64,000 nucleotides of DNA from Polaromonas sp. (GTDB taxonomy: Bacteria; Pseudomonadota; Gammaproteobacteria; Burkholderiales; Burkholderiaceae_C): the NCBI RefSeq assembly GCF_029945895.1, contig NZ_JAQSDL010000122.1, forward strand, positions 1 to 64,000, given 5' to 3'. Numbering within the stretch: the stretch's first letter is position 1; each line of letters starts with the position of its first letter. A program made the position numbers and the translations under genes. Below, in pieces: positions 1-64,000 of the stretch. The notes beneath the pieces are model-generated. The model was not told the DNA's origin, made no database searches, and was given only the letters and a program-made list of their open reading frames with translations.

Positions 1-624
<624 letters not shown>

Positions 625-636
625 GCGTGTCTCTGG

Positions 637-651
637 TTGTTGTTGTTGTTG
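637..651 (-). repeat. (CAA)5 microsatellite in the DUF1330 leader
   Basis: Five perfect TTG units on the + strand read as (CAA)5 on the transcribed strand, 12 to 27 bases before the DUF1330 ATG. CAA tracts are unstructured and could keep the ribosome-binding region open, but that is inference. The tract is short and may be chance. Confidence 0.5.
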
Positions 652-663
652 TCTGCGTGGGGC

Positions 664-3209
<2,546 letters not shown>

Positions 3210-3301
3210 TTAGGTGGTAAACGGGGATTATACGGGTGAGTCAGCGTCCGCCCCGGTTCGCGCCGTCAGGGATGCGGGCAAACTGGGATACATTGCGGGG
3301 C

Positions 3302-4558
3302 ATGACGAAGCAAGCAATCGAACAAGACCCCGTTCATGTTGGCGATCTGCCCGGCAAACACATCGTGCTGGGCCTGTCGGGCGGCATTGCCTGCTACAAG
3401 GCGGCGGAGTTGTGCCGCGCGCTGATCAAGCAGGGCGCCACCGTGCAGGTGGTCATGACCGAGGCCGCCGAGCAGTTCATCACGGCGGTGACGCTGCAGG
3501 CGCTCAGTGGCCGCCCGGTCTACACCAGCCAGTGGGACAGCCGAGAGGCCAACAACATGGCGCACATCAACCTGAGCCGCGAGGCTGACGCCATCCTGAT
3601 CGCGCCCTGCAGCGCCGACTTCATGGCCAAGCTGCTGCACGGCCGGGCTGACGACCTGCTCAGCCTGATGTGCCTGGCCCGGCCCATCGCCACGGTGCCG
3701 CTGCTGATTGCGCCGGCGATGAACCGTGAAATGTGGGCCCATCCCGCGACCCAGCGCAACATGGCGCAGCTGTCCGCCGATGGCGCCACCATCCTCGGCG
3801 TGGGCAGCGGTTTCCAGGCCTGCGGCGAAACCGGCGACGGGCGCATGCTGGAGCCGCCCGAACTGCTCGAAGACATCGTCGCCTTTTTCACCCCCAAGGT
3901 GCTGGCCGGCCAGCAGGTGCTGGTGACGGCGGGACCGACCTACGAGGCCATGGATCCGGTGCGCGGCATCACCAACCTGTCGAGCGGCAAGATGGGGTTT
4001 GCGGTGGCGCGCGCGGCACGCGAGGCCGGCGCCGAGGTCACGCTGGTGGCCGGGCCGGTGAGCCTGGGCACACCGCGTGGCGTCAAGCGCATCGACGTCA
4101 AGTCAGCACAAAACATGCTTGAAGCCGTTATGCAGCAAGCGCAGGCAGCTACTGTTTTCATAGCGACGGCGGCGGTGGCCGACTGGCGGCCGGCGAGCAG
4201 CGCGGAGCGCAAGATCAAGAAAGACGGCTCGGGCCAGGCGCCCCAGCTGGCGTTCACCGAGAACCCCGACATCCTGGCGACCGTGGCGCAATCGCCGCGC
4301 GGCGTATCGGGTGCGCTGTTCTGCGTGGGTTTTGCCGCCGAGAGCCACGACCTCGAGGACAACGCGCAGGCCAAGCGCCTGCGCAAGGGCGTGCCGCTGC
4401 TGGTGGGCAACATCGGCCCGGCCACCTTCGGCCGTGATGACAACGCCTTGTTGTTGGTCGATGCGCAGGGCAGCCGGGAGCTGGCGCGTGCCTCCAAGCT
4501 GTCGCTGGCGCGGCAACTGGTGGCAGAGATCGCCAGCCGGATCAAGCAGGCGAGGTGA
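3302..4558 (+). CDS. coaBC: Bifunctional phosphopantothenoylcysteine decarboxylase / phosphopantothenate-cysteine ligase
   Basis: CoaBC carries out two consecutive steps of coenzyme A synthesis. The N-terminal flavoprotein CoaC part shows GLSGGIACYKAAEL, the PAMNREMW motif and the active cysteine in FQACGETGDGRM. The C-terminal CoaB part shows the AAVADWRP motif followed by a KIKK lysine. The ATG at 3302 (MTKQAIEQ) fits family length (418 residues) better than a GTG 66 bases upstream. The stretch encoding about residues 270-288 overlaps a type-2 dispersed repeat (4111-4164) without lengthening the protein. The next gene overlaps the stop codon. Confidence 0.95.
   Translation: MTKQAIEQDPVHVGDLPGKHIVLGLSGGIACYKAAELCRALIKQGATVQVVMTEAAEQFITAVTLQALSGRPVYTSQWDSREANNMAHINLSREADAILIAPCSADFMAKLLHGRADDLLSLMCLARPIATVPLLIAPAMNREMWAHPATQRNMAQLSADGATILGVGSGFQACGETGDGRMLEPPELLEDIVAFFTPKVLAGQQVLVTAGPTYEAMDPVRGITNLSSGKMGFAVARAAREAGAEVTLVAGPVSLGTPRGVKRIDVKSAQNMLEAVMQQAQAATVFIATAAVADWRPASSAERKIKKDGSGQAPQLAFTENPDILATVAQSPRGVSGALFCVGFAAESHDLEDNAQAKRLRKGVPLLVGNIGPATFGRDDNALLLVDAQGSRELARASKLSLARQLVAEIASRIKQAR
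4111..4164 (-). repeat. Type-2 dispersed repeat, degenerate copy inside coaBC
   Basis: Read on the minus strand, this segment shows GCTATGAAAAC, then TAGCTGCCTGCGC, then a C-rich tail in place of the usual AAGGGCT. It matches the core of the other copies listed here but has a poor 3' half. It lies in frame within coaBC just before the AAVADWRP motif. Family membership is likely but this copy is degenerate. Confidence 0.55.
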
Positions 4559-4983
4559 GGCAAGTGCAACTGCCTTCCGACACCCCGCCCGACGGCGACT
4601 TTGCCCGGTATGTGGAAAAACTGAGTGCCACCGCGGCGGCGACTGCTCTGGACAGGCAGGCGAGGGCTGAGGCGCAGCCGGGCACCGGCCGGATGGCCGG
4701 TGCCGCCGCGCAGCCACGCCGGGAAGCCGCCAGTGACGCGGCGTCAGCCCGGCCGGCCGGCCCGTCCTTGTGGACGGTGGGCAAGTGGGTGCTGTTCGCC
4801 TGGATCGCGCTGCAGCTGCTCTCGATCCTGGTTCCGCGCGCTGGCATGTTCGCGGTGGCCATGCCGCTCGCTTTTGCCGCCTGGGCCATTTACCGCTTTA
4901 AAAAATACTCGCCTGCGCTGCTGACCGGGCGTCTGCGCGAGCTGGCCGAGCAGGCCGCCAAAGAGTTCAAACAAGGCAAGTGA
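4555..4983 (+). CDS. Conserved hypothetical membrane protein
   Basis: This 142-residue protein is not recognised as a named family. The first 70 or so residues are hydrophilic and alanine-rich. Residues about 78-118 contain two hydrophobic stretches ([16 protein letters not shown] and [16 protein letters not shown]) separated by a short turn, giving a small two-helix inner-membrane protein. A basic FKKYSP segment and an amphipathic tail follow. A GTG start at 4555 overlaps the coaBC stop (GTGA); another GTG at 4564 is possible. It sits between coaBC and dut with a single base to dut, so it is almost certainly translated in that operon. Confidence 0.75.
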
Positions 4984-4984
4984 C

Positions 4985-5434
4985 ATGAAAATCGACGTCA
5001 AGATCATCGACGAGCGCCTGCGCGGCAACCTGCCCGCATATGCCACGCCCGGCAGCGCCGGGCTGGACCTGCGTGCCTGCCTGCAGGAACCGCTCACGCT
5101 GCAGCCCAATGCCTGGCAACTGGTGCCCACCGGACTGGCGATCCATCTGCACAACCCCGCCTATGCGGCGTTGATCCTTCCGCGCTCGGGGCTGGGGCAC
5201 AAACACGGCATCGTGCTGGGCAATCTGGTCGGGCTGATCGACAGCGACTACCAGGGCCAGCTCATGGTCAGTGCCTGGAACCGCAGCGATGTCGCTTTCA
5301 CGATAGCCCCGATGGAGCGTATCGCCCAGCTGGTGATCGTTCCCGTGGTGCAGGCCGAGTTCAACGTGGTCGATGAATTTGCCGCAGCCAGCCAGCGCGG
5401 CGAAGGCGGTTACGGCTCAACCGGCAAGGCCTGA
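4985..5434 (+). CDS. dut: dUTP diphosphatase (dUTPase)
   Basis: Dut hydrolyses dUTP to dUMP and pyrophosphate, keeping uracil out of DNA and supplying the dTMP precursor. All the trimeric-dUTPase motifs are visible in the 149 residues: [11 protein letters not shown] (motif I), [10 protein letters not shown] (II), [13 protein letters not shown] (III), RIAQLVIVP (IV) and the C-terminal phosphate-binding GGYGSTGK (V). It follows the small membrane gene by one base and closes the coaBC-hyp-dut operon; coaBC-dut linkage is widespread in proteobacteria. Confidence 0.97.
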
Positions 5435-5651
5435 GATGCCTGAGAGGCCTCCCGGTCTCTGAGGGAGAAGGCGGGGCGTCAGGCTTTTCCTACACCGGCC
5501 GGCAACCGGCTCCCACGCCGCGACAGCCTGGGACCCCACCCCCGCGAAGGCCCGGCGTGGTTGTAATCAGTGCTGCAGGGTCCTCCGGTAAATTGTCCTT
5601 CAACCGAGGGATGCGTTGGGTCCTTTGAATGTTCACACACAGGAGATTTCC

Positions 5652-6179
5652 ATGCGTCAAGCTTCCCGTTTCATTTCAGTCGTTTCATCCGTGGTTGTGG
5701 TCGCCGGGCTTGCAGCCTGCGCTGCGCCCATGAGCCAGCCGGCCCAGGGTTCGAACTACCCGGCCGCGACATACCCCGCATCGACGTACCCAGCAACGAC
5801 TTATCCCGCACAGAACCCGCAGGGCAATTACATTGAATACGGCCGCGTCAGCAATGTGGAAGTCCTGCGTACGCAACAACCGGCCTCGACCTCTGGTCTG
5901 GGTGCGGTGATCGGCGGCGTGGCTGGTGCAGCTGTGGGCAGCCAGATCGGTGGCGGTAGCGGACGCACGGCAGCCACCGTGCTCGGCGCTGTTGGCGGTG
6001 CCGTCGCCGGCAATGCCGTCGAGAAGAATCGCAACACCCAGCCGGTCAATGAGAGCTACCGCGTGTCGGTCCAGCTGGACAACGGCGGCACCCGTGCCTA
6101 CGACGTGCCGTCTTACGGCGAATTGCGTATCGGCGACCGCGTGAAGATCGAGAACAACCAGTTGTACCGCATGCGTTAA
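5652..6179 (+). CDS. Glycine-zipper 2TM outer-membrane lipoprotein (SlyB/Pcp-like)
   Basis: The signal peptide ends in a lipobox (GLAAC, Cys23), so the protein is a predicted lipoprotein. After it come tandem TYPA units, then a glycine-zipper hairpin (GAVIGGVAGAAVGSQIGGGS and VLGAVGGAVAGNAVE) typical of SlyB-like outer-membrane proteins, and a C-terminal beta-rich part with YRVSVQLDNG. The ATG at 5652 is preceded by AGGAG at 5641-5645 with 6 bases between, which decides against the earlier in-frame codon. A strong terminator follows. The family is linked to outer-membrane integrity; the specific role here is not known. Confidence 0.88.
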   Translation: MRQASRFISVVSSVVVVAGLAACAAPMSQPAQGSNYPAATYPASTYPATTYPAQNPQGNYIEYGRVSNVEVLRTQQPASTSGLGAVIGGVAGAAVGSQIGGGSGRTAATVLGAVGGAVAGNAVEKNRNTQPVNESYRVSVQLDNGGTRAYDVPSYGELRIGDRVKIENNQLYRMR

Positions 6180-6200
6180 GCCGCTGCGGCGCCAAACAGA

Positions 6201-6236
6201 AAGCCGGCCTGCTCGTGAGAGCAGGCCGGCTTTTTT
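6201..6236 (+). terminator. Rho-independent terminator after the glycine-zipper lipoprotein
   Basis: A 12-bp perfect stem (AAGCCGGCCTGC paired with GCAGGCCGGCTT) with an 8-base loop is followed by a T run. It begins 21 bases after the stop codon. The A-rich 5' side may also serve the convergent SlyD-like gene. Confidence 0.92.
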
Positions 6237-6246
6237 ATGGGAGGGT

Positions 6247-6771
6247 CTAATGCAGCGTGTTGTTGCCGGGCGCCTGCGATTCCAGCTTGAAAAAACCGGT
6301 TCCCATGGAGCCCTGACCTATTTCCCCCTCGGTGGCCTCGCGCACCGACTCGACCTTCAGGCTCAGGCGGATCGCAATGCCGGCCAGCGGGTGGTTGCCG
6401 TCCAGCACCACATGGTCGGGGTAAATCTCAGTCACGGTGTAGATGTGATCGGTCGGCGTGTCGGGGTTGACGCCGGCGGGCAGGGCGGCGCCGTCAAAGG
6501 TCAGACCTTCTTCAAGTTCGGCCGGAAACAGCTTGCGGGCTTCCAGAAAAACCAGGTTTTCATCGTAGTCGCCGAAAGCGTTTTCAGGCTCCAGATGCAG
6601 GTCGATCGACGCGCCCGCTTCATGGCCCTGCAGGCTTTCCTCGATCTTGGCGAGCAGGTCATCACCGCCCAGCAGAAACTCCACCGGCTCGTCGAGTTCG
6701 TCCAGTATTTCGCCCAGGGTGTCTTTCAGCGTCCAGGTCAGGGCTACGACGCATTGCGGGGTGATTTTCAT
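6247..6771 (-). CDS. FKBP-type peptidyl-prolyl isomerase, SlyD-like
   Basis: The 174-residue protein has the SlyD layout: an FKBP half with PVEFLLGGDDLLAKIEESLQG and EPENAFGDYDENLV, an insert-in-flap chaperone domain (about residues 72-125), and the closing DGNHPLAGIAIRLS motif. It is predicted to speed prolyl isomerisation and act as a folding chaperone in the cytoplasm. It lacks the histidine/cysteine-rich metal-binding tail of E. coli SlyD. The ATG at 6771 faces roxA across only 14 bases, so the two divergent promoters must overlap each other or the coding ends. Confidence 0.9.
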   Translation of the reverse strand: MKITPQCVVALTWTLKDTLGEILDELDEPVEFLLGGDDLLAKIEESLQGHEAGASIDLHLEPENAFGDYDENLVFLEARKLFPAELEEGLTFDGAALPAGVNPDTPTDHIYTVTEIYPDHVVLDGNHPLAGIAIRLSLKVESVREATEGEIGQGSMGTGFFKLESQAPGNNTLH

Positions 6772-6785
6772 CGGACAATTGTCCC

Positions 6786-7964
6786 ATGGATGTCAATCAA
6801 CCCCTCGCCCTTCTTGCCGGTCTGAGCCCGGTCCAGTTCATGCGCCGCCACTGGCAGAAAAAGCCCCTGCTGGTGCGCCAGGCCATGCCCGGTTTCAGGC
6901 CCTTGCTGAGCCGCAAGGAACTGTTCGACCTGGCGGCGCAGAAACAGGTGGAGTCGCGCCTCGTGGTCCAGCAGCCCACCGGTTGGCGCATGAAGCAGGG
7001 CCCGTTCGGACCGCGCAGTCTGCCTGCCCTGAGCCGGCCGCAGTGGACCCTGTTGTTGCAGGGCGTGGACCTGCACGACCACCGGGCCCATGAACTGCTG
7101 CAGCACTTTCGTTTTGTGCCCGATGCCCGGCTCGATGACCTGATGATTTCATTTGCCACGCCGGGCGGCGGCGTGGGCCCGCACTTCGACAGTTACGACG
7201 TGTTTCTGCTCCAGGCCAGCGGCCGGCGGCGCTGGAAGATTGGCCGGCAGCGAGACCTGACGCTGCAGGAAGGGGTGCCGCTGAAGATCCTGCAGAACTT
7301 CGAGCCGGAGCAGGAGTTTGTGCTGGAAGCCGGCGACATGCTTTACCTGCCGCCGCGTTACGCCCATGATGGCCTGGCTGAGTCATCGCACGACGAGCGC
7401 GGCAAGGCGCAGGACTGCATGACGTACTCCATTGGTTTTCGGGCGCCCAAACGCGCCGAGCTGGCGGGTGAGCTGCTGCAGCGGCTGGCAGATTTTTCGG
7501 GTGATGATGAGGACGACGGTGCTGTCAGCCAGGGCATCTACCGCGATCCGTCGCAGCCCGCAACGCCAACGCCCGCGGCGCTGCCTGAAGGCTTGCTTGC
7601 GTTTGCGCAAAAGGCGGTACATGACGCCTTGAAAGACCCGCTGGCGCTGGCCTGCGCGCTCGGCGAATGCCTGACGGAGCCCAAGGCCTCGGTCTGGTTT
7701 GACGACCCGTCGGGACGCTGGGATCCGCGCTGCGCCGAGGGCCTCTGCCTGGACCCGCGCACCCGAATGATGTACGACGCGCAGCATGTGTTCATCAATG
7801 GAGAGAGTTACCGCGCCAGGGGGGCTGATGCCACCCTGATGCGACGCCTGGCCGACCAGCGCCGGCTCGCCGCCGCCGACCTTCGCCGTGCGGGATCTTC
7901 TGCTCTGGACCTGCTGGCAGACTGGCATGCGGCCGGCTGGCTGGCCCATCCGCAGGCTTGCTGA
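6786..7964 (+). CDS. roxA: Ribosomal oxygenase RoxA-like (YcfD, 50S L16 arginine hydroxylase)
   Basis: This is a JmjC-type cupin, Fe(II)- and 2-oxoglutarate-dependent. The family member YcfD hydroxylates an arginine of ribosomal protein L16. The N-terminus has FMRRHWQKKPLLVRQA. The iron facial triad is readable as H and D in GPHFDSYDVFLLQ and the distal H in LPPRYAHDGLAES. The C-terminal half (from about residue 240) is the winged-helix and dimerisation part. The 392 residues are close to family length. The start at 6786 leaves 14 bp to the divergent SlyD-like gene. Confidence 0.92.
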   Translation: MDVNQPLALLAGLSPVQFMRRHWQKKPLLVRQAMPGFRPLLSRKELFDLAAQKQVESRLVVQQPTGWRMKQGPFGPRSLPALSRPQWTLLLQGVDLHDHRAHELLQHFRFVPDARLDDLMISFATPGGGVGPHFDSYDVFLLQASGRRRWKIGRQRDLTLQEGVPLKILQNFEPEQEFVLEAGDMLYLPPRYAHDGLAESSHDERGKAQDCMTYSIGFRAPKRAELAGELLQRLADFSGDDEDDGAVSQGIYRDPSQPATPTPAALPEGLLAFAQKAVHDALKDPLALACALGECLTEPKASVWFDDPSGRWDPRCAEGLCLDPRTRMMYDAQHVFINGESYRARGADATLMRRLADQRRLAAADLRRAGSSALDLLADWHAAGWLAHPQAC

Positions 7965-8026
7965 ACCACGCGTCATGCCTTCTGTTTCATGTGATTCATG
8001 TGTTTCATGCCTTCAAGGAGCCGATG

Positions 8027-8545
8027 ATGAGCGATCTCCATCCTTCCACCGGGCCTTCATCGCCCGCGCTGCTGCAGGGACGTTTCGAGGGGCGTTCGGC
8101 ATTCGCCGATCTGGTGCGCCTGGGCTTCGCCGCGGCGGCCGCTCAGGGTTGGCGTGAAATCATTCTTTGCGACGCCACCTTTGAGGACTGGCCGCTGGGT
8201 GAGCGCAGTGTTGTGCAATCCCTCAACGACTGGGCAGGATCAGGGCGCACGCTGACCATGCTGGCCCGGAACTATGACGAAGTGACGCGGCGGCACGCGC
8301 GATTTGTGACCTGGCGCCGCACCTGGTCCCACATTGTTGAGTGTCGCGGCAGCGGTGCGGTGGCGGCCAGCGACCTGCCCAGCGCCTTCTGGAGCCCGGG
8401 CTGGGTGTTCGAACGGCTGGACCTGGTGCGCAGTACCGGTGTGGCCGGGTCCGAACCCGCGCGTCGCGTCGCACTGAGGGAAAGGCTGACGGAAAAGCTG
8501 CTGCGCAGCAGTCCGGCCTTTCCGGCGACCACCCTGGGGATTTGA
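8027..8545 (+). CDS. Conserved hypothetical protein downstream of roxA
   Basis: A protein of about 172 residues that I do not recognise as a named family. It contains a GWREIILCDATFEDWPLGE segment, a LTMLARNYDEVTRRHARFV segment and tryptophan-rich WRRTWSHIVECR. No signal peptide or membrane segment is seen. The AAGGAG at 8015-8020 places the start at the second ATG of an ATGATG pair (8027); an earlier in-frame codon at 7958 would overlap roxA and lacks a ribosome site. It probably shares the roxA transcript. Confidence 0.7.
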   Translation: MSDLHPSTGPSSPALLQGRFEGRSAFADLVRLGFAAAAAQGWREIILCDATFEDWPLGERSVVQSLNDWAGSGRTLTMLARNYDEVTRRHARFVTWRRTWSHIVECRGSGAVAASDLPSAFWSPGWVFERLDLVRSTGVAGSEPARRVALRERLTEKLLRSSPAFPATTLGI

Positions 8546-8629
8546 TACTTCGGCACGATGCCGCAGTGAACCCCGTGGCGAAAGTGGCGGTGGGGTGTGT
8601 TTTTTCCTGATTTTTGTGAATCGAGGGTT

Positions 8630-8657
8630 TTTACGGCGGTGAAAACCCGCATATACT
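8630..8657 (+). promoter_or_regulatory. Predicted sigma-70 promoter for the small lipoprotein gene
   Basis: A TTTACG box (8630-8635) and a TATACT box (8652-8657) are separated by 16 bases, 120 bp before the small lipoprotein start. The -10 matches the consensus at five of six positions. The stretch from 8546 to 8777 otherwise holds no gene. A second candidate -10 (TATAAG near 8741) lies closer to the start codon. This is prediction from sequence only. Confidence 0.35.
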
Positions 8658-8777
8658 CGCGGGCAGGGCAGTTTGAGCTCGCGTCACGCGCCCCCCGCCG
8701 AAAAGCCCGAATCACCAGTTTTGGGGATTTTTGGACGGATTTATAAGTTTCCTCTCTCATTCATCAAGGATATCGAT

Positions 8778-9005
8778 ATGAACAAATCCCTCGTTTTGGC
8801 CGCCATCGTTGCTGCCGTTGCTCTGGCTGCCTGCGGTAAAAAAGAAGAAGCGCCTGCGCCTGCTCCTGTCGTTGTGACCCCGGCCCCTGCGCCCGCGCCC
8901 GCTGAAGCCGCTTCTGCTCCCGCCGCCGCCGACGCATCCGCACCTGCACCTTCGTCCGCTCCAGTGCCTGCTGAAGCCATGTCGCCCGCCAGCGCTGCGA
9001 AATAA
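8778..9005 (+). CDS. Small alanine/proline-rich lipoprotein
   Basis: The 75-residue product starts MNKSLVLAAIVAAVALAACG, a short lipoprotein signal peptide with lipobox ALAAC (Cys19). The mature part is a KKEE patch followed by a low-complexity Ala/Pro/Ser tail. Such tiny lipoproteins are common in Comamonadaceae and have no known function. The ATG at 8778 is preceded by AAGGA at 8766-8770. A terminator follows directly, so it forms its own transcription unit. Confidence 0.8.
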   Translation: MNKSLVLAAIVAAVALAACGKKEEAPAPAPVVVTPAPAPAPAEAASAPAAADASAPAPSSAPVPAEAMSPASAAK

Positions 9006-9020
9006 TTTTTTTCGCTCCAG

Positions 9021-9046
9021 AAAAGCCGCCTCCGGGCGGCTTTTTT
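9021..9046 (+). terminator. Rho-independent terminator after the small lipoprotein gene
   Basis: GCCGCC (9025-9030) pairs with GGCGGC (9035-9040) around a TCCG tetraloop, flanked by AAAA and six T residues. It lies 16 bases after the stop. The A run on the other strand may let it work for the convergent hydrolase gene too. Confidence 0.92.
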
Positions 9047-9083
9047 CATGGGGCGCCGGGCGCAGCGCGCGGTCAGGCCTGCC

Positions 9084-9854
9084 TTACAGCCTGAGCCAGG
9101 GAGTGCCGCTACCGGCGTCGGCGATCACCAGCTCGGCGCTGCTGCCAAGCGCCTCGGACATCGCCTGGTGCGCCAGTTCCGGCCGGTTGTTCTGCTGGCT
9201 CAAATGGGCAGCCACCAACTGCCTGAGGCCGCCATGCGCGACCGAGCGGGCAATCTCGCCCGCGGCAGCATTGGACAGGTGGCCATACATGCCACCGACA
9301 CGCCGCTTGAGAAAAGGCGGGTAGGCCGACTGGGCCAGCAGATCGCTGTCGTGGTTGCACTCGAGCAGGAGGGCATCGCAATGTGCGAGGTGGGCCAGCA
9401 GGTGGGTGGTGGCGTGGCCCAAGTCGGTCAGCAGACCGAGTTTGGAAGCGCCGTCCGTGCAGGTGAGCTGCAAGGGCTCACGCGCGTCATGCGGCACCGT
9501 GAAGGGCATGAGCTGCAGTTCGCCGAGGTCAATCGCCTCGCCGTCCCGTGCGGTGTGGAGCAGCCCGTCGAAGTCGGGCAGGCCAATGCCCTCCTGGGTG
9601 CCGCGGCTCATCCAGACCGGCACCCGGTGGCGCCGGGCGAACTGGCGCGCGCAGCCAATGTGATCGCTGTGTTCGTGGGTGATGAAGATGGCGTCGATGT
9701 CGCCATCGGCCAGACCGGCCTGGGCCAGCCGCAGCGACAGCTGGCGCAGGCCCAGGCCGCAATCGACCAGCAGTCGCCGGGTGCGCAAGCCGGTCGCCTC
9801 CACCAGCGTGGCATTGCCTGTGCTTCCGCTGCCCAGGCTTTTGAACCTCAGCAC
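9084..9854 (-). CDS. MBL-fold metallohydrolase (YycJ/PhnP-like)
   Basis: A 256-residue metallo-beta-lactamase fold protein. The zinc ligands are readable in the FITHEHSDHIGCA motif, with further histidines in GHATTHLL and the YGHLSN segment. The N-terminus SLGSGSTGNATLVE is typical of the COG1235 group, which includes YycJ-type nucleases and PhnP-type phosphodiesterases; the substrate here cannot be told. The start is a GTG at 9854, 22 bases after the bamC stop and without a better ATG. It follows dapA and bamC in the same direction, a frequent betaproteobacterial order. Confidence 0.85.
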   Translation of the reverse strand: MLRFKSLGSGSTGNATLVEATGLRTRRLLVDCGLGLRQLSLRLAQAGLADGDIDAIFITHEHSDHIGCARQFARRHRVPVWMSRGTQEGIGLPDFDGLLHTARDGEAIDLGELQLMPFTVPHDAREPLQLTCTDGASKLGLLTDLGHATTHLLAHLAHCDALLLECNHDSDLLAQSAYPPFLKRRVGGMYGHLSNAAAGEIARSVAHGGLRQLVAAHLSQQNNRPELAHQAMSEALGSSAELVIADAGSGTPWLRL

Positions 9855-9876
9855 CGGCCAGGCCCCATGCCGCGCC

Positions 9877-11031
9877 TTATTTCAGGTCGTCGGCAATGAC
9901 CTGCACGATGCGCTGGGCATTGGCCGACGCTTCGGGATTGCCCTGAGCGTTGAGCACGGACACGGTGGTTGCTTCGCCCTGGCTGCGCACGGCGATCCGG
10001 TATTTGAGGGGAGCCGGGCCGGCCGAGGAGCTGCTGAAGAGCTTGCTGAAGAAGCCGGGCTCCTTCTTGTCGCCGGTAGGTTCGACGTAGCGGACAAAAT
10101 AAGTGCCTTGTGCGCGGTCGCGGTCTTCCACGGTGAAGCCGGTGCGGTCCAGGGCCAGACCGACACGGCGCCAGGCGCGTTCAAAACCCTCGTCAATCTG
10201 GACCACGGGCATGTTGTTGACATTGGCGACACGTGCGCTCTGCCGCGCCGGGGCCGTGGCGATCAGCGCCTTGGATTGCTCCTGGCTGACGCCGAGCTTG
10301 ACCATCAGGCGGCGCAGGAATTCGGCTTCCAGTTCCGGATCAGCCGGGCGGGGCTGCCACACCGTGCCGTCGCTTTTCTGCGGTGTCTTGACTGTGCCCG
10401 TCAGCACCTCCACCATGCCGCGGTGGCTGATGTAGATCTCGGTGCTGCCGGTCGGCGTGCGCTCCAGCCGGGTGCGGAACTTGTCGCGCTCGCCGGTGGA
10501 GTACAGGCTGTCGAGCAACTTGCCCAGGGTGGCGCGGATGAAGTCCTGCGGCAGCTTGGCGCGGTTTTCCGCATAGTCGGTTTCCATGATGCCCAGGTTT
10601 TCCTGCTCGGTGGCGATCAGGAAGCCGTTCTCCTGCCAGAACTCACGCACCGGGCCCCACAATTTGTCGGCCGACCGGTTGACCACCAGCCAGCGCTGCG
10701 TGCCCGCGCGTTCGATGCGCACATCGCCGACCGTGAGGGCCGCCGTGGGCACGGACTGGGTGGTCTGTCCGACCTGGAAGCCGCTGGCCGTCACGGAACT
10801 GCCGGGCACGACGTAACGGGTATCGCGCGACAGCTGCGTCAGGTCGGGAGGAACCTCCAGCGAGGGCGCCTTGCCGGCGCTTTTGTAATCGACCTTGTCG
10901 CCCTGCAGGGAGTCGCTCAGTGAGGAGCAACCCGAGAGGAGGAGCGCGGCGACGAGCACCGCCAGCGGGGCAGCGGCAAGCCGTGGTGCAGATACAAATC
11001 CGGAGGCGCTGGTCGTGTGCAATGTCATCAC
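9877..11031 (-). CDS. bamC: Outer-membrane assembly lipoprotein BamC (NlpB)
   Basis: BamC is an accessory lipoprotein of the BAM complex that inserts beta-barrel proteins into the outer membrane. The signal peptide ends in LLLSGC, and the following unstructured stretch contains SLEVPPDLTQL, the conserved segment that contacts BamD in E. coli. Two helix-grip domains then follow in a total of 384 residues. Two adjacent ATGs (11031 and 11028) could start it. It lies 16 bases after dapA, the same dapA-bamC operon order as in E. coli. Confidence 0.9.
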   Translation of the reverse strand: MMTLHTTSASGFVSAPRLAAAPLAVLVAALLLSGCSSLSDSLQGDKVDYKSAGKAPSLEVPPDLTQLSRDTRYVVPGSSVTASGFQVGQTTQSVPTAALTVGDVRIERAGTQRWLVVNRSADKLWGPVREFWQENGFLIATEQENLGIMETDYAENRAKLPQDFIRATLGKLLDSLYSTGERDKFRTRLERTPTGSTEIYISHRGMVEVLTGTVKTPQKSDGTVWQPRPADPELEAEFLRRLMVKLGVSQEQSKALIATAPARQSARVANVNNMPVVQIDEGFERAWRRVGLALDRTGFTVEDRDRAQGTYFVRYVEPTGDKKEPGFFSKLFSSSSAGPAPLKYRIAVRSQGEATTVSVLNAQGNPEASANAQRIVQVIADDLK

Positions 11032-11047
11032 TGGGTTTCCTTAAAAA

Positions 11048-11929
11048 TCAGAGCAGGCCGCATACGCGCAGGGCGTTTTCGACTGTGGCCTCGTTGGCCG
11101 TTTCTAGCGTTGTCATGGGCAAGCGCAGGGTCCCGCCGCACAGGCCCATGCGGGCCATGGCCCACTTGACCGGAATCGGGTTGGCTTCCACGAACAGGTG
11201 CTTGTGCAGTGGCAGCAGCTGGAGCTGGATTTTCATCGCGCCGCGCGCATCGCCGGCGATCGCAGCGACGCAGAGTTCATGCATCAGGCGCGGCGCGACA
11301 TTGGCTGTCACGCTGATGTTGCCCTGGCCGCCGCACAACATCAGCGCCACAGCGGTCGGGTCGTCGCCGGAATAGACGGCAAAACCGGCCGGCACTTCCT
11401 TGATCAGCCATTGCGCGCGTTCGATGTTGCCGGTCGCTTCCTTGATGCCGACGATGCCGGGCACCTGCGCCAGGCGCAGCACGGTGGCGTGCAGCATGTC
11501 GGCCACAGTACGGCCGGGCACGTTGTACAGAACCATCGGCAGATCCACCGCTTCGGCAATCGCGGTGAAGTGCCGGTACTGGCCTTCCTGCGTCGGCTTG
11601 TTGTAGTAGGGCACGACCTGCAGCTGGCAGTCGGCGCCGACGGTTTTTGCAAAACGGGCCAGCTCGATGGCCTCGGCGGTGGAGTTGGCGCCGCAACCGG
11701 CCATGACCGGAACCCGGCCCTTGGCCTGTTCGACCGACACGCGGATGATCTCGCAGTGTTCTTCGACGCTGACCGTGGGCGACTCGCCGGTGGTGCCGAC
11801 CACGCCGAGGCAATCGGTGCCTTCGGCAATGTGCCAGTCCACCAGCTTGCGCAGGGACGGATAGTCAACACTGCCGTCTTCATGCAGGGGGGTGGCCAGT
11901 GCAACGATGCTGCCGGTAATGGTTTTCAT
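11048..11929 (-). CDS. dapA: 4-hydroxy-tetrahydrodipicolinate synthase
   Basis: DapA condenses pyruvate with aspartate semialdehyde, the first committed step of lysine and diaminopimelate synthesis. The 293-residue TIM barrel shows GTTGESPTV near the N-terminus, the tyrosine motif LYNVPGRTV and the Schiff-base lysine in GIKEATGN. Length and start are standard. It heads the left-going dapA-bamC-MBL operon. Diaminopimelate feeds peptidoglycan, which fits the envelope theme of bamC downstream. Confidence 0.97.
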
Positions 11930-11992
11930 GTCTTTGTGTCAGGGGTGGCGCTCTGGCCGTGGTCAATGCTGCGATAAAGCCAATTCAGCATT

Positions 11993-12556
11993 CTACCCAG
12001 TGCGCTGGTCGATCAGGTAGCGTGGGACCGTCCCCGGCGCCACCAGTTCCCGCACGGCTGCAATCCGCTGTGTAAAGCGGTCGGGGGCTTGCTGGAAGCC
12101 ATCCTCAAAGGCGACCACCCGCAGGCCACGGCAGACATCGAGCAGCTCGCCGGGACGCAGCAGGAAATCGGGTCGCGAGGGTTTGCCCACGGTTTCGTTG
12201 CCCCGGGCAAAGGTTTCGTAAATCAGCACCCCACCCGGCGCCAGGCTGGCCAGCAGCGTGGGCAGCAGGGGGCGCCACAGGTAGTTGGTGACCACCACGG
12301 CGCCAAACTCGCGACCGGCAAAAGGCCAGGGGCCGGCCTCGATGTCGGCGACCACCTTCTCACAGCTGTCTGCCGGAATTGCTATGGAATCAATAGCTGC
12401 CTGCGCCCGATCCACAAGGGCCAGAGGGTGATTTCTCTGATGAAACCAGTAGGCGTGCCGGCCATGGCCGCAGGCGACGTCGAGCACGCGGCCCTGGGCC
12501 GGCACCAGGTGGGACCAGCGCCGGACCCAGGCGGACGGGGCTTCGCTTCCGTGCAT
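11993..12556 (-). CDS. Class I SAM-dependent methyltransferase (substrate unknown)
   Basis: The glycine-rich SAM motif is VLDVACGHGRHA, followed by an acidic residue in PLALVDRAQ and a VVVTNYLWRPLL post-I motif, in a single-domain protein of 187 residues. It resembles the TehB/UbiE-like group, but the substrate cannot be inferred. The ATG at 12556 is preferred over the adjoining TTG. A type-2 dispersed repeat (12381-12436) lies in frame directly after motif I and encodes the AQAAIDSIAIPAD stretch, which replaces or adds to the usual loop. It is probably a separate unit from dapA. Confidence 0.82.
   Translation of the reverse strand: MHGSEAPSAWVRRWSHLVPAQGRVLDVACGHGRHAYWFHQRNHPLALVDRAQAAIDSIAIPADSCEKVVADIEAGPWPFAGREFGAVVVTNYLWRPLLPTLLASLAPGGVLIYETFARGNETVGKPSRPDFLLRPGELLDVCRGLRVVAFEDGFQQAPDRFTQRIAAVRELVAPGTVPRYLIDQRTG
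12381..12436 (+). repeat. Type-2 dispersed repeat inside the methyltransferase gene
   Basis: This copy reads GCTATGGAATCA, ATAGCTGCCTGCGC, nine variable bases, then CAAGGGCCAGAGGG, matching the family layout closely. It lies antisense to, and in frame within, the methyltransferase gene. Confidence 0.75.
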
Positions 12557-12616
12557 CAACTTGCCCCATCGGAGTTTGATTGCGCCGCGACAGGCGTGGG
12601 AACTGCGTCTTCACCC

Positions 12617-12697
12617 ACCGGGGCCGTGGTACCGGCTTCGCCGGGCCGCAGGGGCAGTGCACCGCCGAAGGCACACGAAATGACAAGCGTGGGGGCC
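12617..12697 (-). repeat. Type-1 dispersed repeat (intergenic copy)
   Basis: The segment contains the block GGGGCCGTGG, ACCGGCTTCGCCGGGCCGCA and a terminal GCGTGGGGGC. It matches the 30310-30405 copy in the same orientation, and the 27417 and 28438 copies in reverse. It fills most of the gap between the methyltransferase and the SDR gene. Confidence 0.8.
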
Positions 12698-12704
12698 ATA
12701 TTGT

Positions 12705-13517
12705 TCAATGGGGCTTGACCTCGTCCTTGAGCGCTGCCAGCGCCATGGATTCGACGGCCCCGGGCGCCAGCAGCTTGAGCCAGCGCCCGAGTTTGCCTTT
12801 GGTCGTCATCACGACCTCGCGCGTCCTTTTGTCCATGCCGTCAAGAATCAGCCGGGCACAGGTCTCGACGCTCATGGCATCGTCTTCCTTGAGGCCGCTG
12901 GCACCGGCAGGTGCACCGGCGGCGTTGAAGCCCCGGTAGCGGATCTGCGTGGCGACCACGCCGGGGTAAGCGGTGGTGACGCTGACGCCCGCCGTTTTCA
13001 GTTCGGCGCGCAGGGCTTCAAAAAAGCCGGTCATGGCGAATTTGCTGGCGCTGTAGGCCGTGCGCCCGGGCACGCCCACCAGCCCGGCCAGGCTGGACAC
13101 TGCCACAAGGCTGCCGCGGCTTTGCTTCAAATAGGGCAGGGCGGCATGGGTACACCAGACGCTGCCCCAGAGGTTGATGCGCATCAGCTCCTCGTACCAG
13201 ACCAGGTCTTCTGTCTTGACATCTTCAAACAGGGCCTGCGCCGACATGCCGGCGTTGTTGATCAGGGCGTCGATCTGCCCGGACGCCCGGGCGGCTGTGG
13301 TGATGAGCGCGCGGCACTGGGCCGGGTCGGACACATCGGTGGGGACCACCAGCGCCGCGGCGCCGCTGGCCTGGCACTGGGCGGCGACGGCATGGAGCGC
13401 CGCTTCGTTGCGTGCGGCCAGCACCAGCGTCACCGCCGCCCCGTGGCGCTGCGCCAGCTGACGCGCCATTTCAGCGCCTATGCCGTCGGAAGCCCCGGTG
13501 ATGACGATAGTTTTCAT
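12705..13517 (-). CDS. SDR-family NAD(P)-dependent oxidoreductase
   Basis: A classical short-chain dehydrogenase of 270 residues. The Rossmann motif is TGASDGIGAEMA, the NNAGMSAQ motif follows at about residue 90, and the catalytic Ser and YSASK lysine/tyrosine are in AVSSLAGLVG and TAYSASKFAM. A C-terminal hydrophobic segment (WLKLLAPGAVESMALAAL) suggests membrane association, as in DHRS7-like members. The substrate is unknown. The ATG at 13517 is clear. A type-1 repeat lies just downstream and a MITE-like element just upstream. Confidence 0.88.
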   Translation of the reverse strand: MKTIVITGASDGIGAEMARQLAQRHGAAVTLVLAARNEAALHAVAAQCQASGAAALVVPTDVSDPAQCRALITTAARASGQIDALINNAGMSAQALFEDVKTEDLVWYEELMRINLWGSVWCTHAALPYLKQSRGSLVAVSSLAGLVGVPGRTAYSASKFAMTGFFEALRAELKTAGVSVTTAYPGVVATQIRYRGFNAAGAPAGASGLKEDDAMSVETCARLILDGMDKRTREVVMTTKGKLGRWLKLLAPGAVESMALAALKDEVKPH

Positions 13518-13638
13518 GGCCCTGCTGTCCCCTGCGTGTGTGGAGGCGAAAGACTACCACCGTTTGATCTCCGCGCCGGCCCCTTGCCCCGCTGCGGGCT
13601 ATCCCTTACGCTGTGCACCTGATACAGGCGTCAGGCTG

Positions 13639-13903
13639 GGGCCTGTTCACACTATTTATGCAAGATGCGTTGCGAGTCAAAAAGATCATGCGCGAGGCGC
13701 AAAATGCAGCCGGGCTCGCGCCCGGCAAGGCTTTGCAACGCTGCGCATGGCCTTTTTGGCCGCAACCCGGAGGGAACGTGGTTAAAACAGCGCCACTCGT
13801 CGTTGCACTCCTAGCCCAGCCGCCCAGGCTGAGCGTCGTCGCGCGCCTAGATTGGCGCTGTTTTAACCACGTTCGCACTTGTATAAATAGTGTGAACAGG
13901 CCC
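13639..13903. mobile_element. MITE-like element with 26-bp terminal inverted repeats
   Basis: The ends are inverted repeats: GGGCCTGTTCACACTATTTA and 6 further bases at 13639-13664, against its complement at 13878-13903, with one mismatch in 26. An inner perfect 22-bp inverted repeat (13774-13795 and 13853-13874) starts GAACGTGGTTAAAACAGCGC. The 265-bp element holds no convincing gene. It fills the 431-bp gap between the SDR and the EF-G-like gene. No clear target duplication is visible. It looks like a non-autonomous element moved by a transposase encoded elsewhere. Confidence 0.88.
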
Positions 13904-13949
13904 TAATCCATCGGGCGCAGACGCCACGCCCGGCATCCAGGAGCGCGCC

Positions 13950-16010
13950 ATGTCCTCTACCCTGCATCCGGTTCGGTCGGCCGTTCCGGCCCTGCGTACG
14001 CTGGCGCTGGTGGGCGCAGCAGCCAGCGGCAAAACCACCCTGGTCGAAGCCCTGCTGCACAAGGCGGGCGCCATTGGCGCGCCGGGCAGCGTTGAGCGCG
14101 GCACGACGGTCAGTGATTTCGATCCGCTGGAGCGCCGCGCCCAGCATTCGCTGCATTCGGCGCTGGTCCATCTGCAGCACCAGGACACGCGCATTCACAT
14201 CATCGACACGCCCGGCGCCCCCGACTTTCTCGGTCAGTCGCTGCCCGCACTGGAGGCGGTGGAAACCGCGGCCCTGGTCGTCAGTGCCGCCAGCGGCCTG
14301 GAGCTCATGAGCGGCCGCATGATGGGCTGGGCCGCCAGCCGCGGCTTGTGCCGCATGGTCATCATCAACAAGATCGACGCGCTGGGCATGGACCTTCCCG
14401 GCCTGCTGACCGCCATCCAGGCCGCCTTCGGCAAGGAGTGCCTGCCGCTGAACCTGCCCGCCGGCGGGGGCACGCGGGTGGTGGACTGCTTTTTCAATCC
14501 GGCCGGAGAGTCTGATTTTTCCAGCGTGGCGCTGGCGCACCGCGCGCTGGTCGAGCAGGTGGTCGAGGTTGATCCGGCCTTTGTCGAACGTTATCTGGAC
14601 GAAGGCGACGTCGACCCGCAGGAACTGCATGCGCCGCTGGAGCAGGCCTTGCGCGAGGGCCACCTGATTCCCGTGTGTTTTGTGTCGGCGCGCACCGGCG
14701 CCGGTGTGGCCGAACTGCTGGACGTGATGGTCAGGCTGCTGCCCGATCCTTCCGAGGGAAACCCGCCGAAGTTCCTGCGCGGAGAGGGGGCAGGCGCTGT
14801 CCCGGTGTTTGCCGGGCCAGACCCGGCGAAACATGTGCTGGCGCATGTCTTCAAGGTCAGCATGGACCCTTATGTCGGCAAGATGGGCATCTTCCGTGTG
14901 CATCAGGGCACGGTGACCGCGGGCAGCCAACTCTACATTGGCGACGGCAGGCGTCCCTTCAAGGTCGGACACCTGTTCCGGCTCCAGGGCAAGGACCACA
15001 TGGAAATTGCCAGCGCCGGACCCGGTGAACTGTGCGCTGTGGCCAAGGTCGACGAAATCCATTTCGATGCGGTGCTGCATGACGCGGCCGAGGACGAACA
15101 CATCCATCTGCAGCCGCTGGACTTCCCGGTGCCGGTGCACGGGCTGGCCATCGAACCCAGGCGCCGTGGCGACGAGCAGCGCTTGTGGGACCTGGTGCAG
15201 CGACTGGTCGATGAAGACCCCTGCCTGCGGCTGGAACATGTGGCGCAGACCCATGAAACCGTGGTTTACGGCCTCGGCGAGCTGCACCTGCGCACCCTGA
15301 TCGAACGGCTGACCGAAGTCTACAAGTGCGAGGTGAACACGCGCCCGCCGCGTATTGCCTACCGCGAGACCGTCACCGCGTCGGCCCCCGGCCACCACCG
15401 CCACAAAAAGCAGAGCGGCGGCGCCGGTCAGTTCGGTGAGGTCTTCCTGCGCATCGAACCGCTGGCGCGCGGCGCCGGCATCGAGTTTGTCGACCAGGTC
15501 AAGGGTGGCACGATCCCTGGCCAGTACATGCCGGCCGTCGAAAAAGGCGTGCGCCAGGCGCTCGACGCAGGGGTGGTCGCGGGGTTTCCGGTCACTGATG
15601 TGCGGGTCGTGGTGTACGACGGCAAGCACCACAGTGTGGATAGCAAGGATATTGCCTTTACGACGGCCGGACGCAAGGCGGTGATCGAGGCTGTGCGCGT
15701 CGCCTCGCCGGTGGTGCTCGAACCCGTCGTCAACGTCGAAATCACGGCGCCGGAAGCTGCCATGGGCGACATCACCGGCGACCTGTCGGCGCGCCGCGGT
15801 CAGGTCAGCGGCACGCGCGGGCTGCAGGCCCGCACCCTGGCCGTGCTGGGCCAGGTGCCTTTATCCGAACTGGCTGCCTATCAGTCGCGGCTCAATGCGC
15901 TGACCGGCGGGCAGGGGGCTTACACGCTGGCCTTCAGCCACTACGAGGCCGTGCCGCCGGCGGTGCAGCAGCAACTGGCCGGGCAGTACCGCGTGCGCGA
16001 TGAGGAATGA
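13950..16010 (+). CDS. Elongation factor G-like GTPase (EF-G2 type)
   Basis: A 686-residue translational GTPase with the EF-G domain order. The G1 loop is GAAASGKTTL, G3 is DTPGAPDF and G4 is NKID. Domain II follows around residue 290 (KVSMDPYVGKMGIFRVHQG), then domains III-V with QSGGAGQFGEV and a GDITGDLSARRGQVSG motif. The divergent P-loop and the 'EF-G-like' C-terminus place it with the second, non-essential EF-G paralogues, whose role is not settled. The ATG at 13950 follows a GGAG. It stands alone, next to the MITE-like element. Confidence 0.9.
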   Translation: MSSTLHPVRSAVPALRTLALVGAAASGKTTLVEALLHKAGAIGAPGSVERGTTVSDFDPLERRAQHSLHSALVHLQHQDTRIHIIDTPGAPDFLGQSLPALEAVETAALVVSAASGLELMSGRMMGWAASRGLCRMVIINKIDALGMDLPGLLTAIQAAFGKECLPLNLPAGGGTRVVDCFFNPAGESDFSSVALAHRALVEQVVEVDPAFVERYLDEGDVDPQELHAPLEQALREGHLIPVCFVSARTGAGVAELLDVMVRLLPDPSEGNPPKFLRGEGAGAVPVFAGPDPAKHVLAHVFKVSMDPYVGKMGIFRVHQGTVTAGSQLYIGDGRRPFKVGHLFRLQGKDHMEIASAGPGELCAVAKVDEIHFDAVLHDAAEDEHIHLQPLDFPVPVHGLAIEPRRRGDEQRLWDLVQRLVDEDPCLRLEHVAQTHETVVYGLGELHLRTLIERLTEVYKCEVNTRPPRIAYRETVTASAPGHHRHKKQSGGAGQFGEVFLRIEPLARGAGIEFVDQVKGGTIPGQYMPAVEKGVRQALDAGVVAGFPVTDVRVVVYDGKHHSVDSKDIAFTTAGRKAVIEAVRVASPVVLEPVVNVEITAPEAAMGDITGDLSARRGQVSGTRGLQARTLAVLGQVPLSELAAYQSRLNALTGGQGAYTLAFSHYEAVPPAVQQQLAGQYRVRDEE

Positions 16011-16019
16011 GGCTCAGGC

Positions 16020-16139
16020 TTAGAAGCAGGCCCAGAGCTGGTCGGCCAGCGTCAGCAAAAAATCGGGGCGCAAATACAGCGCAAACACGCCCAGCGTGGC
16101 CGCGATGGCGAGTAGATACAGGGCGAGCTTTCGTGCCAT
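16020..16139 (-). CDS. Small single-helix membrane protein (39 aa)
   Basis: A 39-codon frame reads MARKLALYLLAIAATLGVFA, then LYLRPDFLLTLADQLWACF. It has one clear hydrophobic helix (residues 5-22). It begins three bases after the MFS stop codon in the same direction, so it is likely translated with the transporter. I recall similar ~40-residue proteins ending LW(A/G)CF in Comamonadaceae, which supports it being real. Its function is unknown. Confidence 0.65.
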   Translation of the reverse strand: MARKLALYLLAIAATLGVFALYLRPDFLLTLADQLWACF

Positions 16140-16142
16140 GTC

Positions 16143-17372
16143 TCAGGCGCCTTGGGGCAGGCGGCCCGCCGCCGGCCGGTGGATGGCCGCTTCGCGCACA
16201 GGCAGGTTGATCAGCGCCGCAAACACGCCCAGCGCAATCGTGATGTACCAGACGATGTCGTAACTGCCGGTGCGGTCGTAGAGCACACCGCCCAGCCAGA
16301 CCCCCATGAAGGAGCCGATCTGGTGGCTGAAAAAGACAAAGCCGCTGAGCATGGACAGATGCTGGATGCCGAAAATCTGCGCCACAACGGCGTTGGTCGG
16401 GGGCACGGTGGACAGCCACAACAGGCCCATCAGGCTGGCAAAAATGTAGACGCTGGCCGGGCTCAGGGGCGCGGCGAGGAACACGGCAATGACGACCGCC
16501 CGCGCCAGATAGATAAACGCCAGGATGTTCTTTTTGGCCAGCCTCTGGCCGAGGGTGCCCGCCGCATAGGTGCCGAACACATTGAACAGGCCGATCAGTG
16601 CCAGCGCATAACTGGCCACCTGCGGCGACAGCCCTTTGTCCTTGAGGTAGCTGGGCATGTGCACGCCGATGAACACCACCTGGAAGCCGCAGACGAAGTA
16701 GCCCGCCATCAGCAGCTGGAAACTCGGGTACTTGAAGGCTTCCTTGAGCGCCTGCAGGATGGTTTGTTCACGCGGCGGCGCCTGGCCGGGGCCGAAGCGG
16801 TTCTCGCGCAGGCCAAATGCCAGCGGGGCGATCAGCAGCACTGCGGCGCCCAGCACCAGCAGCGCCTCCTTCCAGCCCAGGCCACTGATCAGGAAACCTT
16901 CGACCGGCACCATCAGGAACTGCCCGAAAGAGCCTGCCGCCGCCGCCACGCCCATGGCCCAGGAGCGTTTTTCGGCCGGAATGTTGCGCCCGATCACGCC
17001 ATAGATCACGGCATACGTGGTGCCGGCCTGCGCTGCGCCTATCAACACGCCGGCCGTCAGTGTGAACAGCAGGCCGGTCGGCGACAGCGCCATGCCGACC
17101 AGTCCCAGCGCATACAGCACCGCGCCGCCCGCAATGACGCGAAAGGCACCGAAGCGGTCGGCCAGCATGCCGGCAAAAATGCCGAACACGCCCCAGGACA
17201 GGTTTTGCACGGCCAGGGCAAAGGCAAAGGTTTCGCGTGTCCAGCCCTGGGCCTGGGTGATCGGCTGCAGCCAAAGGCCGAAGCCGTGGCGTATGCCCAT
17301 GGACAGGGTGACGATGGCGGCGCCGCAGATGAGCACCTGGGCCATGGAGAGATTTCGGCTTGGGGATTGCAT
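16143..17372 (-). CDS. Major facilitator superfamily transporter
   Basis: A 409-residue polytopic membrane protein with about 12 hydrophobic segments. It carries an MFS loop 2-3 signature in GIFAGMLADRFGAFRVIAGG and a second-half counterpart around TYAAGTLGQRLAKKN. The early GIRHGFGLWLQPITQAQGW segment resembles the oxalate/formate antiporter-like branch of MFS, a family whose substrates are mostly organic acids. The substrate here is unknown. The ATG at 17372 gives MQSPSRNLSMAQ; a later ATG is possible. The 39-aa gene follows at once. Confidence 0.88.
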   Translation of the reverse strand: MQSPSRNLSMAQVLICGAAIVTLSMGIRHGFGLWLQPITQAQGWTRETFAFALAVQNLSWGVFGIFAGMLADRFGAFRVIAGGAVLYALGLVGMALSPTGLLFTLTAGVLIGAAQAGTTYAVIYGVIGRNIPAEKRSWAMGVAAAAGSFGQFLMVPVEGFLISGLGWKEALLVLGAAVLLIAPLAFGLRENRFGPGQAPPREQTILQALKEAFKYPSFQLLMAGYFVCGFQVVFIGVHMPSYLKDKGLSPQVASYALALIGLFNVFGTYAAGTLGQRLAKKNILAFIYLARAVVIAVFLAAPLSPASVYIFASLMGLLWLSTVPPTNAVVAQIFGIQHLSMLSGFVFFSHQIGSFMGVWLGGVLYDRTGSYDIVWYITIALGVFAALINLPVREAAIHRPAAGRLPQGA

Positions 17373-17520
17373 CCGGAGAATGTACCCAATGGCGCTGCGT
17401 TCTGCTTTTGAAAATTTTGCAGGTCATTGATGAGCGCCACGCATGGGTTTCGGGAGGCATCGCGAAAAACTGTATATTTATCCAGTTATCAAATCCTCCG
17501 GGACTACAATCCATCCTCCC

Positions 17521-19491
17521 ATGGCGACCAAACTACCCAACGACTACTCCGAAGGCTCGATCCGCGTGCTCAAGGGCCTGGAGCCCGTCAAGCAGCGGCC
17601 GGGCATGTACACGCGCACCGACAATCCGCTGCACATCATCCAGGAAGTACTGGACAACTCCGCCGACGAAGCACTGGCCGGCCACGGCAAGAAGATCAAG
17701 GTCACCCTGCACACCGACGGGTCCGTCAGCATTGAAGACGACGGCCGCGGCATTCCCTACGGCCTGCACCCCGAGGAAAAGGCGCCGGTGATCGAGCTGG
17801 TCTTCACCCGCCTGCACGCTGGCGGCAAGTTCGACAAGGGCAAGGGCGGCGCCTACAGTTTTTCCGGCGGCTTGCACGGGGTCGGCGTGAGTGTGACCAA
17901 CGCCCTGTCCAGACGCCTGGAAGCCACCTCTTACCGTGACGGCATGGTGGCCAGGCTGGTGTTTGAGGCCGGCGACGTCACCCAGCCGCTGGAACTGCGC
18001 AAGGCCGGCGAAGGCGACCGCAAGTCCGGCACCACGGTGCGAGCCTGGCCGGACAGCAAGTATTTCGAAGCCTCAGCGCTACCGATGGCCGAACTCACCC
18101 ACTTGCTGCGCAGCAAGGCCGTGCTGATGCCCGGCGTCACGGTGACGCTGGCGGTGGAAAAGACCAAAGAGCTGCAAAGCTGGATCTACAAGGGCGGGCT
18201 GCGCGACTACCTGATGCAGACGCTCAGTGCCGATCCGGTGATTCCGCTGTTTGAGGGTGAGGGTTTCGCCGATGCGGCGCACGACAGTTTTGCCGAGGGT
18301 GAGGGCGCCCAATGGTGCCTGGCCTTCACCGAAGACGGCCAGCCGGTGCGCGAGAGTTATGTCAACCTGATCCCGACCAGCGCCGGTGGCACGCATGAAA
18401 GCGGCCTGCGCGATGGTGTGTTTCAGGCGGTCAAGGGTTTTGTGGACCTGCATTCGCTGCTGCCCAAGGGCGTCAAGCTGCTGCCAGAGGACGTGTTTGC
18501 CCGCGCCAGTTACGTGCTCTCGGCCAAGGTGCTGGACCCGCAGTTCCAGGGGCAGATCAAGGAGCGCCTCAATTCCCGAGACGCGGTGCGGCTGGTGTCC
18601 AGCTTTGTGCGGCCGACGCTGGAGCTGTGGCTGAACCAGCATGTCGACTACGGCAAAAAACTGGCCGAGCTGGCCATCAAGGCCGCGCAAACCCGCCAGA
18701 AAGCCGGGCAGAAGGTTGAAAAACGCAAAGGCTCGGGCGTGGCCGTGCTGCCGGGCAAGCTGACCGACTGCGAAAGCCGTGACCTGGCGCACAACGAGGT
18801 TTTCCTGGTCGAAGGCGACTCCGCCGGCGGCAGCGCCAAGATGGGCCGCGACAAGGAAAGCCAGGCCATCCTGCCGCTGCGTGGCAAGGTGCTCAATACC
18901 TGGGAGGTCGAACGCGACCGTCTGTTTGCCAATACCGAGATCCACGACATCGCGGTGGCCATTGGGGTTGACCCACATGGCCCGAACGACACGCCCGATC
19001 TCAGCGGTCTGCGTTACGGAAAGATCTGCATCCTCAGCGACGCCGACGTGGACGGCTCCCACATCCAGGTGCTGCTGCTGACCTTGTTTTTCCGGCATTT
19101 CCCCCAACTTATTGCAACTGGGCACATCTTTGTGGCCCGGCCGCCGCTCTTCAGGGTGGACGCTCCGGCCCGGGGGAAAAAGCCTGCATCGAAGGCGTAC
19201 GCGCTCGATGAGGGTGAGTTGACCGCCATTCTCGACAAATTGCGCAAGGAAGGCGTTCGGGAAGGGGCTTGGGCCATCAGCCGTTTCAAGGGCCTGGGTG
19301 AAATGAATGCGGAACAATTGTGGGAAACCACACTCAATCCTGATACCCGCCGCCTGTTGCCGGTGCAACTCGGCAACTTCGACTTTGCCCAGACGGAGAC
19401 GCTGGTGACCAAGCTGATGGGCAAGGGCGAAGCCGCAGCGCGGCGCGAACTGATGGAACTGCACGGCGATGCCGTGGAGATCGATATTTAA
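17521..19491 (+). CDS. parE: DNA topoisomerase IV subunit B
   Basis: ParE is the ATPase subunit of topoisomerase IV, which unlinks daughter chromosomes. The GHKL ATP site is visible as EVLDNSADEALAG and GLHGVGVSVTNALS, and the TOPRIM domain as EGDSAGGSAKMGRDKE and SDADVDGSHIQ. The length of 656 residues fits ParE rather than the longer beta-proteobacterial GyrB. The ATG at 17521 (MATKLPNDYSEGSIRVLKGL) matches family starts; an earlier in-frame codon at 17443 would add an unconserved tail. It forms a cluster with a transglycosylase gene and parC. Confidence 0.96.
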   Translation: MATKLPNDYSEGSIRVLKGLEPVKQRPGMYTRTDNPLHIIQEVLDNSADEALAGHGKKIKVTLHTDGSVSIEDDGRGIPYGLHPEEKAPVIELVFTRLHAGGKFDKGKGGAYSFSGGLHGVGVSVTNALSRRLEATSYRDGMVARLVFEAGDVTQPLELRKAGEGDRKSGTTVRAWPDSKYFEASALPMAELTHLLRSKAVLMPGVTVTLAVEKTKELQSWIYKGGLRDYLMQTLSADPVIPLFEGEGFADAAHDSFAEGEGAQWCLAFTEDGQPVRESYVNLIPTSAGGTHESGLRDGVFQAVKGFVDLHSLLPKGVKLLPEDVFARASYVLSAKVLDPQFQGQIKERLNSRDAVRLVSSFVRPTLELWLNQHVDYGKKLAELAIKAAQTRQKAGQKVEKRKGSGVAVLPGKLTDCESRDLAHNEVFLVEGDSAGGSAKMGRDKESQAILPLRGKVLNTWEVERDRLFANTEIHDIAVAIGVDPHGPNDTPDLSGLRYGKICILSDADVDGSHIQVLLLTLFFRHFPQLIATGHIFVARPPLFRVDAPARGKKPASKAYALDEGELTAILDKLRKEGVREGAWAISRFKGLGEMNAEQLWETTLNPDTRRLLPVQLGNFDFAQTETLVTKLMGKGEAAARRELMELHGDAVEIDI

Positions 19492-19500
19492 AGGACTCCC

Positions 19501-19530
19501 ATGCGGCACCTGCAGATTTGCAAGGCATGA
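19501..19530 (+). CDS. Possible 9-codon leader peptide upstream of the transglycosylase
   Basis: ATG at 19501 follows AAGGA at 19491-19495 and opens a nine-codon frame, MRHLQICKA, whose TGA overlaps the ATG of the transglycosylase at 19527 (ATGA). The ribosome site in front of this mini-frame is better than the one in front of the transglycosylase, suggesting translational coupling. It could also be a chance frame. Confidence 0.35.
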   Translation: MRHLQICKA

Positions 19531-20426
19531 GTTATTTCATGCATAAAAAATGGCTCCAGCCCTTGTGGCTGGTGCGCAGGCAGCTATCATTTTTGATAGC
19601 GGCTACCGTGCTGCTGCTGACCGGCACGGCAGCCCGCGCCGATGTCTGGGGTTATGTGGACGGCCAGGGCGTGGCGCATTTCTCGGCCGAGCGGCTTGAC
19701 GAGCGTTACCAGCTGTTTTTCCGCGGCGGCGAGAGTTTCGATACCGGCCGCAGCGGGCGCACTTCCGCGGCCACCTACGGCAACGGCATGCCCGGCGCAC
19801 CGCCCAGGCTGCTGGCCTTTTTCGACGTTTCACCCAACTACAAGGCGGTCAAACATTTGCTGCGCGAAGCGTCGGTGGCCAATGACATCGACTACGAGCT
19901 GCTGCAGGCCCTGATTGCCACCGAGTCGGGCTTCAACACCCATGCCGTGTCGCCCAAGGGCGCGGTGGGCCTGATGCAGCTGATGCCGCCCACAGCCCAG
20001 CGTTACGGCGTGCGGGCCGACAAAAATTCGCCGATCGAGAAAAAGCTGACCGACCCCAAGACCAACATCGTGGCCGGCTCGCGTTACCTGCGCTACCTGA
20101 TCGACCTGTTTCCCGGCCAGCTGGAGCTGGCGGTGGCGGCCTACAACGCCGGCGAAGGGGCGGTCCAGCGCTACGGCAACAAGATTCCCAACTATCCCGA
20201 GACCAAAAATTACGTCAAGACCGTGATGCAGCTCTACAGCCACCTCAAGCCGCCGAGCATGATCGGTGAAGCGCGGCGCTCCGGCCGTGTCCGGATGGAA
20301 ATGATGGGTGGCAGCAAAATCTCCTCCGGCTCGACCGCTGGCGGCGCCACCGGACGCGGCAACCAGCTGCCGACCCTGGTGGTACAAAGCCCGGTTGCAC
20401 CGGAATTCCGGGTCGAGCGCGATTAG
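19527..20426 (+). CDS. Periplasmic lytic transglycosylase (DUF4124 + SLT domains)
   Basis: The enzyme cleaves the glycan strands of peptidoglycan. After a signal peptide ending TGTAARA come a DUF4124-like N-terminal part (VWGYVDGQGVAHFS) and an SLT domain with the catalytic glutamate in LIATESGFN, then SPKGAVGLMQLMPPTA and AVAAYNAGEGAV. It has 299 residues from 19527; ATG 19539 is an alternative. A type-2 repeat (19545-19600) forms much of the signal-peptide coding sequence, so this export signal seems built from repeat DNA. It sits between parE and parC. Confidence 0.9.
   Translation: MSYFMHKKWLQPLWLVRRQLSFLIAATVLLLTGTAARADVWGYVDGQGVAHFSAERLDERYQLFFRGGESFDTGRSGRTSAATYGNGMPGAPPRLLAFFDVSPNYKAVKHLLREASVANDIDYELLQALIATESGFNTHAVSPKGAVGLMQLMPPTAQRYGVRADKNSPIEKKLTDPKTNIVAGSRYLRYLIDLFPGQLELAVAAYNAGEGAVQRYGNKIPNYPETKNYVKTVMQLYSHLKPPSMIGEARRSGRVRMEMMGGSKISSGSTAGGATGRGNQLPTLVVQSPVAPEFRVERD
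19545..19600 (-). repeat. Type-2 dispersed repeat encoding part of a signal peptide
   Basis: On the minus strand this reads GCTATCAAAAATG, ATAGCTGCCTGCGC, nine variable bases, ACAAGGGCTGGAGCCATTTT. It is one of the best-preserved copies. On the + strand it encodes KKWLQPLWLVRRQLSFLIA of the transglycosylase. Confidence 0.85.
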
Positions 20427-20590
20427 CCTGAGCCCGGTTTTCCCGCGTGGCTCGGCGGTGTTGCATCATGGCGCCCGGGCCCCGCACCGGCGGGCAGCGC
20501 CGGCACATCGGGCCATAATCCCCTGCGGCGGCCAGCCATCGGTCCCGCCACCCCCTTTTGACCGCTATCCTTTTTGCAGTTTGAACCCCG

Positions 20591-22948
20591 ATGGACGATC
20601 TTTTTACGCCTGCCCCGCCTTCCCCTTCCGACGTCCCTGACCAGGAATCGCTGGCCGCCTATGCCCAGCGTGCCTACCTCGAATACGCGCTCAGCGTGGT
20701 CAAGGGTCGGGCTTTGCCCGATGTCTGCGACGGCCAGAAGCCGGTGCAGCGGCGCATCATGTTTGCCATGGCACGCATGGGGCTGGGTTTTTCCGGCGCC
20801 GGCGGCGCCAAGCCGGTCAAAAGCGCACGCGTGGTCGGTGACGTACTCGGCAAATACCATCCACACGGCGACCAGGCGGCCTATGACGCGATGGTGCGCA
20901 TGGCGCAGGACTTCAGCCAGCGTTACCCGTTGATCGACGGCCAGGGCAACTTCGGCAGCCGTGACGGCGACGGCGCGGCTGCCATGCGTTACACCGAGGC
21001 GCGGCTGGCAAAAATCACCACGCTACTGCTGGACGAACTCGACGAAGGCACGGTCGATTTCGTGCCGAATTACGACGGCTCGTTCGAGGAGCCAAAGCAG
21101 TTGCCGGCGCGCCTGCCTTTCACCCTGCTCAACGGCGCCAGCGGCATTGCCGTGGGCCTGGCCACCGAAATTCCCAGCCACAACCTGCGCGAGATCGCCG
21201 ACGCCTGCATCGCGCTGATCAAGTCCCCCAAGCTTTCAGACGACGAGCTGTACACGCTGATCGCCGGGCCCGACTACCCGGGCGGCGGCCAGATCATTTC
21301 GACGGCGGCCGATATTGCGGCGGCCTACAGCACGGGCCGCGGCTCGCTCAAGGTGCGCGCCCGCTGGAAGATTGAAGACCTGGCGCGCGGCCAGTGGCAA
21401 CTGGTGGTGCAGGAGCTGCCGCCCGGCGTCAGCACTCAGCGTGTGCTGGAAGAAATCGAAGAGATCACCAACCCGAAAATCAAGGCCGGCAAGAAGGCCC
21501 TGAGCCTGGACCAGGTCCAGCTCAAGCAGACGGTGCTGGCCGTGCTCGACGTGGTGCGCGACGAGTCGAGCAAGGACGCGGCCGTGCGCCTGGTGTTCGA
21601 ACCCAAGACCAGCCGCATCGAGCAGTCCGAGCTGATCACGACCTTGCTGGCGCACACCAGCCTGGAAAGCTCGGCCAGCATCAACCTGACCATGATCGGG
21701 CTGGACGGCCGGCCGACGCAGAAGACGTTGCGGCAAATGCTGCAGGAGTGGATCTCCTTTCGCCAGACCACGATAGAGCGGCGTTCGCAGCACCGCCTGA
21801 ACAAGGTGCTGGACCGCATCCACATCCTCGAGGGCCGGCAGCTGGTGCTGCTCAACATCGACGAGGTGATCGCCATCATCCGCCAGTCTGACGAGCCCAA
21901 GGCGGCGCTGATCGCCCGTTTCCGGCTCAGCGACCGGCAGGCCGAAGACATTCTTGAAATCCGGCTGCGCCAACTGGCGCGGCTCGAGGCCATCAAGATC
22001 GAGCAGGAGCTCAAGAACCTGCGTGAAGAGCAGGGCAAACTCGAGGAAATCCTCGGCAACCCGGTCGCCTTGCGCCGCCTGATGATCAAGGAAATCGAGG
22101 CGGACGCGAAGCAGTTTGCCGATCCGCGCCGTACCCTGATCCAGGCCGAGAAAAAAGCCGTGCTCGAAGTCAAGGTGCTCGACGAGCCGGTCACCGTGGT
22201 CGTCAGTGCCAAGGGCTGGGTGCGCGCGCGCAGCGGCCACGGCCACGATGCGGCCAGTTTTGCCTTCAAGTCGGGTGACGGCCTGTACGGCACGTTTGAA
22301 TGCCGCACCGTCGATACGCTGCTGGTGTTCGGCACGGCGACCAAAGGCACGGGCCGGGTCTATTCGATCCCGGTCGCCATGTTGCCCGGCGCCCGTGGCG
22401 ATGGGCAGCCGGTGACCACGCTGATCGATCTGGAGACTGGCACCCACCCGGCGCATTATTTCGCCGGGCCTGCGGGCGCCACCTTGCTGCTCAGCGGCAG
22501 CGGTGGCTATGGTTTCCTGGCCACGGTGGAAAACATGACATCGCGCCTGAAGGCCGGAAAGGCCTTCATCAGCTGCGCTGAAGGCGAGGCGATCTGCAAA
22601 CCCTCGCATGTTGCGGGCAACAGCGGCTCTTCGCCCCTGAACCCGGCCACCCACGTGGCCTGCGCCTCCACCGGCGGGCGCATCCTGACCTTCGAGATCA
22701 GCGAACTCAAGACCCAGGCCGCCGGTGGCCGCGGCCTGATGCTGATCGACCTTGATGCCAAGGACACCCTGGCCGGCGCGGCGGCGTATACGCGCAGCGT
22801 GAAGATCGACGGCATTGGCCGCGGTGGCAAGGAGCGCGAGGAAACGCTGGAGATCCGCAGCCTGAACAATGCCAGGGCCGCTCGCGGGCGCAAGGGCAAG
22901 GCGGCGGATCTGGGCTTCAAGCCGGCGGCGATTTCCCGGGTCGAGTAG
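20591..22948 (+). CDS. parC: DNA topoisomerase IV subunit A
   Basis: ParC is the DNA-cleaving subunit of topoisomerase IV. It starts with an N-terminal winged-helix domain whose quinolone-determining region reads [20 protein letters not shown], and the catalytic tyrosine is in [11 protein letters not shown] long coiled coil ([20 protein letters not shown]) and a beta-pinwheel C-terminal domain follow in 785 residues. The ATG at 20591 is standard. It lies 164 bases after the transglycosylase, enough for its own promoter, and pairs functionally with parE upstream. Confidence 0.96.
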
Positions 22949-22960
22949 GGCGATCTATTT

Positions 22961-23014
22961 GCTATCTTGTTGATAGCTGATGACGCCCGTGGAATAAGGG
23001 CTGCGACCGATTTT
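22961..23014 (+). repeat. Type-2 dispersed repeat (intergenic, after parC)
   Basis: It reads GCTATCTTGTTG, ATAGCTGATGACGCC, then ATAAGGGCTGCGACCGATTTT. The 5' block and the AAGGGCT block are well kept. It starts 12 bases after the parC stop. It may contribute a hairpin at the transcript end. Confidence 0.75.
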
Positions 23015-23041
23015 CTTGTATTTTTTGATCGAACCGCAACG

Positions 23042-23064
23042 ACGAACGGGAAACGACCGTTCGT
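23042..23064. repeat. Perfect 8-bp inverted repeat
   Basis: ACGAACGG pairs with CCGTTCGT around a GAAACGA loop, between the convergent parC and egtD genes. Neither side carries a T run, so it is not a standard terminator. Nothing else is seen in the 23015-23166 stretch. Confidence 0.5.
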
Positions 23065-23166
23065 GCCAGCCCTGTCCATGCCGTCTTTGCTTTCAGCACA
23101 TGCTGGCAGATCCTTGCCGGACGAATCAAGGACAATTTCGACCGAAGCCCTCGCGCGGGACAGCGG

Positions 23167-24201
23167 CTAGGCCGCCGCCCAAAACACCGCGAACCAGTCC
23201 TTCGGATCGGTCCAGTAACTGATTTGCTTGAAACCAGCCCGCCGCAGCAGGGCCGACATGGACGCCACCGTGTACTTGCAGGAGCTTTCCGTGTGAATGC
23301 GTTCACCGCCGCGGAAACGACGTTCGCCACCAGGCCAGCGCACAGTCAGGTTGTGCAGCGCCTGCAGATGCATCTCGATGCGGGATTCTGCTTCATTGAA
23401 AAGCGCAATGTGGCGCCATTGGTGAACGTCAAAGTCTGATCCCAGCAAGGTATTGACATGGCGCAACACGTTTTTGTTGAACGCCGCGGTGACCCCGAGC
23501 GAATCGTCGTAGGCGGCCTCGAGCGTGGCCTTGTCCTTGACCAGGTCGATGCCGAGCAGCAGGCCACGCGCGGCGCCTTGTGCCGGATCGGCGAGGCGTT
23601 GCAAAAACGCCTGCGCCTCGGCGGGTGAAAAATTTCCCAGGCTCGAGCCCGGGTAGAAAAATACCCGGTTGTCCCGCTGCACTTGCGGCGGCAGCGCCAG
23701 CCCGGCAGAAAAGTCCATGCCCACCCCGACGATGTCCAGCGCAGGAAAGGTGCTTTGTACCTGCTCAGCGGCCTCGCGCAGGAAGTCCACCGAAATATCG
23801 ACGGGCACATATTGCCGCGGTTGCAGGTGCGGGATCAGGCGTGTAGCCTTGGCACAGCTTCCGGCACCCAGGTCAATCAGGCAGGGGTGCCCGATGCCGG
23901 CTCCCGCCAGGGTGGCCGCAAAGTCGCCGGAGGCTGCGTCGAAAATGCCGGCTTCGGTGCGTGTCGGGTAGTACTCGTCGAGCCGGGTGATGGCCTCAAA
24001 CAGCTGCGACCCCAGCGTGTCGTAAAAATATTTGGGTGCCACTGTGGCCGACACGGCATTCAGTCCTTCAGCAAGCTCCACTGCTGCAGGCTCCACTGCT
24101 GCGGCAGGCGACCGGCCGGGTGCAGTCTGCTGATATTGGTCGATGAACTGCGGTGATGCAGGCGCGAGGGCCAGCTTTGGGTGTTTGAGGGGGAGGTTCA
24201 A
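23167..24201 (-). CDS. egtD: L-histidine N-alpha-methyltransferase (ergothioneine synthesis)
   Basis: EgtD trimethylates histidine to hercynine, the first step to the thiol antioxidant ergothioneine. The 344-residue protein shows YFYDTLGSQLFEAIT and EYYPTRTEAGIF near the N-terminus, the SAM motif LIDLGAGSCAKATRL, FYPGSSLGNF and the C-terminal GGERRFRGGERIHTE. The start is TTG at 24201; no upstream ATG exists in frame, so the exact start is uncertain. Its usual partner egtB is not adjacent but lies 11 kb away in this window. A short tandem repeat (about 24076-24108) lies in the N-terminal coding part. Confidence 0.93.
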   Translation of the reverse strand: MNLPLKHPKLALAPASPQFIDQYQQTAPGRSPAAAVEPAAVELAEGLNAVSATVAPKYFYDTLGSQLFEAITRLDEYYPTRTEAGIFDAASGDFAATLAGAGIGHPCLIDLGAGSCAKATRLIPHLQPRQYVPVDISVDFLREAAEQVQSTFPALDIVGVGMDFSAGLALPPQVQRDNRVFFYPGSSLGNFSPAEAQAFLQRLADPAQGAARGLLLGIDLVKDKATLEAAYDDSLGVTAAFNKNVLRHVNTLLGSDFDVHQWRHIALFNEAESRIEMHLQALHNLTVRWPGGERRFRGGERIHTESSCKYTVASMSALLRRAGFKQISYWTDPKDWFAVFWAAA

Positions 24202-24373
24202 AATCGGTGCAGCCGGTGGGCCTGTGTTGGTTATCGGAATTTACCGCAGCTCCGGGGCTGCCGTTGTAGGACTGTTTCGCCTTGCGTGAAATAGCACCAG
24301 CGGCGTCGAGTTTCTGGCGTGTTGTCCCCCGCCGTGCCTGGTTACTGCCGACCTGTTAATCTTGGTCGCGTCC

Positions 24374-24925
24374 ATGCCTTCTTTATTACACACCCAAGCG
24401 CCCCGGCGCCAGTTCCTGCAATTCGCCGCACTGGCGGGCCTGGCCACGCTGGCCGCTCGCCCTGCCGGGGCTGCAACCGAGCCCGCCTATGACCTCTCCC
24501 CCTGGCAGGGCGCTGTGCCACCACTGCAAGCGGTGGACACCCAGGGCAAGACGTGGCGCCTGTCCGACCTTCGGGGCCGCGTCGTGCTGCTCAATTTCTG
24601 GGCCAGCTGGTGCGAACCCTGTCGCGCGGAAATGCCAACGCTGCAGCAAATCGCTGACTTCTACGGACCCGACAAGTTGCTGGTACTGGCGATCAATTTC
24701 AAGGAACACCCGACACGCGCCATTCAGTTCGCAGCCAGGACCGGGCTGAGCTTGCCCGTCTTGCTGGACCCCCAGGGCCAGACGGCACGAGCCTGGGGCG
24801 TCAAGGTGTTTCCCACCACGGTGCTGGTGGACCGGCAGGGCCTGCCGCGCCAGCGCGTGCAAGGCGAGCTCGACTGGACCGGCGCTGCCGCTGCCCAGTG
24901 GATTGAGGCCCTGCTTAAAAGCTGA
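24374..24925 (+). CDS. TlpA-family thiol:disulfide oxidoreductase, exported
   Basis: A thioredoxin-fold protein of 183 residues with an N-terminal export signal that has a twin arginine (RRQFLQFAALAGLATLA), consistent with Tat or Sec export. The active site is WASWCEPCRAEMP and the cis-proline loop is VFPTTVLVD. TlpA/ResA-like proteins reduce periplasmic cysteines, often for cytochrome c maturation; the client here is unknown. The ATG at 24374 is chosen over a TTG at 24362. It is divergent from egtD and convergent with the Tgl-like gene. Confidence 0.88.
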   Translation: MPSLLHTQAPRRQFLQFAALAGLATLAARPAGAATEPAYDLSPWQGAVPPLQAVDTQGKTWRLSDLRGRVVLLNFWASWCEPCRAEMPTLQQIADFYGPDKLLVLAINFKEHPTRAIQFAARTGLSLPVLLDPQGQTARAWGVKVFPTTVLVDRQGLPRQRVQGELDWTGAAAAQWIEALLKS

Positions 24926-24931
24926 GCCGCT

Positions 24932-26071
24932 TCATTCCAGAGGCAGGACGAGGTCCGACGTACCCGGGCAGACCCAGCGCGCAAACTCGCGTGTGGTGTC
25001 GAGGCAGCCGCCGTCGTGGTACACGCCGCGCGGTTCGCGATAACGCTGCATCAGGGCCAGAATGTGTGCAAGCCCGGACGCATCCTGTTGTGCTGCCGCC
25101 ACCAGTGTGGCCACTTTGGCTTCGTCGACACGTTCATGGCCTTCCGCGTCGCGGTACAGCGCATTGCGCCACTGGTAAATCTCCAGGCATTTGTCGGCGA
25201 GCGTGTAGGGCTGCTGGCGTTTCCAGAAGTTGCTGAACAGGCCGCCGCCGAGGTAGATCACCCAGGAGCCCTCGTAGCCGGACGCCTCGGCCGAGGCTTC
25301 GTCGGGATTGCGGAACCAGGTCCTGTCGCCCGGCACAAAATAATGCGGGGGCAGGGGTGCCTGCATCGAACCCTGTTCGCGCAGGAAAACATCATGAAAC
25401 TGGCCCGACATGATGGGCCGGGCGCCCCACAGCGCCTGCAGCTGCGCATACAGGGCCGGGTTGCAATGCGCCAGTTCTTCGGCAATGCCCAGCAACATCA
25501 CGTATTCGGTGGCGCGGTAACAGGAAAACGAATAGAGCGCGCCCGAGACCTCGGGCTGGGTCGCCTTGGCCAGGGCGGTAAGCAGCGACACGCCGGGCCG
25601 GATGACGAAGCCGATGTCCTCCTTGTAGGTCCAGCAGTCCTGCGGCCGTTCGGCCTGGCTGGTGTGAAAGGACAGGCTGGTCTTGCGGGCCGCACGCACG
25701 ATGTTGTGGCGAATACGGACGGCGGACGCCAGTTCATCCAAGCTGGGGAATTCAAAGGCCACCGGCCCCATCAGCATGGCTGCAACGATCTCGCGTGTCA
25801 GGTCAGCCGGTTTGTCCCCGGTATCGAGCTGCAGCCTGCGGTCCAGCCCGAGGGTGTCGTAGCCGGGTGCCCAGGCATCGACCTGTTCCGCATTCAGACT
25901 GATCCGGATGAAGTGGCCCGCGTCATCCTCACCTTCCGTGCTGAGCACGCAGTGAGCCAGGTCCTGCGCGTCCAGCCGCGTCAGCACTGCCGCCAGCGTC
26001 TGCCCCTGGTCGGCGGGCGCGCGAATCATGATGCCTTGCGGCCCCGCTGGTGGTGTGCCCGATTTGCCCAT
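24932..26071 (-). CDS. Bacillus Tgl-type protein-glutamine gamma-glutamyltransferase homologue
   Basis: Tgl of Bacillus cross-links spore coat proteins through Gln-Lys bonds. By alignment from memory with B. subtilis Tgl, residues about 94-290 of this 379-residue protein match along their length: the PVAFEFPSLDELASAVRIRH helix, NIVRAARK, the cysteine in YSFSCYRATEY (Cys184, for the Tgl catalytic Cys), the histidine in GQFHDVFL (His226), FVPGDRTWFRNPDE and VIYLGGGLF. The first 90 residues and the C-terminal 80 are extra. There is no signal peptide. The ATG at 26071 starts MGKSGTPP; the frame is open to 26374 but the upstream part looks non-coding. Activity is inferred. Confidence 0.72.
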   Translation of the reverse strand: MGKSGTPPAGPQGIMIRAPADQGQTLAAVLTRLDAQDLAHCVLSTEGEDDAGHFIRISLNAEQVDAWAPGYDTLGLDRRLQLDTGDKPADLTREIVAAMLMGPVAFEFPSLDELASAVRIRHNIVRAARKTSLSFHTSQAERPQDCWTYKEDIGFVIRPGVSLLTALAKATQPEVSGALYSFSCYRATEYVMLLGIAEELAHCNPALYAQLQALWGARPIMSGQFHDVFLREQGSMQAPLPPHYFVPGDRTWFRNPDEASAEASGYEGSWVIYLGGGLFSNFWKRQQPYTLADKCLEIYQWRNALYRDAEGHERVDEAKVATLVAAAQQDASGLAHILALMQRYREPRGVYHDGGCLDTTREFARWVCPGTSDLVLPLE

Positions 26072-26313
26072 GCCATCGTCTCCGGCTTTTTGTGTTTCGT
26101 TATCGTGGGAGCCCGCAACTTTGGTGGCGCGCCAGACGCCTTGAGGTTGCCCGGGAAATATAACCGAGTCATTTCCACCGCCGGGACCGACAGGAGGAAA
26201 GCCGCCATAATTGCGTCTCGGCGCACCCCTTCTGCCTTGCGCCGCACGGACATCCCGGTGCACCTTCTCATGCCCGTTCACGTCTGCCCAACCACCTACC
26301 GGAGTTCTTTTTG

Positions 26314-27417
26314 ATGACCACCGTACGCCGTACCTTCCTGAAAAATACCGCTGCAGCTGCCATGGCGGCTGCATTGCCTGCGCTCAGCTTCGCCCAAGCC
26401 GCGCCCCGCCGCCTCTTTGCGCCCCAGAGTGGCGCCTGGCGAACCTTTGACGTGACGACGCGCGTCGACATCGTCAAGCCCCAGGGCGTGACCAGGGTAT
26501 GGCTGCCGATTCCATCGGTCAACAGCGACTATCAGCGTTCGCAGGGCAACAGCTTTTCGAGCAACGGCAAAACCGATCTGACCGACGACGGTGTGGATGG
26601 CGCCAAGATGCTTTATGCCGAATTCGACGCGGGCCAGAGCCAGCCTTTTGTCGAGCTGACGAGCCGCGTGCAAACCCAGGGCCGTGCCGTCGACTGGTCG
26701 CACAAAACCGCGGTGCGTGAAGATGCGGACACGCTGCGCTACTTCACCCGCCCGACGAAATTCCTGCCTACCGACGGCATCGTGCGCACGACGGCGCAAA
26801 AGGCCATCGCCGGCGCAAAAACCGACGTCGAAAAAACGCAGAAGCTGTACGACTGGATCGTGGCCAACACCTACCGCGACCCCAAGGTGCGCGGCTGCGG
26901 TGAGGGCGACATCAAGACCATGCTGGAAACCGGCAACCTGGGCGGCAAGTGCGCCGACCTGAATGCGCTGTTTGTCGGCCTGTGCCGCTCGGTGGGCATT
27001 CCGGCGCGCGACGTGTACGGCATCCGCCTGGTGCCTTCAGCCTTTGGCTACAAGGAGCTCAGCGGCAACCCCGTCAGCCTCAAGGGCTCGCAGCACTGCC
27101 GCTCGGAAGTGTTCCTCAAGGGTTACGGCTGGGTAGCGATGGACCCGGCTGACGTGGCCAAGGTGATGCGCCTGGAAACGGCCGACTGGATCAAGAACAC
27201 CACCGATCCGGTGGTGGCCCCGGTCAACAAGGCGCTGTTTGGCGGCTGGGAAGGCAACTGGATGGCCTACAACACCGCCCACGACATTGCCTTGCCGAAT
27301 TCGAAACTCGAGAAGCTGGGCTTTTTCATGTACCCGGTGGGTGAAAACGCTGGCGGGCGTTTCGACTCCTACGCGCCGGACGACTTCAAGTACCAGATCA
27401 CCGCGAAAGAGGTTTGA
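26314..27417 (+). CDS. Tat-exported transglutaminase-like (papain-fold) protein
   Basis: The N-terminus has a twin-arginine signal (VRRTFLKNTAAAAMAAALPA) ending SFAQA. A transglutaminase-core domain follows, with the catalytic Cys in GGKCADLNALFVGLCRSVGI, the His in SQHCRSEVFL and the Asp in GWVAMDPAD. Family members act as proteases, amidases or cross-linkers in the periplasm; the substrate is unknown. GGAG at 26301 places the start at ATG 26314 (367 residues). It is divergent from the Tgl-like gene, which is also a transglutaminase by family, across 242 bp in which I see no other feature. A type-1 repeat begins at its stop codon. Confidence 0.85.
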   Translation: MTTVRRTFLKNTAAAAMAAALPALSFAQAAPRRLFAPQSGAWRTFDVTTRVDIVKPQGVTRVWLPIPSVNSDYQRSQGNSFSSNGKTDLTDDGVDGAKMLYAEFDAGQSQPFVELTSRVQTQGRAVDWSHKTAVREDADTLRYFTRPTKFLPTDGIVRTTAQKAIAGAKTDVEKTQKLYDWIVANTYRDPKVRGCGEGDIKTMLETGNLGGKCADLNALFVGLCRSVGIPARDVYGIRLVPSAFGYKELSGNPVSLKGSQHCRSEVFLKGYGWVAMDPADVAKVMRLETADWIKNTTDPVVAPVNKALFGGWEGNWMAYNTAHDIALPNSKLEKLGFFMYPVGENAGGRFDSYAPDDFKYQITAKEV

Positions 27418-27513
27418 GCCCCCACGCTTGTCAATGCGTGTACTGCGCTGCCCCCCTCGAGGGGGCCGCTGCGCCTGCGGCCCGGCAGAGCCGGTTCCGG
27501 GGCCCCTGCTTGA
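27417..27513 (+). repeat. Type-1 dispersed repeat at the end of the transglutaminase gene
   Basis: A near-complete copy: AGCCCCCACGCTTG, TACTGCGCTG, the palindromic CCCCCTCGAGGGGG core, GCGCCTGCGGCCCGGCAGAG and GGCCCCTGCTTG. It begins at the last base of the stop codon of the upstream gene. Confidence 0.88.
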
Positions 27514-27540
27514 CTGAACACCCCCGGGAAAGGGCGGCGC

Positions 27541-28446
27541 TCAGGGGAGATCCAGCCGCCGCTTGCTGCTGAACTGCCGTCGCTGGCCGGTGAAGGGATC
27601 GTCGAAGCTGATGGCCTGCGCCAGCAGCTGCAAGGGGTAGCGGTAGTCGTCCTTGGGCGTCGGGTCCAGTGGCGGGTAGACGCGATCATTGACGATGGGC
27701 AGGCCCAGTGCATACATGTGCACACGCAGCTGGTGCTTCTTGCCGGTGACGGGGCTCAGGCCGTAACGTGCCAGCGACCCGCTGACTTCGAGCAACTCGA
27801 TGCGGGTTTCGCTGTTCGCTACGCCGACCACTTCGGCCTGGCGGAAAAAGGGCTGGCCTTCCACGATGCGGCTGGTACAGACACGCGGAAACGTCAGCTC
27901 GGGGTGCCATGGCGCGATGGCTTCATACCATTTGCTGACCTCGCGTTGGCGGAACAGGTCCTGGTAGGCAGCGCGCTCCTGCGCTTGCACTGAAAACAGC
28001 ACCAGCCCCGCCGTTTCGCGGTCAATCCTGTGGATGGGACTGAGTTCCGCGATGCCCAGCCGGTTTTTCAGGCGCACCAGCAGGGTTTCCTGCAGGTAGT
28101 GGCCGGAGGGTGTGACCGGCAAAAAGTGCGGCTTGTCGACCACGACCAGATGGTCGTCCTGGAACAGCAGGTCTTCGTCAAAGGGAATGCGGGTCTCCGC
28201 TGGCAGGGTGCGGTAGTAATACAGCCGCATGTGGCCGCGGTAGGCGCGCGCCGGCGTGACGGCCTCGCCAAACTCATCGACAAGCTCACCCGCGGCCATG
28301 CGTTCGAGCCACGTTGTACGCGCGATGTCGGGAAAACGCTGGACCAGAAACTCGGTGATGGTGGGCCAGTTGCCGGCAGGCAGGCTGACACAACTCGGGC
28401 CAACCCCTTCGCGCGTAGGCAGGCCGCCGAATTTATTAGCCCCCAC
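27541..28446 (-). CDS. RluA-family RNA pseudouridine synthase
   Basis: It isomerises uridine to pseudouridine in rRNA or tRNA. The catalytic aspartate is in HRIDRETAGLVLFS, with VVDKPHFLPVTPSG before it and the KKHQLRVHMYALGLPI motif after. The N-terminal part (GVGPSCVSLPAG, WPTITEFLVQRFP) resembles the short N-terminal extension of Comamonadaceae members. No ATG exists between this conserved start and a type-1 repeat; the nearest start codon is a GTG at 28446 inside the repeat, giving 301 residues. The frame is open further upstream through the repeat to 28695, into trmB, but that part is repeat-derived. Confidence 0.85.
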   Translation of the reverse strand: MGANKFGGLPTREGVGPSCVSLPAGNWPTITEFLVQRFPDIARTTWLERMAAGELVDEFGEAVTPARAYRGHMRLYYYRTLPAETRIPFDEDLLFQDDHLVVVDKPHFLPVTPSGHYLQETLLVRLKNRLGIAELSPIHRIDRETAGLVLFSVQAQERAAYQDLFRQREVSKWYEAIAPWHPELTFPRVCTSRIVEGQPFFRQAEVVGVANSETRIELLEVSGSLARYGLSPVTGKKHQLRVHMYALGLPIVNDRVYPPLDPTPKDDYRYPLQLLAQAISFDDPFTGQRRQFSSKRRLDLP

Positions 28447-28530
28447 GCTTGTCGCTTCGCGTACTGCGCTTCCCCCCGAGGGGGCGTTGCGCCTGCGGAC
28501 TGGCAAAGCCAGATCCGCCGCCCCTGCTGG
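28438..28530 (+). repeat. Type-1 dispersed repeat overlapping the start of the pseudouridine synthase gene
   Basis: It reads AGCCCCCACGCTTGTCGCTT, CGCGTACTGCGCTTC, CCCCCGAGGGGG, GCGCCTGCGGACTGGCAAAG and CCGCCCCTGCTGG. Read on the minus strand it is open in the frame of the downstream gene (APSGGSAVREATSVGA). Confidence 0.9.
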
Positions 28531-28576
28531 CAAAGAGAGAGCCTCGGCGGCCGTACGGGCCTGGGCTTCTGCAGTT

Positions 28577-29326
28577 TTAAGGGGCTTGGACACGCGTGAA
28601 CACCACGTCCCAGACCCCATGCCCGAGCTTGATGCCGCGGTTTTCGAACTTGGTGAGTGGCCGGTAGTCGGGCTTGGCGGCATAACCGTCGGCACTGTCC
28701 GCCGTGTTTTTCAGCATAGGCTCTGCCTTGAGGACGTCAAGAATCTGCTCGGCGTAAGGCTGCCAGTCGGTGGCGCAGTGCAGGTAGCCGCCGGGCTTGA
28801 GGCGCGCCGCGAGTTTGGACACCAGCGGCGCCTGGATCAAGCGGCGCTTGTTGTGTTTTTTCTTGTGCCAGGGATCGGGAAAAAAAATGTGCGCGCCGTC
28901 CAGGCTGCCGGGCAGCAGCATGTGGTCCAGCACCTGCACCGCATCGTGTTGCAGGATGCGGATGTTTTCCAGCTGCTGTTCGCCAATGCGTTTGAGCAAG
29001 GCGCCGACGCCGGGCGTGTGCACTTCGCAGCATAGAAAGTTTTTTTCGGGCATCAACGCCGCAATATGCGCCGTGGCTTCACCCATGCCGAAGCCGATCT
29101 CCAGGACGCTGGGCGCGACACGTCCGAACGCAGCCTGGACGTCCAGCGGCGCCTCCGAATAGGGCAATAGAAACTTTGGCCCCGCGTCTGCAAAAGCCCT
29201 GGCCTGGCCGGCCGTGGTGCGGCCGGTGCGCAGGACAAAGCTGCGGATGGTGCGCATCCGGCTGGCGTCTGGTGAAGCGTCTTCTGGCGGAGCGGGCGGA
29301 AGTGGGGTGGTGGGGGATTCAATCAC
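28577..29326 (-). CDS. trmB: tRNA (guanine-46-N7)-methyltransferase
   Basis: TrmB places m7G at position 46 of the tRNA variable loop. The SAM motif is [14 protein letters not shown], and the family signature [14 protein letters not shown] is complete. GTG at 29326 overlaps the gluQ stop (GTGA), giving 249 residues with a Pro-rich N-terminal tail; an internal ATG at 29257 ([13 protein letters not shown]) would also give a plausible protein. It is coupled to gluQ, another tRNA-modification gene. Confidence 0.95.
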
Positions 29327-30297
29327 CGCTCAATTTTAGTCGCCCGGCCCCAGAGGGCTACCGCCTGCTGCAGCCAGTCAGCGGGCGTGCGCGCAGACAG
29401 GCCTGCGGGAAGACCGAGTACCTGCCCGGCCTCATCCAGTGCCTGCAGCGGTTGGGTGAGGTCCAGTGCGCTGGCACCGTTCTGTTTGGACAGCTTTTCG
29501 CCGTTGGCTCCGAGCACCAGCGGCGTATGCAGGTAACGCGGCAGTGGCAAGCCCAGTGCGCGCTGCAGCATGATTTGCCGCGCCGTGTTGTCGGCCAGGT
29601 CTTCCCCGCGAACGATGTCGGTGATGCCCTGCGCGGCGTCGTCCACCACCACCGCCAGCTGGTAGGCCCACAGGCCGTCGGCGCGCCTGAGCACGAAGTC
29701 GCCAACCACCTGCGCGACGTCCTGCTGCTGCGCGCCGAGCCGGCGGTCCTGCCAGTGGACAAGCTGGTCTGCTACCGAATCAGGAGCTGCTTGCGCCCAC
29801 GTAGCAAGGGCTGGCGGCCGATTGGGCTTGATAGTTTCAGTGAGGAAGCGCCACGCGCGTGCGGGACGACCCTGCAGGCCGTGGCGGCAGGTGCCGGGGT
29901 ACACCAGCTCGCCGTGGCGCGGCCGCGCCTGTCCACGTTCGGCCAGCGCCCGCTCAATGTCCTGCCGTGTGCAGGCGCAGGGGTAGGCGAGGTGGGCGGC
30001 AATCAGTGGGTCCAGTGCGGCCTGGTAGTGGCTGCCTCGCTGTGACTGGTACAGCGGCGGCGCATCCGGGTGCAGCCCGCAGGCGGCCAGCTGCTGCAGG
30101 ATCAGCGTGTCGGTGCCGGGCACGCAGCGCGGCGTGTCAATGTCTTCGATACGCACCAGCCACTGGCCGCCATGCGCCCGTGCGTCCAGCCAGCTCGCCA
30201 GCGCGGCGACCAGGGAGCCGGCGTGTAGCGGTCCCGTCGGAGAAGGGGCAAATCGACCGATATAGCGAGCGGGAAGACCACTGACCAAAGTTTGCAT
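29323..30297 (-). CDS. gluQ: Glutamyl-Q tRNA(Asp) synthetase
   Basis: GluQ-RS attaches glutamate to queuosine in the anticodon of tRNA-Asp. It is a truncated GluRS paralogue of 324 residues lacking the anticodon-binding domain. The HIGH-type motif is [13 protein letters not shown], zinc ligands lie in YPCACTR and the later YPGTC, and the KMSKS-like motif is KLSKQN. A type-2 repeat (29771-29825) lies in frame and encodes the [19 protein letters not shown] stretch in the variable region between the zinc site and VHWQDRRLG. Confidence 0.94.
29771..29825 (+). repeat. Type-2 dispersed repeat inside gluQ
   Basis: It reads GCTACCGAATCAGG, AGCTGCTTGCGCCC, nine variable bases, then GCAAGGGCTGGCGGCC. 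It is antisense to and in frame within gluQ, in a region that differs in length among GluQ proteins. Confidence 0.75.
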
Positions 30298-30309
30298 GTG
30301 CTTGTCCCT

Positions 30310-30405
30310 TCAAGCAGGGGCCGCGGAACCGGCTCCGCCGGGCCGCAGGTGCAGCGGGCCTTTCGGGGTGCAGAGAGTTACACGCAGAGAACGAACGTGG
30401 GGCTA
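30310..30405 (-). repeat. Type-1 dispersed repeat between gluQ and the oxidoreductase gene
   Basis: It reads CAAGCAGGGGCCGCGGAACC, GGCTCCGCCGGGCCGCAGG, GAGAGTTACACGCAGAGAAC and GAACGTGGGGC. It fills the gap between the gluQ start and the stop codon of the oxidoreductase gene. Confidence 0.85.
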
Positions 30406-30415
30406 TTTTTTGGGG

Positions 30416-31492
30416 CTAACAAATGGCCAGCGCCATTTCCAGACCGGAGACAAACGCATCTTCAACCCGATGACCGACGCACCAGTCGCCGCAACTGCCG
30501 ATGCGCGATTTGGCATCCCACAGATGGCTCTGGCCCAGCGGTTCGGTGGTTTGCGCATAACGCCAGCGGTGCACCACGGCGTGCGGCGGCTCGGCGCGGA
30601 TGCCGGTGACCTCGGTGAAGGCCCTGAGCAGCTTGGCCTTGATGCGCTCGTCGTCGTCTTCCAGGTGCCGCGTGGACCACTCCGGGCTGGCCTGCACGGT
30701 CCAGCGTTCGATGGGGCTGCGCCCCGGCTTGGACGATTCGCGCGCCAGCCAGGCAATGCGGTGGTGGGTGCTGCGCGCCGCGTTCCACTGCGGCCCCAGG
30801 TGCGGCAGTGTCGGCTGCTGCCCTTGCGGAAAAGCCAGCATCAGGGTCCAGCAGGGGGCGATGGCCACACCGGCGAGGGGCGGCATCAGCGCCTTGCCTT
30901 GCTGGGAGCTGAGCAGCAAGGCGTGCGCCTGCGGCGCGGGCACAGCCAGCACCACGGCGTCAAAGCCGGAATACACCTGGCTGCCGGCGCCCGGGCCTTC
31001 GGTCTGCAGCTGCCAGCGCTCGGGGTGCAGCTTGTCGCGTTCCATCCGGATGACCTGGGTTTCCAGCGTCAGCAAGCCAGCGGCAGCCAGCGGCTGGGCC
31101 CACTGCTTGAGCAGCGCGCTCATGCCCGGTGTCGCCACCCAGTGGGCTTCCTTGGGTGGCGGCGCGGACGCCACGACACGGCCGGCCTCGTCGAGGATGC
31201 GCACGGTGTTGGCGCTCCAGGGCCGCACCAGGCCGGGGCTGGTGGTCAGCGCCTTTTCGAAGCGTGCATCACGCACGGTGAAGTACTGCGTGCCGTGGTC
31301 AAAGCCGCCAAATTCAGTGTTGCGCGTGGCCATGCGGCCGCCGGGGCCGCGGCTTTTTTCAAACACCGTGACGCGGTTGCCCGCCTGCATCAGGGTGCGG
31401 GCGCAGGCGATGCCGGCCATGCCCGCGCCGACCACGGCGATATGGCGTGGCACAGGCGTGGCGGGGGGGGCGGAACGGGGCTTTTTGGTCAT
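30416..31492 (-). CDS. FAD-dependent amine-oxidoreductase, renalase-like
   Basis: The dinucleotide-binding motif is HIAVVGAGMAGIACARTLM, followed by FEKSRGPGGRMATRNTEFGG and the HGTQYFTVRD motif, which is typical of the renalase-like COG3380 group. The C-terminal FAD contact is RIGSCGDWCVGHRVEDAFVS. Renalases oxidise isomeric nicotinamide dinucleotides; the bacterial substrate here is not known. The ATG at 31492 (MTKKPRSAPP) gives 358 residues. A type-1 repeat lies 10 bases beyond its stop. The 31493-31658 gap before the LysR gene holds no clear feature. Confidence 0.85.
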   Translation of the reverse strand: MTKKPRSAPPATPVPRHIAVVGAGMAGIACARTLMQAGNRVTVFEKSRGPGGRMATRNTEFGGFDHGTQYFTVRDARFEKALTTSPGLVRPWSANTVRILDEAGRVVASAPPPKEAHWVATPGMSALLKQWAQPLAAAGLLTLETQVIRMERDKLHPERWQLQTEGPGAGSQVYSGFDAVVLAVPAPQAHALLLSSQQGKALMPPLAGVAIAPCWTLMLAFPQGQQPTLPHLGPQWNAARSTHHRIAWLARESSKPGRSPIERWTVQASPEWSTRHLEDDDERIKAKLLRAFTEVTGIRAEPPHAVVHRWRYAQTTEPLGQSHLWDAKSRIGSCGDWCVGHRVEDAFVSGLEMALAIC

Positions 31493-31658
31493 GTCTTTGT
31501 ACTTTTTATGGCGGGGTGAAAGGGGTGGTTGGCCGGCTCGCCCCGGAGGCGGGCTTTCCCGGATTCTGGCAGCACAGCACAAACATCAATGGAAATCATG
31601 ATCACACTCTACACGCTGGCGCGACCGGCCGACCGGACATTTGCCGCGAGGCAGGGTT

Positions 31659-32603
31659 TTACACAGCATGGTCGCGCTCCAGAAGGGCCTTTCGCGTCGC
31701 GGGACTGTCCAGCTGCTTGAGCCACCACTGCAGTGCGCGGCCCTCGTTGCCGCTGGTCACGCGGCGCCAGGCATAACTGACGGGAATCAGGCGTTCCGCC
31801 CGCTGTACGCGCTTTTCAACCAGCCTGCCGGTGACGATGTGGGGCCGTGCCAGGTACTCGGGCAGAAAGCCTCCCCCCAGGCCACGCAACTGCGCATCGA
31901 GTTTTTCCTGCATGCCCGGTACGGTGAAGATGTCCTGGCCGCCCAGCAACCCGACCGAGATACCGCTTCCGCGCTGCACCGAGTCGGCGACCGCGACCGC
32001 CCGGTAAGGCATCAGCATGGCATCGGTGACGGGTTCGGGCGCCTGCGCCAGCGGATGGTGGGGCGCGACGGCGTAAATGAAATGGATGCTGCCCAGCGGC
32101 TTGCTCTGCACTGACTTGTGCAGGCCGGGCTCGATGGCCACGCCAATGGCCAGATCGGCCTGGCCCGAGGTGAGGGCTTCGAGCGTGCCCGACAGGGCTT
32201 CTTCCCGCAGCCGCAGGCGGGTGGGCGGGTTCAGCGCAAAAAAGGCCTCGCACAACTCCATCACCGTGGTGCGCGAAATCACGCTGTCCACCGCCAGGGT
32301 CAACTGGGGCTCCCACCCGGTGGCCACGCGTTTGACGCGGTTGGCCACCGCGTCGAGTTCAGCCAGCAGGCGCGTGCCTTCGCGCAGCAGCTCCTTGCCC
32401 GCCTCGGTCAGTCTGGCCTGCCGCGAGGAGCGGTCAAACAGCAGCACATCCAGCGCATCTTCCACCTGGCGAATGCGGTAGGTCAGTGCGCTGGGCACCA
32501 CGCCGAGCTCGCGTGCGGCCGCCGCCATGCTGCCGGTGCGGTGCACAGTGCCGATCAGGCCTATGGTTTCGGGTGTCAGCGCATCGCGCACACGGTTGTT
32601 CAT
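31659..32603 (-). CDS. LysR-type transcriptional regulator
   Basis: A 314-residue LTTR with the winged helix-turn-helix at residues about 12-70 (HRTGSMAAAARELGVVPSAL, then YRIRQVEDALDVLLFDRSSR) and a substrate-binding C-terminal domain. It is divergent from the pirin-DoxX-flavodoxin-pirin genes. LTTRs usually control the facing operon and themselves, and an LTTR-type box lies in the 115-bp gap. The inducer is unknown; a redox or aromatic signal would fit the targets. Confidence 0.92.
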   Translation of the reverse strand: MNNRVRDALTPETIGLIGTVHRTGSMAAAARELGVVPSALTYRIRQVEDALDVLLFDRSSRQARLTEAGKELLREGTRLLAELDAVANRVKRVATGWEPQLTLAVDSVISRTTVMELCEAFFALNPPTRLRLREEALSGTLEALTSGQADLAIGVAIEPGLHKSVQSKPLGSIHFIYAVAPHHPLAQAPEPVTDAMLMPYRAVAVADSVQRGSGISVGLLGGQDIFTVPGMQEKLDAQLRGLGGGFLPEYLARPHIVTGRLVEKRVQRAERLIPVSYAWRRVTSGNEGRALQWWLKQLDSPATRKALLERDHAV

Positions 32604-32617
32604 TGATGGGGTGGTAG

Positions 32618-32632
32618 TTCAAATAATTTGAA
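32618..32632. promoter_or_regulatory. Putative LysR-type regulator binding site
   Basis: TTCAAATAATTTGAA is a perfect interrupted palindrome with the T-N11-A layout of LTTR boxes, 15 bases from the LysR start codon. A half site (ATCAAATAACTG) follows at about 32640-32651. Together they would give the usual recognition and activation sites for the divergent pirin operon. Confidence 0.7.
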
Positions 32633-32718
32633 TGATGCCATCAAATAACTGCAATGGCCACCGACGCGCCGGCCCCTACATTGGAGTCATTGCAAACGCA
32701 CCCTGAAAGGAGCACCCG

Positions 32719-33420
32719 ATGATGACCCCCCGATCTTCCAGCGAACGCGGCTATGCCGACCACGGCTGGCTCAAGTCCTTCCATTCCTTTTCGTTTGCCG
32801 GCTATTACGACCCGGCCCACATGGGTTTTGGCAACCTGCGTGTCATCAATGAAGACCGCATTGCCGCCGGACGGGGTTTCGGCACACACGGCCACCGGGA
32901 CATGGAAATCATCAGTTATGTGCTGAGCGGCGAACTGGCGCACAAGGACAGCATGGGCAACGTCAAGGGCATCCCGCCCGGTGACGTTCAGCGCATGAGT
33001 GCGGGCACCGGGGTGCAGCACAGCGAGTTCAATCACGCCGATGGCCAGACCACGCATTTCCTGCAGATATGGATTGAGCCCAATGTCACAGGCATCCCGC
33101 CCAGCTACGAGCAGAAAAGCTTTCCCGACAGCGACAAGCGCGGCACGCTGCGGCTGGTGGCCTCGGCCGACGGCGCGCAGGGCTCCGTGAAGATTCATGC
33201 GGACGCCAGCATGTATGCGGGCCTGTTCGACGGCGACGAAGCGGCCGACCTGGCGCTGAACCCGCAACGCAACACCTATGTGCACCTGGTGCGCGGGGAA
33301 CTCCAGGTCAATGGCCTGCCTCTGAAGGCAGGGGATGCCCTCCAGCTTGAAGCCGAGAGCCAGCTGCAGTTGGGCCATGGCAAGGCCGCAGAGGTACTGG
33401 TTTTCGACCTGGCAGCCTGA
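32719..33420 (+). CDS. Pirin family protein (YhhW-like), first copy
   Basis: A bicupin of 233 residues. The metal ligands of the N-terminal cupin are present: two His in FGTHGHRDMEIISYVL, and His and Glu in VQHSEFNHA. YhhW-type pirins can have quercetin 2,3-dioxygenase activity; the real substrate is unknown. ATGATG at 32719/32722 follows AAAGGAG. It is the first gene downstream of the LTTR box and is followed by a DoxX gene. Confidence 0.93.
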   Translation: MMTPRSSSERGYADHGWLKSFHSFSFAGYYDPAHMGFGNLRVINEDRIAAGRGFGTHGHRDMEIISYVLSGELAHKDSMGNVKGIPPGDVQRMSAGTGVQHSEFNHADGQTTHFLQIWIEPNVTGIPPSYEQKSFPDSDKRGTLRLVASADGAQGSVKIHADASMYAGLFDGDEAADLALNPQRNTYVHLVRGELQVNGLPLKAGDALQLEAESQLQLGHGKAAEVLVFDLAA

Positions 33421-33504
33421 ACGCGGAAGCGGCCCGGCGCCTGCGCGGCCGGGCGCTTCGATTCGATTTTTTCTTTCACCACTCTCAACAAAAAAGGACT
33501 CCCC

Positions 33505-33915
33505 ATGCTCAACTCACTGCAAAACCCGCTTTCTTTCCTTGGTCGCCTACTGATCGCCCTGCTGTTTGTTCCGGCCGGCTTCAGCAAGATCGCCGGATTC
33601 ACTGGAACGGCAGGCTACATCGCTTCCAAGGGCGTGCCTCTGCCGGAAGTGGCCGCGGCGATCGCCATCGCGGTCGAGCTCGGTCTGGGCCTGCTGCTGC
33701 TGATCGGCTTGCAGACCCGCTGGGCGGCGCTCGGTATTGCCCTGTTCACCGTGGTGATCACCTTCATCTTTCACGCCTTCTGGTCCGTGCCTGCGGAGCA
33801 GGTCATGATGCAGCAACAGGCCTTCTTCAAGAACATCGCCGTGGTCGGTGGCCTGCTGACCATCGCCGCCTGGGGTGCCGGTGCCTGGAGCGTGGACGCC
33901 AAGCTCAAGAGCTGA
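33505..33915 (+). CDS. DoxX family membrane protein
   Basis: A 136-residue protein with four predicted membrane helices. It begins with the typical DoxX segment LGRLLIALLFVPAGFSKIAG, then AAIAIAVELGLGLLLLIG, ALGIALFTVVITFIFHAFW and a last helix around VGGLLTIAAWGAGAW. DoxX proteins are small redox- or quinone-linked membrane proteins whose action is often unclear. AAAGGA precedes the ATG. It lies in the LysR-controlled redox cluster, 84 bases after the pirin. Confidence 0.92.
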   Translation: MLNSLQNPLSFLGRLLIALLFVPAGFSKIAGFTGTAGYIASKGVPLPEVAAAIAIAVELGLGLLLLIGLQTRWAALGIALFTVVITFIFHAFWSVPAEQVMMQQQAFFKNIAVVGGLLTIAAWGAGAWSVDAKLKS

Positions 33916-33971
33916 TAGCGGCACGCCGCGAGGTGCCTGCAGGCCGGCTTCAGGGCCGGCCTGCCTGTTTC

Positions 33972-34007
33972 CTTCTTCTTCTTCTTCTTCTTCTTCTTCT
34001 TCTTCTT
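33972..34007 (+). repeat. Perfect (CTT)12 microsatellite upstream of the flavodoxin gene
   Basis: Twelve uninterrupted CTT units (36 bp) lie in the 138-bp gap between doxX and the flavodoxin gene, ending 46 bases before that start codon. Tracts this pure and long are rare in GC-rich bacteria and are prone to slippage. Because the unit is outside the coding frame, changes in copy number would alter spacing in the leader or promoter rather than the protein. Confidence 0.95.
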
Positions 34008-34053
34008 CCGGTCTTCCGGCTTTTTCCTCTTCTGAATCCAAGGACAACAAATC

Positions 34054-34608
34054 ATGACCAACATCGTCGTTGTTTACCATTCCGGTTACGGGCATACCCA
34101 GCGCATGGCGCAGGCGGTGGCGGAAGGCGCGAGCGCCGAGCTGCTGGCCATCGACGCCGACGGCAACCTTCCCGAGGGCGGCTGGGAGCAACTGAAGGCT
34201 GCCGACGCCATCATCTTCGGTTCGCCCACCTACATGGGCAATGTGAGCTGGCAGTTCAAGAAGTTTGCCGACGCATCCTCCAAACCCTGGTTCAGCCAGG
34301 AATGGAAAGACAAGCTGGCCGCCGGTTTCACCAACAGCGCCGGCATGAACGGCGACAAGCAGGGCACGCTCACCACGCTGTTCACGCTCGCGATGCAGCA
34401 TGGCATGGTCTGGGTCAGCCAGGGCCTGATGCCGTCCAACAGCAAGGCCGCCCGGCGCGACGACATCAACTACCTGGTGTCCTACAGCGGTGCGATTGCG
34501 CAGTCGCCTTCCGACGCAGGCGCCAGCGAGATGGCCGCGGGCGACCTTGCCACGGCGCGGTTGTTCGGCCAGCGCGTGGCCGATGTGGCCGGAAAATTCC
34601 ACGCCTGA
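34054..34608 (+). CDS. Flavodoxin/WrbA-like NAD(P)H:quinone oxidoreductase
   Basis: A 184-residue flavodoxin-fold protein. The FMN phosphate loop is VVYHSGYGHTQRMAQAV, the second FMN loop is FGSPTYMGNVSWQFKKF and a third is AGFTNSAGMNGDKQGTL. It is shorter than canonical WrbA but in the same family, which reduces quinones by two electrons and so avoids semiquinone radicals. AAGGA at 34040 precedes the ATG. It lies between doxX and the second pirin in the LysR cluster. Confidence 0.9.
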   Translation: MTNIVVVYHSGYGHTQRMAQAVAEGASAELLAIDADGNLPEGGWEQLKAADAIIFGSPTYMGNVSWQFKKFADASSKPWFSQEWKDKLAAGFTNSAGMNGDKQGTLTTLFTLAMQHGMVWVSQGLMPSNSKAARRDDINYLVSYSGAIAQSPSDAGASEMAAGDLATARLFGQRVADVAGKFHA

Positions 34609-34647
34609 CCTCACCCACCGACTGGATCACGCTCTGGAGTTGCCACC

Positions 34648-35532
34648 ATGCCTGTTGACCTCATATTGACCGGACACGACAAGGACCTCGGGGGCGGCTT
34701 TCGTGTGCGCCGCCTGCTGCCAGCGGTGCAGCGGCAGGCGGTGGGCCCCTTCGTGTTTTTTGACCATTTCGGACCGGTCACGCTCGCCCCGGGAGCTTCG
34801 CACGACGTGCGCCCGCACCCGCACATCGGGCTGGCGACGGTAAGCTATTTGTTTGACGGCGCCATCATGCACCGCGACAGCCTGGGTTTCGAGCAGCGCA
34901 TCACGCCCGGCGCCATCAACTGGATGACGGCGGGGCGGGGTATCGTGCATTCCGAACGCGCGCCTCTGGACCTGAAATCCACCACCTACGTCAACCATGG
35001 CATCCAGCTCTGGGCCGCGCTGCCGCGGGAATTTGAAGAGGTGGCGCCCGATTTTGAACACACACCGGCCGAGGCGATCCCGTCACTGGTGCTCGCCGGC
35101 ACCGGGGTGCGTGTCCTGATCGGTGAGGCTTTTGGCCGGAAATCGCCGGTCAGAACCTTTGCGCCCACGCTGTACCTTGATGTTCAACTTGAGGCTGGTC
35201 AGGCGTTCGAACTGCAGCCGCTGGCGCAGGAACTGGCGGTGTACGCGGTGGACGGCGACATCACGATCGACGCGCAGCGCTTGCCGGCCCACGGGCTGGC
35301 GGTCCTGGCGCCGGGCGTCGCAGTGACTTTGCTGGCCGGCCAGGCCACGCGGCTGATGGTGATAGGCGGCGATGCGCTCGATGGCCATCGCTTCATGTGG
35401 TGGAACTTTGTGTCCAGCCGCAAGGAGCGCATTGTGCAGGCCTCGCGCGACTGGGAGGCACAGACCATGGGCCAGGTGTCGGGCGATGCAGAGCTGATTG
35501 CCCTGCCCGAGCGCCGCTTTGCCGAAAACTGA
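34648..35532 (+). CDS. Pirin family protein, second copy
   Basis: A 294-residue pirin of a different branch from the first. The N-terminal cupin shows the metal ligands in VRPHPHIGLATVSYLFDG and in IVHSERAPL, and the C-terminal half has the pirin C-domain (PSLVLAGTGVRVLIGEAFG). It ends three bases before the convergent egtB stop. The two pirins flank DoxX and the flavodoxin, suggesting a quinone or flavonoid detoxification unit; this is inference. Confidence 0.93.
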   Translation: MPVDLILTGHDKDLGGGFRVRRLLPAVQRQAVGPFVFFDHFGPVTLAPGASHDVRPHPHIGLATVSYLFDGAIMHRDSLGFEQRITPGAINWMTAGRGIVHSERAPLDLKSTTYVNHGIQLWAALPREFEEVAPDFEHTPAEAIPSLVLAGTGVRVLIGEAFGRKSPVRTFAPTLYLDVQLEAGQAFELQPLAQELAVYAVDGDITIDAQRLPAHGLAVLAPGVAVTLLAGQATRLMVIGGDALDGHRFMWWNFVSSRKERIVQASRDWEAQTMGQVSGDAELIALPERRFAEN

Positions 35533-35535
35533 GTT

Positions 35536-36882
35536 TTACGCGGCAGCGGAGTCGCGTGCCAGGCGCAGGCCGCTGAACTGCCACTGCGCCTCCGGCGGAA
35601 AAAAATTGCGGTAGCTTGCTCGCACATGGCTTTGCGGTGTGGCGCAGGAGCCGCCGCGCAGCACGAACTGGTTGCACATGAATTTTCCGTTGTACTCGCC
35701 GACCAGGCCCTCCCACGGCTTGTAGCCAGGATAGGGGTTGTAGTTGGACTGTGTCCACTCCCAGACATCGCCAAACATCTGGGCCGGGTGGCCTGCGCTG
35801 CGCTGCTGCAACGGAATCGGATGGTAGGCCCCGGTTTCCACGAAGTTGCCTTCGGCCCGCTGGCCGGGCGGGGCCGGCACACCGCGCGCGGCCAGCTCCC
35901 ATTCAAACTCCGTCGGCAGGCGCGCGCCGGCCCATCGCGCATAGGCGTCGGCCTCGAAATAGCTGAGGTGACAAACCGGCGTGTGCGGGTCCACCTGGAC
36001 CAGACCCTGCAGCGTGAAGTTGCGATACGGGCCGTTTTGCGTGTCTGGCACCTGCCAGTACAGCGGCATGGCCGCGCCTGTGGCCTGCGCCCAGTCCCAG
36101 CCCATGGCGAGCCACAGCTCGGGACGCCGGTAACCGCCGTCCGCCATGAAAGCCATCATCTCCCCGTTGGTCACCAGCCGATGGCCGATTTCAAACGGCG
36201 CCACATACACCTTGTGACGTGGCGTCTCGTTGTCAAAGGCAAAGGCACCGTCCAGCCCTGGGTCGAAGCCATGCTCCAGCAGGCCGCCTTCAAAGCCCGT
36301 CCAGCGCAGTGGTTGCGGGCTGATGCCGGCCAGCGGCCAGTGCCCGGCATAGGCTGGCCGCCCCGGATTGAAGGACAGGGCGTGCTTGATGTCGGTCAGC
36401 AGCAGCTCCTGGTGTTGCTGCTCATGGTGCAGGCCCAGCGTGAGCAGCGTTTCCAGTTCCGAATCGTTCGGGCGCCGGGCCAGCAGCGCCAGGACTCGCT
36501 CATCGACCTCTGCCCGATAGGCCAGCACTTCGTCGAACGCGGGACGACTGATCAGCCCGCGTTTCGGACGGGGGTATTTGTCGCCGACGCCGTTGTAATA
36601 ACTGTTGAACAGCACCCGGAAACCGGCGTCAAAGGGTTTGAAATCCGGCTCGAAGCGCTCAAGGATGAAGGTCTCGAAAAACCAGGTCAGATGGGCCAGA
36701 TGCCATTTGGCAGGGCTGGCATCCGGCATGGACTGGAGCTGGCAATCTTCCGCACTCAGAGGGGCCGTCAGTGCCTCGGTTTGCGCACGAATCTGTTCAA
36801 AGCGGCTGCGGAGTTTGCTGGCCGAACCGTCTGCAGGCTGGGTGTATTGAGCGGCACGGGAAGAAGGAGAAGGAGAAGGCAT
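35536..36882 (-). CDS. egtB: Ergothioneine biosynthesis protein EgtB (sulfoxide synthase)
   Basis: EgtB is a non-heme iron enzyme that joins a cysteine-type thiol to hercynine using oxygen. The N-terminal DinB-like half has the iron ligands in WHLAHLTWFFE and LGLHHEQQHQELLLTD, and the C-terminal formylglycine-type half has FEADAYARWAGARLPTEFEW and FVLRGGSCATP. ATG at 36882 is preferred (GGTGGA before it) over a GTG at 36891. The length is 448 residues. It follows trhO by 18 bases, while its partner egtD lies 11 kb to the left on the same strand. Confidence 0.93.
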   Translation of the reverse strand: MPSPSPSSRAAQYTQPADGSASKLRSRFEQIRAQTEALTAPLSAEDCQLQSMPDASPAKWHLAHLTWFFETFILERFEPDFKPFDAGFRVLFNSYYNGVGDKYPRPKRGLISRPAFDEVLAYRAEVDERVLALLARRPNDSELETLLTLGLHHEQQHQELLLTDIKHALSFNPGRPAYAGHWPLAGISPQPLRWTGFEGGLLEHGFDPGLDGAFAFDNETPRHKVYVAPFEIGHRLVTNGEMMAFMADGGYRRPELWLAMGWDWAQATGAAMPLYWQVPDTQNGPYRNFTLQGLVQVDPHTPVCHLSYFEADAYARWAGARLPTEFEWELAARGVPAPPGQRAEGNFVETGAYHPIPLQQRSAGHPAQMFGDVWEWTQSNYNPYPGYKPWEGLVGEYNGKFMCNQFVLRGGSCATPQSHVRASYRNFFPPEAQWQFSGLRLARDSAAA

Positions 36883-36900
36883 GGCGTCCACCGATGGAAG

Positions 36901-37692
36901 TCAGATGACCGGACAGCTTTTCATGGTTTTCGCTGGCTGCCTGTCAGACAAGACGCCGACATCGACCCTGGGCGCCAGCGCCGGGTTCACCGCCCGGCGA
37001 TCGTCGAAAACAAAACATTCTCCGTCGAAGTGCGCGTGCCCCACTTCCTCAAAATATTTCAGAATGCCGCCATCGAGCTGGAACACATGTTCCACACTGG
37101 CTTCGCGCATGAAAATCGCGGCTTTTTCGCAGCGTATGCCACCTGTGCAGAAGCTGACAACAGTCTTGCCTTCGAGCTCGGCGTGATGCGCCAGCAGGGC
37201 CTGCGGAAAATCGGTGAATTTGTCGATGCGCCAGTCGATGGCGTGCCGGAAGGTACCGACGTCGACCTCAAAGGCATTGCGGGTGTCCAGGGTCACGACG
37301 GGCCGGCCCGCATCGTCGTGGCCGGTATCGAGCCAGCGTTTGAGCGTCAAGGCATCCACCGCCGGAGCGCGCCCGGCTGCGGGCTGGATCGCCGGGTGGT
37401 TCATTCGGATGATTTCGGGCCGGATCCGGACCAGCAGCTTGCGAAACGGCTGGGCGTTGGACCAGCTTTCCTTGACCTCGAGGTCATAAAAGCGCTCATC
37501 GCGCCGCAACCACTCCAAAAAGTCATGAATGTCGGCGCGCGGCGCGGCCAGGAACAGGTTGATGCCCTCGTTGGCCAGGAGCACCGTGCCTTTGATGGCG
37601 CGGATCTCCAGCGCATCGCGCATCCCGGCCTGTAGTCCGTCCAGGCCTTCGAGGGCCACAAACTTGTAGGCGGCAATGTTCAGAACTTTCAT
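36901..37692 (-). CDS. trhO: tRNA uridine-34 hydroxylase TrhO (rhodanese domain)
   Basis: TrhO (formerly YceA) makes 5-hydroxyuridine at tRNA position 34 using oxygen. The 263-residue protein starts [20 protein letters not shown], has the acylphosphatase-like N-domain ([15 protein letters not shown]), then a rhodanese domain with the essential cysteine loop [13 protein letters not shown]. The frame is open upstream to 37827 but the ATG at 37692 is the family start; the upstream part is low-complexity repeat DNA. It is co-directional with egtB. Confidence 0.93.
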
Positions 37693-37830
37693 GATGCCGG
37701 AATTGTAGGGGGAGGCCTTTAATTCAAGCCGCGGCCCGCGAGGGGCTGGAGCCTGCGGCTCCAAAGCTGCCTGCGCAACTTTGGACGGGCGACAGAGGCG
37801 AAGCGTCTCGCAAGCCGCGGCCTGCAAGGC

Positions 37831-37865
37831 CTCGGGAGTTACACGCAGTGAACGACCGTGGGGGC
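37831..37865 (-). repeat. Type-1 dispersed repeat, partial, in the trhO-dnaE gap
   Basis: CTCGGGAGTTACACGCAGTG, then AACGACCGTGGGGGC, corresponds to one end of the type-1 repeat (compare GAGAGTTACACGCAGAGAAC in the 30310 copy). The stretch before it (37733-37830) is GC-rich low-complexity sequence with several small inverted repeats and no gene. Confidence 0.7.
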
Positions 37866-37889
37866 AACATCCACGCCCTAAAATGAACC

Positions 37890-40800
37890 ATGTTTGTCCA
37901 TTTACGTATCCACACCGAGTTTTCAGTCGTCGATGGCACCAACCGCATCGATGAAATCGTGGCCGCCGCAGCGGCCGACCGCCAGCCCGCGCTGGCCATC
38001 ACCGACCTGAGCAACCTGTTTGGCACGGTCAAGTTCTACAAGCAAACGCGCGGTGCCGGCGTCAAGCCGCTGATCGGTGCCGATGTGTGGGTGCAGGTGC
38101 CGGGCAAGGAAGCAGGTGCGGCGCCGGCGCGGCTGCTGCTGCTGGTGCAAAACCGCCAGGGCTACCTGAATCTTTCGGAATTGCTGACCCGGGCCTGGAC
38201 CCGGGGCGTGGTGCGCGACCAGGCCGTCATCAGCCTGGAGTGGCTGCAGGAACTCGGCGAGGGCCTGATTGCCCTGTCCGGGGCGCAGGGTGGCGCGGTA
38301 GGGCAGGCGCTGGTGCAGGGGGACGGCCCGCGGGCGCTGGAATGTGCGCTGCATTTTGCGGGTCTGTTTCCGCACCGTTTTTACCTGGAACTTCAGCGCG
38401 CGCAACGCGCTGACGACGAGCAGCATGTGGCTGCGGCGGTGCAACTGGCCGCCCGCCTCAAGCTGCCGGTGGTGGCGACGCATCCGGTGCAATTTCTGGG
38501 TTACGAGGACTACGAGGCCCATGAGGCGCGCGTGTGCATCGCCGAGGGCGAGATTCTCGGCAACGCGCGCCGTGTTCGCAAGTTCACGCGCGAACAGTAT
38601 TTCAAGTCCTCGGCGCAGATGGCCGAGCTGTTTTCGGATTTGCCGTCGGCCCTGGCCAACACGCTGGAAATCGCCAAACGCTGCAACCTCAAGCTTGATC
38701 TCGGCAAGCCCATGCTGCCCGAGTACCCCACGCCCGAAGTGGACGGCGTACGCATGTCCCCCGACGAATACTTTCGCTACGCTTCTTTTCAGGGGCTGGA
38801 AGAGCGGCTTACCCACCTGTATCCCAACGAGAAGGTGCGCGATGAAAAGCGGCCGCAATACGTGGAGCGGCTGGAGTTCGAGATCAACACCATCCTGAAG
38901 ATGGGGTTCCCGGGTTACTTCTTGATTGTGGGTGACTTCATCAACTGGGCCAAGAACAACGGCTGTCCGGTCGGGCCGGGCCGGGGCTCCGGCGCCGGTT
39001 CGCTGGTGGCGTATTCGCTGAAGATCACCGACCTGGACCCTTTGCAGTACAACCTGCTGTTCGAGCGTTTCCTGAATCCCGAGCGGGTGTCCATGCCCGA
39101 CTTCGACATCGACTTCTGCCAGACCAATCGCGACCGCGTGATTGATTACGTGAAGGACAAGTACGGTCACGCGGCGGTCAGCCAGATCGTGACCTTTGGC
39201 ACCATGGCCGCTCGGGCCGCGATTCGTGACGTGGGACGGGTGCTCGATTTTTCCTATGGCTTTTGTGATGGCATCTCCAAGCTGGTGCCCAACAAGCCCG
39301 GTCAGGCTGTGACCCTGCAGCTGGTGCCCGCCGACCGCAAGAAAAACGACAAGATGGTCTACGCGCTGGAGGCTGAACCGGTGCTGGCCGAGCGTGAGGC
39401 CAAGGAAGAAGATGTGCGCACCCTGCTGGAACTCGCGCGCAAGCTCGAGGGCCTGACGCGCAACGTCGGCATGCACGCCGGCGGTGTGCTCATTGCACCT
39501 GGCAAGCTCACCGATTTCTGCCCGCTCTACCTGCAGCCCGGCAGCACCTCGGCCGTGAGCCAGTTCGACAAGAACGACGTCGAGGCCATCGGTCTGGTCA
39601 AGTTCGACTTTCTGGGTCTGGCCACGCTGACCATTCTGGAGCTTGCGCGCGAGTTCATCGTCCAGCGGCATCCGGCGCAGAAGGACTTCAGGTTCGAGAA
39701 CCTGCCGCTGGACGACCAGCGCGTCTACGCGCTGTTTGCCGAGGGCAAGACCGAGGCCGTGTTCCAGTTTGAAAGTATCGGCATGCAGCGCATGCTCAAG
39801 GACGCCCGCCCGAACCGTCTCGAAGATCTGATCGCGATGAATGCGCTCTACCGGCCGGGTCCGATGGACCTGATCCCGACTTATATCGCGCGCAAGCAGG
39901 GCAAGGAAACGCCCGAGTACCCGGACCCGCGCGTCAAGCCCATCCTGGAAGAGACCTACGGCATCATGGTCTACCAGGAGCAGGTGATGCAGACCGCGCA
40001 GATCCTGGGCGGTTATTCGCTGGGCGGCGCCGACATGCTGCGCCGCGCGATGGGCAAGAAGGACGAAAAGGAGATGGCCTCGCAGCGGGAGATTTTCCGC
40101 AAGGGCGCCGGTGTCAACGGCCTGACGCAGGAAAAAGCCGACGAGGTTTTCGACCTGATGGAGAAGTTCGCCGGCTACGGCTTCAACAAGTCGCATTCGG
40201 CCGCTTACGCCTTGCTGGCCTACCACACCGCCTGGCTCAAGCGCCACTACACGGCCGAGTTCTTCTGCGCCAACATGACCGTCGAAATGGGCGACACCGA
40301 CAAACTCAAGATCCTGTTCGGCGACGCGCAGAAGATGGGCATCAGCTTCGAGTCGCCCGACGTCAACCGGGGTCACTACCGCTTCGAGCCGATCAGCAAC
40401 ACCAGCATCCGTTACGGCCTGGGCGCGGTCAAGGGTACCGGCCAGCAGGCGATTGCCGCCATCGTGGCGGCGCGCGAGGCGGGTGGACCCTTTACCTCGC
40501 TGTTTGACTTCTGCCTGCGTGTCGACAAGTCGAAAATGAACAAGCGTACGGTCGAAGCCCTGATCAAGGCCGGCGCCTTCGACAACCTGCAACTGAACCG
40601 CGCTTCGCTGCTCTCCTCGGTGGACCGGGCTTTTGAATTTGCCGCCCAGGCCGAGGCCAACGTCAACCAGGGCGGCCTGTTCGACATGGACTCGCATGCG
40701 GCCAGCACCCAGGAGCCGCCGCTGGTGGAGGCCGTGCCTTTCGGCGTGAAGGCGCGCCTGGTGCAGGAGAAAACCGCGATCGGCTTTTACCTGTCCGGAC

Positions 40801-41396
40801 ACCTGTTCGACGAGGTCGAAACCGAGGTGCGGCAGTTCGTCAAGCGCAAGATCGACGACCTGATTGATTCGCGCGACCAGACCCTGCTGGCGGCCATCGT
40901 CAGCGACCTGCGCGTGATCAACGGCAACCGGGGCAAGCTGATCATCTTCAAGCTCGACGACAAGACCGACACGCTGGAAGCCTCGGTGGACGAGGCCACC
41001 TTCAATGCCAACCGCAACCTGCTGAAAGACGACGAACTGGTGATCGTGCAAGGCACGTTGCAGCCGGCGTCGGAGCGTTTCGGTCGCCGTTTCAAGGTCA
41101 CCCAGGTCTGGAGCCTGGAGTCGGCGCGCTGCCGCTTCGGCAAGTATCTGCGCGTGGCGGTCAACGGCAGCGCGCCGGATGTGCAGCGCATCGTGCGGGA
41201 CTTTCCTCCGCGCAAGGAGATGTCGGAGCAGGGCGAGGTCAGCCGCGGCCTGCCGGTGCGCCTGAGCCTCAAGCGCGACAGCGTGGTGGCTGAGCTGCAG
41301 CTCGGCGAGGCTGCGAAGTTTTTTCCGACCGATGCGGCGCTCGCCAGCTGGATGGCGCAGGCCGACCAGGGGCTGGCACAGATTGTCTATGAGTAA
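37890..41396 (+). CDS. dnaE: DNA polymerase III alpha subunit
   Basis: DnaE is the replicative polymerase. The N-terminal PHP domain begins [20 protein letters not shown], and the polymerase domain shows [20 protein letters not shown] and the catalytic aspartates in [15 protein letters not shown]. The fingers, a helix-hairpin-helix and an OB domain follow in 1168 residues, the size of the single essential DnaE1. The ATG at 37890 is standard. It is divergent from trhO, and a type-2 repeat lies right after its stop. Confidence 0.97.
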
Positions 41397-41450
41397 AAAA
41401 TGGCTGCAGCCCTTGCCCTGATTGCGCGGGCAGCTATTTTATTGATAGCG
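41396..41450 (-). repeat. Type-2 dispersed repeat between dnaE and tolA
   Basis: On the minus strand it reads GCTATCAATAAA, ATAGCTGCCCGCGC, nine variable bases, then GCAAGGGCTGCAGCCATTTT. It fills most of the gap between the convergent dnaE and tolA genes. Confidence 0.88.
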
Positions 41451-41467
41451 TTTGAGGTGCGTGGCGC

Positions 41468-42388
41468 TCAATCCTTGGGCCGGAATTCAAGAATCATGGG
41501 CGTCGGGACCCGGCCATCCACGTCACGCGGCATGGTTTCGGTGCGGATGATGGCCTTGATCACCGCCTCGTCCCAGGCCTTGTTGCCGCTGGACTTGATC
41601 AGGCGCTGGCTGATGATGCTGCCGTCCAGCGCGGTGCGCACCTCGACCTCGGCGGTCGGATTGCCGGAGATGTCGTCGGTGAACACAATGTTGGGTTTGA
41701 CCTTGGCGCGCACCTTGCCGCCGTAACTGGCAGAAGGGCCGCTGGCTTTTTGTGCCGTGCCCTTGGCGTCGGCGCCGCCGGTGGCGCCGGCCAGGCCCAT
41801 GGCCCGCTTGATGTTTTCCTGGCGCTGTTTTTCCGCTGCGGCGTCGGCCAGTTTTTTCTTTTCTGCTTCTTTGGCCTCCTGTTTCGCGTCCTGCTTTTTG
41901 TCTTCGGCCTTTTTCGCTTCAAGCTTCTTCGCTTCCTCGGCCTTGCGCCTGGCCAGTTCTTCCTTCGCCTTGAGTTCCTTGTCCTTTTTGGCCTGGAGTT
42001 CTTTCAGCCGGTCCAGCTCGGCCCTGGCCTTGGCCAGTTCAGCTTCTTTCTTCTTGAGCTCGAGCTTACGTTTTTTCTCCCGCTCAAGCGCAATGTCCAC
42101 GTCGGGTGCGGGTGGCGGCGGCGGTGCCTTGACCACGGGCTCCGGTGGGGGCGGGGGAGGAGGGGGCGGCGGCGGTGGGGCTTCCACCAGTTTGGGAGCG
42201 GCCTCCTGCGGCGTGCTGGACCACAGTTCGGCCTCAAACGAGAGGTCGGGGTCGCTGTGTTTCCAGTTGATTCCCCAGGTCAGCGCACCAATCAGCAACA
42301 GGTGAACCAGCAGCGCCAGGCCAAAGGAGCGCAACGCACCGGGTTCGCGTTGCGGCGCAAGGTCGAGGCGGTCGGCGGCACTGGGCAT
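41468..42388 (-). CDS. tolA: Cell-envelope integrity protein TolA
   Basis: TolA spans the periplasm between the TolQR motor and Pal at the outer membrane. Residues 20-40 form the inner-membrane anchor (SFGLALLVHLLLIGALTWG). A poly-proline run of 12 (residues about 72-83) and a long Lys/Glu/Ala coiled helix follow, then a C-terminal TonB/TolA-like domain with PTAEVEVRTALDGSIISQRL and the final PTPMILEFRP. The total is 306 residues. It is 14 bases after tolR. TolB and Pal are not downstream; the gene faces dnaE. Confidence 0.93.
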   Translation of the reverse strand: MPSAADRLDLAPQREPGALRSFGLALLVHLLLIGALTWGINWKHSDPDLSFEAELWSSTPQEAAPKLVEAPPPPPPPPPPPPEPVVKAPPPPPAPDVDIALEREKKRKLELKKKEAELAKARAELDRLKELQAKKDKELKAKEELARRKAEEAKKLEAKKAEDKKQDAKQEAKEAEKKKLADAAAEKQRQENIKRAMGLAGATGGADAKGTAQKASGPSASYGGKVRAKVKPNIVFTDDISGNPTAEVEVRTALDGSIISQRLIKSSGNKAWDEAVIKAIIRTETMPRDVDGRVPTPMILEFRPKD

Positions 42389-42402
42389 CGATGGGCTTCA
42401 GC

Positions 42403-42834
42403 TCAATTGCCGGTCTGCACAGAGAGACCGACCCGGGCCACACCGGCCCTTTGCAGCCCATCCATGACCTTGACCACGGTTTCGTATTTGATGGATTTGT
42501 CAGCGCTGATCACCACCGGCGTGACCTGTTCGCCGGCCGGCACCGCCGGCTGCAGGCGCTTGACGGCGGCACCCACCTCGCCAAGCTTGACGGTTGTCGT
42601 GTTGCCCGCCGACTTGATCTGGATGACTTCGTCCTTGCTGATCTCGATCTGGATCGGCTTGGGCGGCTGGCCTGGCGCCTTTCCGACCTTGGGCAGCGCA
42701 ATCATGCTGGGCGTGATCAGCGGTGCCGTCACCATGAAGATGATGAGCAGCACCAGCATCACGTCAATGAAGGGCACCATGTTGATCTCGCTGATGGTGC
42801 GGCGGCCTCGGCCGCGTGAGTTGACTGCTGGCAT
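42403..42834 (-). CDS. tolR: TolR, Tol-Pal system membrane protein
   Basis: TolR is the ExbD-type partner of TolQ. The 143 residues begin with an Arg-rich tail, then ISEINMVPFIDVMLVLLIIF, the single membrane helix that carries the proton-path aspartate. A periplasmic domain with IALPKVGKAP and a GEQVTPVVISADKSIKYE segment follows. It lies six bases after tolQ and 14 before tolA in one operon. Confidence 0.95.
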   Translation of the reverse strand: MPAVNSRGRGRRTISEINMVPFIDVMLVLLIIFMVTAPLITPSMIALPKVGKAPGQPPKPIQIEISKDEVIQIKSAGNTTTVKLGEVGAAVKRLQPAVPAGEQVTPVVISADKSIKYETVVKVMDGLQRAGVARVGLSVQTGN

Positions 42835-42840
42835 GGCTGT

Positions 42841-43529
<689 letters not shown>

Positions 43530-43533
<4 letters not shown>

Positions 43534-44081
43534 GTTTTGGCTTCCAGACGATCAAGGATGTTGGCGGGAATTCTGGCGGGCTTCAGGCTGGCGGCGTCGA
43601 CCCAGCCGATGCGTATCGTGCCCTCACAAATCAATGTAGCCCCCACGCTTTTCGCTACGCGTAATTCGCTGCCCCCCGAGGGGGCTAATTTTCCTAGGGG
43701 CGGCCCGTCGGAAAATTGATTTTCGCCGGGATTTTCAAGAGACAACTCTGTTCGCTCTGATTTCAATAGCGCACTTTGCTGGATTATCAAGGACGCACGG
43801 CCCTTTTCAGTCAGACGTGCGGTAACAATCAGTTCATCGTCCAGTCGGGCAGGGCGCAGGTAACGAACGCTGGTTTGCGTCACCACGAACATGCCGCCGG
43901 TGGACTCACGCAGACGGTGCTGCTCAACGCCCAGTGATCTGAGCCACTCGGTGCGTGATCGTTCAAAAAACTTCAGGTAGTTGGCATAAAACACAATGCC
44001 ACCCGCATCCGTGTCTTCCCAGTAAACCCGCAAGGGCCACTGGAATGTGGAGGCATCCACGACACTGGGGGCTTCAGCCAA
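43530..44081 (-). CDS. ybgC: YbgC-type acyl-CoA thioesterase with a repeat-derived insertion
   Basis: A hotdog-fold thioesterase, the usual first gene of tol-pal operons. The core is intact: RVYWEDTDAGGIVFYANYLK with the catalytic Asp, RSRTEWLRSLGVEQ and SVRYLRPARLDDEL. The C-terminal strand LICEGTIRIGWVD is also conserved. Between them (residues about 111-149) is an in-frame insert of about 38 residues coming from a type-1 repeat, making the protein 183 residues against about 135-150 for the family. The start is probably TTG at 44081, overlapping the aminotransferase stop. Whether the insert is tolerated is unknown. Confidence 0.88.
43638..43712 (+). repeat. Type-1 dispersed repeat inserted inside ybgC
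   Basis: It reads AGCCCCCACGCTTTTCGCTA, CGCGTAATTCGCTG, CCCCCCGAGGGGG, then a shortened, diverged tail with GGGGCGGCCCGTCGG. It is antisense to ybgC and stays open in the ybgC frame. It is shorter than the 27417 and 28438 copies. Confidence 0.9.
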
Positions 44082-45279
44082 GGACGGCCTCCAGCCGGTT
44101 CACGGCCTCTTTGAGTTGCTCCATGGAACTGGCCGTGGAGAAGCGGACGTACTGCTCCGGCGCCATGGTTCCGAAGTCGCGTCCCGGTGTCACGGCCAGG
44201 TGGGCGCGTTTCATCAGTTCAAAAGAAAAGTCCCAGCTGCCACTGACGCCCAGGCGGGCCGCAGCGTCCGTGCAATCGGCATAGGCATAAAACGCGCCGT
44301 CCGGCATCACCGGCACTGTCAGGCCCAGGCGGTTGAGTTGGGGAATGAAGTAGTCGCGCCTGGCCTTGAACTCGGAGCGGCGCCGTTCGTACTCGGCCAG
44401 ACTGTCAGGCTCAAAACACGCCAGTGCCGCATGCTGGGCCACGGTGCTGGGGCAGATGAACAGGTTCTGCGCGATGCGCTCAATCACCGGCGCGAGCTCC
44501 TCGGGCACCACCAGCCAGCCCAGGCGCCAGCCTGTCATGTTGAAGTACTTGCTGAAGCTGTTGATGCTGATGATGCTTTCGCCCAGGCCATCTCCCATGG
44601 CCAGCGCTGTCTGCCCAAAACGTTCCTCGTAACTCAGGCCCAGGTAGATCTCGTCGATCAGCGTGACGCCGCCGCGGCTGTGCACGAATTCATGGATGCG
44701 GCGCAACTCGTCCGGCGCGATCGAGGTGCCGGTGGGGTTGGACGGCGAGGCCAGCAGCACGCCACGGGTTTTGTCGGTCCATGCGGCCTGCACCTTGGCA
44801 CTGCTGAGCTGGAAGCGTTCATGGGCCGTGGTGGGCACCAGCACCGCATTGCCTTCGGCGGCGCTGACAAAATGCCGGTTGCAGGGATAACTCGGGTCCG
44901 GCATCAGGATGTCGTCACCGGCTTCTATCAACGCCAAGCAGGCCAGCTGCAGTGCTGCCGATGCGCCGGCAGTGATGATGATGCGGCCGGGCGCCACATC
45001 GGCATGGAAGCGCGAGGCATACCAGTGGCTGATGCACTCGCGCAGGCTCTGCAGGCCAGTCGCCTGGGTGTACTGGGTGTTGCCGTCGCGGATGGCGCGG
45101 GCCGCGGCCTGCTGGACCAGCGGCGGTGCGGTGAAGTCCGGTTCGCCAATATTCAGGAAAATCATGGGGCGGGATGTATGCGCCACATCCCGGGCCAGCG
45201 TGGCTGCGGCCTTGGCAACTTCCATCACGTAAAAAGGTTCGATGCGCTGCGCGCGCCGTGCGATCCGCAGGGTTGTCAT
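44074..45279 (-). CDS. PLP-dependent aminotransferase, class I/II
   Basis: A 401-residue fold-type I aminotransferase. The PLP lysine is in SINSFSKYFNMTGWRLGWL, the substrate/PLP aspartate region is LASPSNPTGTSI followed by LIDEIYLGLSYE, and the C-terminal arginine region is DFGTMAPEQYVRFSTA. It is closest in feel to the AlaA/AspC-like group (aspartate, alanine or aromatic substrates); which one cannot be decided. It is nine bases after nusB and overlaps ybgC. Confidence 0.9.
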   Translation of the reverse strand: MTTLRIARRAQRIEPFYVMEVAKAAATLARDVAHTSRPMIFLNIGEPDFTAPPLVQQAAARAIRDGNTQYTQATGLQSLRECISHWYASRFHADVAPGRIIITAGASAALQLACLALIEAGDDILMPDPSYPCNRHFVSAAEGNAVLVPTTAHERFQLSSAKVQAAWTDKTRGVLLASPSNPTGTSIAPDELRRIHEFVHSRGGVTLIDEIYLGLSYEERFGQTALAMGDGLGESIISINSFSKYFNMTGWRLGWLVVPEELAPVIERIAQNLFICPSTVAQHAALACFEPDSLAEYERRRSEFKARRDYFIPQLNRLGLTVPVMPDGAFYAYADCTDAAARLGVSGSWDFSFELMKRAHLAVTPGRDFGTMAPEQYVRFSTASSMEQLKEAVNRLEAVLG

Positions 45280-45287
45280 GCTGCGCG

Positions 45288-45806
45288 TCAGGCTTTTTTG
45301 TCGGCGGCGACTTCAGCGGCGCGAAAGGCCGGTGCCAGTTTGTGCAGCACACCGTTGACGTATTTGTGGCCGTCGGTGCCGCCAAAAGCCTTGGCCAGCT
45401 CGATACATTCGTTGATGATCACGCGGTAAGGCACGTCCAGGCAATGCTTGAACTCGTAGGTACCAATCCACAACACCGCATGTTCAACCGGCGATATTTC
45501 GGCCATCTTGCGGTCCAGCAAAGGCGTCACACTGTCATCCAGCGACGCAGCTTCTTCAATACAGCCATGCAGCAGCGCGTCGTAATGCACCGCATCAGCT
45601 TTGTGAAAGCCGACCAGGTCGCGGGTGAAGGCGTCAATCGACGACGCTTCGTTGCGTCCCACCAGATGCTGGTACAACGCCTGCAGGGCAAACTCGCGCG
45701 CCCGGGTACGCGCTGACTTGTCGGCCGCCTTTTTGACGCCCGTGTCGGTCAGGCCGCTGCGGGTCTGTGGCGGACGCTTGGGTTTGAGGGGGGTCTTTTC
45801 AGTCAT
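45288..45806 (-). CDS. nusB: Transcription antitermination factor NusB
   Basis: NusB with S10 binds boxA RNA and supports antitermination in rRNA operons. The 172-residue protein has a basic N-terminal tail, then [40 protein letters not shown] and [20 protein letters not shown], then [11 protein letters not shown]. The ATG at 45806 was chosen over an upstream TTG at 45845. It follows ribH, the classical ribH-nusB pairing. Confidence 0.95.
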
Positions 45807-45837
45807 GGCGCGCCTGGTGGGGGAGGGGAACGGAATA

Positions 45838-46302
45838 TCAGTCAAGTTCGTTCAGCAGGTTGGCCATTTCCACCGCCACGCGCGCAGCATCCCGGCCCTT
45901 GTCGGTCTGGCGGGCTTCGGCCTGGGCCATGTTTTCGACGGTCAGGATGGCGTTGGCGATAGGCAGCTGGTAGTCCAGTGCCAGCCGGCTGACCGAGGCG
46001 CCGCTTTCGTTGGCGACAAGCTCAAAGTGGTAGGTCTCGCCGCGGATGATGCAACCCAGCGCCACCAGCGCGTCGTACTGGTCGCGTTCGGCCATGGCCT
46101 GCAGTGCCGAGGGGATCTCGAGCGCACCCGGCACCTTGACGTGGTGGATGTTTTTCTCCTCGACTCCCAGCGTCAGCAGCTCCTGCCAGCAGGCCTTGGC
46201 CAGCGCATTGGTGATGCTCTCGTTGAAACGCGCCTGGACAATGCCAATCGTGAGTTTCCTGCCGTCCAGCTTGTCGGCCGTACCTTTTTCTGCACCAAAC
46301 AC
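45838..46302 (-). CDS. ribH: 6,7-dimethyl-8-ribityllumazine synthase
   Basis: RibH makes the lumazine precursor of riboflavin and forms icosahedral or decameric shells. Motifs: [27 protein letters not shown] and [20 protein letters not shown] with the catalytic histidine. The start is a GTG at 46302, placed two bases after the ribBX stop with AAGGA just before it (inside ribBX); this gives 154 residues, the normal length. Longer frames upstream overlap ribBX and are not supported. Confidence 0.94.
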
Positions 46303-46304
46303 GG

Positions 46305-47417
46305 TTATTCCTTTTTGTTGGCAATGTAGCCAGTGATCTCGAGACCGTAACCCGTCATGCTGGGCATGCGGCGCGGGTTGCCCATCAGGTTCATCTTGTG
46401 CACGCCACACTCGCGCAGGATCTGCGCGCCCACGCCGTAGGTGCGCAAGTCCATGCGGCCTCGCTCGGGGGCCTGGCTGGCGCGTGCCGTGCCTTCGAAT
46501 TGTTCAAGCAGCTGCGCCCCGCTTTCGCCGCAATTGAGCAGCACCGCCACGCCTTTGCCCTCCCTGGCAATATGCGTCAGGCTCTGGTCCAGGCTCCAGG
46601 AGTGCATGGAGCGGCCGGTTTCCAGCGCGTCGAGCACCGACAGCGGCTCATGAACTCGCGCTGCCACGGTGTCCTCGGGTGACCATTGACCCTTGACAAG
46701 CGCCAGGTGCAGGCCCTGGCTGGTCTTGTCCTTGAAGGCATGCGCGGTGAATTCGCCAAAAGCGGTCTGCAGTGTCCGTGTGCCGATTTTCTCGATCAGC
46801 GAATCATGGCGGCTGCGGTGTTCAATGAGGTCGGCAATGGTTCCGATTTTCAGGCCATGTTCGGCGGCAAAAACCTGCAGGTCGGGCAGTCGGGCCATGG
46901 TGCCGTCGTCTTTCATGATCTCGCAGATCACGGCAGCGGGTGAGCAGCCCGCCATGCCAGCCAGATCACAGCCGGCTTCGGTATGGCCGGCGCGCATCAG
47001 CACGCCGCCGTCGACAGCCTGCAGGGGAAAGATGTGACCGGGCTGCACCAGGTCGCTGACTTGGGCATTTTTGGCGACGGCGGCCTGCACCGTGCGGGCC
47101 CGGTCTGCCGCGGAGATGCCGGTGGTCACGCCCTCGGCGGCCTCTATCGACACCGTGAAGGCGGTGCTGTATTTGCCGCCATTGCGGGTGGCCATGGGCG
47201 GCAACTGCAGCCTCTCGCAGCGCTCGCGCGTCAATGTCAGGCAGATCAGGCCGCGGCCGTAACGGGCCATGAAGTTGATGGCCTCCGGGGTCACGTGGTC
47301 TGCGGCGAGCACCAGGTCGCCTTCGTTTTCGCGGTCTTCTTCATCGACCAGGATGACCATGCGGCCGGCCCGCATGTCGGCCACGATGTCTTCAACAGGG
47401 GAGATGGCAATGGTCAT
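46305..47417 (-). CDS. ribB: 3,4-dihydroxy-2-butanone-4-phosphate synthase with a degenerate RibA-like domain (RibBX)
   Basis: The N-terminal RibB domain (residues 1-205) is complete: [16 protein letters not shown], the GLICLTLT strand and [18 protein letters not shown]. It makes the four-carbon unit of riboflavin. The C-terminal domain (about 205-370) has the GTP cyclohydrolase II fold ([29 protein letters not shown]) but lacks the zinc-binding cysteine cluster and the SxRCDCG motif; that place reads [20 protein letters not shown]. The domain is therefore probably not a GTP cyclohydrolase. This corresponds to the RibBX variant known in Proteobacteria. A separate RibA must exist elsewhere. 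It follows ribE by three bases. Confidence 0.93.
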
Positions 47418-47420
47418 GGT

Positions 47421-48056
47421 TCAGTTTTTCTTTCCGTCCTGGAGCATGCGCTCCACGTAACGCGCAATCAGGTCAATTTCCAGGTTCACCTGCGATTGTG
47501 GTCGCAGATGGCCCAGTGCTGTGTTTTGGACCGTGTGGGAAATCAGGTTGATGCTGATTTCGCAGCCGGCCTGGCTGCCTTCGAGATCGGTGACGCGGTT
47601 GACGGTCAGGCTGACGCCATTGATCGTGATGGAGCCCTTGTAGGCCAGGTACTTGGCCAGTTCGCGCGGGGCGCGGATGCGCAGCTCCCAACTTTCACCC
47701 ACCTGGGCGAAATGCGTGACGGTGCCGATGCCATCGACGTGGCCGGCGACGATGTGGCCGCCCAGCCTGTCGTTGGCGCGCAGCGCCTTTTCAAGGTTGA
47801 TCGGGCCGGGTTCTGTCAAGCCACTGGTTTTGGCCAGCGACTCGGCCGATATTTCGATCAGGAACTGGTTTCTGGGAAGATCGAGTGCAGTGACGGTCAT
47901 GCAGGCGCCGTTCAGCGCAATGCTGTCGCCCAGGCCCACGTCGTCGAGGTAGTCCGATGGCGCTTCGATGGTGAGTCGCTTGCCATGGTCCAAAGAGCTG
48001 CCCAGGCTATGGATGGCGACGATGCGCCCCACGCCGGTGATGATTCCGGTAAACAT
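47421..48056 (-). CDS. ribE: Riboflavin synthase, alpha subunit
   Basis: RibE dismutates two lumazines to riboflavin. It consists of two homologous beta-barrels: the first starts [15 protein letters not shown] and has [15 protein letters not shown], the second starts around [14 protein letters not shown] and has [15 protein letters not shown]. The length is 211 residues. The ATG at 48056 matches the family start; upstream open frame is not conserved. It sits between ribD (55-base gap) and ribBX. Confidence 0.95.
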
Positions 48057-48111
48057 GGCGCTATTTTCGCAGAGATTGCGGGCGGCCATGGGCCGGGCCG
48101 ATAAAGCAGGG

Positions 48112-49209
48112 CTAAAAGAGGTCGCTTCCCCTGACTCTGGCCACGATACGCAGATCGGGGCCCAGGCGGTCGGTCGAGCGAAACTCAAGGTCCACCACCT
48201 GCGAAAGCTCGGTAATCGGTCCGAAACTGGCCATGCCGCTGCCCTGGCCTATCAGTTTGGGGGCCAGGTAGACCACAAACTCATCGACCAGAGCTTCACG
48301 GATCAGTGACCCGTTGAGCTTGTTTCCGGCCTCGACGTGGACTTCGTTGACCTCGCGCAGCGCCAGGTCGCGCAGCATGGCCGCCAGGTCCACCTTGCCG
48401 CCGTTGCCTGGCAGGTAAACGACGGTGGCACCGCGCGCTTCAAGGGCTGCCTTTTTGACATTATTTTGCTCCGCAGCGTAGATGTACAGAGCGCGACCAG
48501 CTATGAAAAGATGAGCATCCAGCGGCGTCTCCAGCCGGCTGTCTACCACCACCAGATGCGGCTGGCGCGGGGTGTCAACCAGACGCACATCAAGGCGCGG
48601 GTTGTCTTGAAGCACGGTGCCAATGCCGGTGAGCACGGCGCAGGAGCGTGCGCGCCATGCATGGCCATCGGTGCGGGCTGCGTCGGACGTGATCCACTGG
48701 CTCTTGCCATTGTCCAGCGCCGTCTTGCCATCAAGCGAGGCCGCCACCTTCATCCGCACCCAAGGCGTCTTCCGGATCATGCGACTGAAAAAACCGATGT
48801 TCAGCTCACGCGATTCCTCCGCACCCGCCCCCACTTCGACTTCGATCCCGGCAGCCCGCAGGCGCTCGAAACCCTGGCCGGACACCAGCGGATTGGGGTC
48901 AGCAATCGACGCCACCACTTTTTTGATGCCGGCCGCAATGAGGGCATCGCAGCAAGGACCAGTTCGACCATGGTGCGAGCAAGGTTCAAGGGTGACATAG
49001 GCGGTGGCACCTTGTAGCGAGTGGCCTCGCGCTTCTGCGTCCTGCATGGCCACGATTTCGGCGTGGGGGCCGCCAGCGCGTTGGGTGTGGCCTCTTCCCA
49101 AGATACGGCCGTCAGCGGCAGAATATATGGCACCAACCCGGGGGTTGGGGGAGGTCAGGAGCAAGGAGTCCCGGGCAAGTGCAAGCGCTTCAGCTATGAG
49201 TATTTTCAC
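48112..49209 (-). CDS. ribD: Bifunctional pyrimidine deaminase/reductase RibD
   Basis: RibD deaminates and reduces the GTP-derived pyrimidine in riboflavin synthesis. The deaminase domain shows GGPHAEIVAMQDAEARG and the zinc cysteines in PCSHHGRTGPCCDALIAAG; the reductase domain shows RMKVAASLDGKTAL and GIGTVLQDNPRLDVR. The GTG at 49209 is preferred (365 residues), giving the family's N-terminal length without overlapping the upstream pilin gene; a GTG at 49245 is the alternative. The reductase part includes a type-2 repeat (48459-48516). It heads the rib operon right after the pilin operon, and no FMN riboswitch is seen. Confidence 0.93.
   Translation of the reverse strand: MKILIAEALALARDSLLLTSPNPRVGAIYSAADGRILGRGHTQRAGGPHAEIVAMQDAEARGHSLQGATAYVTLEPCSHHGRTGPCCDALIAAGIKKVVASIADPNPLVSGQGFERLRAAGIEVEVGAGAEESRELNIGFFSRMIRKTPWVRMKVAASLDGKTALDNGKSQWITSDAARTDGHAWRARSCAVLTGIGTVLQDNPRLDVRLVDTPRQPHLVVVDSRLETPLDAHLFIAGRALYIYAAEQNNVKKAALEARGATVVYLPGNGGKVDLAAMLRDLALREVNEVHVEAGNKLNGSLIREALVDEFVVYLAPKLIGQGSGMASFGPITELSQVVDLEFRSTDRLGPDLRIVARVRGSDLF
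48459..48516 (-). repeat. Type-2 dispersed repeat, degenerate copy inside ribD
   Basis: On the minus strand it reads GCTCATCTTTTC, ATAGCTGGTCGCGC, then variable sequence and GCGGAGCAAAATAATG, close to the tail GGCCAAAATGATG of the 62145 copy. It lies in frame in the reductase domain. The central AAGGGCT block is not kept, so this is a weak copy. Confidence 0.5.
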
Positions 49210-49228
49210 CTCATCATTGTCGCGCGTT

Positions 49229-49789
49229 CTAATCCGAACTGGCACAGCCGTCGTTGCCCGGTACGCTGCTACAAATTCGTGTGCGTCCTGTGACGGATAC
49301 CTTTATGCCTTTTCGGAGCTCACTGCTAGGGAGTGAATTGGACGAAAATACAATCCGGCCTGCATTCCGGCCCACAAGAAAACCGCTGGCGTCGAACGCG
49401 ACCAAATTGCCGACTGCCGAATTGAGAGCAACCTCATACACCAAGACACCGTCGGCGACAGCAGGGACTGTAGTGACCAAGGTGTCAGTACCTTCAGTGT
49501 AGACCTTGTCTTTATCCACATCTACATAAATACGCCAGCCTTGACCCCAGTCGGTATCCACAACTGGCTGAACGACTGCCTGCTGGTTGTTCTTGATGGC
49601 TTCGCTGCGAGCCTGCATTGCGGATGCCATGAGATCGCTCGCGGCCAAGCTAAGCTTCTGCCTCGCAATAGTGCGTTGGAAACTGGGTGCGGCCAAACTC
49701 GCGATGATGGCAAGTAATGCAAGGACCACCAGTAGCTCAATCAAAGTAAACCCGCGGACTTTCCCGGAAAACGGGCTCACGGCCAGCAT
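49229..49789 (-). CDS. Minor type IV pseudopilin, GspH/FimT family
   Basis: A 186-residue prepilin. The class III signal is [20 protein letters not shown], with the glycine before F and Glu5. A GspH-type globular domain follows with a [12 protein letters not shown] stretch, and cysteines near the C-terminus ([11 protein letters not shown]) could form a disulfide. FimT/FimU-type minor pilins prime pilus assembly. Its start overlaps the upstream pilin gene by 13 bases. It is the last gene of the minor pilin operon, whereas fimU is normally first. Confidence 0.9.
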
Positions 49790-50244
49790 TGCTTTTCACC
49801 TGTGACTCGAGTTGTTCCCTTGAATGTGCAGCCCTTGTCTCCGTTGCTTGTGAAGTAAAGCATGCTGACCGGATCGTTGCCGGAGCGCATGGTTCCCTGC
49901 AGTTCAACACACTGGTTGAGCGCCACGGTCGTGGCGCCACTGACACACTGGACGGCTGCTATACCACATGCACTTTTTTCCAGTGTATCGCCGGAGAAGG
50001 CTTTTGTTTTCGCTGTTGCCGCACCATCCGTGAACCCAACATACTGGTTGAACTGGCTGTAGTATCTTTCCTGCTGTTGCATGGATTGCAACAAGGCGCT
50101 GCGACACTCGGCTCTTCTTCCCTTTCGAATCTGGTCGGTATAAGCCGGGTAAGCTACGGCCGCCAAAATGCCGATGATGGCGACTGTGATCATTAATTCA
50201 ATCAAGGTGAATCCAGCCGCATTTCTTCGTAAATGTTGGTACAT
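49777..50244 (-). CDS. pilE: Minor type IV pilin, PilE-like
   Basis: A 155-residue prepilin with the signal [20 protein letters not shown] and the family motif [20 protein letters not shown], typical of PilE-type minor pilins of the pilVWXY1E cluster. The globular part has four cysteines, including a C-terminal pair in KGCTF and KQCWP that should form the pilin D-loop disulfide. The ATG at 50244 (MYQHLRRN) begins one base after the pilY1 stop, so translation is coupled. Confidence 0.92.
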
Positions 50245-50245
50245 A

Positions 50246-53200
50246 TCAATCCTTGAAGTTCCTGATCTCTCGCCAACTGACACGTCCGGACGCGATCTCG
50301 CTGACGCCCGCCTTGGTGGTCTGGGAGCCTACATTTCCGGCGCTTGTGATCCTGGTTCCAGTGCTGACGACGGCATCCCTCACTGTGTACCTGCGCGTTC
50401 CGTCCGCTCTGCGAATGGTGTAATTTCCATCATTGGTCAGTTCCATGGAAATATAGTTTGGTCGACTTAAAAGTCCGATCGAGCTGCTGAGCTGGACTTC
50501 TCCCGACGCGGCTCCCGTGAGCGGATTGAGCGTAAAGCTACGGCCGTTGCCGTCACCCGAGCAGTCGCCAGATGGAATGGTTGAATTCAACGTGATGCTG
50601 CTGGTTCCCTGGGCGCCTTCTACAGCGATGCGTTCGCGTATGTTTGGCAAATCAAAATACCAACCTCTCTTCTGGCCCGATCCGGTTCCAAGTGTAAAGG
50701 CCGTTGCGGAGATCGTTACCGTACTTGTTCCTTCAACGGCTGTTTGCTGCTGCAAATCACTTCTGGCCCTGTTGTAGTCTGAGGTACTCGTTCCTCCACC
50801 ATCCCACACGCCGTAAATGGATTGAGTGCCGCTGGACGTGGCGTCTGTCTGCTCCATGAATTTGCCGGTTCCGAAAATTATCATTTGCCCGCGTTGCAAG
50901 GCGGTAGTGATCAGCGGCGCGACCGTGATCGGCTGACGTGTTCCGGCGCTTGTTGTGGCGGTGAATAGCGGCTTTTTGATGCCGCCGACAGCCTTGACGA
51001 TGAGATCGTCACTGATGTTCTGGCTATTCAGACCGTCACTGAAGCTGAATTTCCACATATTGCCCTGCAAATCGCCAGCATACATGGCAGACGCTTCACC
51101 CCGATCTCCCTGGAGGTAGCCGGGATTGGCCAAGCCATTAGCGATGCTGGTGCTGGATGTCGGAACAACAATCTTGAAGTAATTTGTACCTTCGGCCCAA
51201 GCAGTCCCGGGCGCCTTGTCCAGACTCAACAGAAACAGAGCCTGATCGCCGTTGGCGTTGTAGCGGCCAGCTCCGTCGTTTACATAGTTGTTATAGCCGC
51301 TACCCACGGCAACAAACCATTTATAACTTGGCAATCCACCCGTAGTGGTGGCAGGGATTTTGATCTTGACGATCTTCGGTTGTAGCAGAACATTGCCCAT
51401 CATCGGGTCGTCCTGGTCTGTGAACTCAAACAAAACCTTGCCCGCACCCGATGAACCGTCCTCAAAGGTATCCGGATTTGTAACATCTAGGGCAAAGACG
51501 CCTTGCGCTCCGCCTCCCATGCCGCTGACAAGGACAGTCCGCCAATCCGCACCGATTTTGGCTTCACCAACCTGCGGGACTCCATCCACGAAGGCGACAT
51601 GCTGATACCCCTCGTTGGTCAACTGATTCAGTTTTTTTGTAACAGCCAGTGGGATGTAGGCGAACAGCTCTTTTCCGTCGCTTGCCCGGGTGGCGTGAAG
51701 CATGCCATCATTGGCGCCGACATAAATTGCGGCCGTGCGCGAGAGCATGGATTTCGCAAAAGTACCATAGCCACCGTCATCGACTATTCCGGGATCGGCT
51801 TCTTTCTTGTAGATAGGGCCGGAATTGATGATGTCGCCCATGATGCTGTTACGACGCCGGAAAGGATTGGTCGCTGCACCTTCCTGCGATCGTTCACCCC
51901 GCAGATAGCTGACCCGCAGGGCGCCGAGGCTGTCTGCAACGCCAGTGACCGGGTTTGAATTCAGTGCAGTGCGCATGGCCGCATCGAACTGGGTCAGGTT
52001 ACCCGGTACAAATTCAATGCCCGGGCTGCTTCCACCCGTTTCCCGGCGATAGGTGTAGATCTTCCGCTCCGAGGGCCTGATGAAGGGGTCCACCGAAGCT
52101 GTCGCTGTTGACGCAGGAAGGGTGGACCCAACCGTCAGTATGTCGCCGCTATCCCAGACCACGTTCTGCAATGCGTCGATGGTTTCCGTGGTGGTGTTGA
52201 GCTGAAGAGATGACTTGATGACAGTGCCCGACCAGTCGCGTGAATCGAAACGCGGCGCATACAGATCACCGTTAGGTGAGCTGGTGGTAAACCGTTGCGA
52301 ACTGATTGATGAGACAGATACCGATCCACTTTGGGCGCTCGCAGAGGCGAAAAACTTGCGTATGCCAGCGATCATCCGTTGCGCCTGGCTGGCGAGTGTA
52401 TAGCCATCGGGAACATTCGGCAGTGTCGAGTCTTCCCACTCCTTGTTATTGACGCCACCACCCGAGGTTCTGAAAGGGTTTCCATCATCGTTTGCGTCAT
52501 TGAACCAGCCATATTTGCCGGCGAGGTAAAAGCTGCTGTTGCGTGGCTTGATGCCTCGCGTATTGCCATCGATCAATCCATTGCCACCTTCGTCCACGTC
52601 GATAGTAAAGGTCTTGACACGTATTTCACTCAGCGTCTGGGTTTTTCCTCCAACGACAAGAGAGTCGTAACGGATGGGTTGCGTGTTGGCCCAATAGGCC
52701 GCCCCAGCCCAATAATGTGCACTTGATGAACCAGACCCTGTACCTGTCTTGTTCAAGTTCGTATTCGTCGACACGGTGTTGGGGTTTCCAGAGGTGTCCT
52801 GGTTACGTCCCAATGCGTCCTTGTAGGCCAGAGCAGTCCCGGTCTCGAAGCCTGTCAGAAGTTTGGTCCAGTCAACAGCGTTGAAGTTTGCAGGGAAGTT
52901 GGTGGTTGGTGGCGAGCCAGGTATTGCCTCCACCGATCTGGCAGTATCAGATCCGAGCGTGGATACACCATCAGTGGTGTTATATCCCGGAAGCGTTTTA
53001 TCATTGTGGGTGTTCACGTCTCCGATGGCGAGAATGTAGTTGCGACGCTGGCAACCATTCTGAATGGGATCGGTCCAGGTCTTGTAAATCGGAAATTTGT
53101 CATACATGCCCGTGGTGAGGCTTGCAACGGCCGCCGCGGTGGGTTGCAGGCCCTGAAAATACCGCAAGGCCTCGTAGTACAACTCACCGACTGGATCGTT

Positions 53201-55060
53201 GCTTTTGTAAATGCCGGTGCTACCGAATTTGTTCAGGTAGTTCACCACGCCGCTGTTGGTAAAGGCTGGAGCCCCGGTGGGGAAAGCGCTGGACCCGGCC
53301 GCAGCATTGAGGGGGTCGTTCACAAAGATACCCGTTGCAGCGCTCCACTCCGCTTGAGCATTGGTCTGCAGAGCTCCGCTGGTATCCCGATACTGTGCGC
53401 CTACAAACTTCATGGGAGCGCGCAGGACGCCGCCATAACGACCGTTTCCATTTTCAAGTGCGTACCCAAAGGCCGAGACCCTGACGCCTTCTGCTTTCCT
53501 TTGAAGTTCCCCGATCGGTTTGTAGGCACCCGAGCCTGCTGTCTCGTTGGGATAACGCTGGCAAAACCGCACGCCGTCACTACCCGTTCGGGCCGGCCCT
53601 TCGCTTGCATCACATACCTGGACATAGGCCTTCATTCGCGCCGGTGATGTACCGTTGGTATAGACCTCATAAAGTGTGTAAATACTCGACTGATACCAGG
53701 TAGGGATCAATTGATAGTAGTTGTAGGTCGGGGTTGCACTGTAGACTTTGTAAACGGTTTTGGGCGTATACAGCCTGTAGGTATCGACCGTCCTGTTGTT
53801 GGAGGAACCAGCCGTTCCGGTGCAGGTATCGTTGCTGCTGTTGATGCGCAACCGATAGTTGGTTCCCGATCCCGATCGGCAGACATTCTTCTTCTTTGAC
53901 GACTGGGATAATGTTCCCGTCGCCCCGTTGGGGCCCCAATTGGTGGAATTCAGTTCTTCGGAAATACCTTCGTAGTAAGGTGTTCCTACGCTGCCTGTAT
54001 TGGCAACCCACGTCGTACCGACAACGGTGACCGGCCCGGCGGTCGGTGCCACCGTCGTTGTACCTGTCGTTGCCGTGTAGGCAACCGAAATTGGAGCGTC
54101 GCCAGTGTATTGGGGTGTAGACCCTGTCCCGGTAACCACCGACATGTTACGCGGTGTAGGGGTGACTTCTTCGGGCACCAGGGTACCTGCTGCAGGATCG
54201 GTGCCAGACGGCATGACCGTGGTCGTTGCCTCTGGTTGGCTCCGGTCCCAATACTTTCTTCCAAGAGGATCCAACACATACGTGGTGGTCGCCGTGTTGG
54301 TCGGCGTGATGGAAAAACCTTGGGTGCCGGACGAACCCGACAAATCAGGTACCAAAGGTGCAAAGATGTTGGCGTTGCCCGGTGTGCCGCAATTGCCGGC
54401 GCTTGAAGAATTGCCTACAAAGATCACATCATCGCAGGAGTTGAAGTAAACGGTGTCGTTGTAGTTGCTGCTACCACCGGGTGTGATGAACTGTGGCGTC
54501 ACTTTCCCAACCAGTGCTGCTGCCACCTGCTTTTGAGGGAAATAAGTGGCGTTCCGGATACCACCAAAATCCGATGGCAAGAATGCCCGACCGAGCACCG
54601 TTTTGTCGGCGATATCGAGCACACGGTTGCCACCCGTCAGTGCGAAGCGCAACAAATCAATGGAGGATGTGGCCGCATAGTTCAATACATTGCCGCTGTA
54701 GCCGGTTCCCGACCCCGACGTGTTGCAGTATTTGTTGCTATCCACTGCGCCGGTGCGGCGGAAATAGCTGCCATTGAGCGCGCTGGTATCCGCCGCATCA
54801 AAATACTGGTAGCAGGCTTTGGGATCCCAGTAGCCCAGATATTCCTGGGCATGGTCATAGCTGGTGGTGCGGTAGGCCGCACCTGCAGTCGGAAATTCCA
54901 CCGAGAGGGCCAGAGCGACATTCACTGCCTGTGACGTTACTGTCAGCGGGCCAACACTCAGGTCGACAGAGGGAAGCGATGGGGTCTGGGCGACGCTTCC
55001 TACAACCATCATTGCGACCGCGCCGCATCCAAACCACGATAGAAGTTTGCGAGTTTTCAT
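50246..55060 (-). CDS. pilY1: Type IV pilus tip adhesin/assembly protein PilY1
   Basis: A 1604-residue exported protein. It has a Sec signal ([20 protein letters not shown]), a large N-terminal part that varies among species with many Ser/Thr/Gly repeats, and a conserved C-terminal beta-propeller of PilC/PilY1 type ([49 protein letters not shown]). PilY1 primes and tips pili and binds surfaces. The usual DxDxDG calcium loop before YAGDLQGN is not visible (the place reads [11 protein letters not shown]); a [12 protein letters not shown] segment near residue 835 could bind calcium instead. Base composition is visibly lower in GC than the flanking rib genes. Confidence 0.93.
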
Positions 55061-55064
55061 GGTT

Positions 55065-55694
55065 TTAGCACCCTGGTGTTTGACCCGGTTTGAAAATCAC
55101 GCTTTGCAGCATGACCTGGGTCTGTTTGTTCAGGCCATAACCCAAGCCCGTGACCAAAAAGGCCTTGGCATTGGGGAGACTGCCCGGAATGGTAAAGGGA
55201 ATGGTTTCCACGATGTAGCGTGGAAGTTGCGCGGGAAGGGCGCTGTTGCCGGTTGAAAACCCCACGTCACGTCCCGAATACTCCCCCAGTTTGACATAGC
55301 GCCTGGAAGAGCTGGTGTCTTCGAAATCAATGGTTTTGTAAAGCGGGGTCGTGGTGGAAACGTTGGTGCTGCACAGGCCGCGGTTGTCGTTGGTGTTGCC
55401 GCAGCCTTCTGCGAACAACTCAACTTTGCGGCTGTACATATTGCAAACCCGGCTATTTGTCGCTGCGTTGGGCCCCATGATGTCAATTTCAGCATCACTG
55501 AGTGCTGCCTCGGCGGCCTGGAACGCTATTTGTCGATCTCTGTCGTTGCGCGCTGATTTTTCACCTAGCAAAGTAAGACGCGCACCAAAAGCGGCGATCA
55601 TGAAAATTGCGCTGAGCATGATCAGAACCACGATGAGCGAAATTCCCCGCTGACCAGTATGCTGTGGGGACGACGGGTAGGAGGTACTGCGCAT
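55065..55694 (-). CDS. pilX: Type IV pilus minor pilin PilX
   Basis: A protein of about 209 residues with a PilX-type N-terminus: GQRGISLIVVLIMLSAIFMI, a long hydrophobic helix without Glu5, then DRDRQIAFQAAEAALSDAE, the helix motif conserved in PilX. The C-terminal part includes RYIVETIPF and TGLGYGLNKQTQVMLQS, as in other PilX proteins. The ATG at 55694 or a TTG at 55703 overlapping the pilW stop could start it. It is followed by pilY1 after four bases. Confidence 0.9.
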   Translation of the reverse strand: MRSTSYPSSPQHTGQRGISLIVVLIMLSAIFMIAAFGARLTLLGEKSARNDRDRQIAFQAAEAALSDAEIDIMGPNAATNSRVCNMYSRKVELFAEGCGNTNDNRGLCSTNVSTTTPLYKTIDFEDTSSSRRYVKLGEYSGRDVGFSTGNSALPAQLPRYIVETIPFTIPGSLPNAKAFLVTGLGYGLNKQTQVMLQSVIFKPGQTPGC

Positions 55695-55699
55695 GACAA

Positions 55700-56626
55700 T
55701 CAATCTTGCGGGTTGCGCAACTTGTAAGTCGCGTTGAATACGCGCCTTAGTCGGCCATCATTAGGAGGAGTGAACATCAAGCCAACTTCTGTGCTTGTGC
55801 CGGTGAAGCCCTTCCCCAAAGGGTAAAGGTTGTTTTCTGCTGCGGTAGCGGATTGCCCTTGCCCGCTACCGGGGTCGCCCCGAATGACCAGCCCGACACG
55901 TACGGCGACCACTTTGACCCAGTCAGCTGTTGCCACACTTTGACCGCTAACCCATCTGTCCGGCACGCTGTCGGCGTCAGTGTCCAGCCCGTACATCACC
56001 TGAAAAGTTTCCACGCCCTTGAGGATTGGCTGCGAATTGCGAGTCAATGTGGCGGCAGTAGGACTTCCTCGGGAGATGCACTGAAGAGCAGGCTCTCCGG
56101 TGCTGTCGACCTTGACCCAGAAAAGGCTTAGTGCAACATCGTCGCCATTGTCGGGGTAGTTCTGGGCCACGCCCTGGCAGTCGATGATGGAGCCGTCTGG
56201 TGCCAGCGGGTCGCTGAGCTTGCTGGACCCGTGAAACCGGAATGCGAGCGTGTCGCTGTTGTTGACGCCGCCATTGTCTGTTGCACCGTCATCGTCGATG
56301 TTGCCGGGGCTGGCGACTTTGGAGTTGTTGAACCCTCTTACCGTGGGAAATGTGGTGGGCACGAAGCGGCGGGTGTTCTCGTCACCGGAGGCATCACGCT
56401 GTGTAAAGTTCTGGTACCCGGCAAGGCGCGCAGACTGTCCGATAACCTCAAGCGCGAAACGACCACTTTCCTGGATCTCCTGACCCGCATCTACCGTTTT
56501 GTAGCTGGAGAGCGTCACTGAATAAAGGGCAATCGCAGCCAGGGTCACGAGGCTTGCCAGTACAAGTGAAACCAGCAGTTCCACCATGGTCAGTCCGCTT
56601 TGGGTACGGAAGCCGGGATGTGTCAT
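55700..56626 (-). CDS. pilW: Type IV pilus minor pilin PilW
   Basis: A 308-residue prepilin with the signal SGLTMVELLVSLVLASLVTL and the conserved QESGRFALEVIGQSARLAGY segment that defines PilW. The C-terminal half has the PilW domain with GVETFQVMYGLDTDADSVPD. It is part of the tip-priming minor-pilin complex with PilV, PilX and PilY1. It starts two bases after pilV and overlaps or abuts pilX. Confidence 0.93.
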   Translation of the reverse strand: MTHPGFRTQSGLTMVELLVSLVLASLVTLAAIALYSVTLSSYKTVDAGQEIQESGRFALEVIGQSARLAGYQNFTQRDASGDENTRRFVPTTFPTVRGFNNSKVASPGNIDDDGATDNGGVNNSDTLAFRFHGSSKLSDPLAPDGSIIDCQGVAQNYPDNGDDVALSLFWVKVDSTGEPALQCISRGSPTAATLTRNSQPILKGVETFQVMYGLDTDADSVPDRWVSGQSVATADWVKVVAVRVGLVIRGDPGSGQGQSATAAENNLYPLGKGFTGTSTEVGLMFTPPNDGRLRRVFNATYKLRNPQD

Positions 56627-56628
56627 GG

Positions 56629-57240
56629 TCAGTCCGTGAAATCTTTTTGGTTGCCGAAAGCAGTGATCACAACTCGTGGACGACTTTCGTCTGAGATCGC
56701 CTGCATGACCTTGTCGGTCTTGTCTGTTCTTGCCGCCCAGCCAAGCTTGATCATGAGCATGTCCCCCTGGTCATCGCATGCCCAACGGTACAAGCCTTCG
56801 GAGGCTCCAGATGTTTCTTTCGGGGCACTGTCCCTGCATACTTTGGCGCGTCCCCCGGGAAGTTCTGTCATGACCCGGGACTTCCAGTCGTTGATCATGT
56901 AGTCTGCAAGCTGCGTTTTGGTACAGGTAACTGTTGTGCCTTTGCAGTCCGTCACTGTGCTGGTACCGTTGATACTGGTGTCCAGAACACTGAAGGTGCT
57001 GGTGCCTTCAGACCCGGAAATAGAGGCGGAGGGAACGAGTTGTACGATTTCTTCGTAGTCACGTGCCAGCTGGGTAGCTACTGCGGCTTGTGCCGTGAAT
57101 TGATTGCTGCGAAGGGAGGCTAGCTGGAGGCCAGCGGTTCCAAGCAATCCTATGGCAAGAATTACCAGTGAGACCAAGACCTCTATCAAGGCGAAGCCCC
57201 GCAGGTGTAGCGAAGGGGCCAGACGACGTGGGTGTTCCAT
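56629..57240 (-). CDS. pilV: Type IV pilus modification/minor pilin PilV
   Basis: A 203-residue prepilin starting MEHPRRLAPSLHLRGFALIE with the class III cleavage site and the hydrophobic VLVSLVILAIGLLGTAGLQL helix, the PilV hallmark. The globular part has several cysteines (DCKGTTVTC, VCRDSA, WACDDQG). It is the first gene of the left-going pilV-W-X-Y1-E-fimT operon. The 80 bases upstream, before nrdR, should hold the promoter. Confidence 0.92.
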   Translation of the reverse strand: MEHPRRLAPSLHLRGFALIEVLVSLVILAIGLLGTAGLQLASLRSNQFTAQAAVATQLARDYEEIVQLVPSASISGSEGTSTFSVLDTSINGTSTVTDCKGTTVTCTKTQLADYMINDWKSRVMTELPGGRAKVCRDSAPKETSGASEGLYRWACDDQGDMLMIKLGWAARTDKTDKVMQAISDESRPRVVITAFGNQKDFTD

Positions 57241-57320
57241 ATACGCAGTCTAGGGGTGTAGGGTTCAACTTACCCCTGTATCCCGACAGATGGTCGAAGG
57301 GAGGCGACGAGCGACTGGCT

Positions 57321-57770
57321 CTACCGCCTCACCTCATCCACCAGCGTCTTGAACTCGTCAATATCTTCAAAGCTGCGGTAGACGCTGGCAAAACGTACAT
57401 AGGCGACCTTGTCGAGCTTTTTGAGCTCGCGCATGACGAGCTCGCCCAGTCGGGCCGACGGGACCTCGCGCAGGCCCAGGTTGAGAAGCTTTTCCTCGAT
57501 GCGCTCGATGGCCGAGTCCACCTGTTCGGTGCTGACCGGGCGCTTGCGCAAGGCGAGGTTCATGGAGTCGAGGATCTTGCTGCGTTTGTACTCGATGCGG
57601 CGGCCGTCCTTTTTGACGATGGCCGGAAAGTTGACGTCGGGGCGCTCGTAGGTGGTGAAGCGTTTTTCACACGCGCCGCACTGGCGGCGGCGGCGTATGA
57701 AGTCTGCGTCTTCCGACACCCGTGTTTCCACGACCTGGGTTTCAAGGTGGCCGCAGAAAGGGCATTTCAT
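57321..57770 (-). CDS. nrdR: Transcriptional repressor NrdR
   Basis: NrdR represses ribonucleotide reductase genes in response to dNTP/ATP levels. The 149-residue protein has an N-terminal zinc ribbon ([17 protein letters not shown] and [16 protein letters not shown]) and an ATP-cone ([20 protein letters not shown]). The length is the family norm. It is in the same direction as glyA upstream, as in many betaproteobacteria (glyA-nrdR), with 100 bases between that hold a type-2 repeat. Confidence 0.97.
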
Positions 57771-57794
57771 GCGGCTTCACCTGAAAGTTCAAGC

Positions 57795-57849
57795 ATTATT
57801 GGCCTCCGGCCCTCACAGGGCATGCGCAAGCAGCTATCAAAAGAGTAGC
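57795..57849 (-). repeat. Type-2 dispersed repeat between glyA and nrdR
   Basis: On the minus strand it reads GCTACTCTTTTG, ATAGCTGCTTGCGC, variable bases, then GAGGGCCGGAGGCCAATAAT. It fills about half of the glyA-nrdR gap. Confidence 0.85.
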
Positions 57850-57870
57850 GCTTGCACATGCGTCGGTCCA

Positions 57871-59115
57871 TCAACGGTAAACCGGAAACCGGCTCGTCAG
57901 CGCGTTGACCTTGGCCCGAACCGCTTCAATGTTGGCGGCGTCGCGCGGGTTGTCGAGCACATCGGCAATCAGGTTGGCCGTCAAACGAGCTTCCTCGTCC
58001 TTGAAGCCGCGCGTGGTCATGGCCGGGGTGCCGATACGCACGCCACTGGTGACCATCGGTTTTTCCGGGTCGTTGGGAATGGCATTCTTGTTGATGGTCA
58101 TGTGGGCGCTGCCCAGTACCGCCTCGGCTTCCTTGCCGGTGATGCCCTTGGCGCGCAGGTCCACCAGCATGACATGGCTCTCGGTGCGTCCGCTAACGAT
58201 GCGCAGGCCGCGCTGCGTCAGCGTTTCGGCGACGATTTGTGCATTTTTCAGCACCTGCTGCTGGTAGGCCTTGAACTCGGGTGCCAGTGCTTCCTTGAAA
58301 GCGACGGCTTTCGCGGCGATCACATGCATCAGCGGGCCGCCCTGCAGGCCGGGGAAGATGGCGCTGTTGATGGCCTTCTCGTGTTCGGCCTTCATCAGGA
58401 TGATGCCGCCGCGCGGGCCACGCAGGCTCTTGTGGGTGGTCGAAGTCACCACGTCGGCGTGCGGCACCGGGTTGGGGTACACGCCCGCGGCCACCAGGCC
58501 AGCGTAGTGGGCGATGTCCACCATGAAGATGGCGCCGACAGCCTTGGCTACTTTCGCAAACCGTTCGAAGTCGATGCGCAGGCTGTAGGCCGAGGCGCCG
58601 GCAATGATCAGTTTGGGTTTGGACTCGTGGGCCTTGCGCTCCATCGCGTCGTAGTCGATCTCTTCCTTGTCGTTCAGGCCATAACTCACGACGTTGAACC
58701 ACTTGCCGCTCATGTTCAGCGCCATGCCGTGGGTCAGGTGGCCGCCTTCGGCCAGGCTCATGCCCATGATGGTGTCGCCGGGCTTGAGGAAGGCCAGGAA
58801 AACGGCTTCGTTGGCCGAGGCGCCGCAATGTGGCTGCACGTTGGCGGCTTCGGCACCGAAGATTTTCTTGATGCGGTCGATGGCCAACTGTTCGGCCACG
58901 TCCACATGTTCGCAGCCGCCGTAGTAGCGGCGGCCGGGGTAGCCTTCTGCGTATTTGTTGGTGAGTTGCGAGCCCTGCGCGGCCATGACGGCGGGCGAGG
59001 CGTAGTTTTCGCTGGCGATCAGCTCGATGTGGTGTTCCTGGCGCGCGTTTTCAGCAACGATGGCAGCCCACAGTTCGGGGTCGGTTTGTTCCACAAGAAT
59101 GGTGCGGTCGTACAT
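57871..59115 (-). CDS. glyA: Serine hydroxymethyltransferase
   Basis: GlyA interconverts serine and glycine and charges tetrahydrofolate with one-carbon units. The 414 residues show [20 protein letters not shown], the [17 protein letters not shown] motif and the PLP lysine in [15 protein letters not shown]. The ATG at 59115 is standard. The 231 bases upstream (59116-59346) contain only weak inverted repeats near 59325 and are expected to hold its promoter. Confidence 0.97.
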
Positions 59116-59346
59116 GGCAGTCCTTCAAGACGTGGTCCCTGTCATTGGATGAATGAAACAAGGGCTGCCCAGGCGAACGGCTGAACGCTGTGGTCATCGC
59201 TTGAGCCCAGCGGTGCGCTTCCCAGTGGTATCCCACGTCAGCAGTCGCCCTGCAAAGCAGGAGCTGCCTATCGCCAGTCGCGCACACCCCTAGTGTAACG
59301 GACCCGGCGCCTGGCTGACGCCCGGCCGGTCAAAGGCCGGATTGGC

Positions 59347-60225
59347 TCAGGAGTTCGCGAGACTGGCGACCTTGTCGCCGGCCTTGCTGGCGGGCAGCTC
59401 GTCGGCGCCTGTGTTGGCAGGCAAGGATGCTGGAATGGCCAGAGGTGGACGCAGGGACGGCATGTAAGAGGGCGCCCGGCCACTGACGACAGCCAGAAGG
59501 CGGGCGTGTTCGGCCATCACCTTGCCGGCATAACCGCCATCGCTTTCCAGATTGGCTGCGCCCACGTAGAACTTCAGGCCGGCTTCCACCGAGCCGGCGC
59601 GGGCAATACATTCCTGCAGGACCTTCACTCCTACCCGCAGGTTGGTGACCGGGTCAAAAGCGGCGAGTTTCCCACCGAAGTTTTCGTACTTGTCGTGGTG
59701 GATCTTGGTCATCACCTGCATCAGGCCCTGGGCGCCGACCGGGCTCTGGGCGAACGGGTTGAAGCCCGATTCAATCGCCATGATCGCGAGGATCAGGGTG
59801 GGGTCGAGCTTGGCTTTCTGGCCGATCTCAAAGGCTTCTGCCACCAGCACGCTCAGCGGCTCAGGCGCCACGCCGTACTTGCGACTCAGCCAGAAGGCCA
59901 CTGCGGCCTGCTGCTTCGGCAGGTCCCGGGGGTTGGCAGCCGTGGCACGCTCAATCGCGTCAGGCTCGGTGAAGCCGATGGCGGCTTCCTGGCGCTCCTG
60001 CAGCCAGGTCATCAGCCGGGATTCGCCGGCCTGACGCAAGTCGGGGCGGGCGGTCAGCGTGATCACGGCAAACACGACGGCCAGACCGACGAGCGCGAAG
60101 CTGTTGTGGGTGATTTCAAAAAAGCCCTGGGCGATGTCGTCTGCAATGTTTGCCAGACTGTTGCCCACGTTTTTCTGAAGTGTTCGCATCACCGATGCGG
60201 GGTTGGATTGTCCTGGCGCTGTCAT
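59347..60225 (-). CDS. Membrane-anchored lytic transglycosylase (SLT domain)
   Basis: A 292-residue protein with one N-terminal membrane helix (residues about 42-59, SFALVGLAVVFAVITLTA) and a periplasmic SLT domain. The catalytic glutamate is in AIMAIESGFNPFAQSPVGAQ, followed by GLMQVMTKIHHDKYENFGG and the FYVGAANLESDGGYAGKVM end of the domain. AAAGGAG five bases before ATG 60225 decides the start against 60246. It degrades peptidoglycan strands. The SLT tail is Ala/Pro-rich. Confidence 0.9.
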   Translation of the reverse strand: MTAPGQSNPASVMRTLQKNVGNSLANIADDIAQGFFEITHNSFALVGLAVVFAVITLTARPDLRQAGESRLMTWLQERQEAAIGFTEPDAIERATAANPRDLPKQQAAVAFWLSRKYGVAPEPLSVLVAEAFEIGQKAKLDPTLILAIMAIESGFNPFAQSPVGAQGLMQVMTKIHHDKYENFGGKLAAFDPVTNLRVGVKVLQECIARAGSVEAGLKFYVGAANLESDGGYAGKVMAEHARLLAVVSGRAPSYMPSLRPPLAIPASLPANTGADELPASKAGDKVASLANS

Positions 60226-60414
60226 AGCACTCCTTTCTATGCGCACCGGCTTTCTGAGCCGTACGCTTTGATTGGGTCGCCATCAAACCAAGGCCGTGCC
60301 TTGGGGGTGTTGACCCCTTGTCTGACTTTGCCGGGTTCGGCAGCGGATTCGGGTTGTCCCGTAGTTTTTGGTGGGACGGCGGATTCTAAGAGTGCGCTTA
60401 ATAACTTGTCAATA

Positions 60415-60434
60415 ATATCAAATTAATTTGATAT
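60415..60434. promoter_or_regulatory. Perfect 20-bp AT-rich palindrome
   Basis: ATATCAAATTAATTTGATAT is a perfect palindrome, four bases after a TTGTCA that resembles a -35 box (60406-60411). It lies at the left end of the AT-rich island 60226-61016. The pattern suits the operator of a dimeric regulator. No adjacent regulator gene is seen. Confidence 0.6.
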
Positions 60435-60477
60435 GTGTATTAATGCATTAAAAGTAGAAATGAGGCCTCAAGACCCC

Positions 60478-60840
60478 CTATTTCTGCCATTCGAGCGGAT
60501 TTTTGGGGTTTCGCTCTAGGCCGTGAAAACTGGGCCCGTGCACCAGAAAAAGACTGGATGTTTTTACAGTCAGGGCTTTTAACTCAAGTGCTTGCAGCGT
60601 TTTCCAGAGAAAGTGCCGGAACCTTCCAGCAGACGATTTGTGGACTCCTTGCGGCGAGTACCTCGTGCGTATGTAGGACAAAGGCTTGAAGATGTAACTG
60701 GCAAGAAAATGCCAATCACGGGCAGAGTTTTGATTGCAAATTTCGACTTGCACCCAGGGCGACGGAGGTTTAACCTGCAATTGCTTGAGTACCTCAAGCA
60801 TTGCCGGGTAACCAATCCCGGACAAACCGAGAGCAATCAC
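60478..60840 (-). CDS. Possible small ORF of unknown function in an AT-rich island
   Basis: A 120-codon frame starting with GTG at 60840 directly after an in-frame stop, with only a weak ribosome site. I do not recognise the product (it begins with an LGLSGIGYPAMLEVLKQLQV stretch). Third-base GC is far below the rest of the window, so if real it is foreign. A terminator on the other strand (60914) points to transcription in the opposite sense. The 60226-61016 stretch holds nothing else coding that I can support. Confidence 0.3.
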   Translation of the reverse strand: MIALGLSGIGYPAMLEVLKQLQVKPPSPWVQVEICNQNSARDWHFLASYIFKPLSYIRTRYSPQGVHKSSAGRFRHFLWKTLQALELKALTVKTSSLFLVHGPSFHGLERNPKNPLEWQK

Positions 60841-60913
60841 TTGCTCTCATCGCACTGGAGACGAACTTCTCTTCTTTGCGAAGCCAGACGGCATGAGCAT
60901 CACGCCCGCCGTC

Positions 60914-60946
60914 AACCCCGGTCGGCCTTGCTGCCCGGGGTTTTTA
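60914..60946 (+). terminator. Rho-independent terminator on the + strand in the AT-rich island
   Basis: AACCCCGG (60914-60921) pairs with CCGGGGTT (60935-60942), followed by a T-rich run. No + strand gene convincingly ends just before it, so it may end an untranslated RNA that starts near 60440, or terminate a degraded gene. Confidence 0.75.
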
Positions 60947-61016
60947 ATTTGTGACTGGCCTTTTTTGCCCAATCACCCATTGACCTTTTTCAGCCCGCGT
61001 TCAAGACTCAAGGCCT

Positions 61017-64000
61017 ATGCCCGGCCATGAACTGAAACGCCACCCCTCCCGACTCTCCGGTCTCTTCAAGTCCTTGCCCGGCACAGCAGCGGGCGTGCTG
61101 CGCTCCCCCCGATGGCCTCGCCGCGCAGCCTGGGCTGTGGGCAGTCTGTTATTGCTCTGGGCGCTGGCCTATGCCCTGGTGCCGATGCTGCTGAAATGGC
61201 AGTTAGAAAAAACGGGTTCTGAAAAACTGGGACGGCAGGTCACGGTGGGCGCGGTCGATTTCCGTCCGTGGTCGCTGGAACTGACCCTGCATGACCTCGC
61301 CATCGCCAAAGCCGGCGCTGCAGAGCCGCCCGAGCGTGCCCGGCTTTCCCCAGGGGTGCCCCAGATAAAAATTGCGCGTCACTATATAGATGCAGAAATG
61401 CAATCGCTGCTGCGCCTTGCGCCAGTCGCCGACGCCATCGAGGTCGATGGACTGGCACTGGCGCTCACCCATCTGGGCCAGGGCCGTTATGACGTGGACG
61501 ACATCCTGGCGCGCCTGAAGCCCCCGGCCGATGCACCGGCCAGCGACCCGCTGCGCTTTGCGCTTTACAACCTGGTGCTCGGTGACGCCAGGCTTGACTT
61601 CGTGGACCTTCCGGCAGGCCGGACCCATGCGGTGCGCGACCTGCACCTGTCGATTCCCTTCCTGAGCAACCTGCGCTCCCAGCGCGAGGTCAAAACCTCG
61701 CCGCACCTGGCTTTCAGGCTCAATGGCAGCCGTTTCGACACCGCTGCCGTCGGCACGCCTTTCGCACAGACGCGCAAGACCGACGCCACGCTGGCCCTGC
61801 GCGGGCTGGACCTGCGTCCTTACCTGGCTTACTGGCCGGAAAGCCTGCCTTTCAGGCTGGAAAGCGCGGTACTCAACGCCGACATCAAGCTTGCTTTTGA
61901 GCAGGCACCGGCGACCGTGATGCGTGTGTCGGGCACCGCCACCGCGGAGCAGGTGCGCCTGCTTGACACCCAGGCCGGCCGTCGGGAGTTGCTGTCCTTT
62001 GACCGGCTGGAGGTCGGCCTGGACGACGTCCGGCCGCTGGAGCGCAGCGTCAAACTGTCCGCCGTGACCCTGAGCGCGCCCACATTCAACCTGAGCCGCG
62101 ACCGCGCCGGGCGCCTGAACCTGCTGCCGCCAGAAGACGAGTTTGCTACTAAAAACAGAGCTGACGGCGCACGTGCAGAAAGGGCTACAGGCCAAAATGA
62201 TGTAGACAATGGGGCGAAACCGGCGGTTGCACCTTCAGCTGGCGCTTCTATGGTTACGCCGGTACCGCCGCCTGGGGCCAGCGCGGCAGCCGCCCCGTGG
62301 CGCGTGCAGGTCGACCGGGTGGCCGTGCGCCAGGGCAAGCTGAACTGGCTGGACGAAACCCTGACCACGCCCGCGCAGATAGGGCTGTCGGGCTTGACCC
62401 TGGATGCCTCGGCCATCGCCTATCCTTTTTCCGCCGACGCGCCCCTGAAGTTCGAGGGGGAGGTCGGGCTGGCGCAGCCGGTGGCCACTTCCTTGCCGGC
62501 AGGCCGCAAGGCGGCGGTGGCCGCCCAGGCTCCGGGAGCACCACAGGCTGCGACGGCGCTCCTGCGTTTCAGCGGCAGCGCCACCGACCAGGCGGCCCGG
62601 CTCACGGCCAGTGTGGCGGCCTGGCCGCTCAACATGGCCGCCAGATATGTGGGCCAGTTCCTGCTGCCGGCCCTCAATGGCCAGCTTGACGCGCAGCTGG
62701 GCGTGAACTGGCAGGCGGCCGGCGCCGGCAAGGCGCAGGTGCTGCAACTGTCCGCGCCGCAGATGACGGTCAGCGATGTCCAGCTCGCCCAGGGCAAGAC
62801 CTCGCTGGTGTCTGTCAAGAAGGTGGAGCTTTTGCAGGCCGACATTGACCTCATGGCGCAAACCCTCAAGGCCGCCAGCATGCAGCTGGTGCAGCCCAAA
62901 GCCCGGGTGGAGCGCGGCAGCGACAAGCGCTGGATGTACGAACGCTGGCGTTTGGCGCAGGCCAAGGCGCCCCCGCCACCACCGGCGACCGGGGGGGTGG
63001 GCGCGCCTGCCTGGAGCGTCGCCATCAACGAGGTGCAGCTCGAAGGCGGCGCCATGTCGTTTTCCGACAAGGCGGGCGCCAGTCCGGTGAGTTTTGAAGT
63101 GAGCGCTGCCAATGCCCGGCTCGGGTCTCTGGTGCTGGACGACCGCGTGGCCGCCAAAACCATGCCCTTGAGTGCTTCGCTGCGTCTGGCCAGCGGGCGG
63201 TTTGAGCCGGGCAGGCTGGCTTTCAACGGCAGCATCGGCCTCACGCCGGTTCAGGCCCAGGGCCGGCTGGTGCTGGACCGGTTGCCGCTGCAGGCCTTTG
63301 AGCCTTATCTGGCCGACGCACTCAATATAGAGCTGCTGCGTGCCGATGCCAGTTTCAAGGGCCGCGTGGCTTATCGGCAGACGGCCGGCGGGCCGGTGGC
63401 GCAGCTCAATGGCGACCTGGCGCTGGAAGAGTTTCGTGCCAACACGCTGGCGCCCAGCGAAGAGTTGCTGGCGTGGAAGGCGCTCAGCCTGCGCGGCCTG
63501 CAGGTCGCGCTGGACCCGGCCCGGGCCACGAAGGTCGATGTCAGGGAGACCGTGCTGACCGATTTTTTTGCGCGGGTGATCGTCACGCCCGAAGGGCGAA
63601 TCAACCTGCAGGACCTGGCCAAAGCTTCAGCCCATGCTGCTCCGGATGCTCCTGAAACCATAGCTGGAGAGGCAATCAGTGAAAGGGCTGGAGGCCTGAA
63701 GCAGGATCGAGCTTCCGGCGCAGCCGCCCCCGTTGCTCCGGCAGCGCAAGCAGTTGCAGCGTCGGGCAGGCAAGGCCCGGCCCCCGTCATCACGATCGGG
63801 CCGGTGCGGCTGGTCAACGGCAGGGTGCTGTTTTCCGACCGTTTCGTCAAACCCAACTACACCGCCAACCTGAGCGAGCTGAGCGGCCAGCTCAGTGCGT
63901 TTTCTTCCGTGGCGTCCGGCGCGGCATCGGGTGCTGCGCCTGCCATGGCGAACCTGGAACTGCGCGGCAAGGCCGAGGGCACCGCTTCGCTGGAGGTTCT
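61017..64000 (+). CDS. AsmA/DUF748-family envelope protein (runs off right edge)
   Basis: A very large protein, at least 994 residues here. It begins MPGHELKRHPSRLSGL, followed by one membrane helix (residues about 45-61, AVGSLLLLWALAYALVPML) and then long beta-rich periplasmic repeats. The DUF748 signature VGAVDFRPWSLELTLHDLAI lies near residue 82. AsmA-like proteins bridge inner and outer membrane and are thought to move phospholipids. Two type-2 repeats (62145 and 63648) lie in frame in linkers (residues about 377-396 and 878-896). The ATG at 61017 is 71 bases after the terminator. Confidence 0.88.
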   Translation, partial: MPGHELKRHPSRLSGLFKSLPGTAAGVLRSPRWPRRAAWAVGSLLLLWALAYALVPMLLKWQLEKTGSEKLGRQVTVGAVDFRPWSLELTLHDLAIAKAGAAEPPERARLSPGVPQIKIARHYIDAEMQSLLRLAPVADAIEVDGLALALTHLGQGRYDVDDILARLKPPADAPASDPLRFALYNLVLGDARLDFVDLPAGRTHAVRDLHLSIPFLSNLRSQREVKTSPHLAFRLNGSRFDTAAVGTPFAQTRKTDATLALRGLDLRPYLAYWPESLPFRLESAVLNADIKLAFEQAPATVMRVSGTATAEQVRLLDTQAGRRELLSFDRLEVGLDDVRPLERSVKLSAVTLSAPTFNLSRDRAGRLNLLPPEDEFATKNRADGARAERATGQNDVDNGAKPAVAPSAGASMVTPVPPPGASAAAAPWRVQVDRVAVRQGKLNWLDETLTTPAQIGLSGLTLDASAIAYPFSADAPLKFEGEVGLAQPVATSLPAGRKAAVAAQAPGAPQAATALLRFSGSATDQAARLTASVAAWPLNMAARYVGQFLLPALNGQLDAQLGVNWQAAGAGKAQVLQLSAPQMTVSDVQLAQGKTSLVSVKKVELLQADIDLMAQTLKAASMQLVQPKARVERGSDKRWMYERWRLAQAKAPPPPPATGGVGAPAWSVAINEVQLEGGAMSFSDKAGASPVSFEVSAANARLGSLVLDDRVAAKTMPLSASLRLASGRFEPGRLAFNGSIGLTPVQAQGRLVLDRLPLQAFEPYLADALNIELLRADASFKGRVAYRQTAGGPVAQLNGDLALEEFRANTLAPSEELLAWKALSLRGLQVALDPARATKVDVRETVLTDFFARVIVTPEGRINLQDLAKASAHAAPDAPETIAGEAISERAGGLKQDRASGAAAPVAPAAQAVAASGRQGPAPVITIGPVRLVNGRVLFSDRFVKPNYTANLSELSGQLSAFSSVASGAASGAAPAMANLELRGKAEGTASLEV
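62145..62204 (+). repeat. Type-2 dispersed repeat in frame within the DUF748 gene, copy 1
   Basis: It reads GCTACTAAAAACAG, AGCTGACGGCGCAC, then GAAAGGGCTACAGGCCAAAA and TGATG. It is in the sense orientation and encodes a polar linker (ATKNRADGARAERATGQND). Confidence 0.85.
63648..63700 (+). repeat. Type-2 dispersed repeat in frame within the DUF748 gene, copy 2
   Basis: It reads GCTCCTGAAACC, ATAGCTGGAGAGGC, then GTGAAAGGGCTGGAGGCC. It has the same orientation and same frame as the 62145 copy and encodes APETIAGEAISERAGGLKQ, again in a linker rich in Ala and Pro. Confidence 0.8.

Follow-up and report, generated by a model that had tools for sequence, protein, structure and literature searches.

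A long DNA motif dispersed through Comamonadaceae genomes, with two in-frame copies in a DUF748 protein gene of Polaromonas

Motif pairs related to the element considered here were already published in 2017, and the available part of that paper (PMC5217627) does not interpret them as a recognised motif. Its Table 7 gives ATAGCT(N)22CAAAAG with 125 copies in Polaromonas naphthalenivorans CJ2 and GCTTAT(N)5AAGCG with 114 copies in Acidovorax ebreus TPSY, most copies lying outside genes and close to their ends (44 and 34 are flanked by convergent genes, and 18 of the 125 are in genes). These pairs share with our element the bacterial family, similar copy numbers and the word ATAGCT, but in that part of the paper they stand as two separate, unexplained single-genome pairs, without the full element, its dialects (genome-specific versions of the sequence), its in-frame peptides or its orthology. 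GCTTAT(N)5AAGCG occurs at precisely the published spacing in element copies of two genomes (G085 and G003), and of ATAGCT(N)22CAAAAG only ATAGCT fits the source Polaromonas genome, where positions 40–45 read CTGGAG, so that the CAAAAG half is off dialect. Six literal sequence words of the element found no match in paper text.

Other described systems resemble the element in part, as far as the available portions of the cited papers go. BRE is a small repeat of Polaromonas, Rhodoferax, Delftia, Acidovorax and Bordetella with some copies within coding sequences; compared by description only, it differs in its length (75–91 bp in Bordetella), its tandem arrays and its copy number of at most 29 (in Polaromonas JS666; PMC3110155). 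Rickettsia palindromic elements (RPEs) lie, like our element, in frame inside genes, in certain ORFs twice (PMC3733652). A preliminary description of the present locus drew this parallel, which holds for in-frame occurrence and for nothing beyond it: in a comparison of properties rather than of RPE sequences, our element differs in having no palindrome covariation, no recent spread seen, positions shared across much of a genus, and hosts of a different bacterial class. GTAG/CGTC REPs and REPtrons also have many copies near gene ends and some within genes (PMC3733652), but our element is longer, with dialects at conserved positions, and lacks the GTAG tag in most copies (consensus AATAG; position 12 is A in 76% and G in 23%). 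REPtrons flank a RAYT gene; in the source genome, the only one searched for this feature, the sole Y1_Tnp gene found has no copy within 1.5 kb, and we set RAYT mobility aside. DNA uptake sequences (DUS of Neisseriaceae, USS of Pasteurellaceae) likewise have hundreds of copies, lineage dialects and intragenic copies, but measure 9–11 bp (PMC4212676) against about 48–65 bp for our element, whose role in uptake would be putative.

The two repeats with which the analysis began lie in the 64-kb stretch of Polaromonas DNA analysed here (the window), in a gene for a DUF748/AsmA-like protein (61017..63998, + strand; Pfam DUF748 486 bits, AsmA 50.5 bits) whose open frame of 1335 amino acids continues past the window. 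Copy 1 (62142..62202, +) is read in sense and in frame as residues ATKNRADGARAERATGQN of linker 1, with a tail that probably extends to about 62209, and copy 2 (63645..63705, +), which is degenerate, is read in sense and in frame as residues APETIAGEAISERAGGLK of linker 2. Their translations are FATKNRADGARAERATGQNDV and DAPETIAGEAISERAGGLKQD. The same orientation, the shared codon frame (of the open frame starting at 61017) and the spacing of about 1.5 kb, 1503 bp from start to start, were thus confirmed as the preliminary description had given them. Their likeness is also beyond chance. A covariance model of the 7 other window copies gives copy 1 a score of 41.2 bits (E 3.5e-11) but reaches just 5.5 bits for copy 2 with filters off, missing it at normal thresholds; a 97-copy profile, in which neither DUF748 copy is a member, was used instead, and scores them at 56.6 and 16.2 bits, against a maximum of −5.1 bits over 30 dinucleotide-model shuffles of the 64 kb on both strands. 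That copy 2 is genuine gains support because the orthologous site in other Polaromonas also scores. The frame that the DUF748 pair shares is weak evidence in itself: over 69 bp, 57 of 99 copies from the source genome are stop-free in this sense frame, and the remaining two frames are open in just 7 and 31.

The two repeats are members of a large family of a long Comamonadaceae DNA motif, with a conserved core of about 48 bp and a full footprint of 61–70 bp. In the source genome it reads GCTAY-N2-AAT-N2-ATAGCTGCTTGCGC-N9-AAGGGCTGGAGGCC-N2-TTT, and its information content spans positions −2 to about 62, leaving no short core of about 10 bp. A loose pattern matches this genome 381 times, about once per 10.8 kb (reversed-pattern control, 1); at least ten copies were counted in 28 of 100 Comamonadaceae genomes, source genome included, and 195 genomes of other families have at most one match each, the same as the control. 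Elements lie mainly just 3′ of genes or between convergent genes, some overlapping stop codons, with gene context taken from a simple caller trained on the sampled DNA. Among 99 copies of the source genome, which come from stretches around the best matches covering about one tenth of the genome (150 of 2989 candidates scored) and so favour good copies, 13 are intragenic, including both DUF748 copies and those in GluQRS, TrmJ and RpoN (15 rows, less two dropped at −49.3 and 7.4 bits). Transcription-strand bias is absent, with 14 sense and 19 antisense copies among tandem gene pairs.

Seven further elements lie in the window, none of them, nor the DUF748 copies, with an Rfam match. Three are intragenic and antisense: one in coaBC (4107..4167, −; 63 bits with the covariance model, 56.7 in a second scoring), one in an ORF resembling a SAM methyltransferase (12378..12438, +; 65 bits; ORF 11993–12559, −, Pfam Methyltransf_25), and one in frame within gluQRS (29768..29828, +; 61.4 bits). 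The other four are at 19542..19603 (−; 66 bits), between genes; at 22958..23018 (+; 56.5 bits), intergenic; at 41392..41452 (−; 66.4 bits), between convergent genes with a 5-bp overlap with a gene end; and at 57792..57852 (−; 58.5 bits), immediately 3′ of glyA.

In some genes the element coincides with extra protein sequence. The gluQRS product, a glutamyl-Q tRNA(Asp) synthetase (29323..30297, −), matches PDB 1nzj (E 1.7e-57) in an alignment split around the element, and against outgroups GluQRS carries a true insertion of about 22 residues where the element lies. TrmJ likewise has a true insertion of about 22 residues at its element. The TrmJ of genome G116 is 87% identical overall and diverges across the element, where the score is still 38.7 bits. 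The element in coaBC causes no length insertion: the alignment is gapless across it in all three alignments examined (no coaBC orthologues were found in the sampled Polaromonas stretches), which fits poorly with both a pure insertion model and a recognised-motif model. The preliminary description would have counted it as support for insertion if DUF748 orthologues lacked the linker stretches exactly at the repeat borders. Site-1 windows are shorter in the four Polaromonas proteins without the peptide (49, 53, 55 and 52 residues; the 17 that carry it have a median of 69), though one of the short ones (L119) has an element by DNA profile at 23.5 bits, and one locus (L105) retains the site-1 peptide while no match in its DNA exceeds 14 bits. 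At site 2, linkers are long (102–104 residues) in three of the five Polaromonas that lack the peptide. The linkers are Ala/Pro-rich and too variable for exact insertion borders to be established.

Where sites could be followed between genomes, about nine of them rather than the whole genome, Polaromonas genomes have their copies at the same places. A sister species (G099) is syntenic with the window over about 40 kb, and there the four strong window elements correspond to the four strong G099 elements in the same relative orientation. The copy at 41392 shares its site with G099 in another dialect, and one pair, that at 22961, lies about 120 bp apart in the corresponding gap, outside the aligned block. 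The glyA copy is common to 11 of 14 other Polaromonas loci, and the GluQRS site is occupied in the source genome and in 13 of 19 other genomes of the genus, 6 being without a copy (the locus was returned for 19 of 24 same-genus genomes, and for 30 loci of 41 genomes overall). The TrmJ site is shared with one and the RND adaptor site with two other Polaromonas, which are all the orthologues found in the sampled DNA. Of 18 named Polaromonas loci, 14 have DUF748 site 1 occupied by DNA profile and 13 have site 2 occupied at a score above 14, the other five for site 2 including L121, whose contig ends there. One locus (L116) has an extra element-like match of 21.8 bits 4.9 kb outside its aligned part. 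Presence is joint: 12 genomes have the glyA copy and both DUF748 copies, whereas L115 and L116 lack all three and L121 lacks both sites covered (p 0.002 with L121, 1/91 without it, calculated by hand; absence comes from two or three loci only). At the sites and in the genomes examined, the copies predate the separation of the Polaromonas species, and their positions are stable.

Copies at fixed places nonetheless carry the dialect of their genome. Ten of 11 DUF748 copies from six genomes best fit the 30-copy profile of their own genome, the lists for G035, G015, G039, G040 and G099 being the best-matching places among the matches listed and that of the source genome a random 30 from the sample; in a control, 177 of 180 ordinary copies did so. 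The exception is the site-2 copy of the source genome, which better fits the dialect of the sister species. In the four syntenic pairs every copy was assigned to its own genome despite identities of only 26–35 of 48 positions, an assignment that was not leave-one-out, so that profiles may include tested copies (at least the G099 copy at 4300511). Within a species, copies from separate sites resemble one another more closely than copies from different species do (permutation p 0.0005, with species relatedness outside the test).

Linkers alike in protein but written in unrelated codons, which the preliminary description had regarded as evidence against insertion, are not what we found: in Polaromonas, GCT makes up 78 of 89 Ala codons in the DUF748 element peptides, compared with 261 of 3267 (8%) elsewhere in DUF748, and in other Comamonadaceae 42 of 50 Ala codons of the peptides are GCT, the elements having been picked by a peptide-only criterion independent of the DNA profile score. 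Outside the linkers GCT is retained in 474 of 3167 aligned cases (15%). At the sites and in the genomes examined, the constraint on the element acts on its DNA, coding sequence included, and the letters drift as a genome-wide dialect. That copies at fixed places follow a species-specific version of the sequence suggests their recognition by some component of the cell.

Signs of recent copying are few. No near-identical copies were seen among the 99 sampled copies of the source genome, whose best pair matches at 42 of 48 positions, where the permutation mean of the maximum is 42.0. Five pairs reach 42/48 against 1.0 expected by column independence, and five identical 9-base loops occur against 0.5 expected; in the 30-copy lists of best-matching places listed, G035 has 7 pairs at 42 (0.9 expected) and G099 one pair at 44/48. 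Similar pairs are thus somewhat in excess, and some old copying or sub-classes are therefore possible. The consensus contains short inverted repeats, and the arms of the second change jointly between genomes by eye, which could reflect a hairpin. Across the 99 copies no Watson-Crick covariation was found (excess 0.10 against a permuted mean maximum of 0.125), and with no transcription-strand bias and no Rfam match at the window elements we set a hairpin or RNA function aside. A replication-strand polarity in G099 (5 +/13 − in 0–1 Mb and 14 +/1 − in 3–4 Mb, among 68 listed copies with at most two mismatches) was discounted, given the weak GC skew and a division chosen once the data were known.

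The preliminary description envisaged a repeat that spreads inside genes. In-frame occurrence and, in GluQRS and TrmJ, true insertion stand, and spreading finds no support: the four strong syntenic elements are common to the sister species, near-identical copies are absent among the 99, and dialects differ by genome at maintained sites. A mobile, RPE-style palindromic element that is still spreading and enters genes through its one open frame could explain the in-frame copies in many genes, the inserts in GluQRS and TrmJ, the six genomes of the genus without the GluQRS copy and the mild surplus of similar pairs, but we consider it quite improbable, given same-site copies throughout much of the genus, the sharing of all strong sites testable in synteny, a best pair of 42/48, and synonymous letters held within the element despite saturation elsewhere. 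Homogenisation of ancient insertions by gene conversion among copies, with no recogniser, would produce the within-species likeness across sites and the surplus of similar loops and 42/48 pairs. Conversion would, however, copy whole tracts, and the best of the 99 only reaches the permuted-column maximum; copies of about 60 bp are, moreover, very short substrates for recombination, and this explanation seems to us rather unlikely.

We also regard as unlikely that the element is a REP/MITE-type family, once moved by a RAYT and now fossil, whose dialects are separate lineage amplifications that repeatedly hit the DUF748 linkers. Each genome does have its own subfamily, the source genome has one Y1_Tnp gene, and published GTAG REPs lie inside genes, in certain ORFs twice, in the available part of PMC3733652. 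Genomes with at least ten copies hold 10 of 12 DUF748 loci with the element against 6 of 18 without (p 0.011); this count rests on 30 loci, from DUF748 matches in 66 of 100 genomes, two loci (L048 and L063) having one DUF748 site each, and its threshold of 24 was chosen after the scores were seen. Yet sister species share sites, orientations and frames in differing dialects, which separate amplifications would not give, and the Y1_Tnp gene stands apart from any element and hairpin covariation is absent. Finally, a chance or protein-level likeness of Ala-rich linkers would agree with both linkers being Ala/Pro-rich and variable among aligned orthologues, but it is refuted by profile scores far over the null, the GCT preference within a GC-rich gene, and element DNA that fits the local genome dialect.

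The explanation we favour, and hold to be probable, is an anciently dispersed DNA motif, recognised in trans, maintained in situ and co-evolving within each genome, of which the peptides are by-products. A putative factor acting in trans, in the simplest case a DNA-binding protein to which double-stranded DNA presents a linear motif, would sustain the copies; a change in its specificity would drag all of them along, and its loss would lead to their joint decay. Original dispersal may have been by whole-element insertion, at least in some genes (GluQRS, TrmJ), and the in-frame peptides would be tolerated in linkers and surface loops. As to the role of such a factor, our two best guesses are that the motif may serve as a species-specific DNA-uptake signal, or else as a chromosome-organising or gene-end site; a word of about 50–65 bp far exceeds any uptake signal known to us. 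More tentatively, and with greater doubt than belief, Comamonadaceae may possess an undescribed genome-wide recognition system, in which a putative protein machine reads this word, several hundred fixed copies shift dialect jointly as its specificity shifts, and the pressure preserves the word even within enzyme genes, so that proteins such as GluQRS, TrmJ, MurI and DapF are made to carry some 20 extra residues in frame.

For annotation, the recurrent Ala-rich "linkers" of Comamonadaceae proteins may be footprints of a DNA motif rather than protein domains. If the favoured explanation is true, genomes of a large environmental bacterial family would each have several hundred sites read by a putative factor whose specificity could be traced through the dialects, free of experiment. 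The family would then offer a natural test of how the dialect of a genome-wide motif changes while the motif stays put, and a clear example of DNA-level constraint prevailing over synonymous and protein-level freedom within genes.

The DUF748 gene, identified by its Pfam match in an assembly of 4.12 Mb that probably belongs to Polaromonas, the genus named for its nearest DUF748 loci, begins at position 61017, with an open frame that continues past the end of the window. The preliminary description had placed two copies of a short repeat in one reading frame within separate linkers of the encoded protein, and this is what we found: copies of the element lie at 62142-62202 (copy 1, site 1) and 63645-63705 (copy 2, site 2), scoring 56.6 and 16.2 bits, respectively, with a profile of 97 copies from the same genome, all taken from outside DUF748, compared with a shuffle maximum of −5.1 bits. 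Copy 2 is the weaker and was missed by a small covariance model at normal thresholds. The frame used by both is the most open sense frame of the element, with 57 of 99 copies stop-free vs. 7 and 31 in the other frames.

The nine copies in the window have a common 37-bp core and an identical 9-base gap, and GCT, which was not part of the search pattern, stands 5′ of the core in all nine (GCTA in eight); counted from GCTA, the conserved letters run approximately from −2 to +62. A loose 48-base pattern (at most three mismatches) has 381 matches in this genome vs. 1 for the reversed pattern. At least 10 matches were present in 28 of 100 sampled genomes of the family, including this one, and at most one in each genome of other families, no higher than the control (195 genomes within a 200-genome sample of the order). 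Copies are depleted within genes (13/99 vs. a coding fraction of 0.79 in the stretches examined) and enriched between convergent genes, whose gaps hold 35 of the 82 between-gene copies but make up 48 of 240 gaps of at least 50 bp (p = 0.0001); tandem gene pairs hold 14 sense and 19 antisense copies. Of the 24 gene-end overlaps noted in this genome, 11 involve a sense gene and measure precisely 10, 15, or 19 bp; judging from these lengths, the stop codon of that gene would come from the element itself, as TNA or TAG. On contig C1 of the sister species (G099), the 68 copies listed look strand-biased (5+/13− at 0-1 Mb vs. 14+/1− at 3-4 Mb), but a link to replication is unproven because GC skew is weak in the 20 sampled stretches. 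A weak element-like stretch within a gene at 43754-43801 (+; 10.2 bits, and 12.4 bits at the same place in the sister species) may be a chance match or a precursor.

Intragenic copies occur in DUF748 (twice), GluQRS, CoaBC, TrmJ, MurI, DapF, XdhA, a methyltransferase-like ORF, and the end of a short ORF, as well as in genes that we take, from their sequence, to encode RpoN, an MBL-fold hydrolase, and an RND adaptor; DUF748 and the methyltransferase were assigned by Pfam, and the six other named proteins by PDB match. They are read in three modes: sense (AxKxIA...RAxGQ), sense shifted by one, with E or K replacing TAG (LLxNQELLA), and antisense (PLALAxxAQAAIxxIA). GluQRS is the cleanest case of insertion, with 65 residues in the query over a stretch that takes 31 in Escherichia coli (1nzj). 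Its match stops at residues 151-153 and restarts at 174-179 in seven order-level outgroups, with directly adjacent DNA in one of them (G136), and none of 10 outgroup loci in the 30-locus alignment has an insert, two of them (L212 and L214) looking GluRS-like. Among the 30 loci returned, the element is present in 13 of 19 other genomes of the genus and absent in six; one of the six (L203) keeps a long insert without the element letters (profile score −44.7), suggestive of a decayed word. TrmJ gained about 22 residues at the element, and DapF and MurI a net 11. At DUF748 site 1, sequences that carry the peptide have the longer window (median 60.5 vs. 50 residues; p = 6e-5; n = 30 and 52 sequences), while the difference at site 2 is less clear (85 vs. 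76.5 residues; p = 0.004; n = 19 and 60). From these gains, part of the intragenic copies, at least, probably arose when a unit of about 66-70 bp was inserted, insertion having been the initial proposal for the two in DUF748; XdhA has a variable linker with no net gain, and CoaBC no length gain whatever. The coaBC copy (4107-4167, −) is strong (56.7-63 bits) and antisense over a conserved stretch that is gapless in the three structure alignments shown, a case unexplained by our account.

In Polaromonas DUF748 peptides, picked by amino-acid pattern alone, the three alanines are encoded by GCT in 78/89 instances (31 sites, 17/21 genes) vs. 261/3267 elsewhere in these genes, and in other Comamonadaceae in 42/50 (18 sites, 15/61 genes) vs. 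299/2851. Outside the linkers, GCT is kept between Polaromonas pairs at just 474 of 3167 aligned alanine pairs. TrmJ proteins of two Polaromonas, 87% identical, have changed over the element, yet the element letters are kept (38.7 bits). Together, these sequence comparisons show constraint on the same bases that is low at the protein level and high at the DNA level.

Among the matches listed, the element-rich genomes carry their own versions, or dialects: GCGCTTG...CAAGCGCT in G015, GCCCAT...ATGGGCT in the sister species, GAGCAGTAT...TGGGCT in G035, and GCGCATAT...GGGGGCT in G040. The profile of its own genome is the best fit for 10/11 DUF748 copies from six genomes, the exception being site 2 of the window, which is closer to the sister species; as a control, 177/180 ordinary copies were placed in the right genome. 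For 56 Polaromonas copies, likeness between different sites is 0.580 within vs. 0.529 between species (permutation p = 0.0005), and 0.595 between copies at the same site; descent and a shift across the whole genome can thus both be seen. No Watson-Crick covariation between column pairs was detected within the genome, so that we read the motif as a linear word that may contain half-sites. The dialect arms do change jointly from one genome to another, however, a pattern that still speaks for a hairpin.

Over about 40 kb of synteny with the sister species, which excludes the window copies at 4107, 12378, and 19542, each genome has four strong elements, matched one-to-one with relative orientation kept, one pair being offset by about 120 bp past the aligned block. 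Their identity is merely 26-35/48, each matching its own genome's dialect. By profile score, and with constant orientation, DUF748 sites 1 and 2 are occupied in 14/18 and 13/18 named Polaromonas loci and an additional site near 67 kb in 12/18. The site 3′ of glyA is occupied in 11/14, and the glyA and both DUF748 copies occur together in twelve genomes, including the window's and the sister species'. The TrmJ site is common to G116, and the RND adaptor site to G123 and G118. All three glyA/DUF748 copies are missing from two loci (L115, from Polaromonas sp. CF318, and L116), and L121 lacks both of the two that it covers. The 14.4 kb of CF318 at DUF748 hold nothing above 14 bits, both linkers lack the peptide, and just a low-scoring relic (−14.5 bits) lies 3′ of glyA; in the stretch of NC_groundwater_594 that was covered, a single weak match lies away from these sites. 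Upstream, glyA of the window adjoins a ZMP/ZTP riboswitch (RF01750, 52.9 bits, 59160-59291, −).

The repeat had been thought able to spread within genes. However, given the sites shared with the sister species, their occupancy across Polaromonas, and a closest pair among 99 copies of 42/48, equal to the shuffled-column maximum, the element does not appear to be spreading currently at the sites tested, and ongoing mobility is a less likely explanation. Pairs at 42/48 are in excess (5 observed vs. 1.0 expected), and the sister species has one pair at 44; gene conversion between copies and fossil RAYT amplification are also less likely than the account preferred below.

Possibly related motifs have been described. 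Among potential novel motifs, PMC5217627 includes ATAGCT(N)22CAAAAG (P. naphthalenivorans; 125 copies, of which 18 lie within genes) and GCTTAT(N)5AAGCG (A. ebreus; 114 copies), and it gives Rhodoferax ferrireducens T118 as the genome richest in motif pairs; element copies of two relatives (G085 and G003) carry GCTTAT(N)5AAGCG at the reported spacing. Other papers document REPs within genes (PMC3733652), discuss uptake sequences in general (PMC4212676), and describe the BRE repeat, certain copies of which lie inside coding sequences (PMC3110155). In the literature searched, subscription papers lying outside it, we found no report of the element's in-frame copies, dialects, or fixed positions.

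For the family, its positions, its DNA-level constraint, and its dialects, all observed at the sites tested, the simplest account would be a trans-acting reader of double-stranded DNA, both the reader and its job being inferred, that keeps the copies functional. Loss of such a reader would empty or decay neighboring sites together, as may be the case in CF318, NC_groundwater_594, and perhaps RYN574 (8-15 kb viewed in each), and a change in the reader would shift every copy together.
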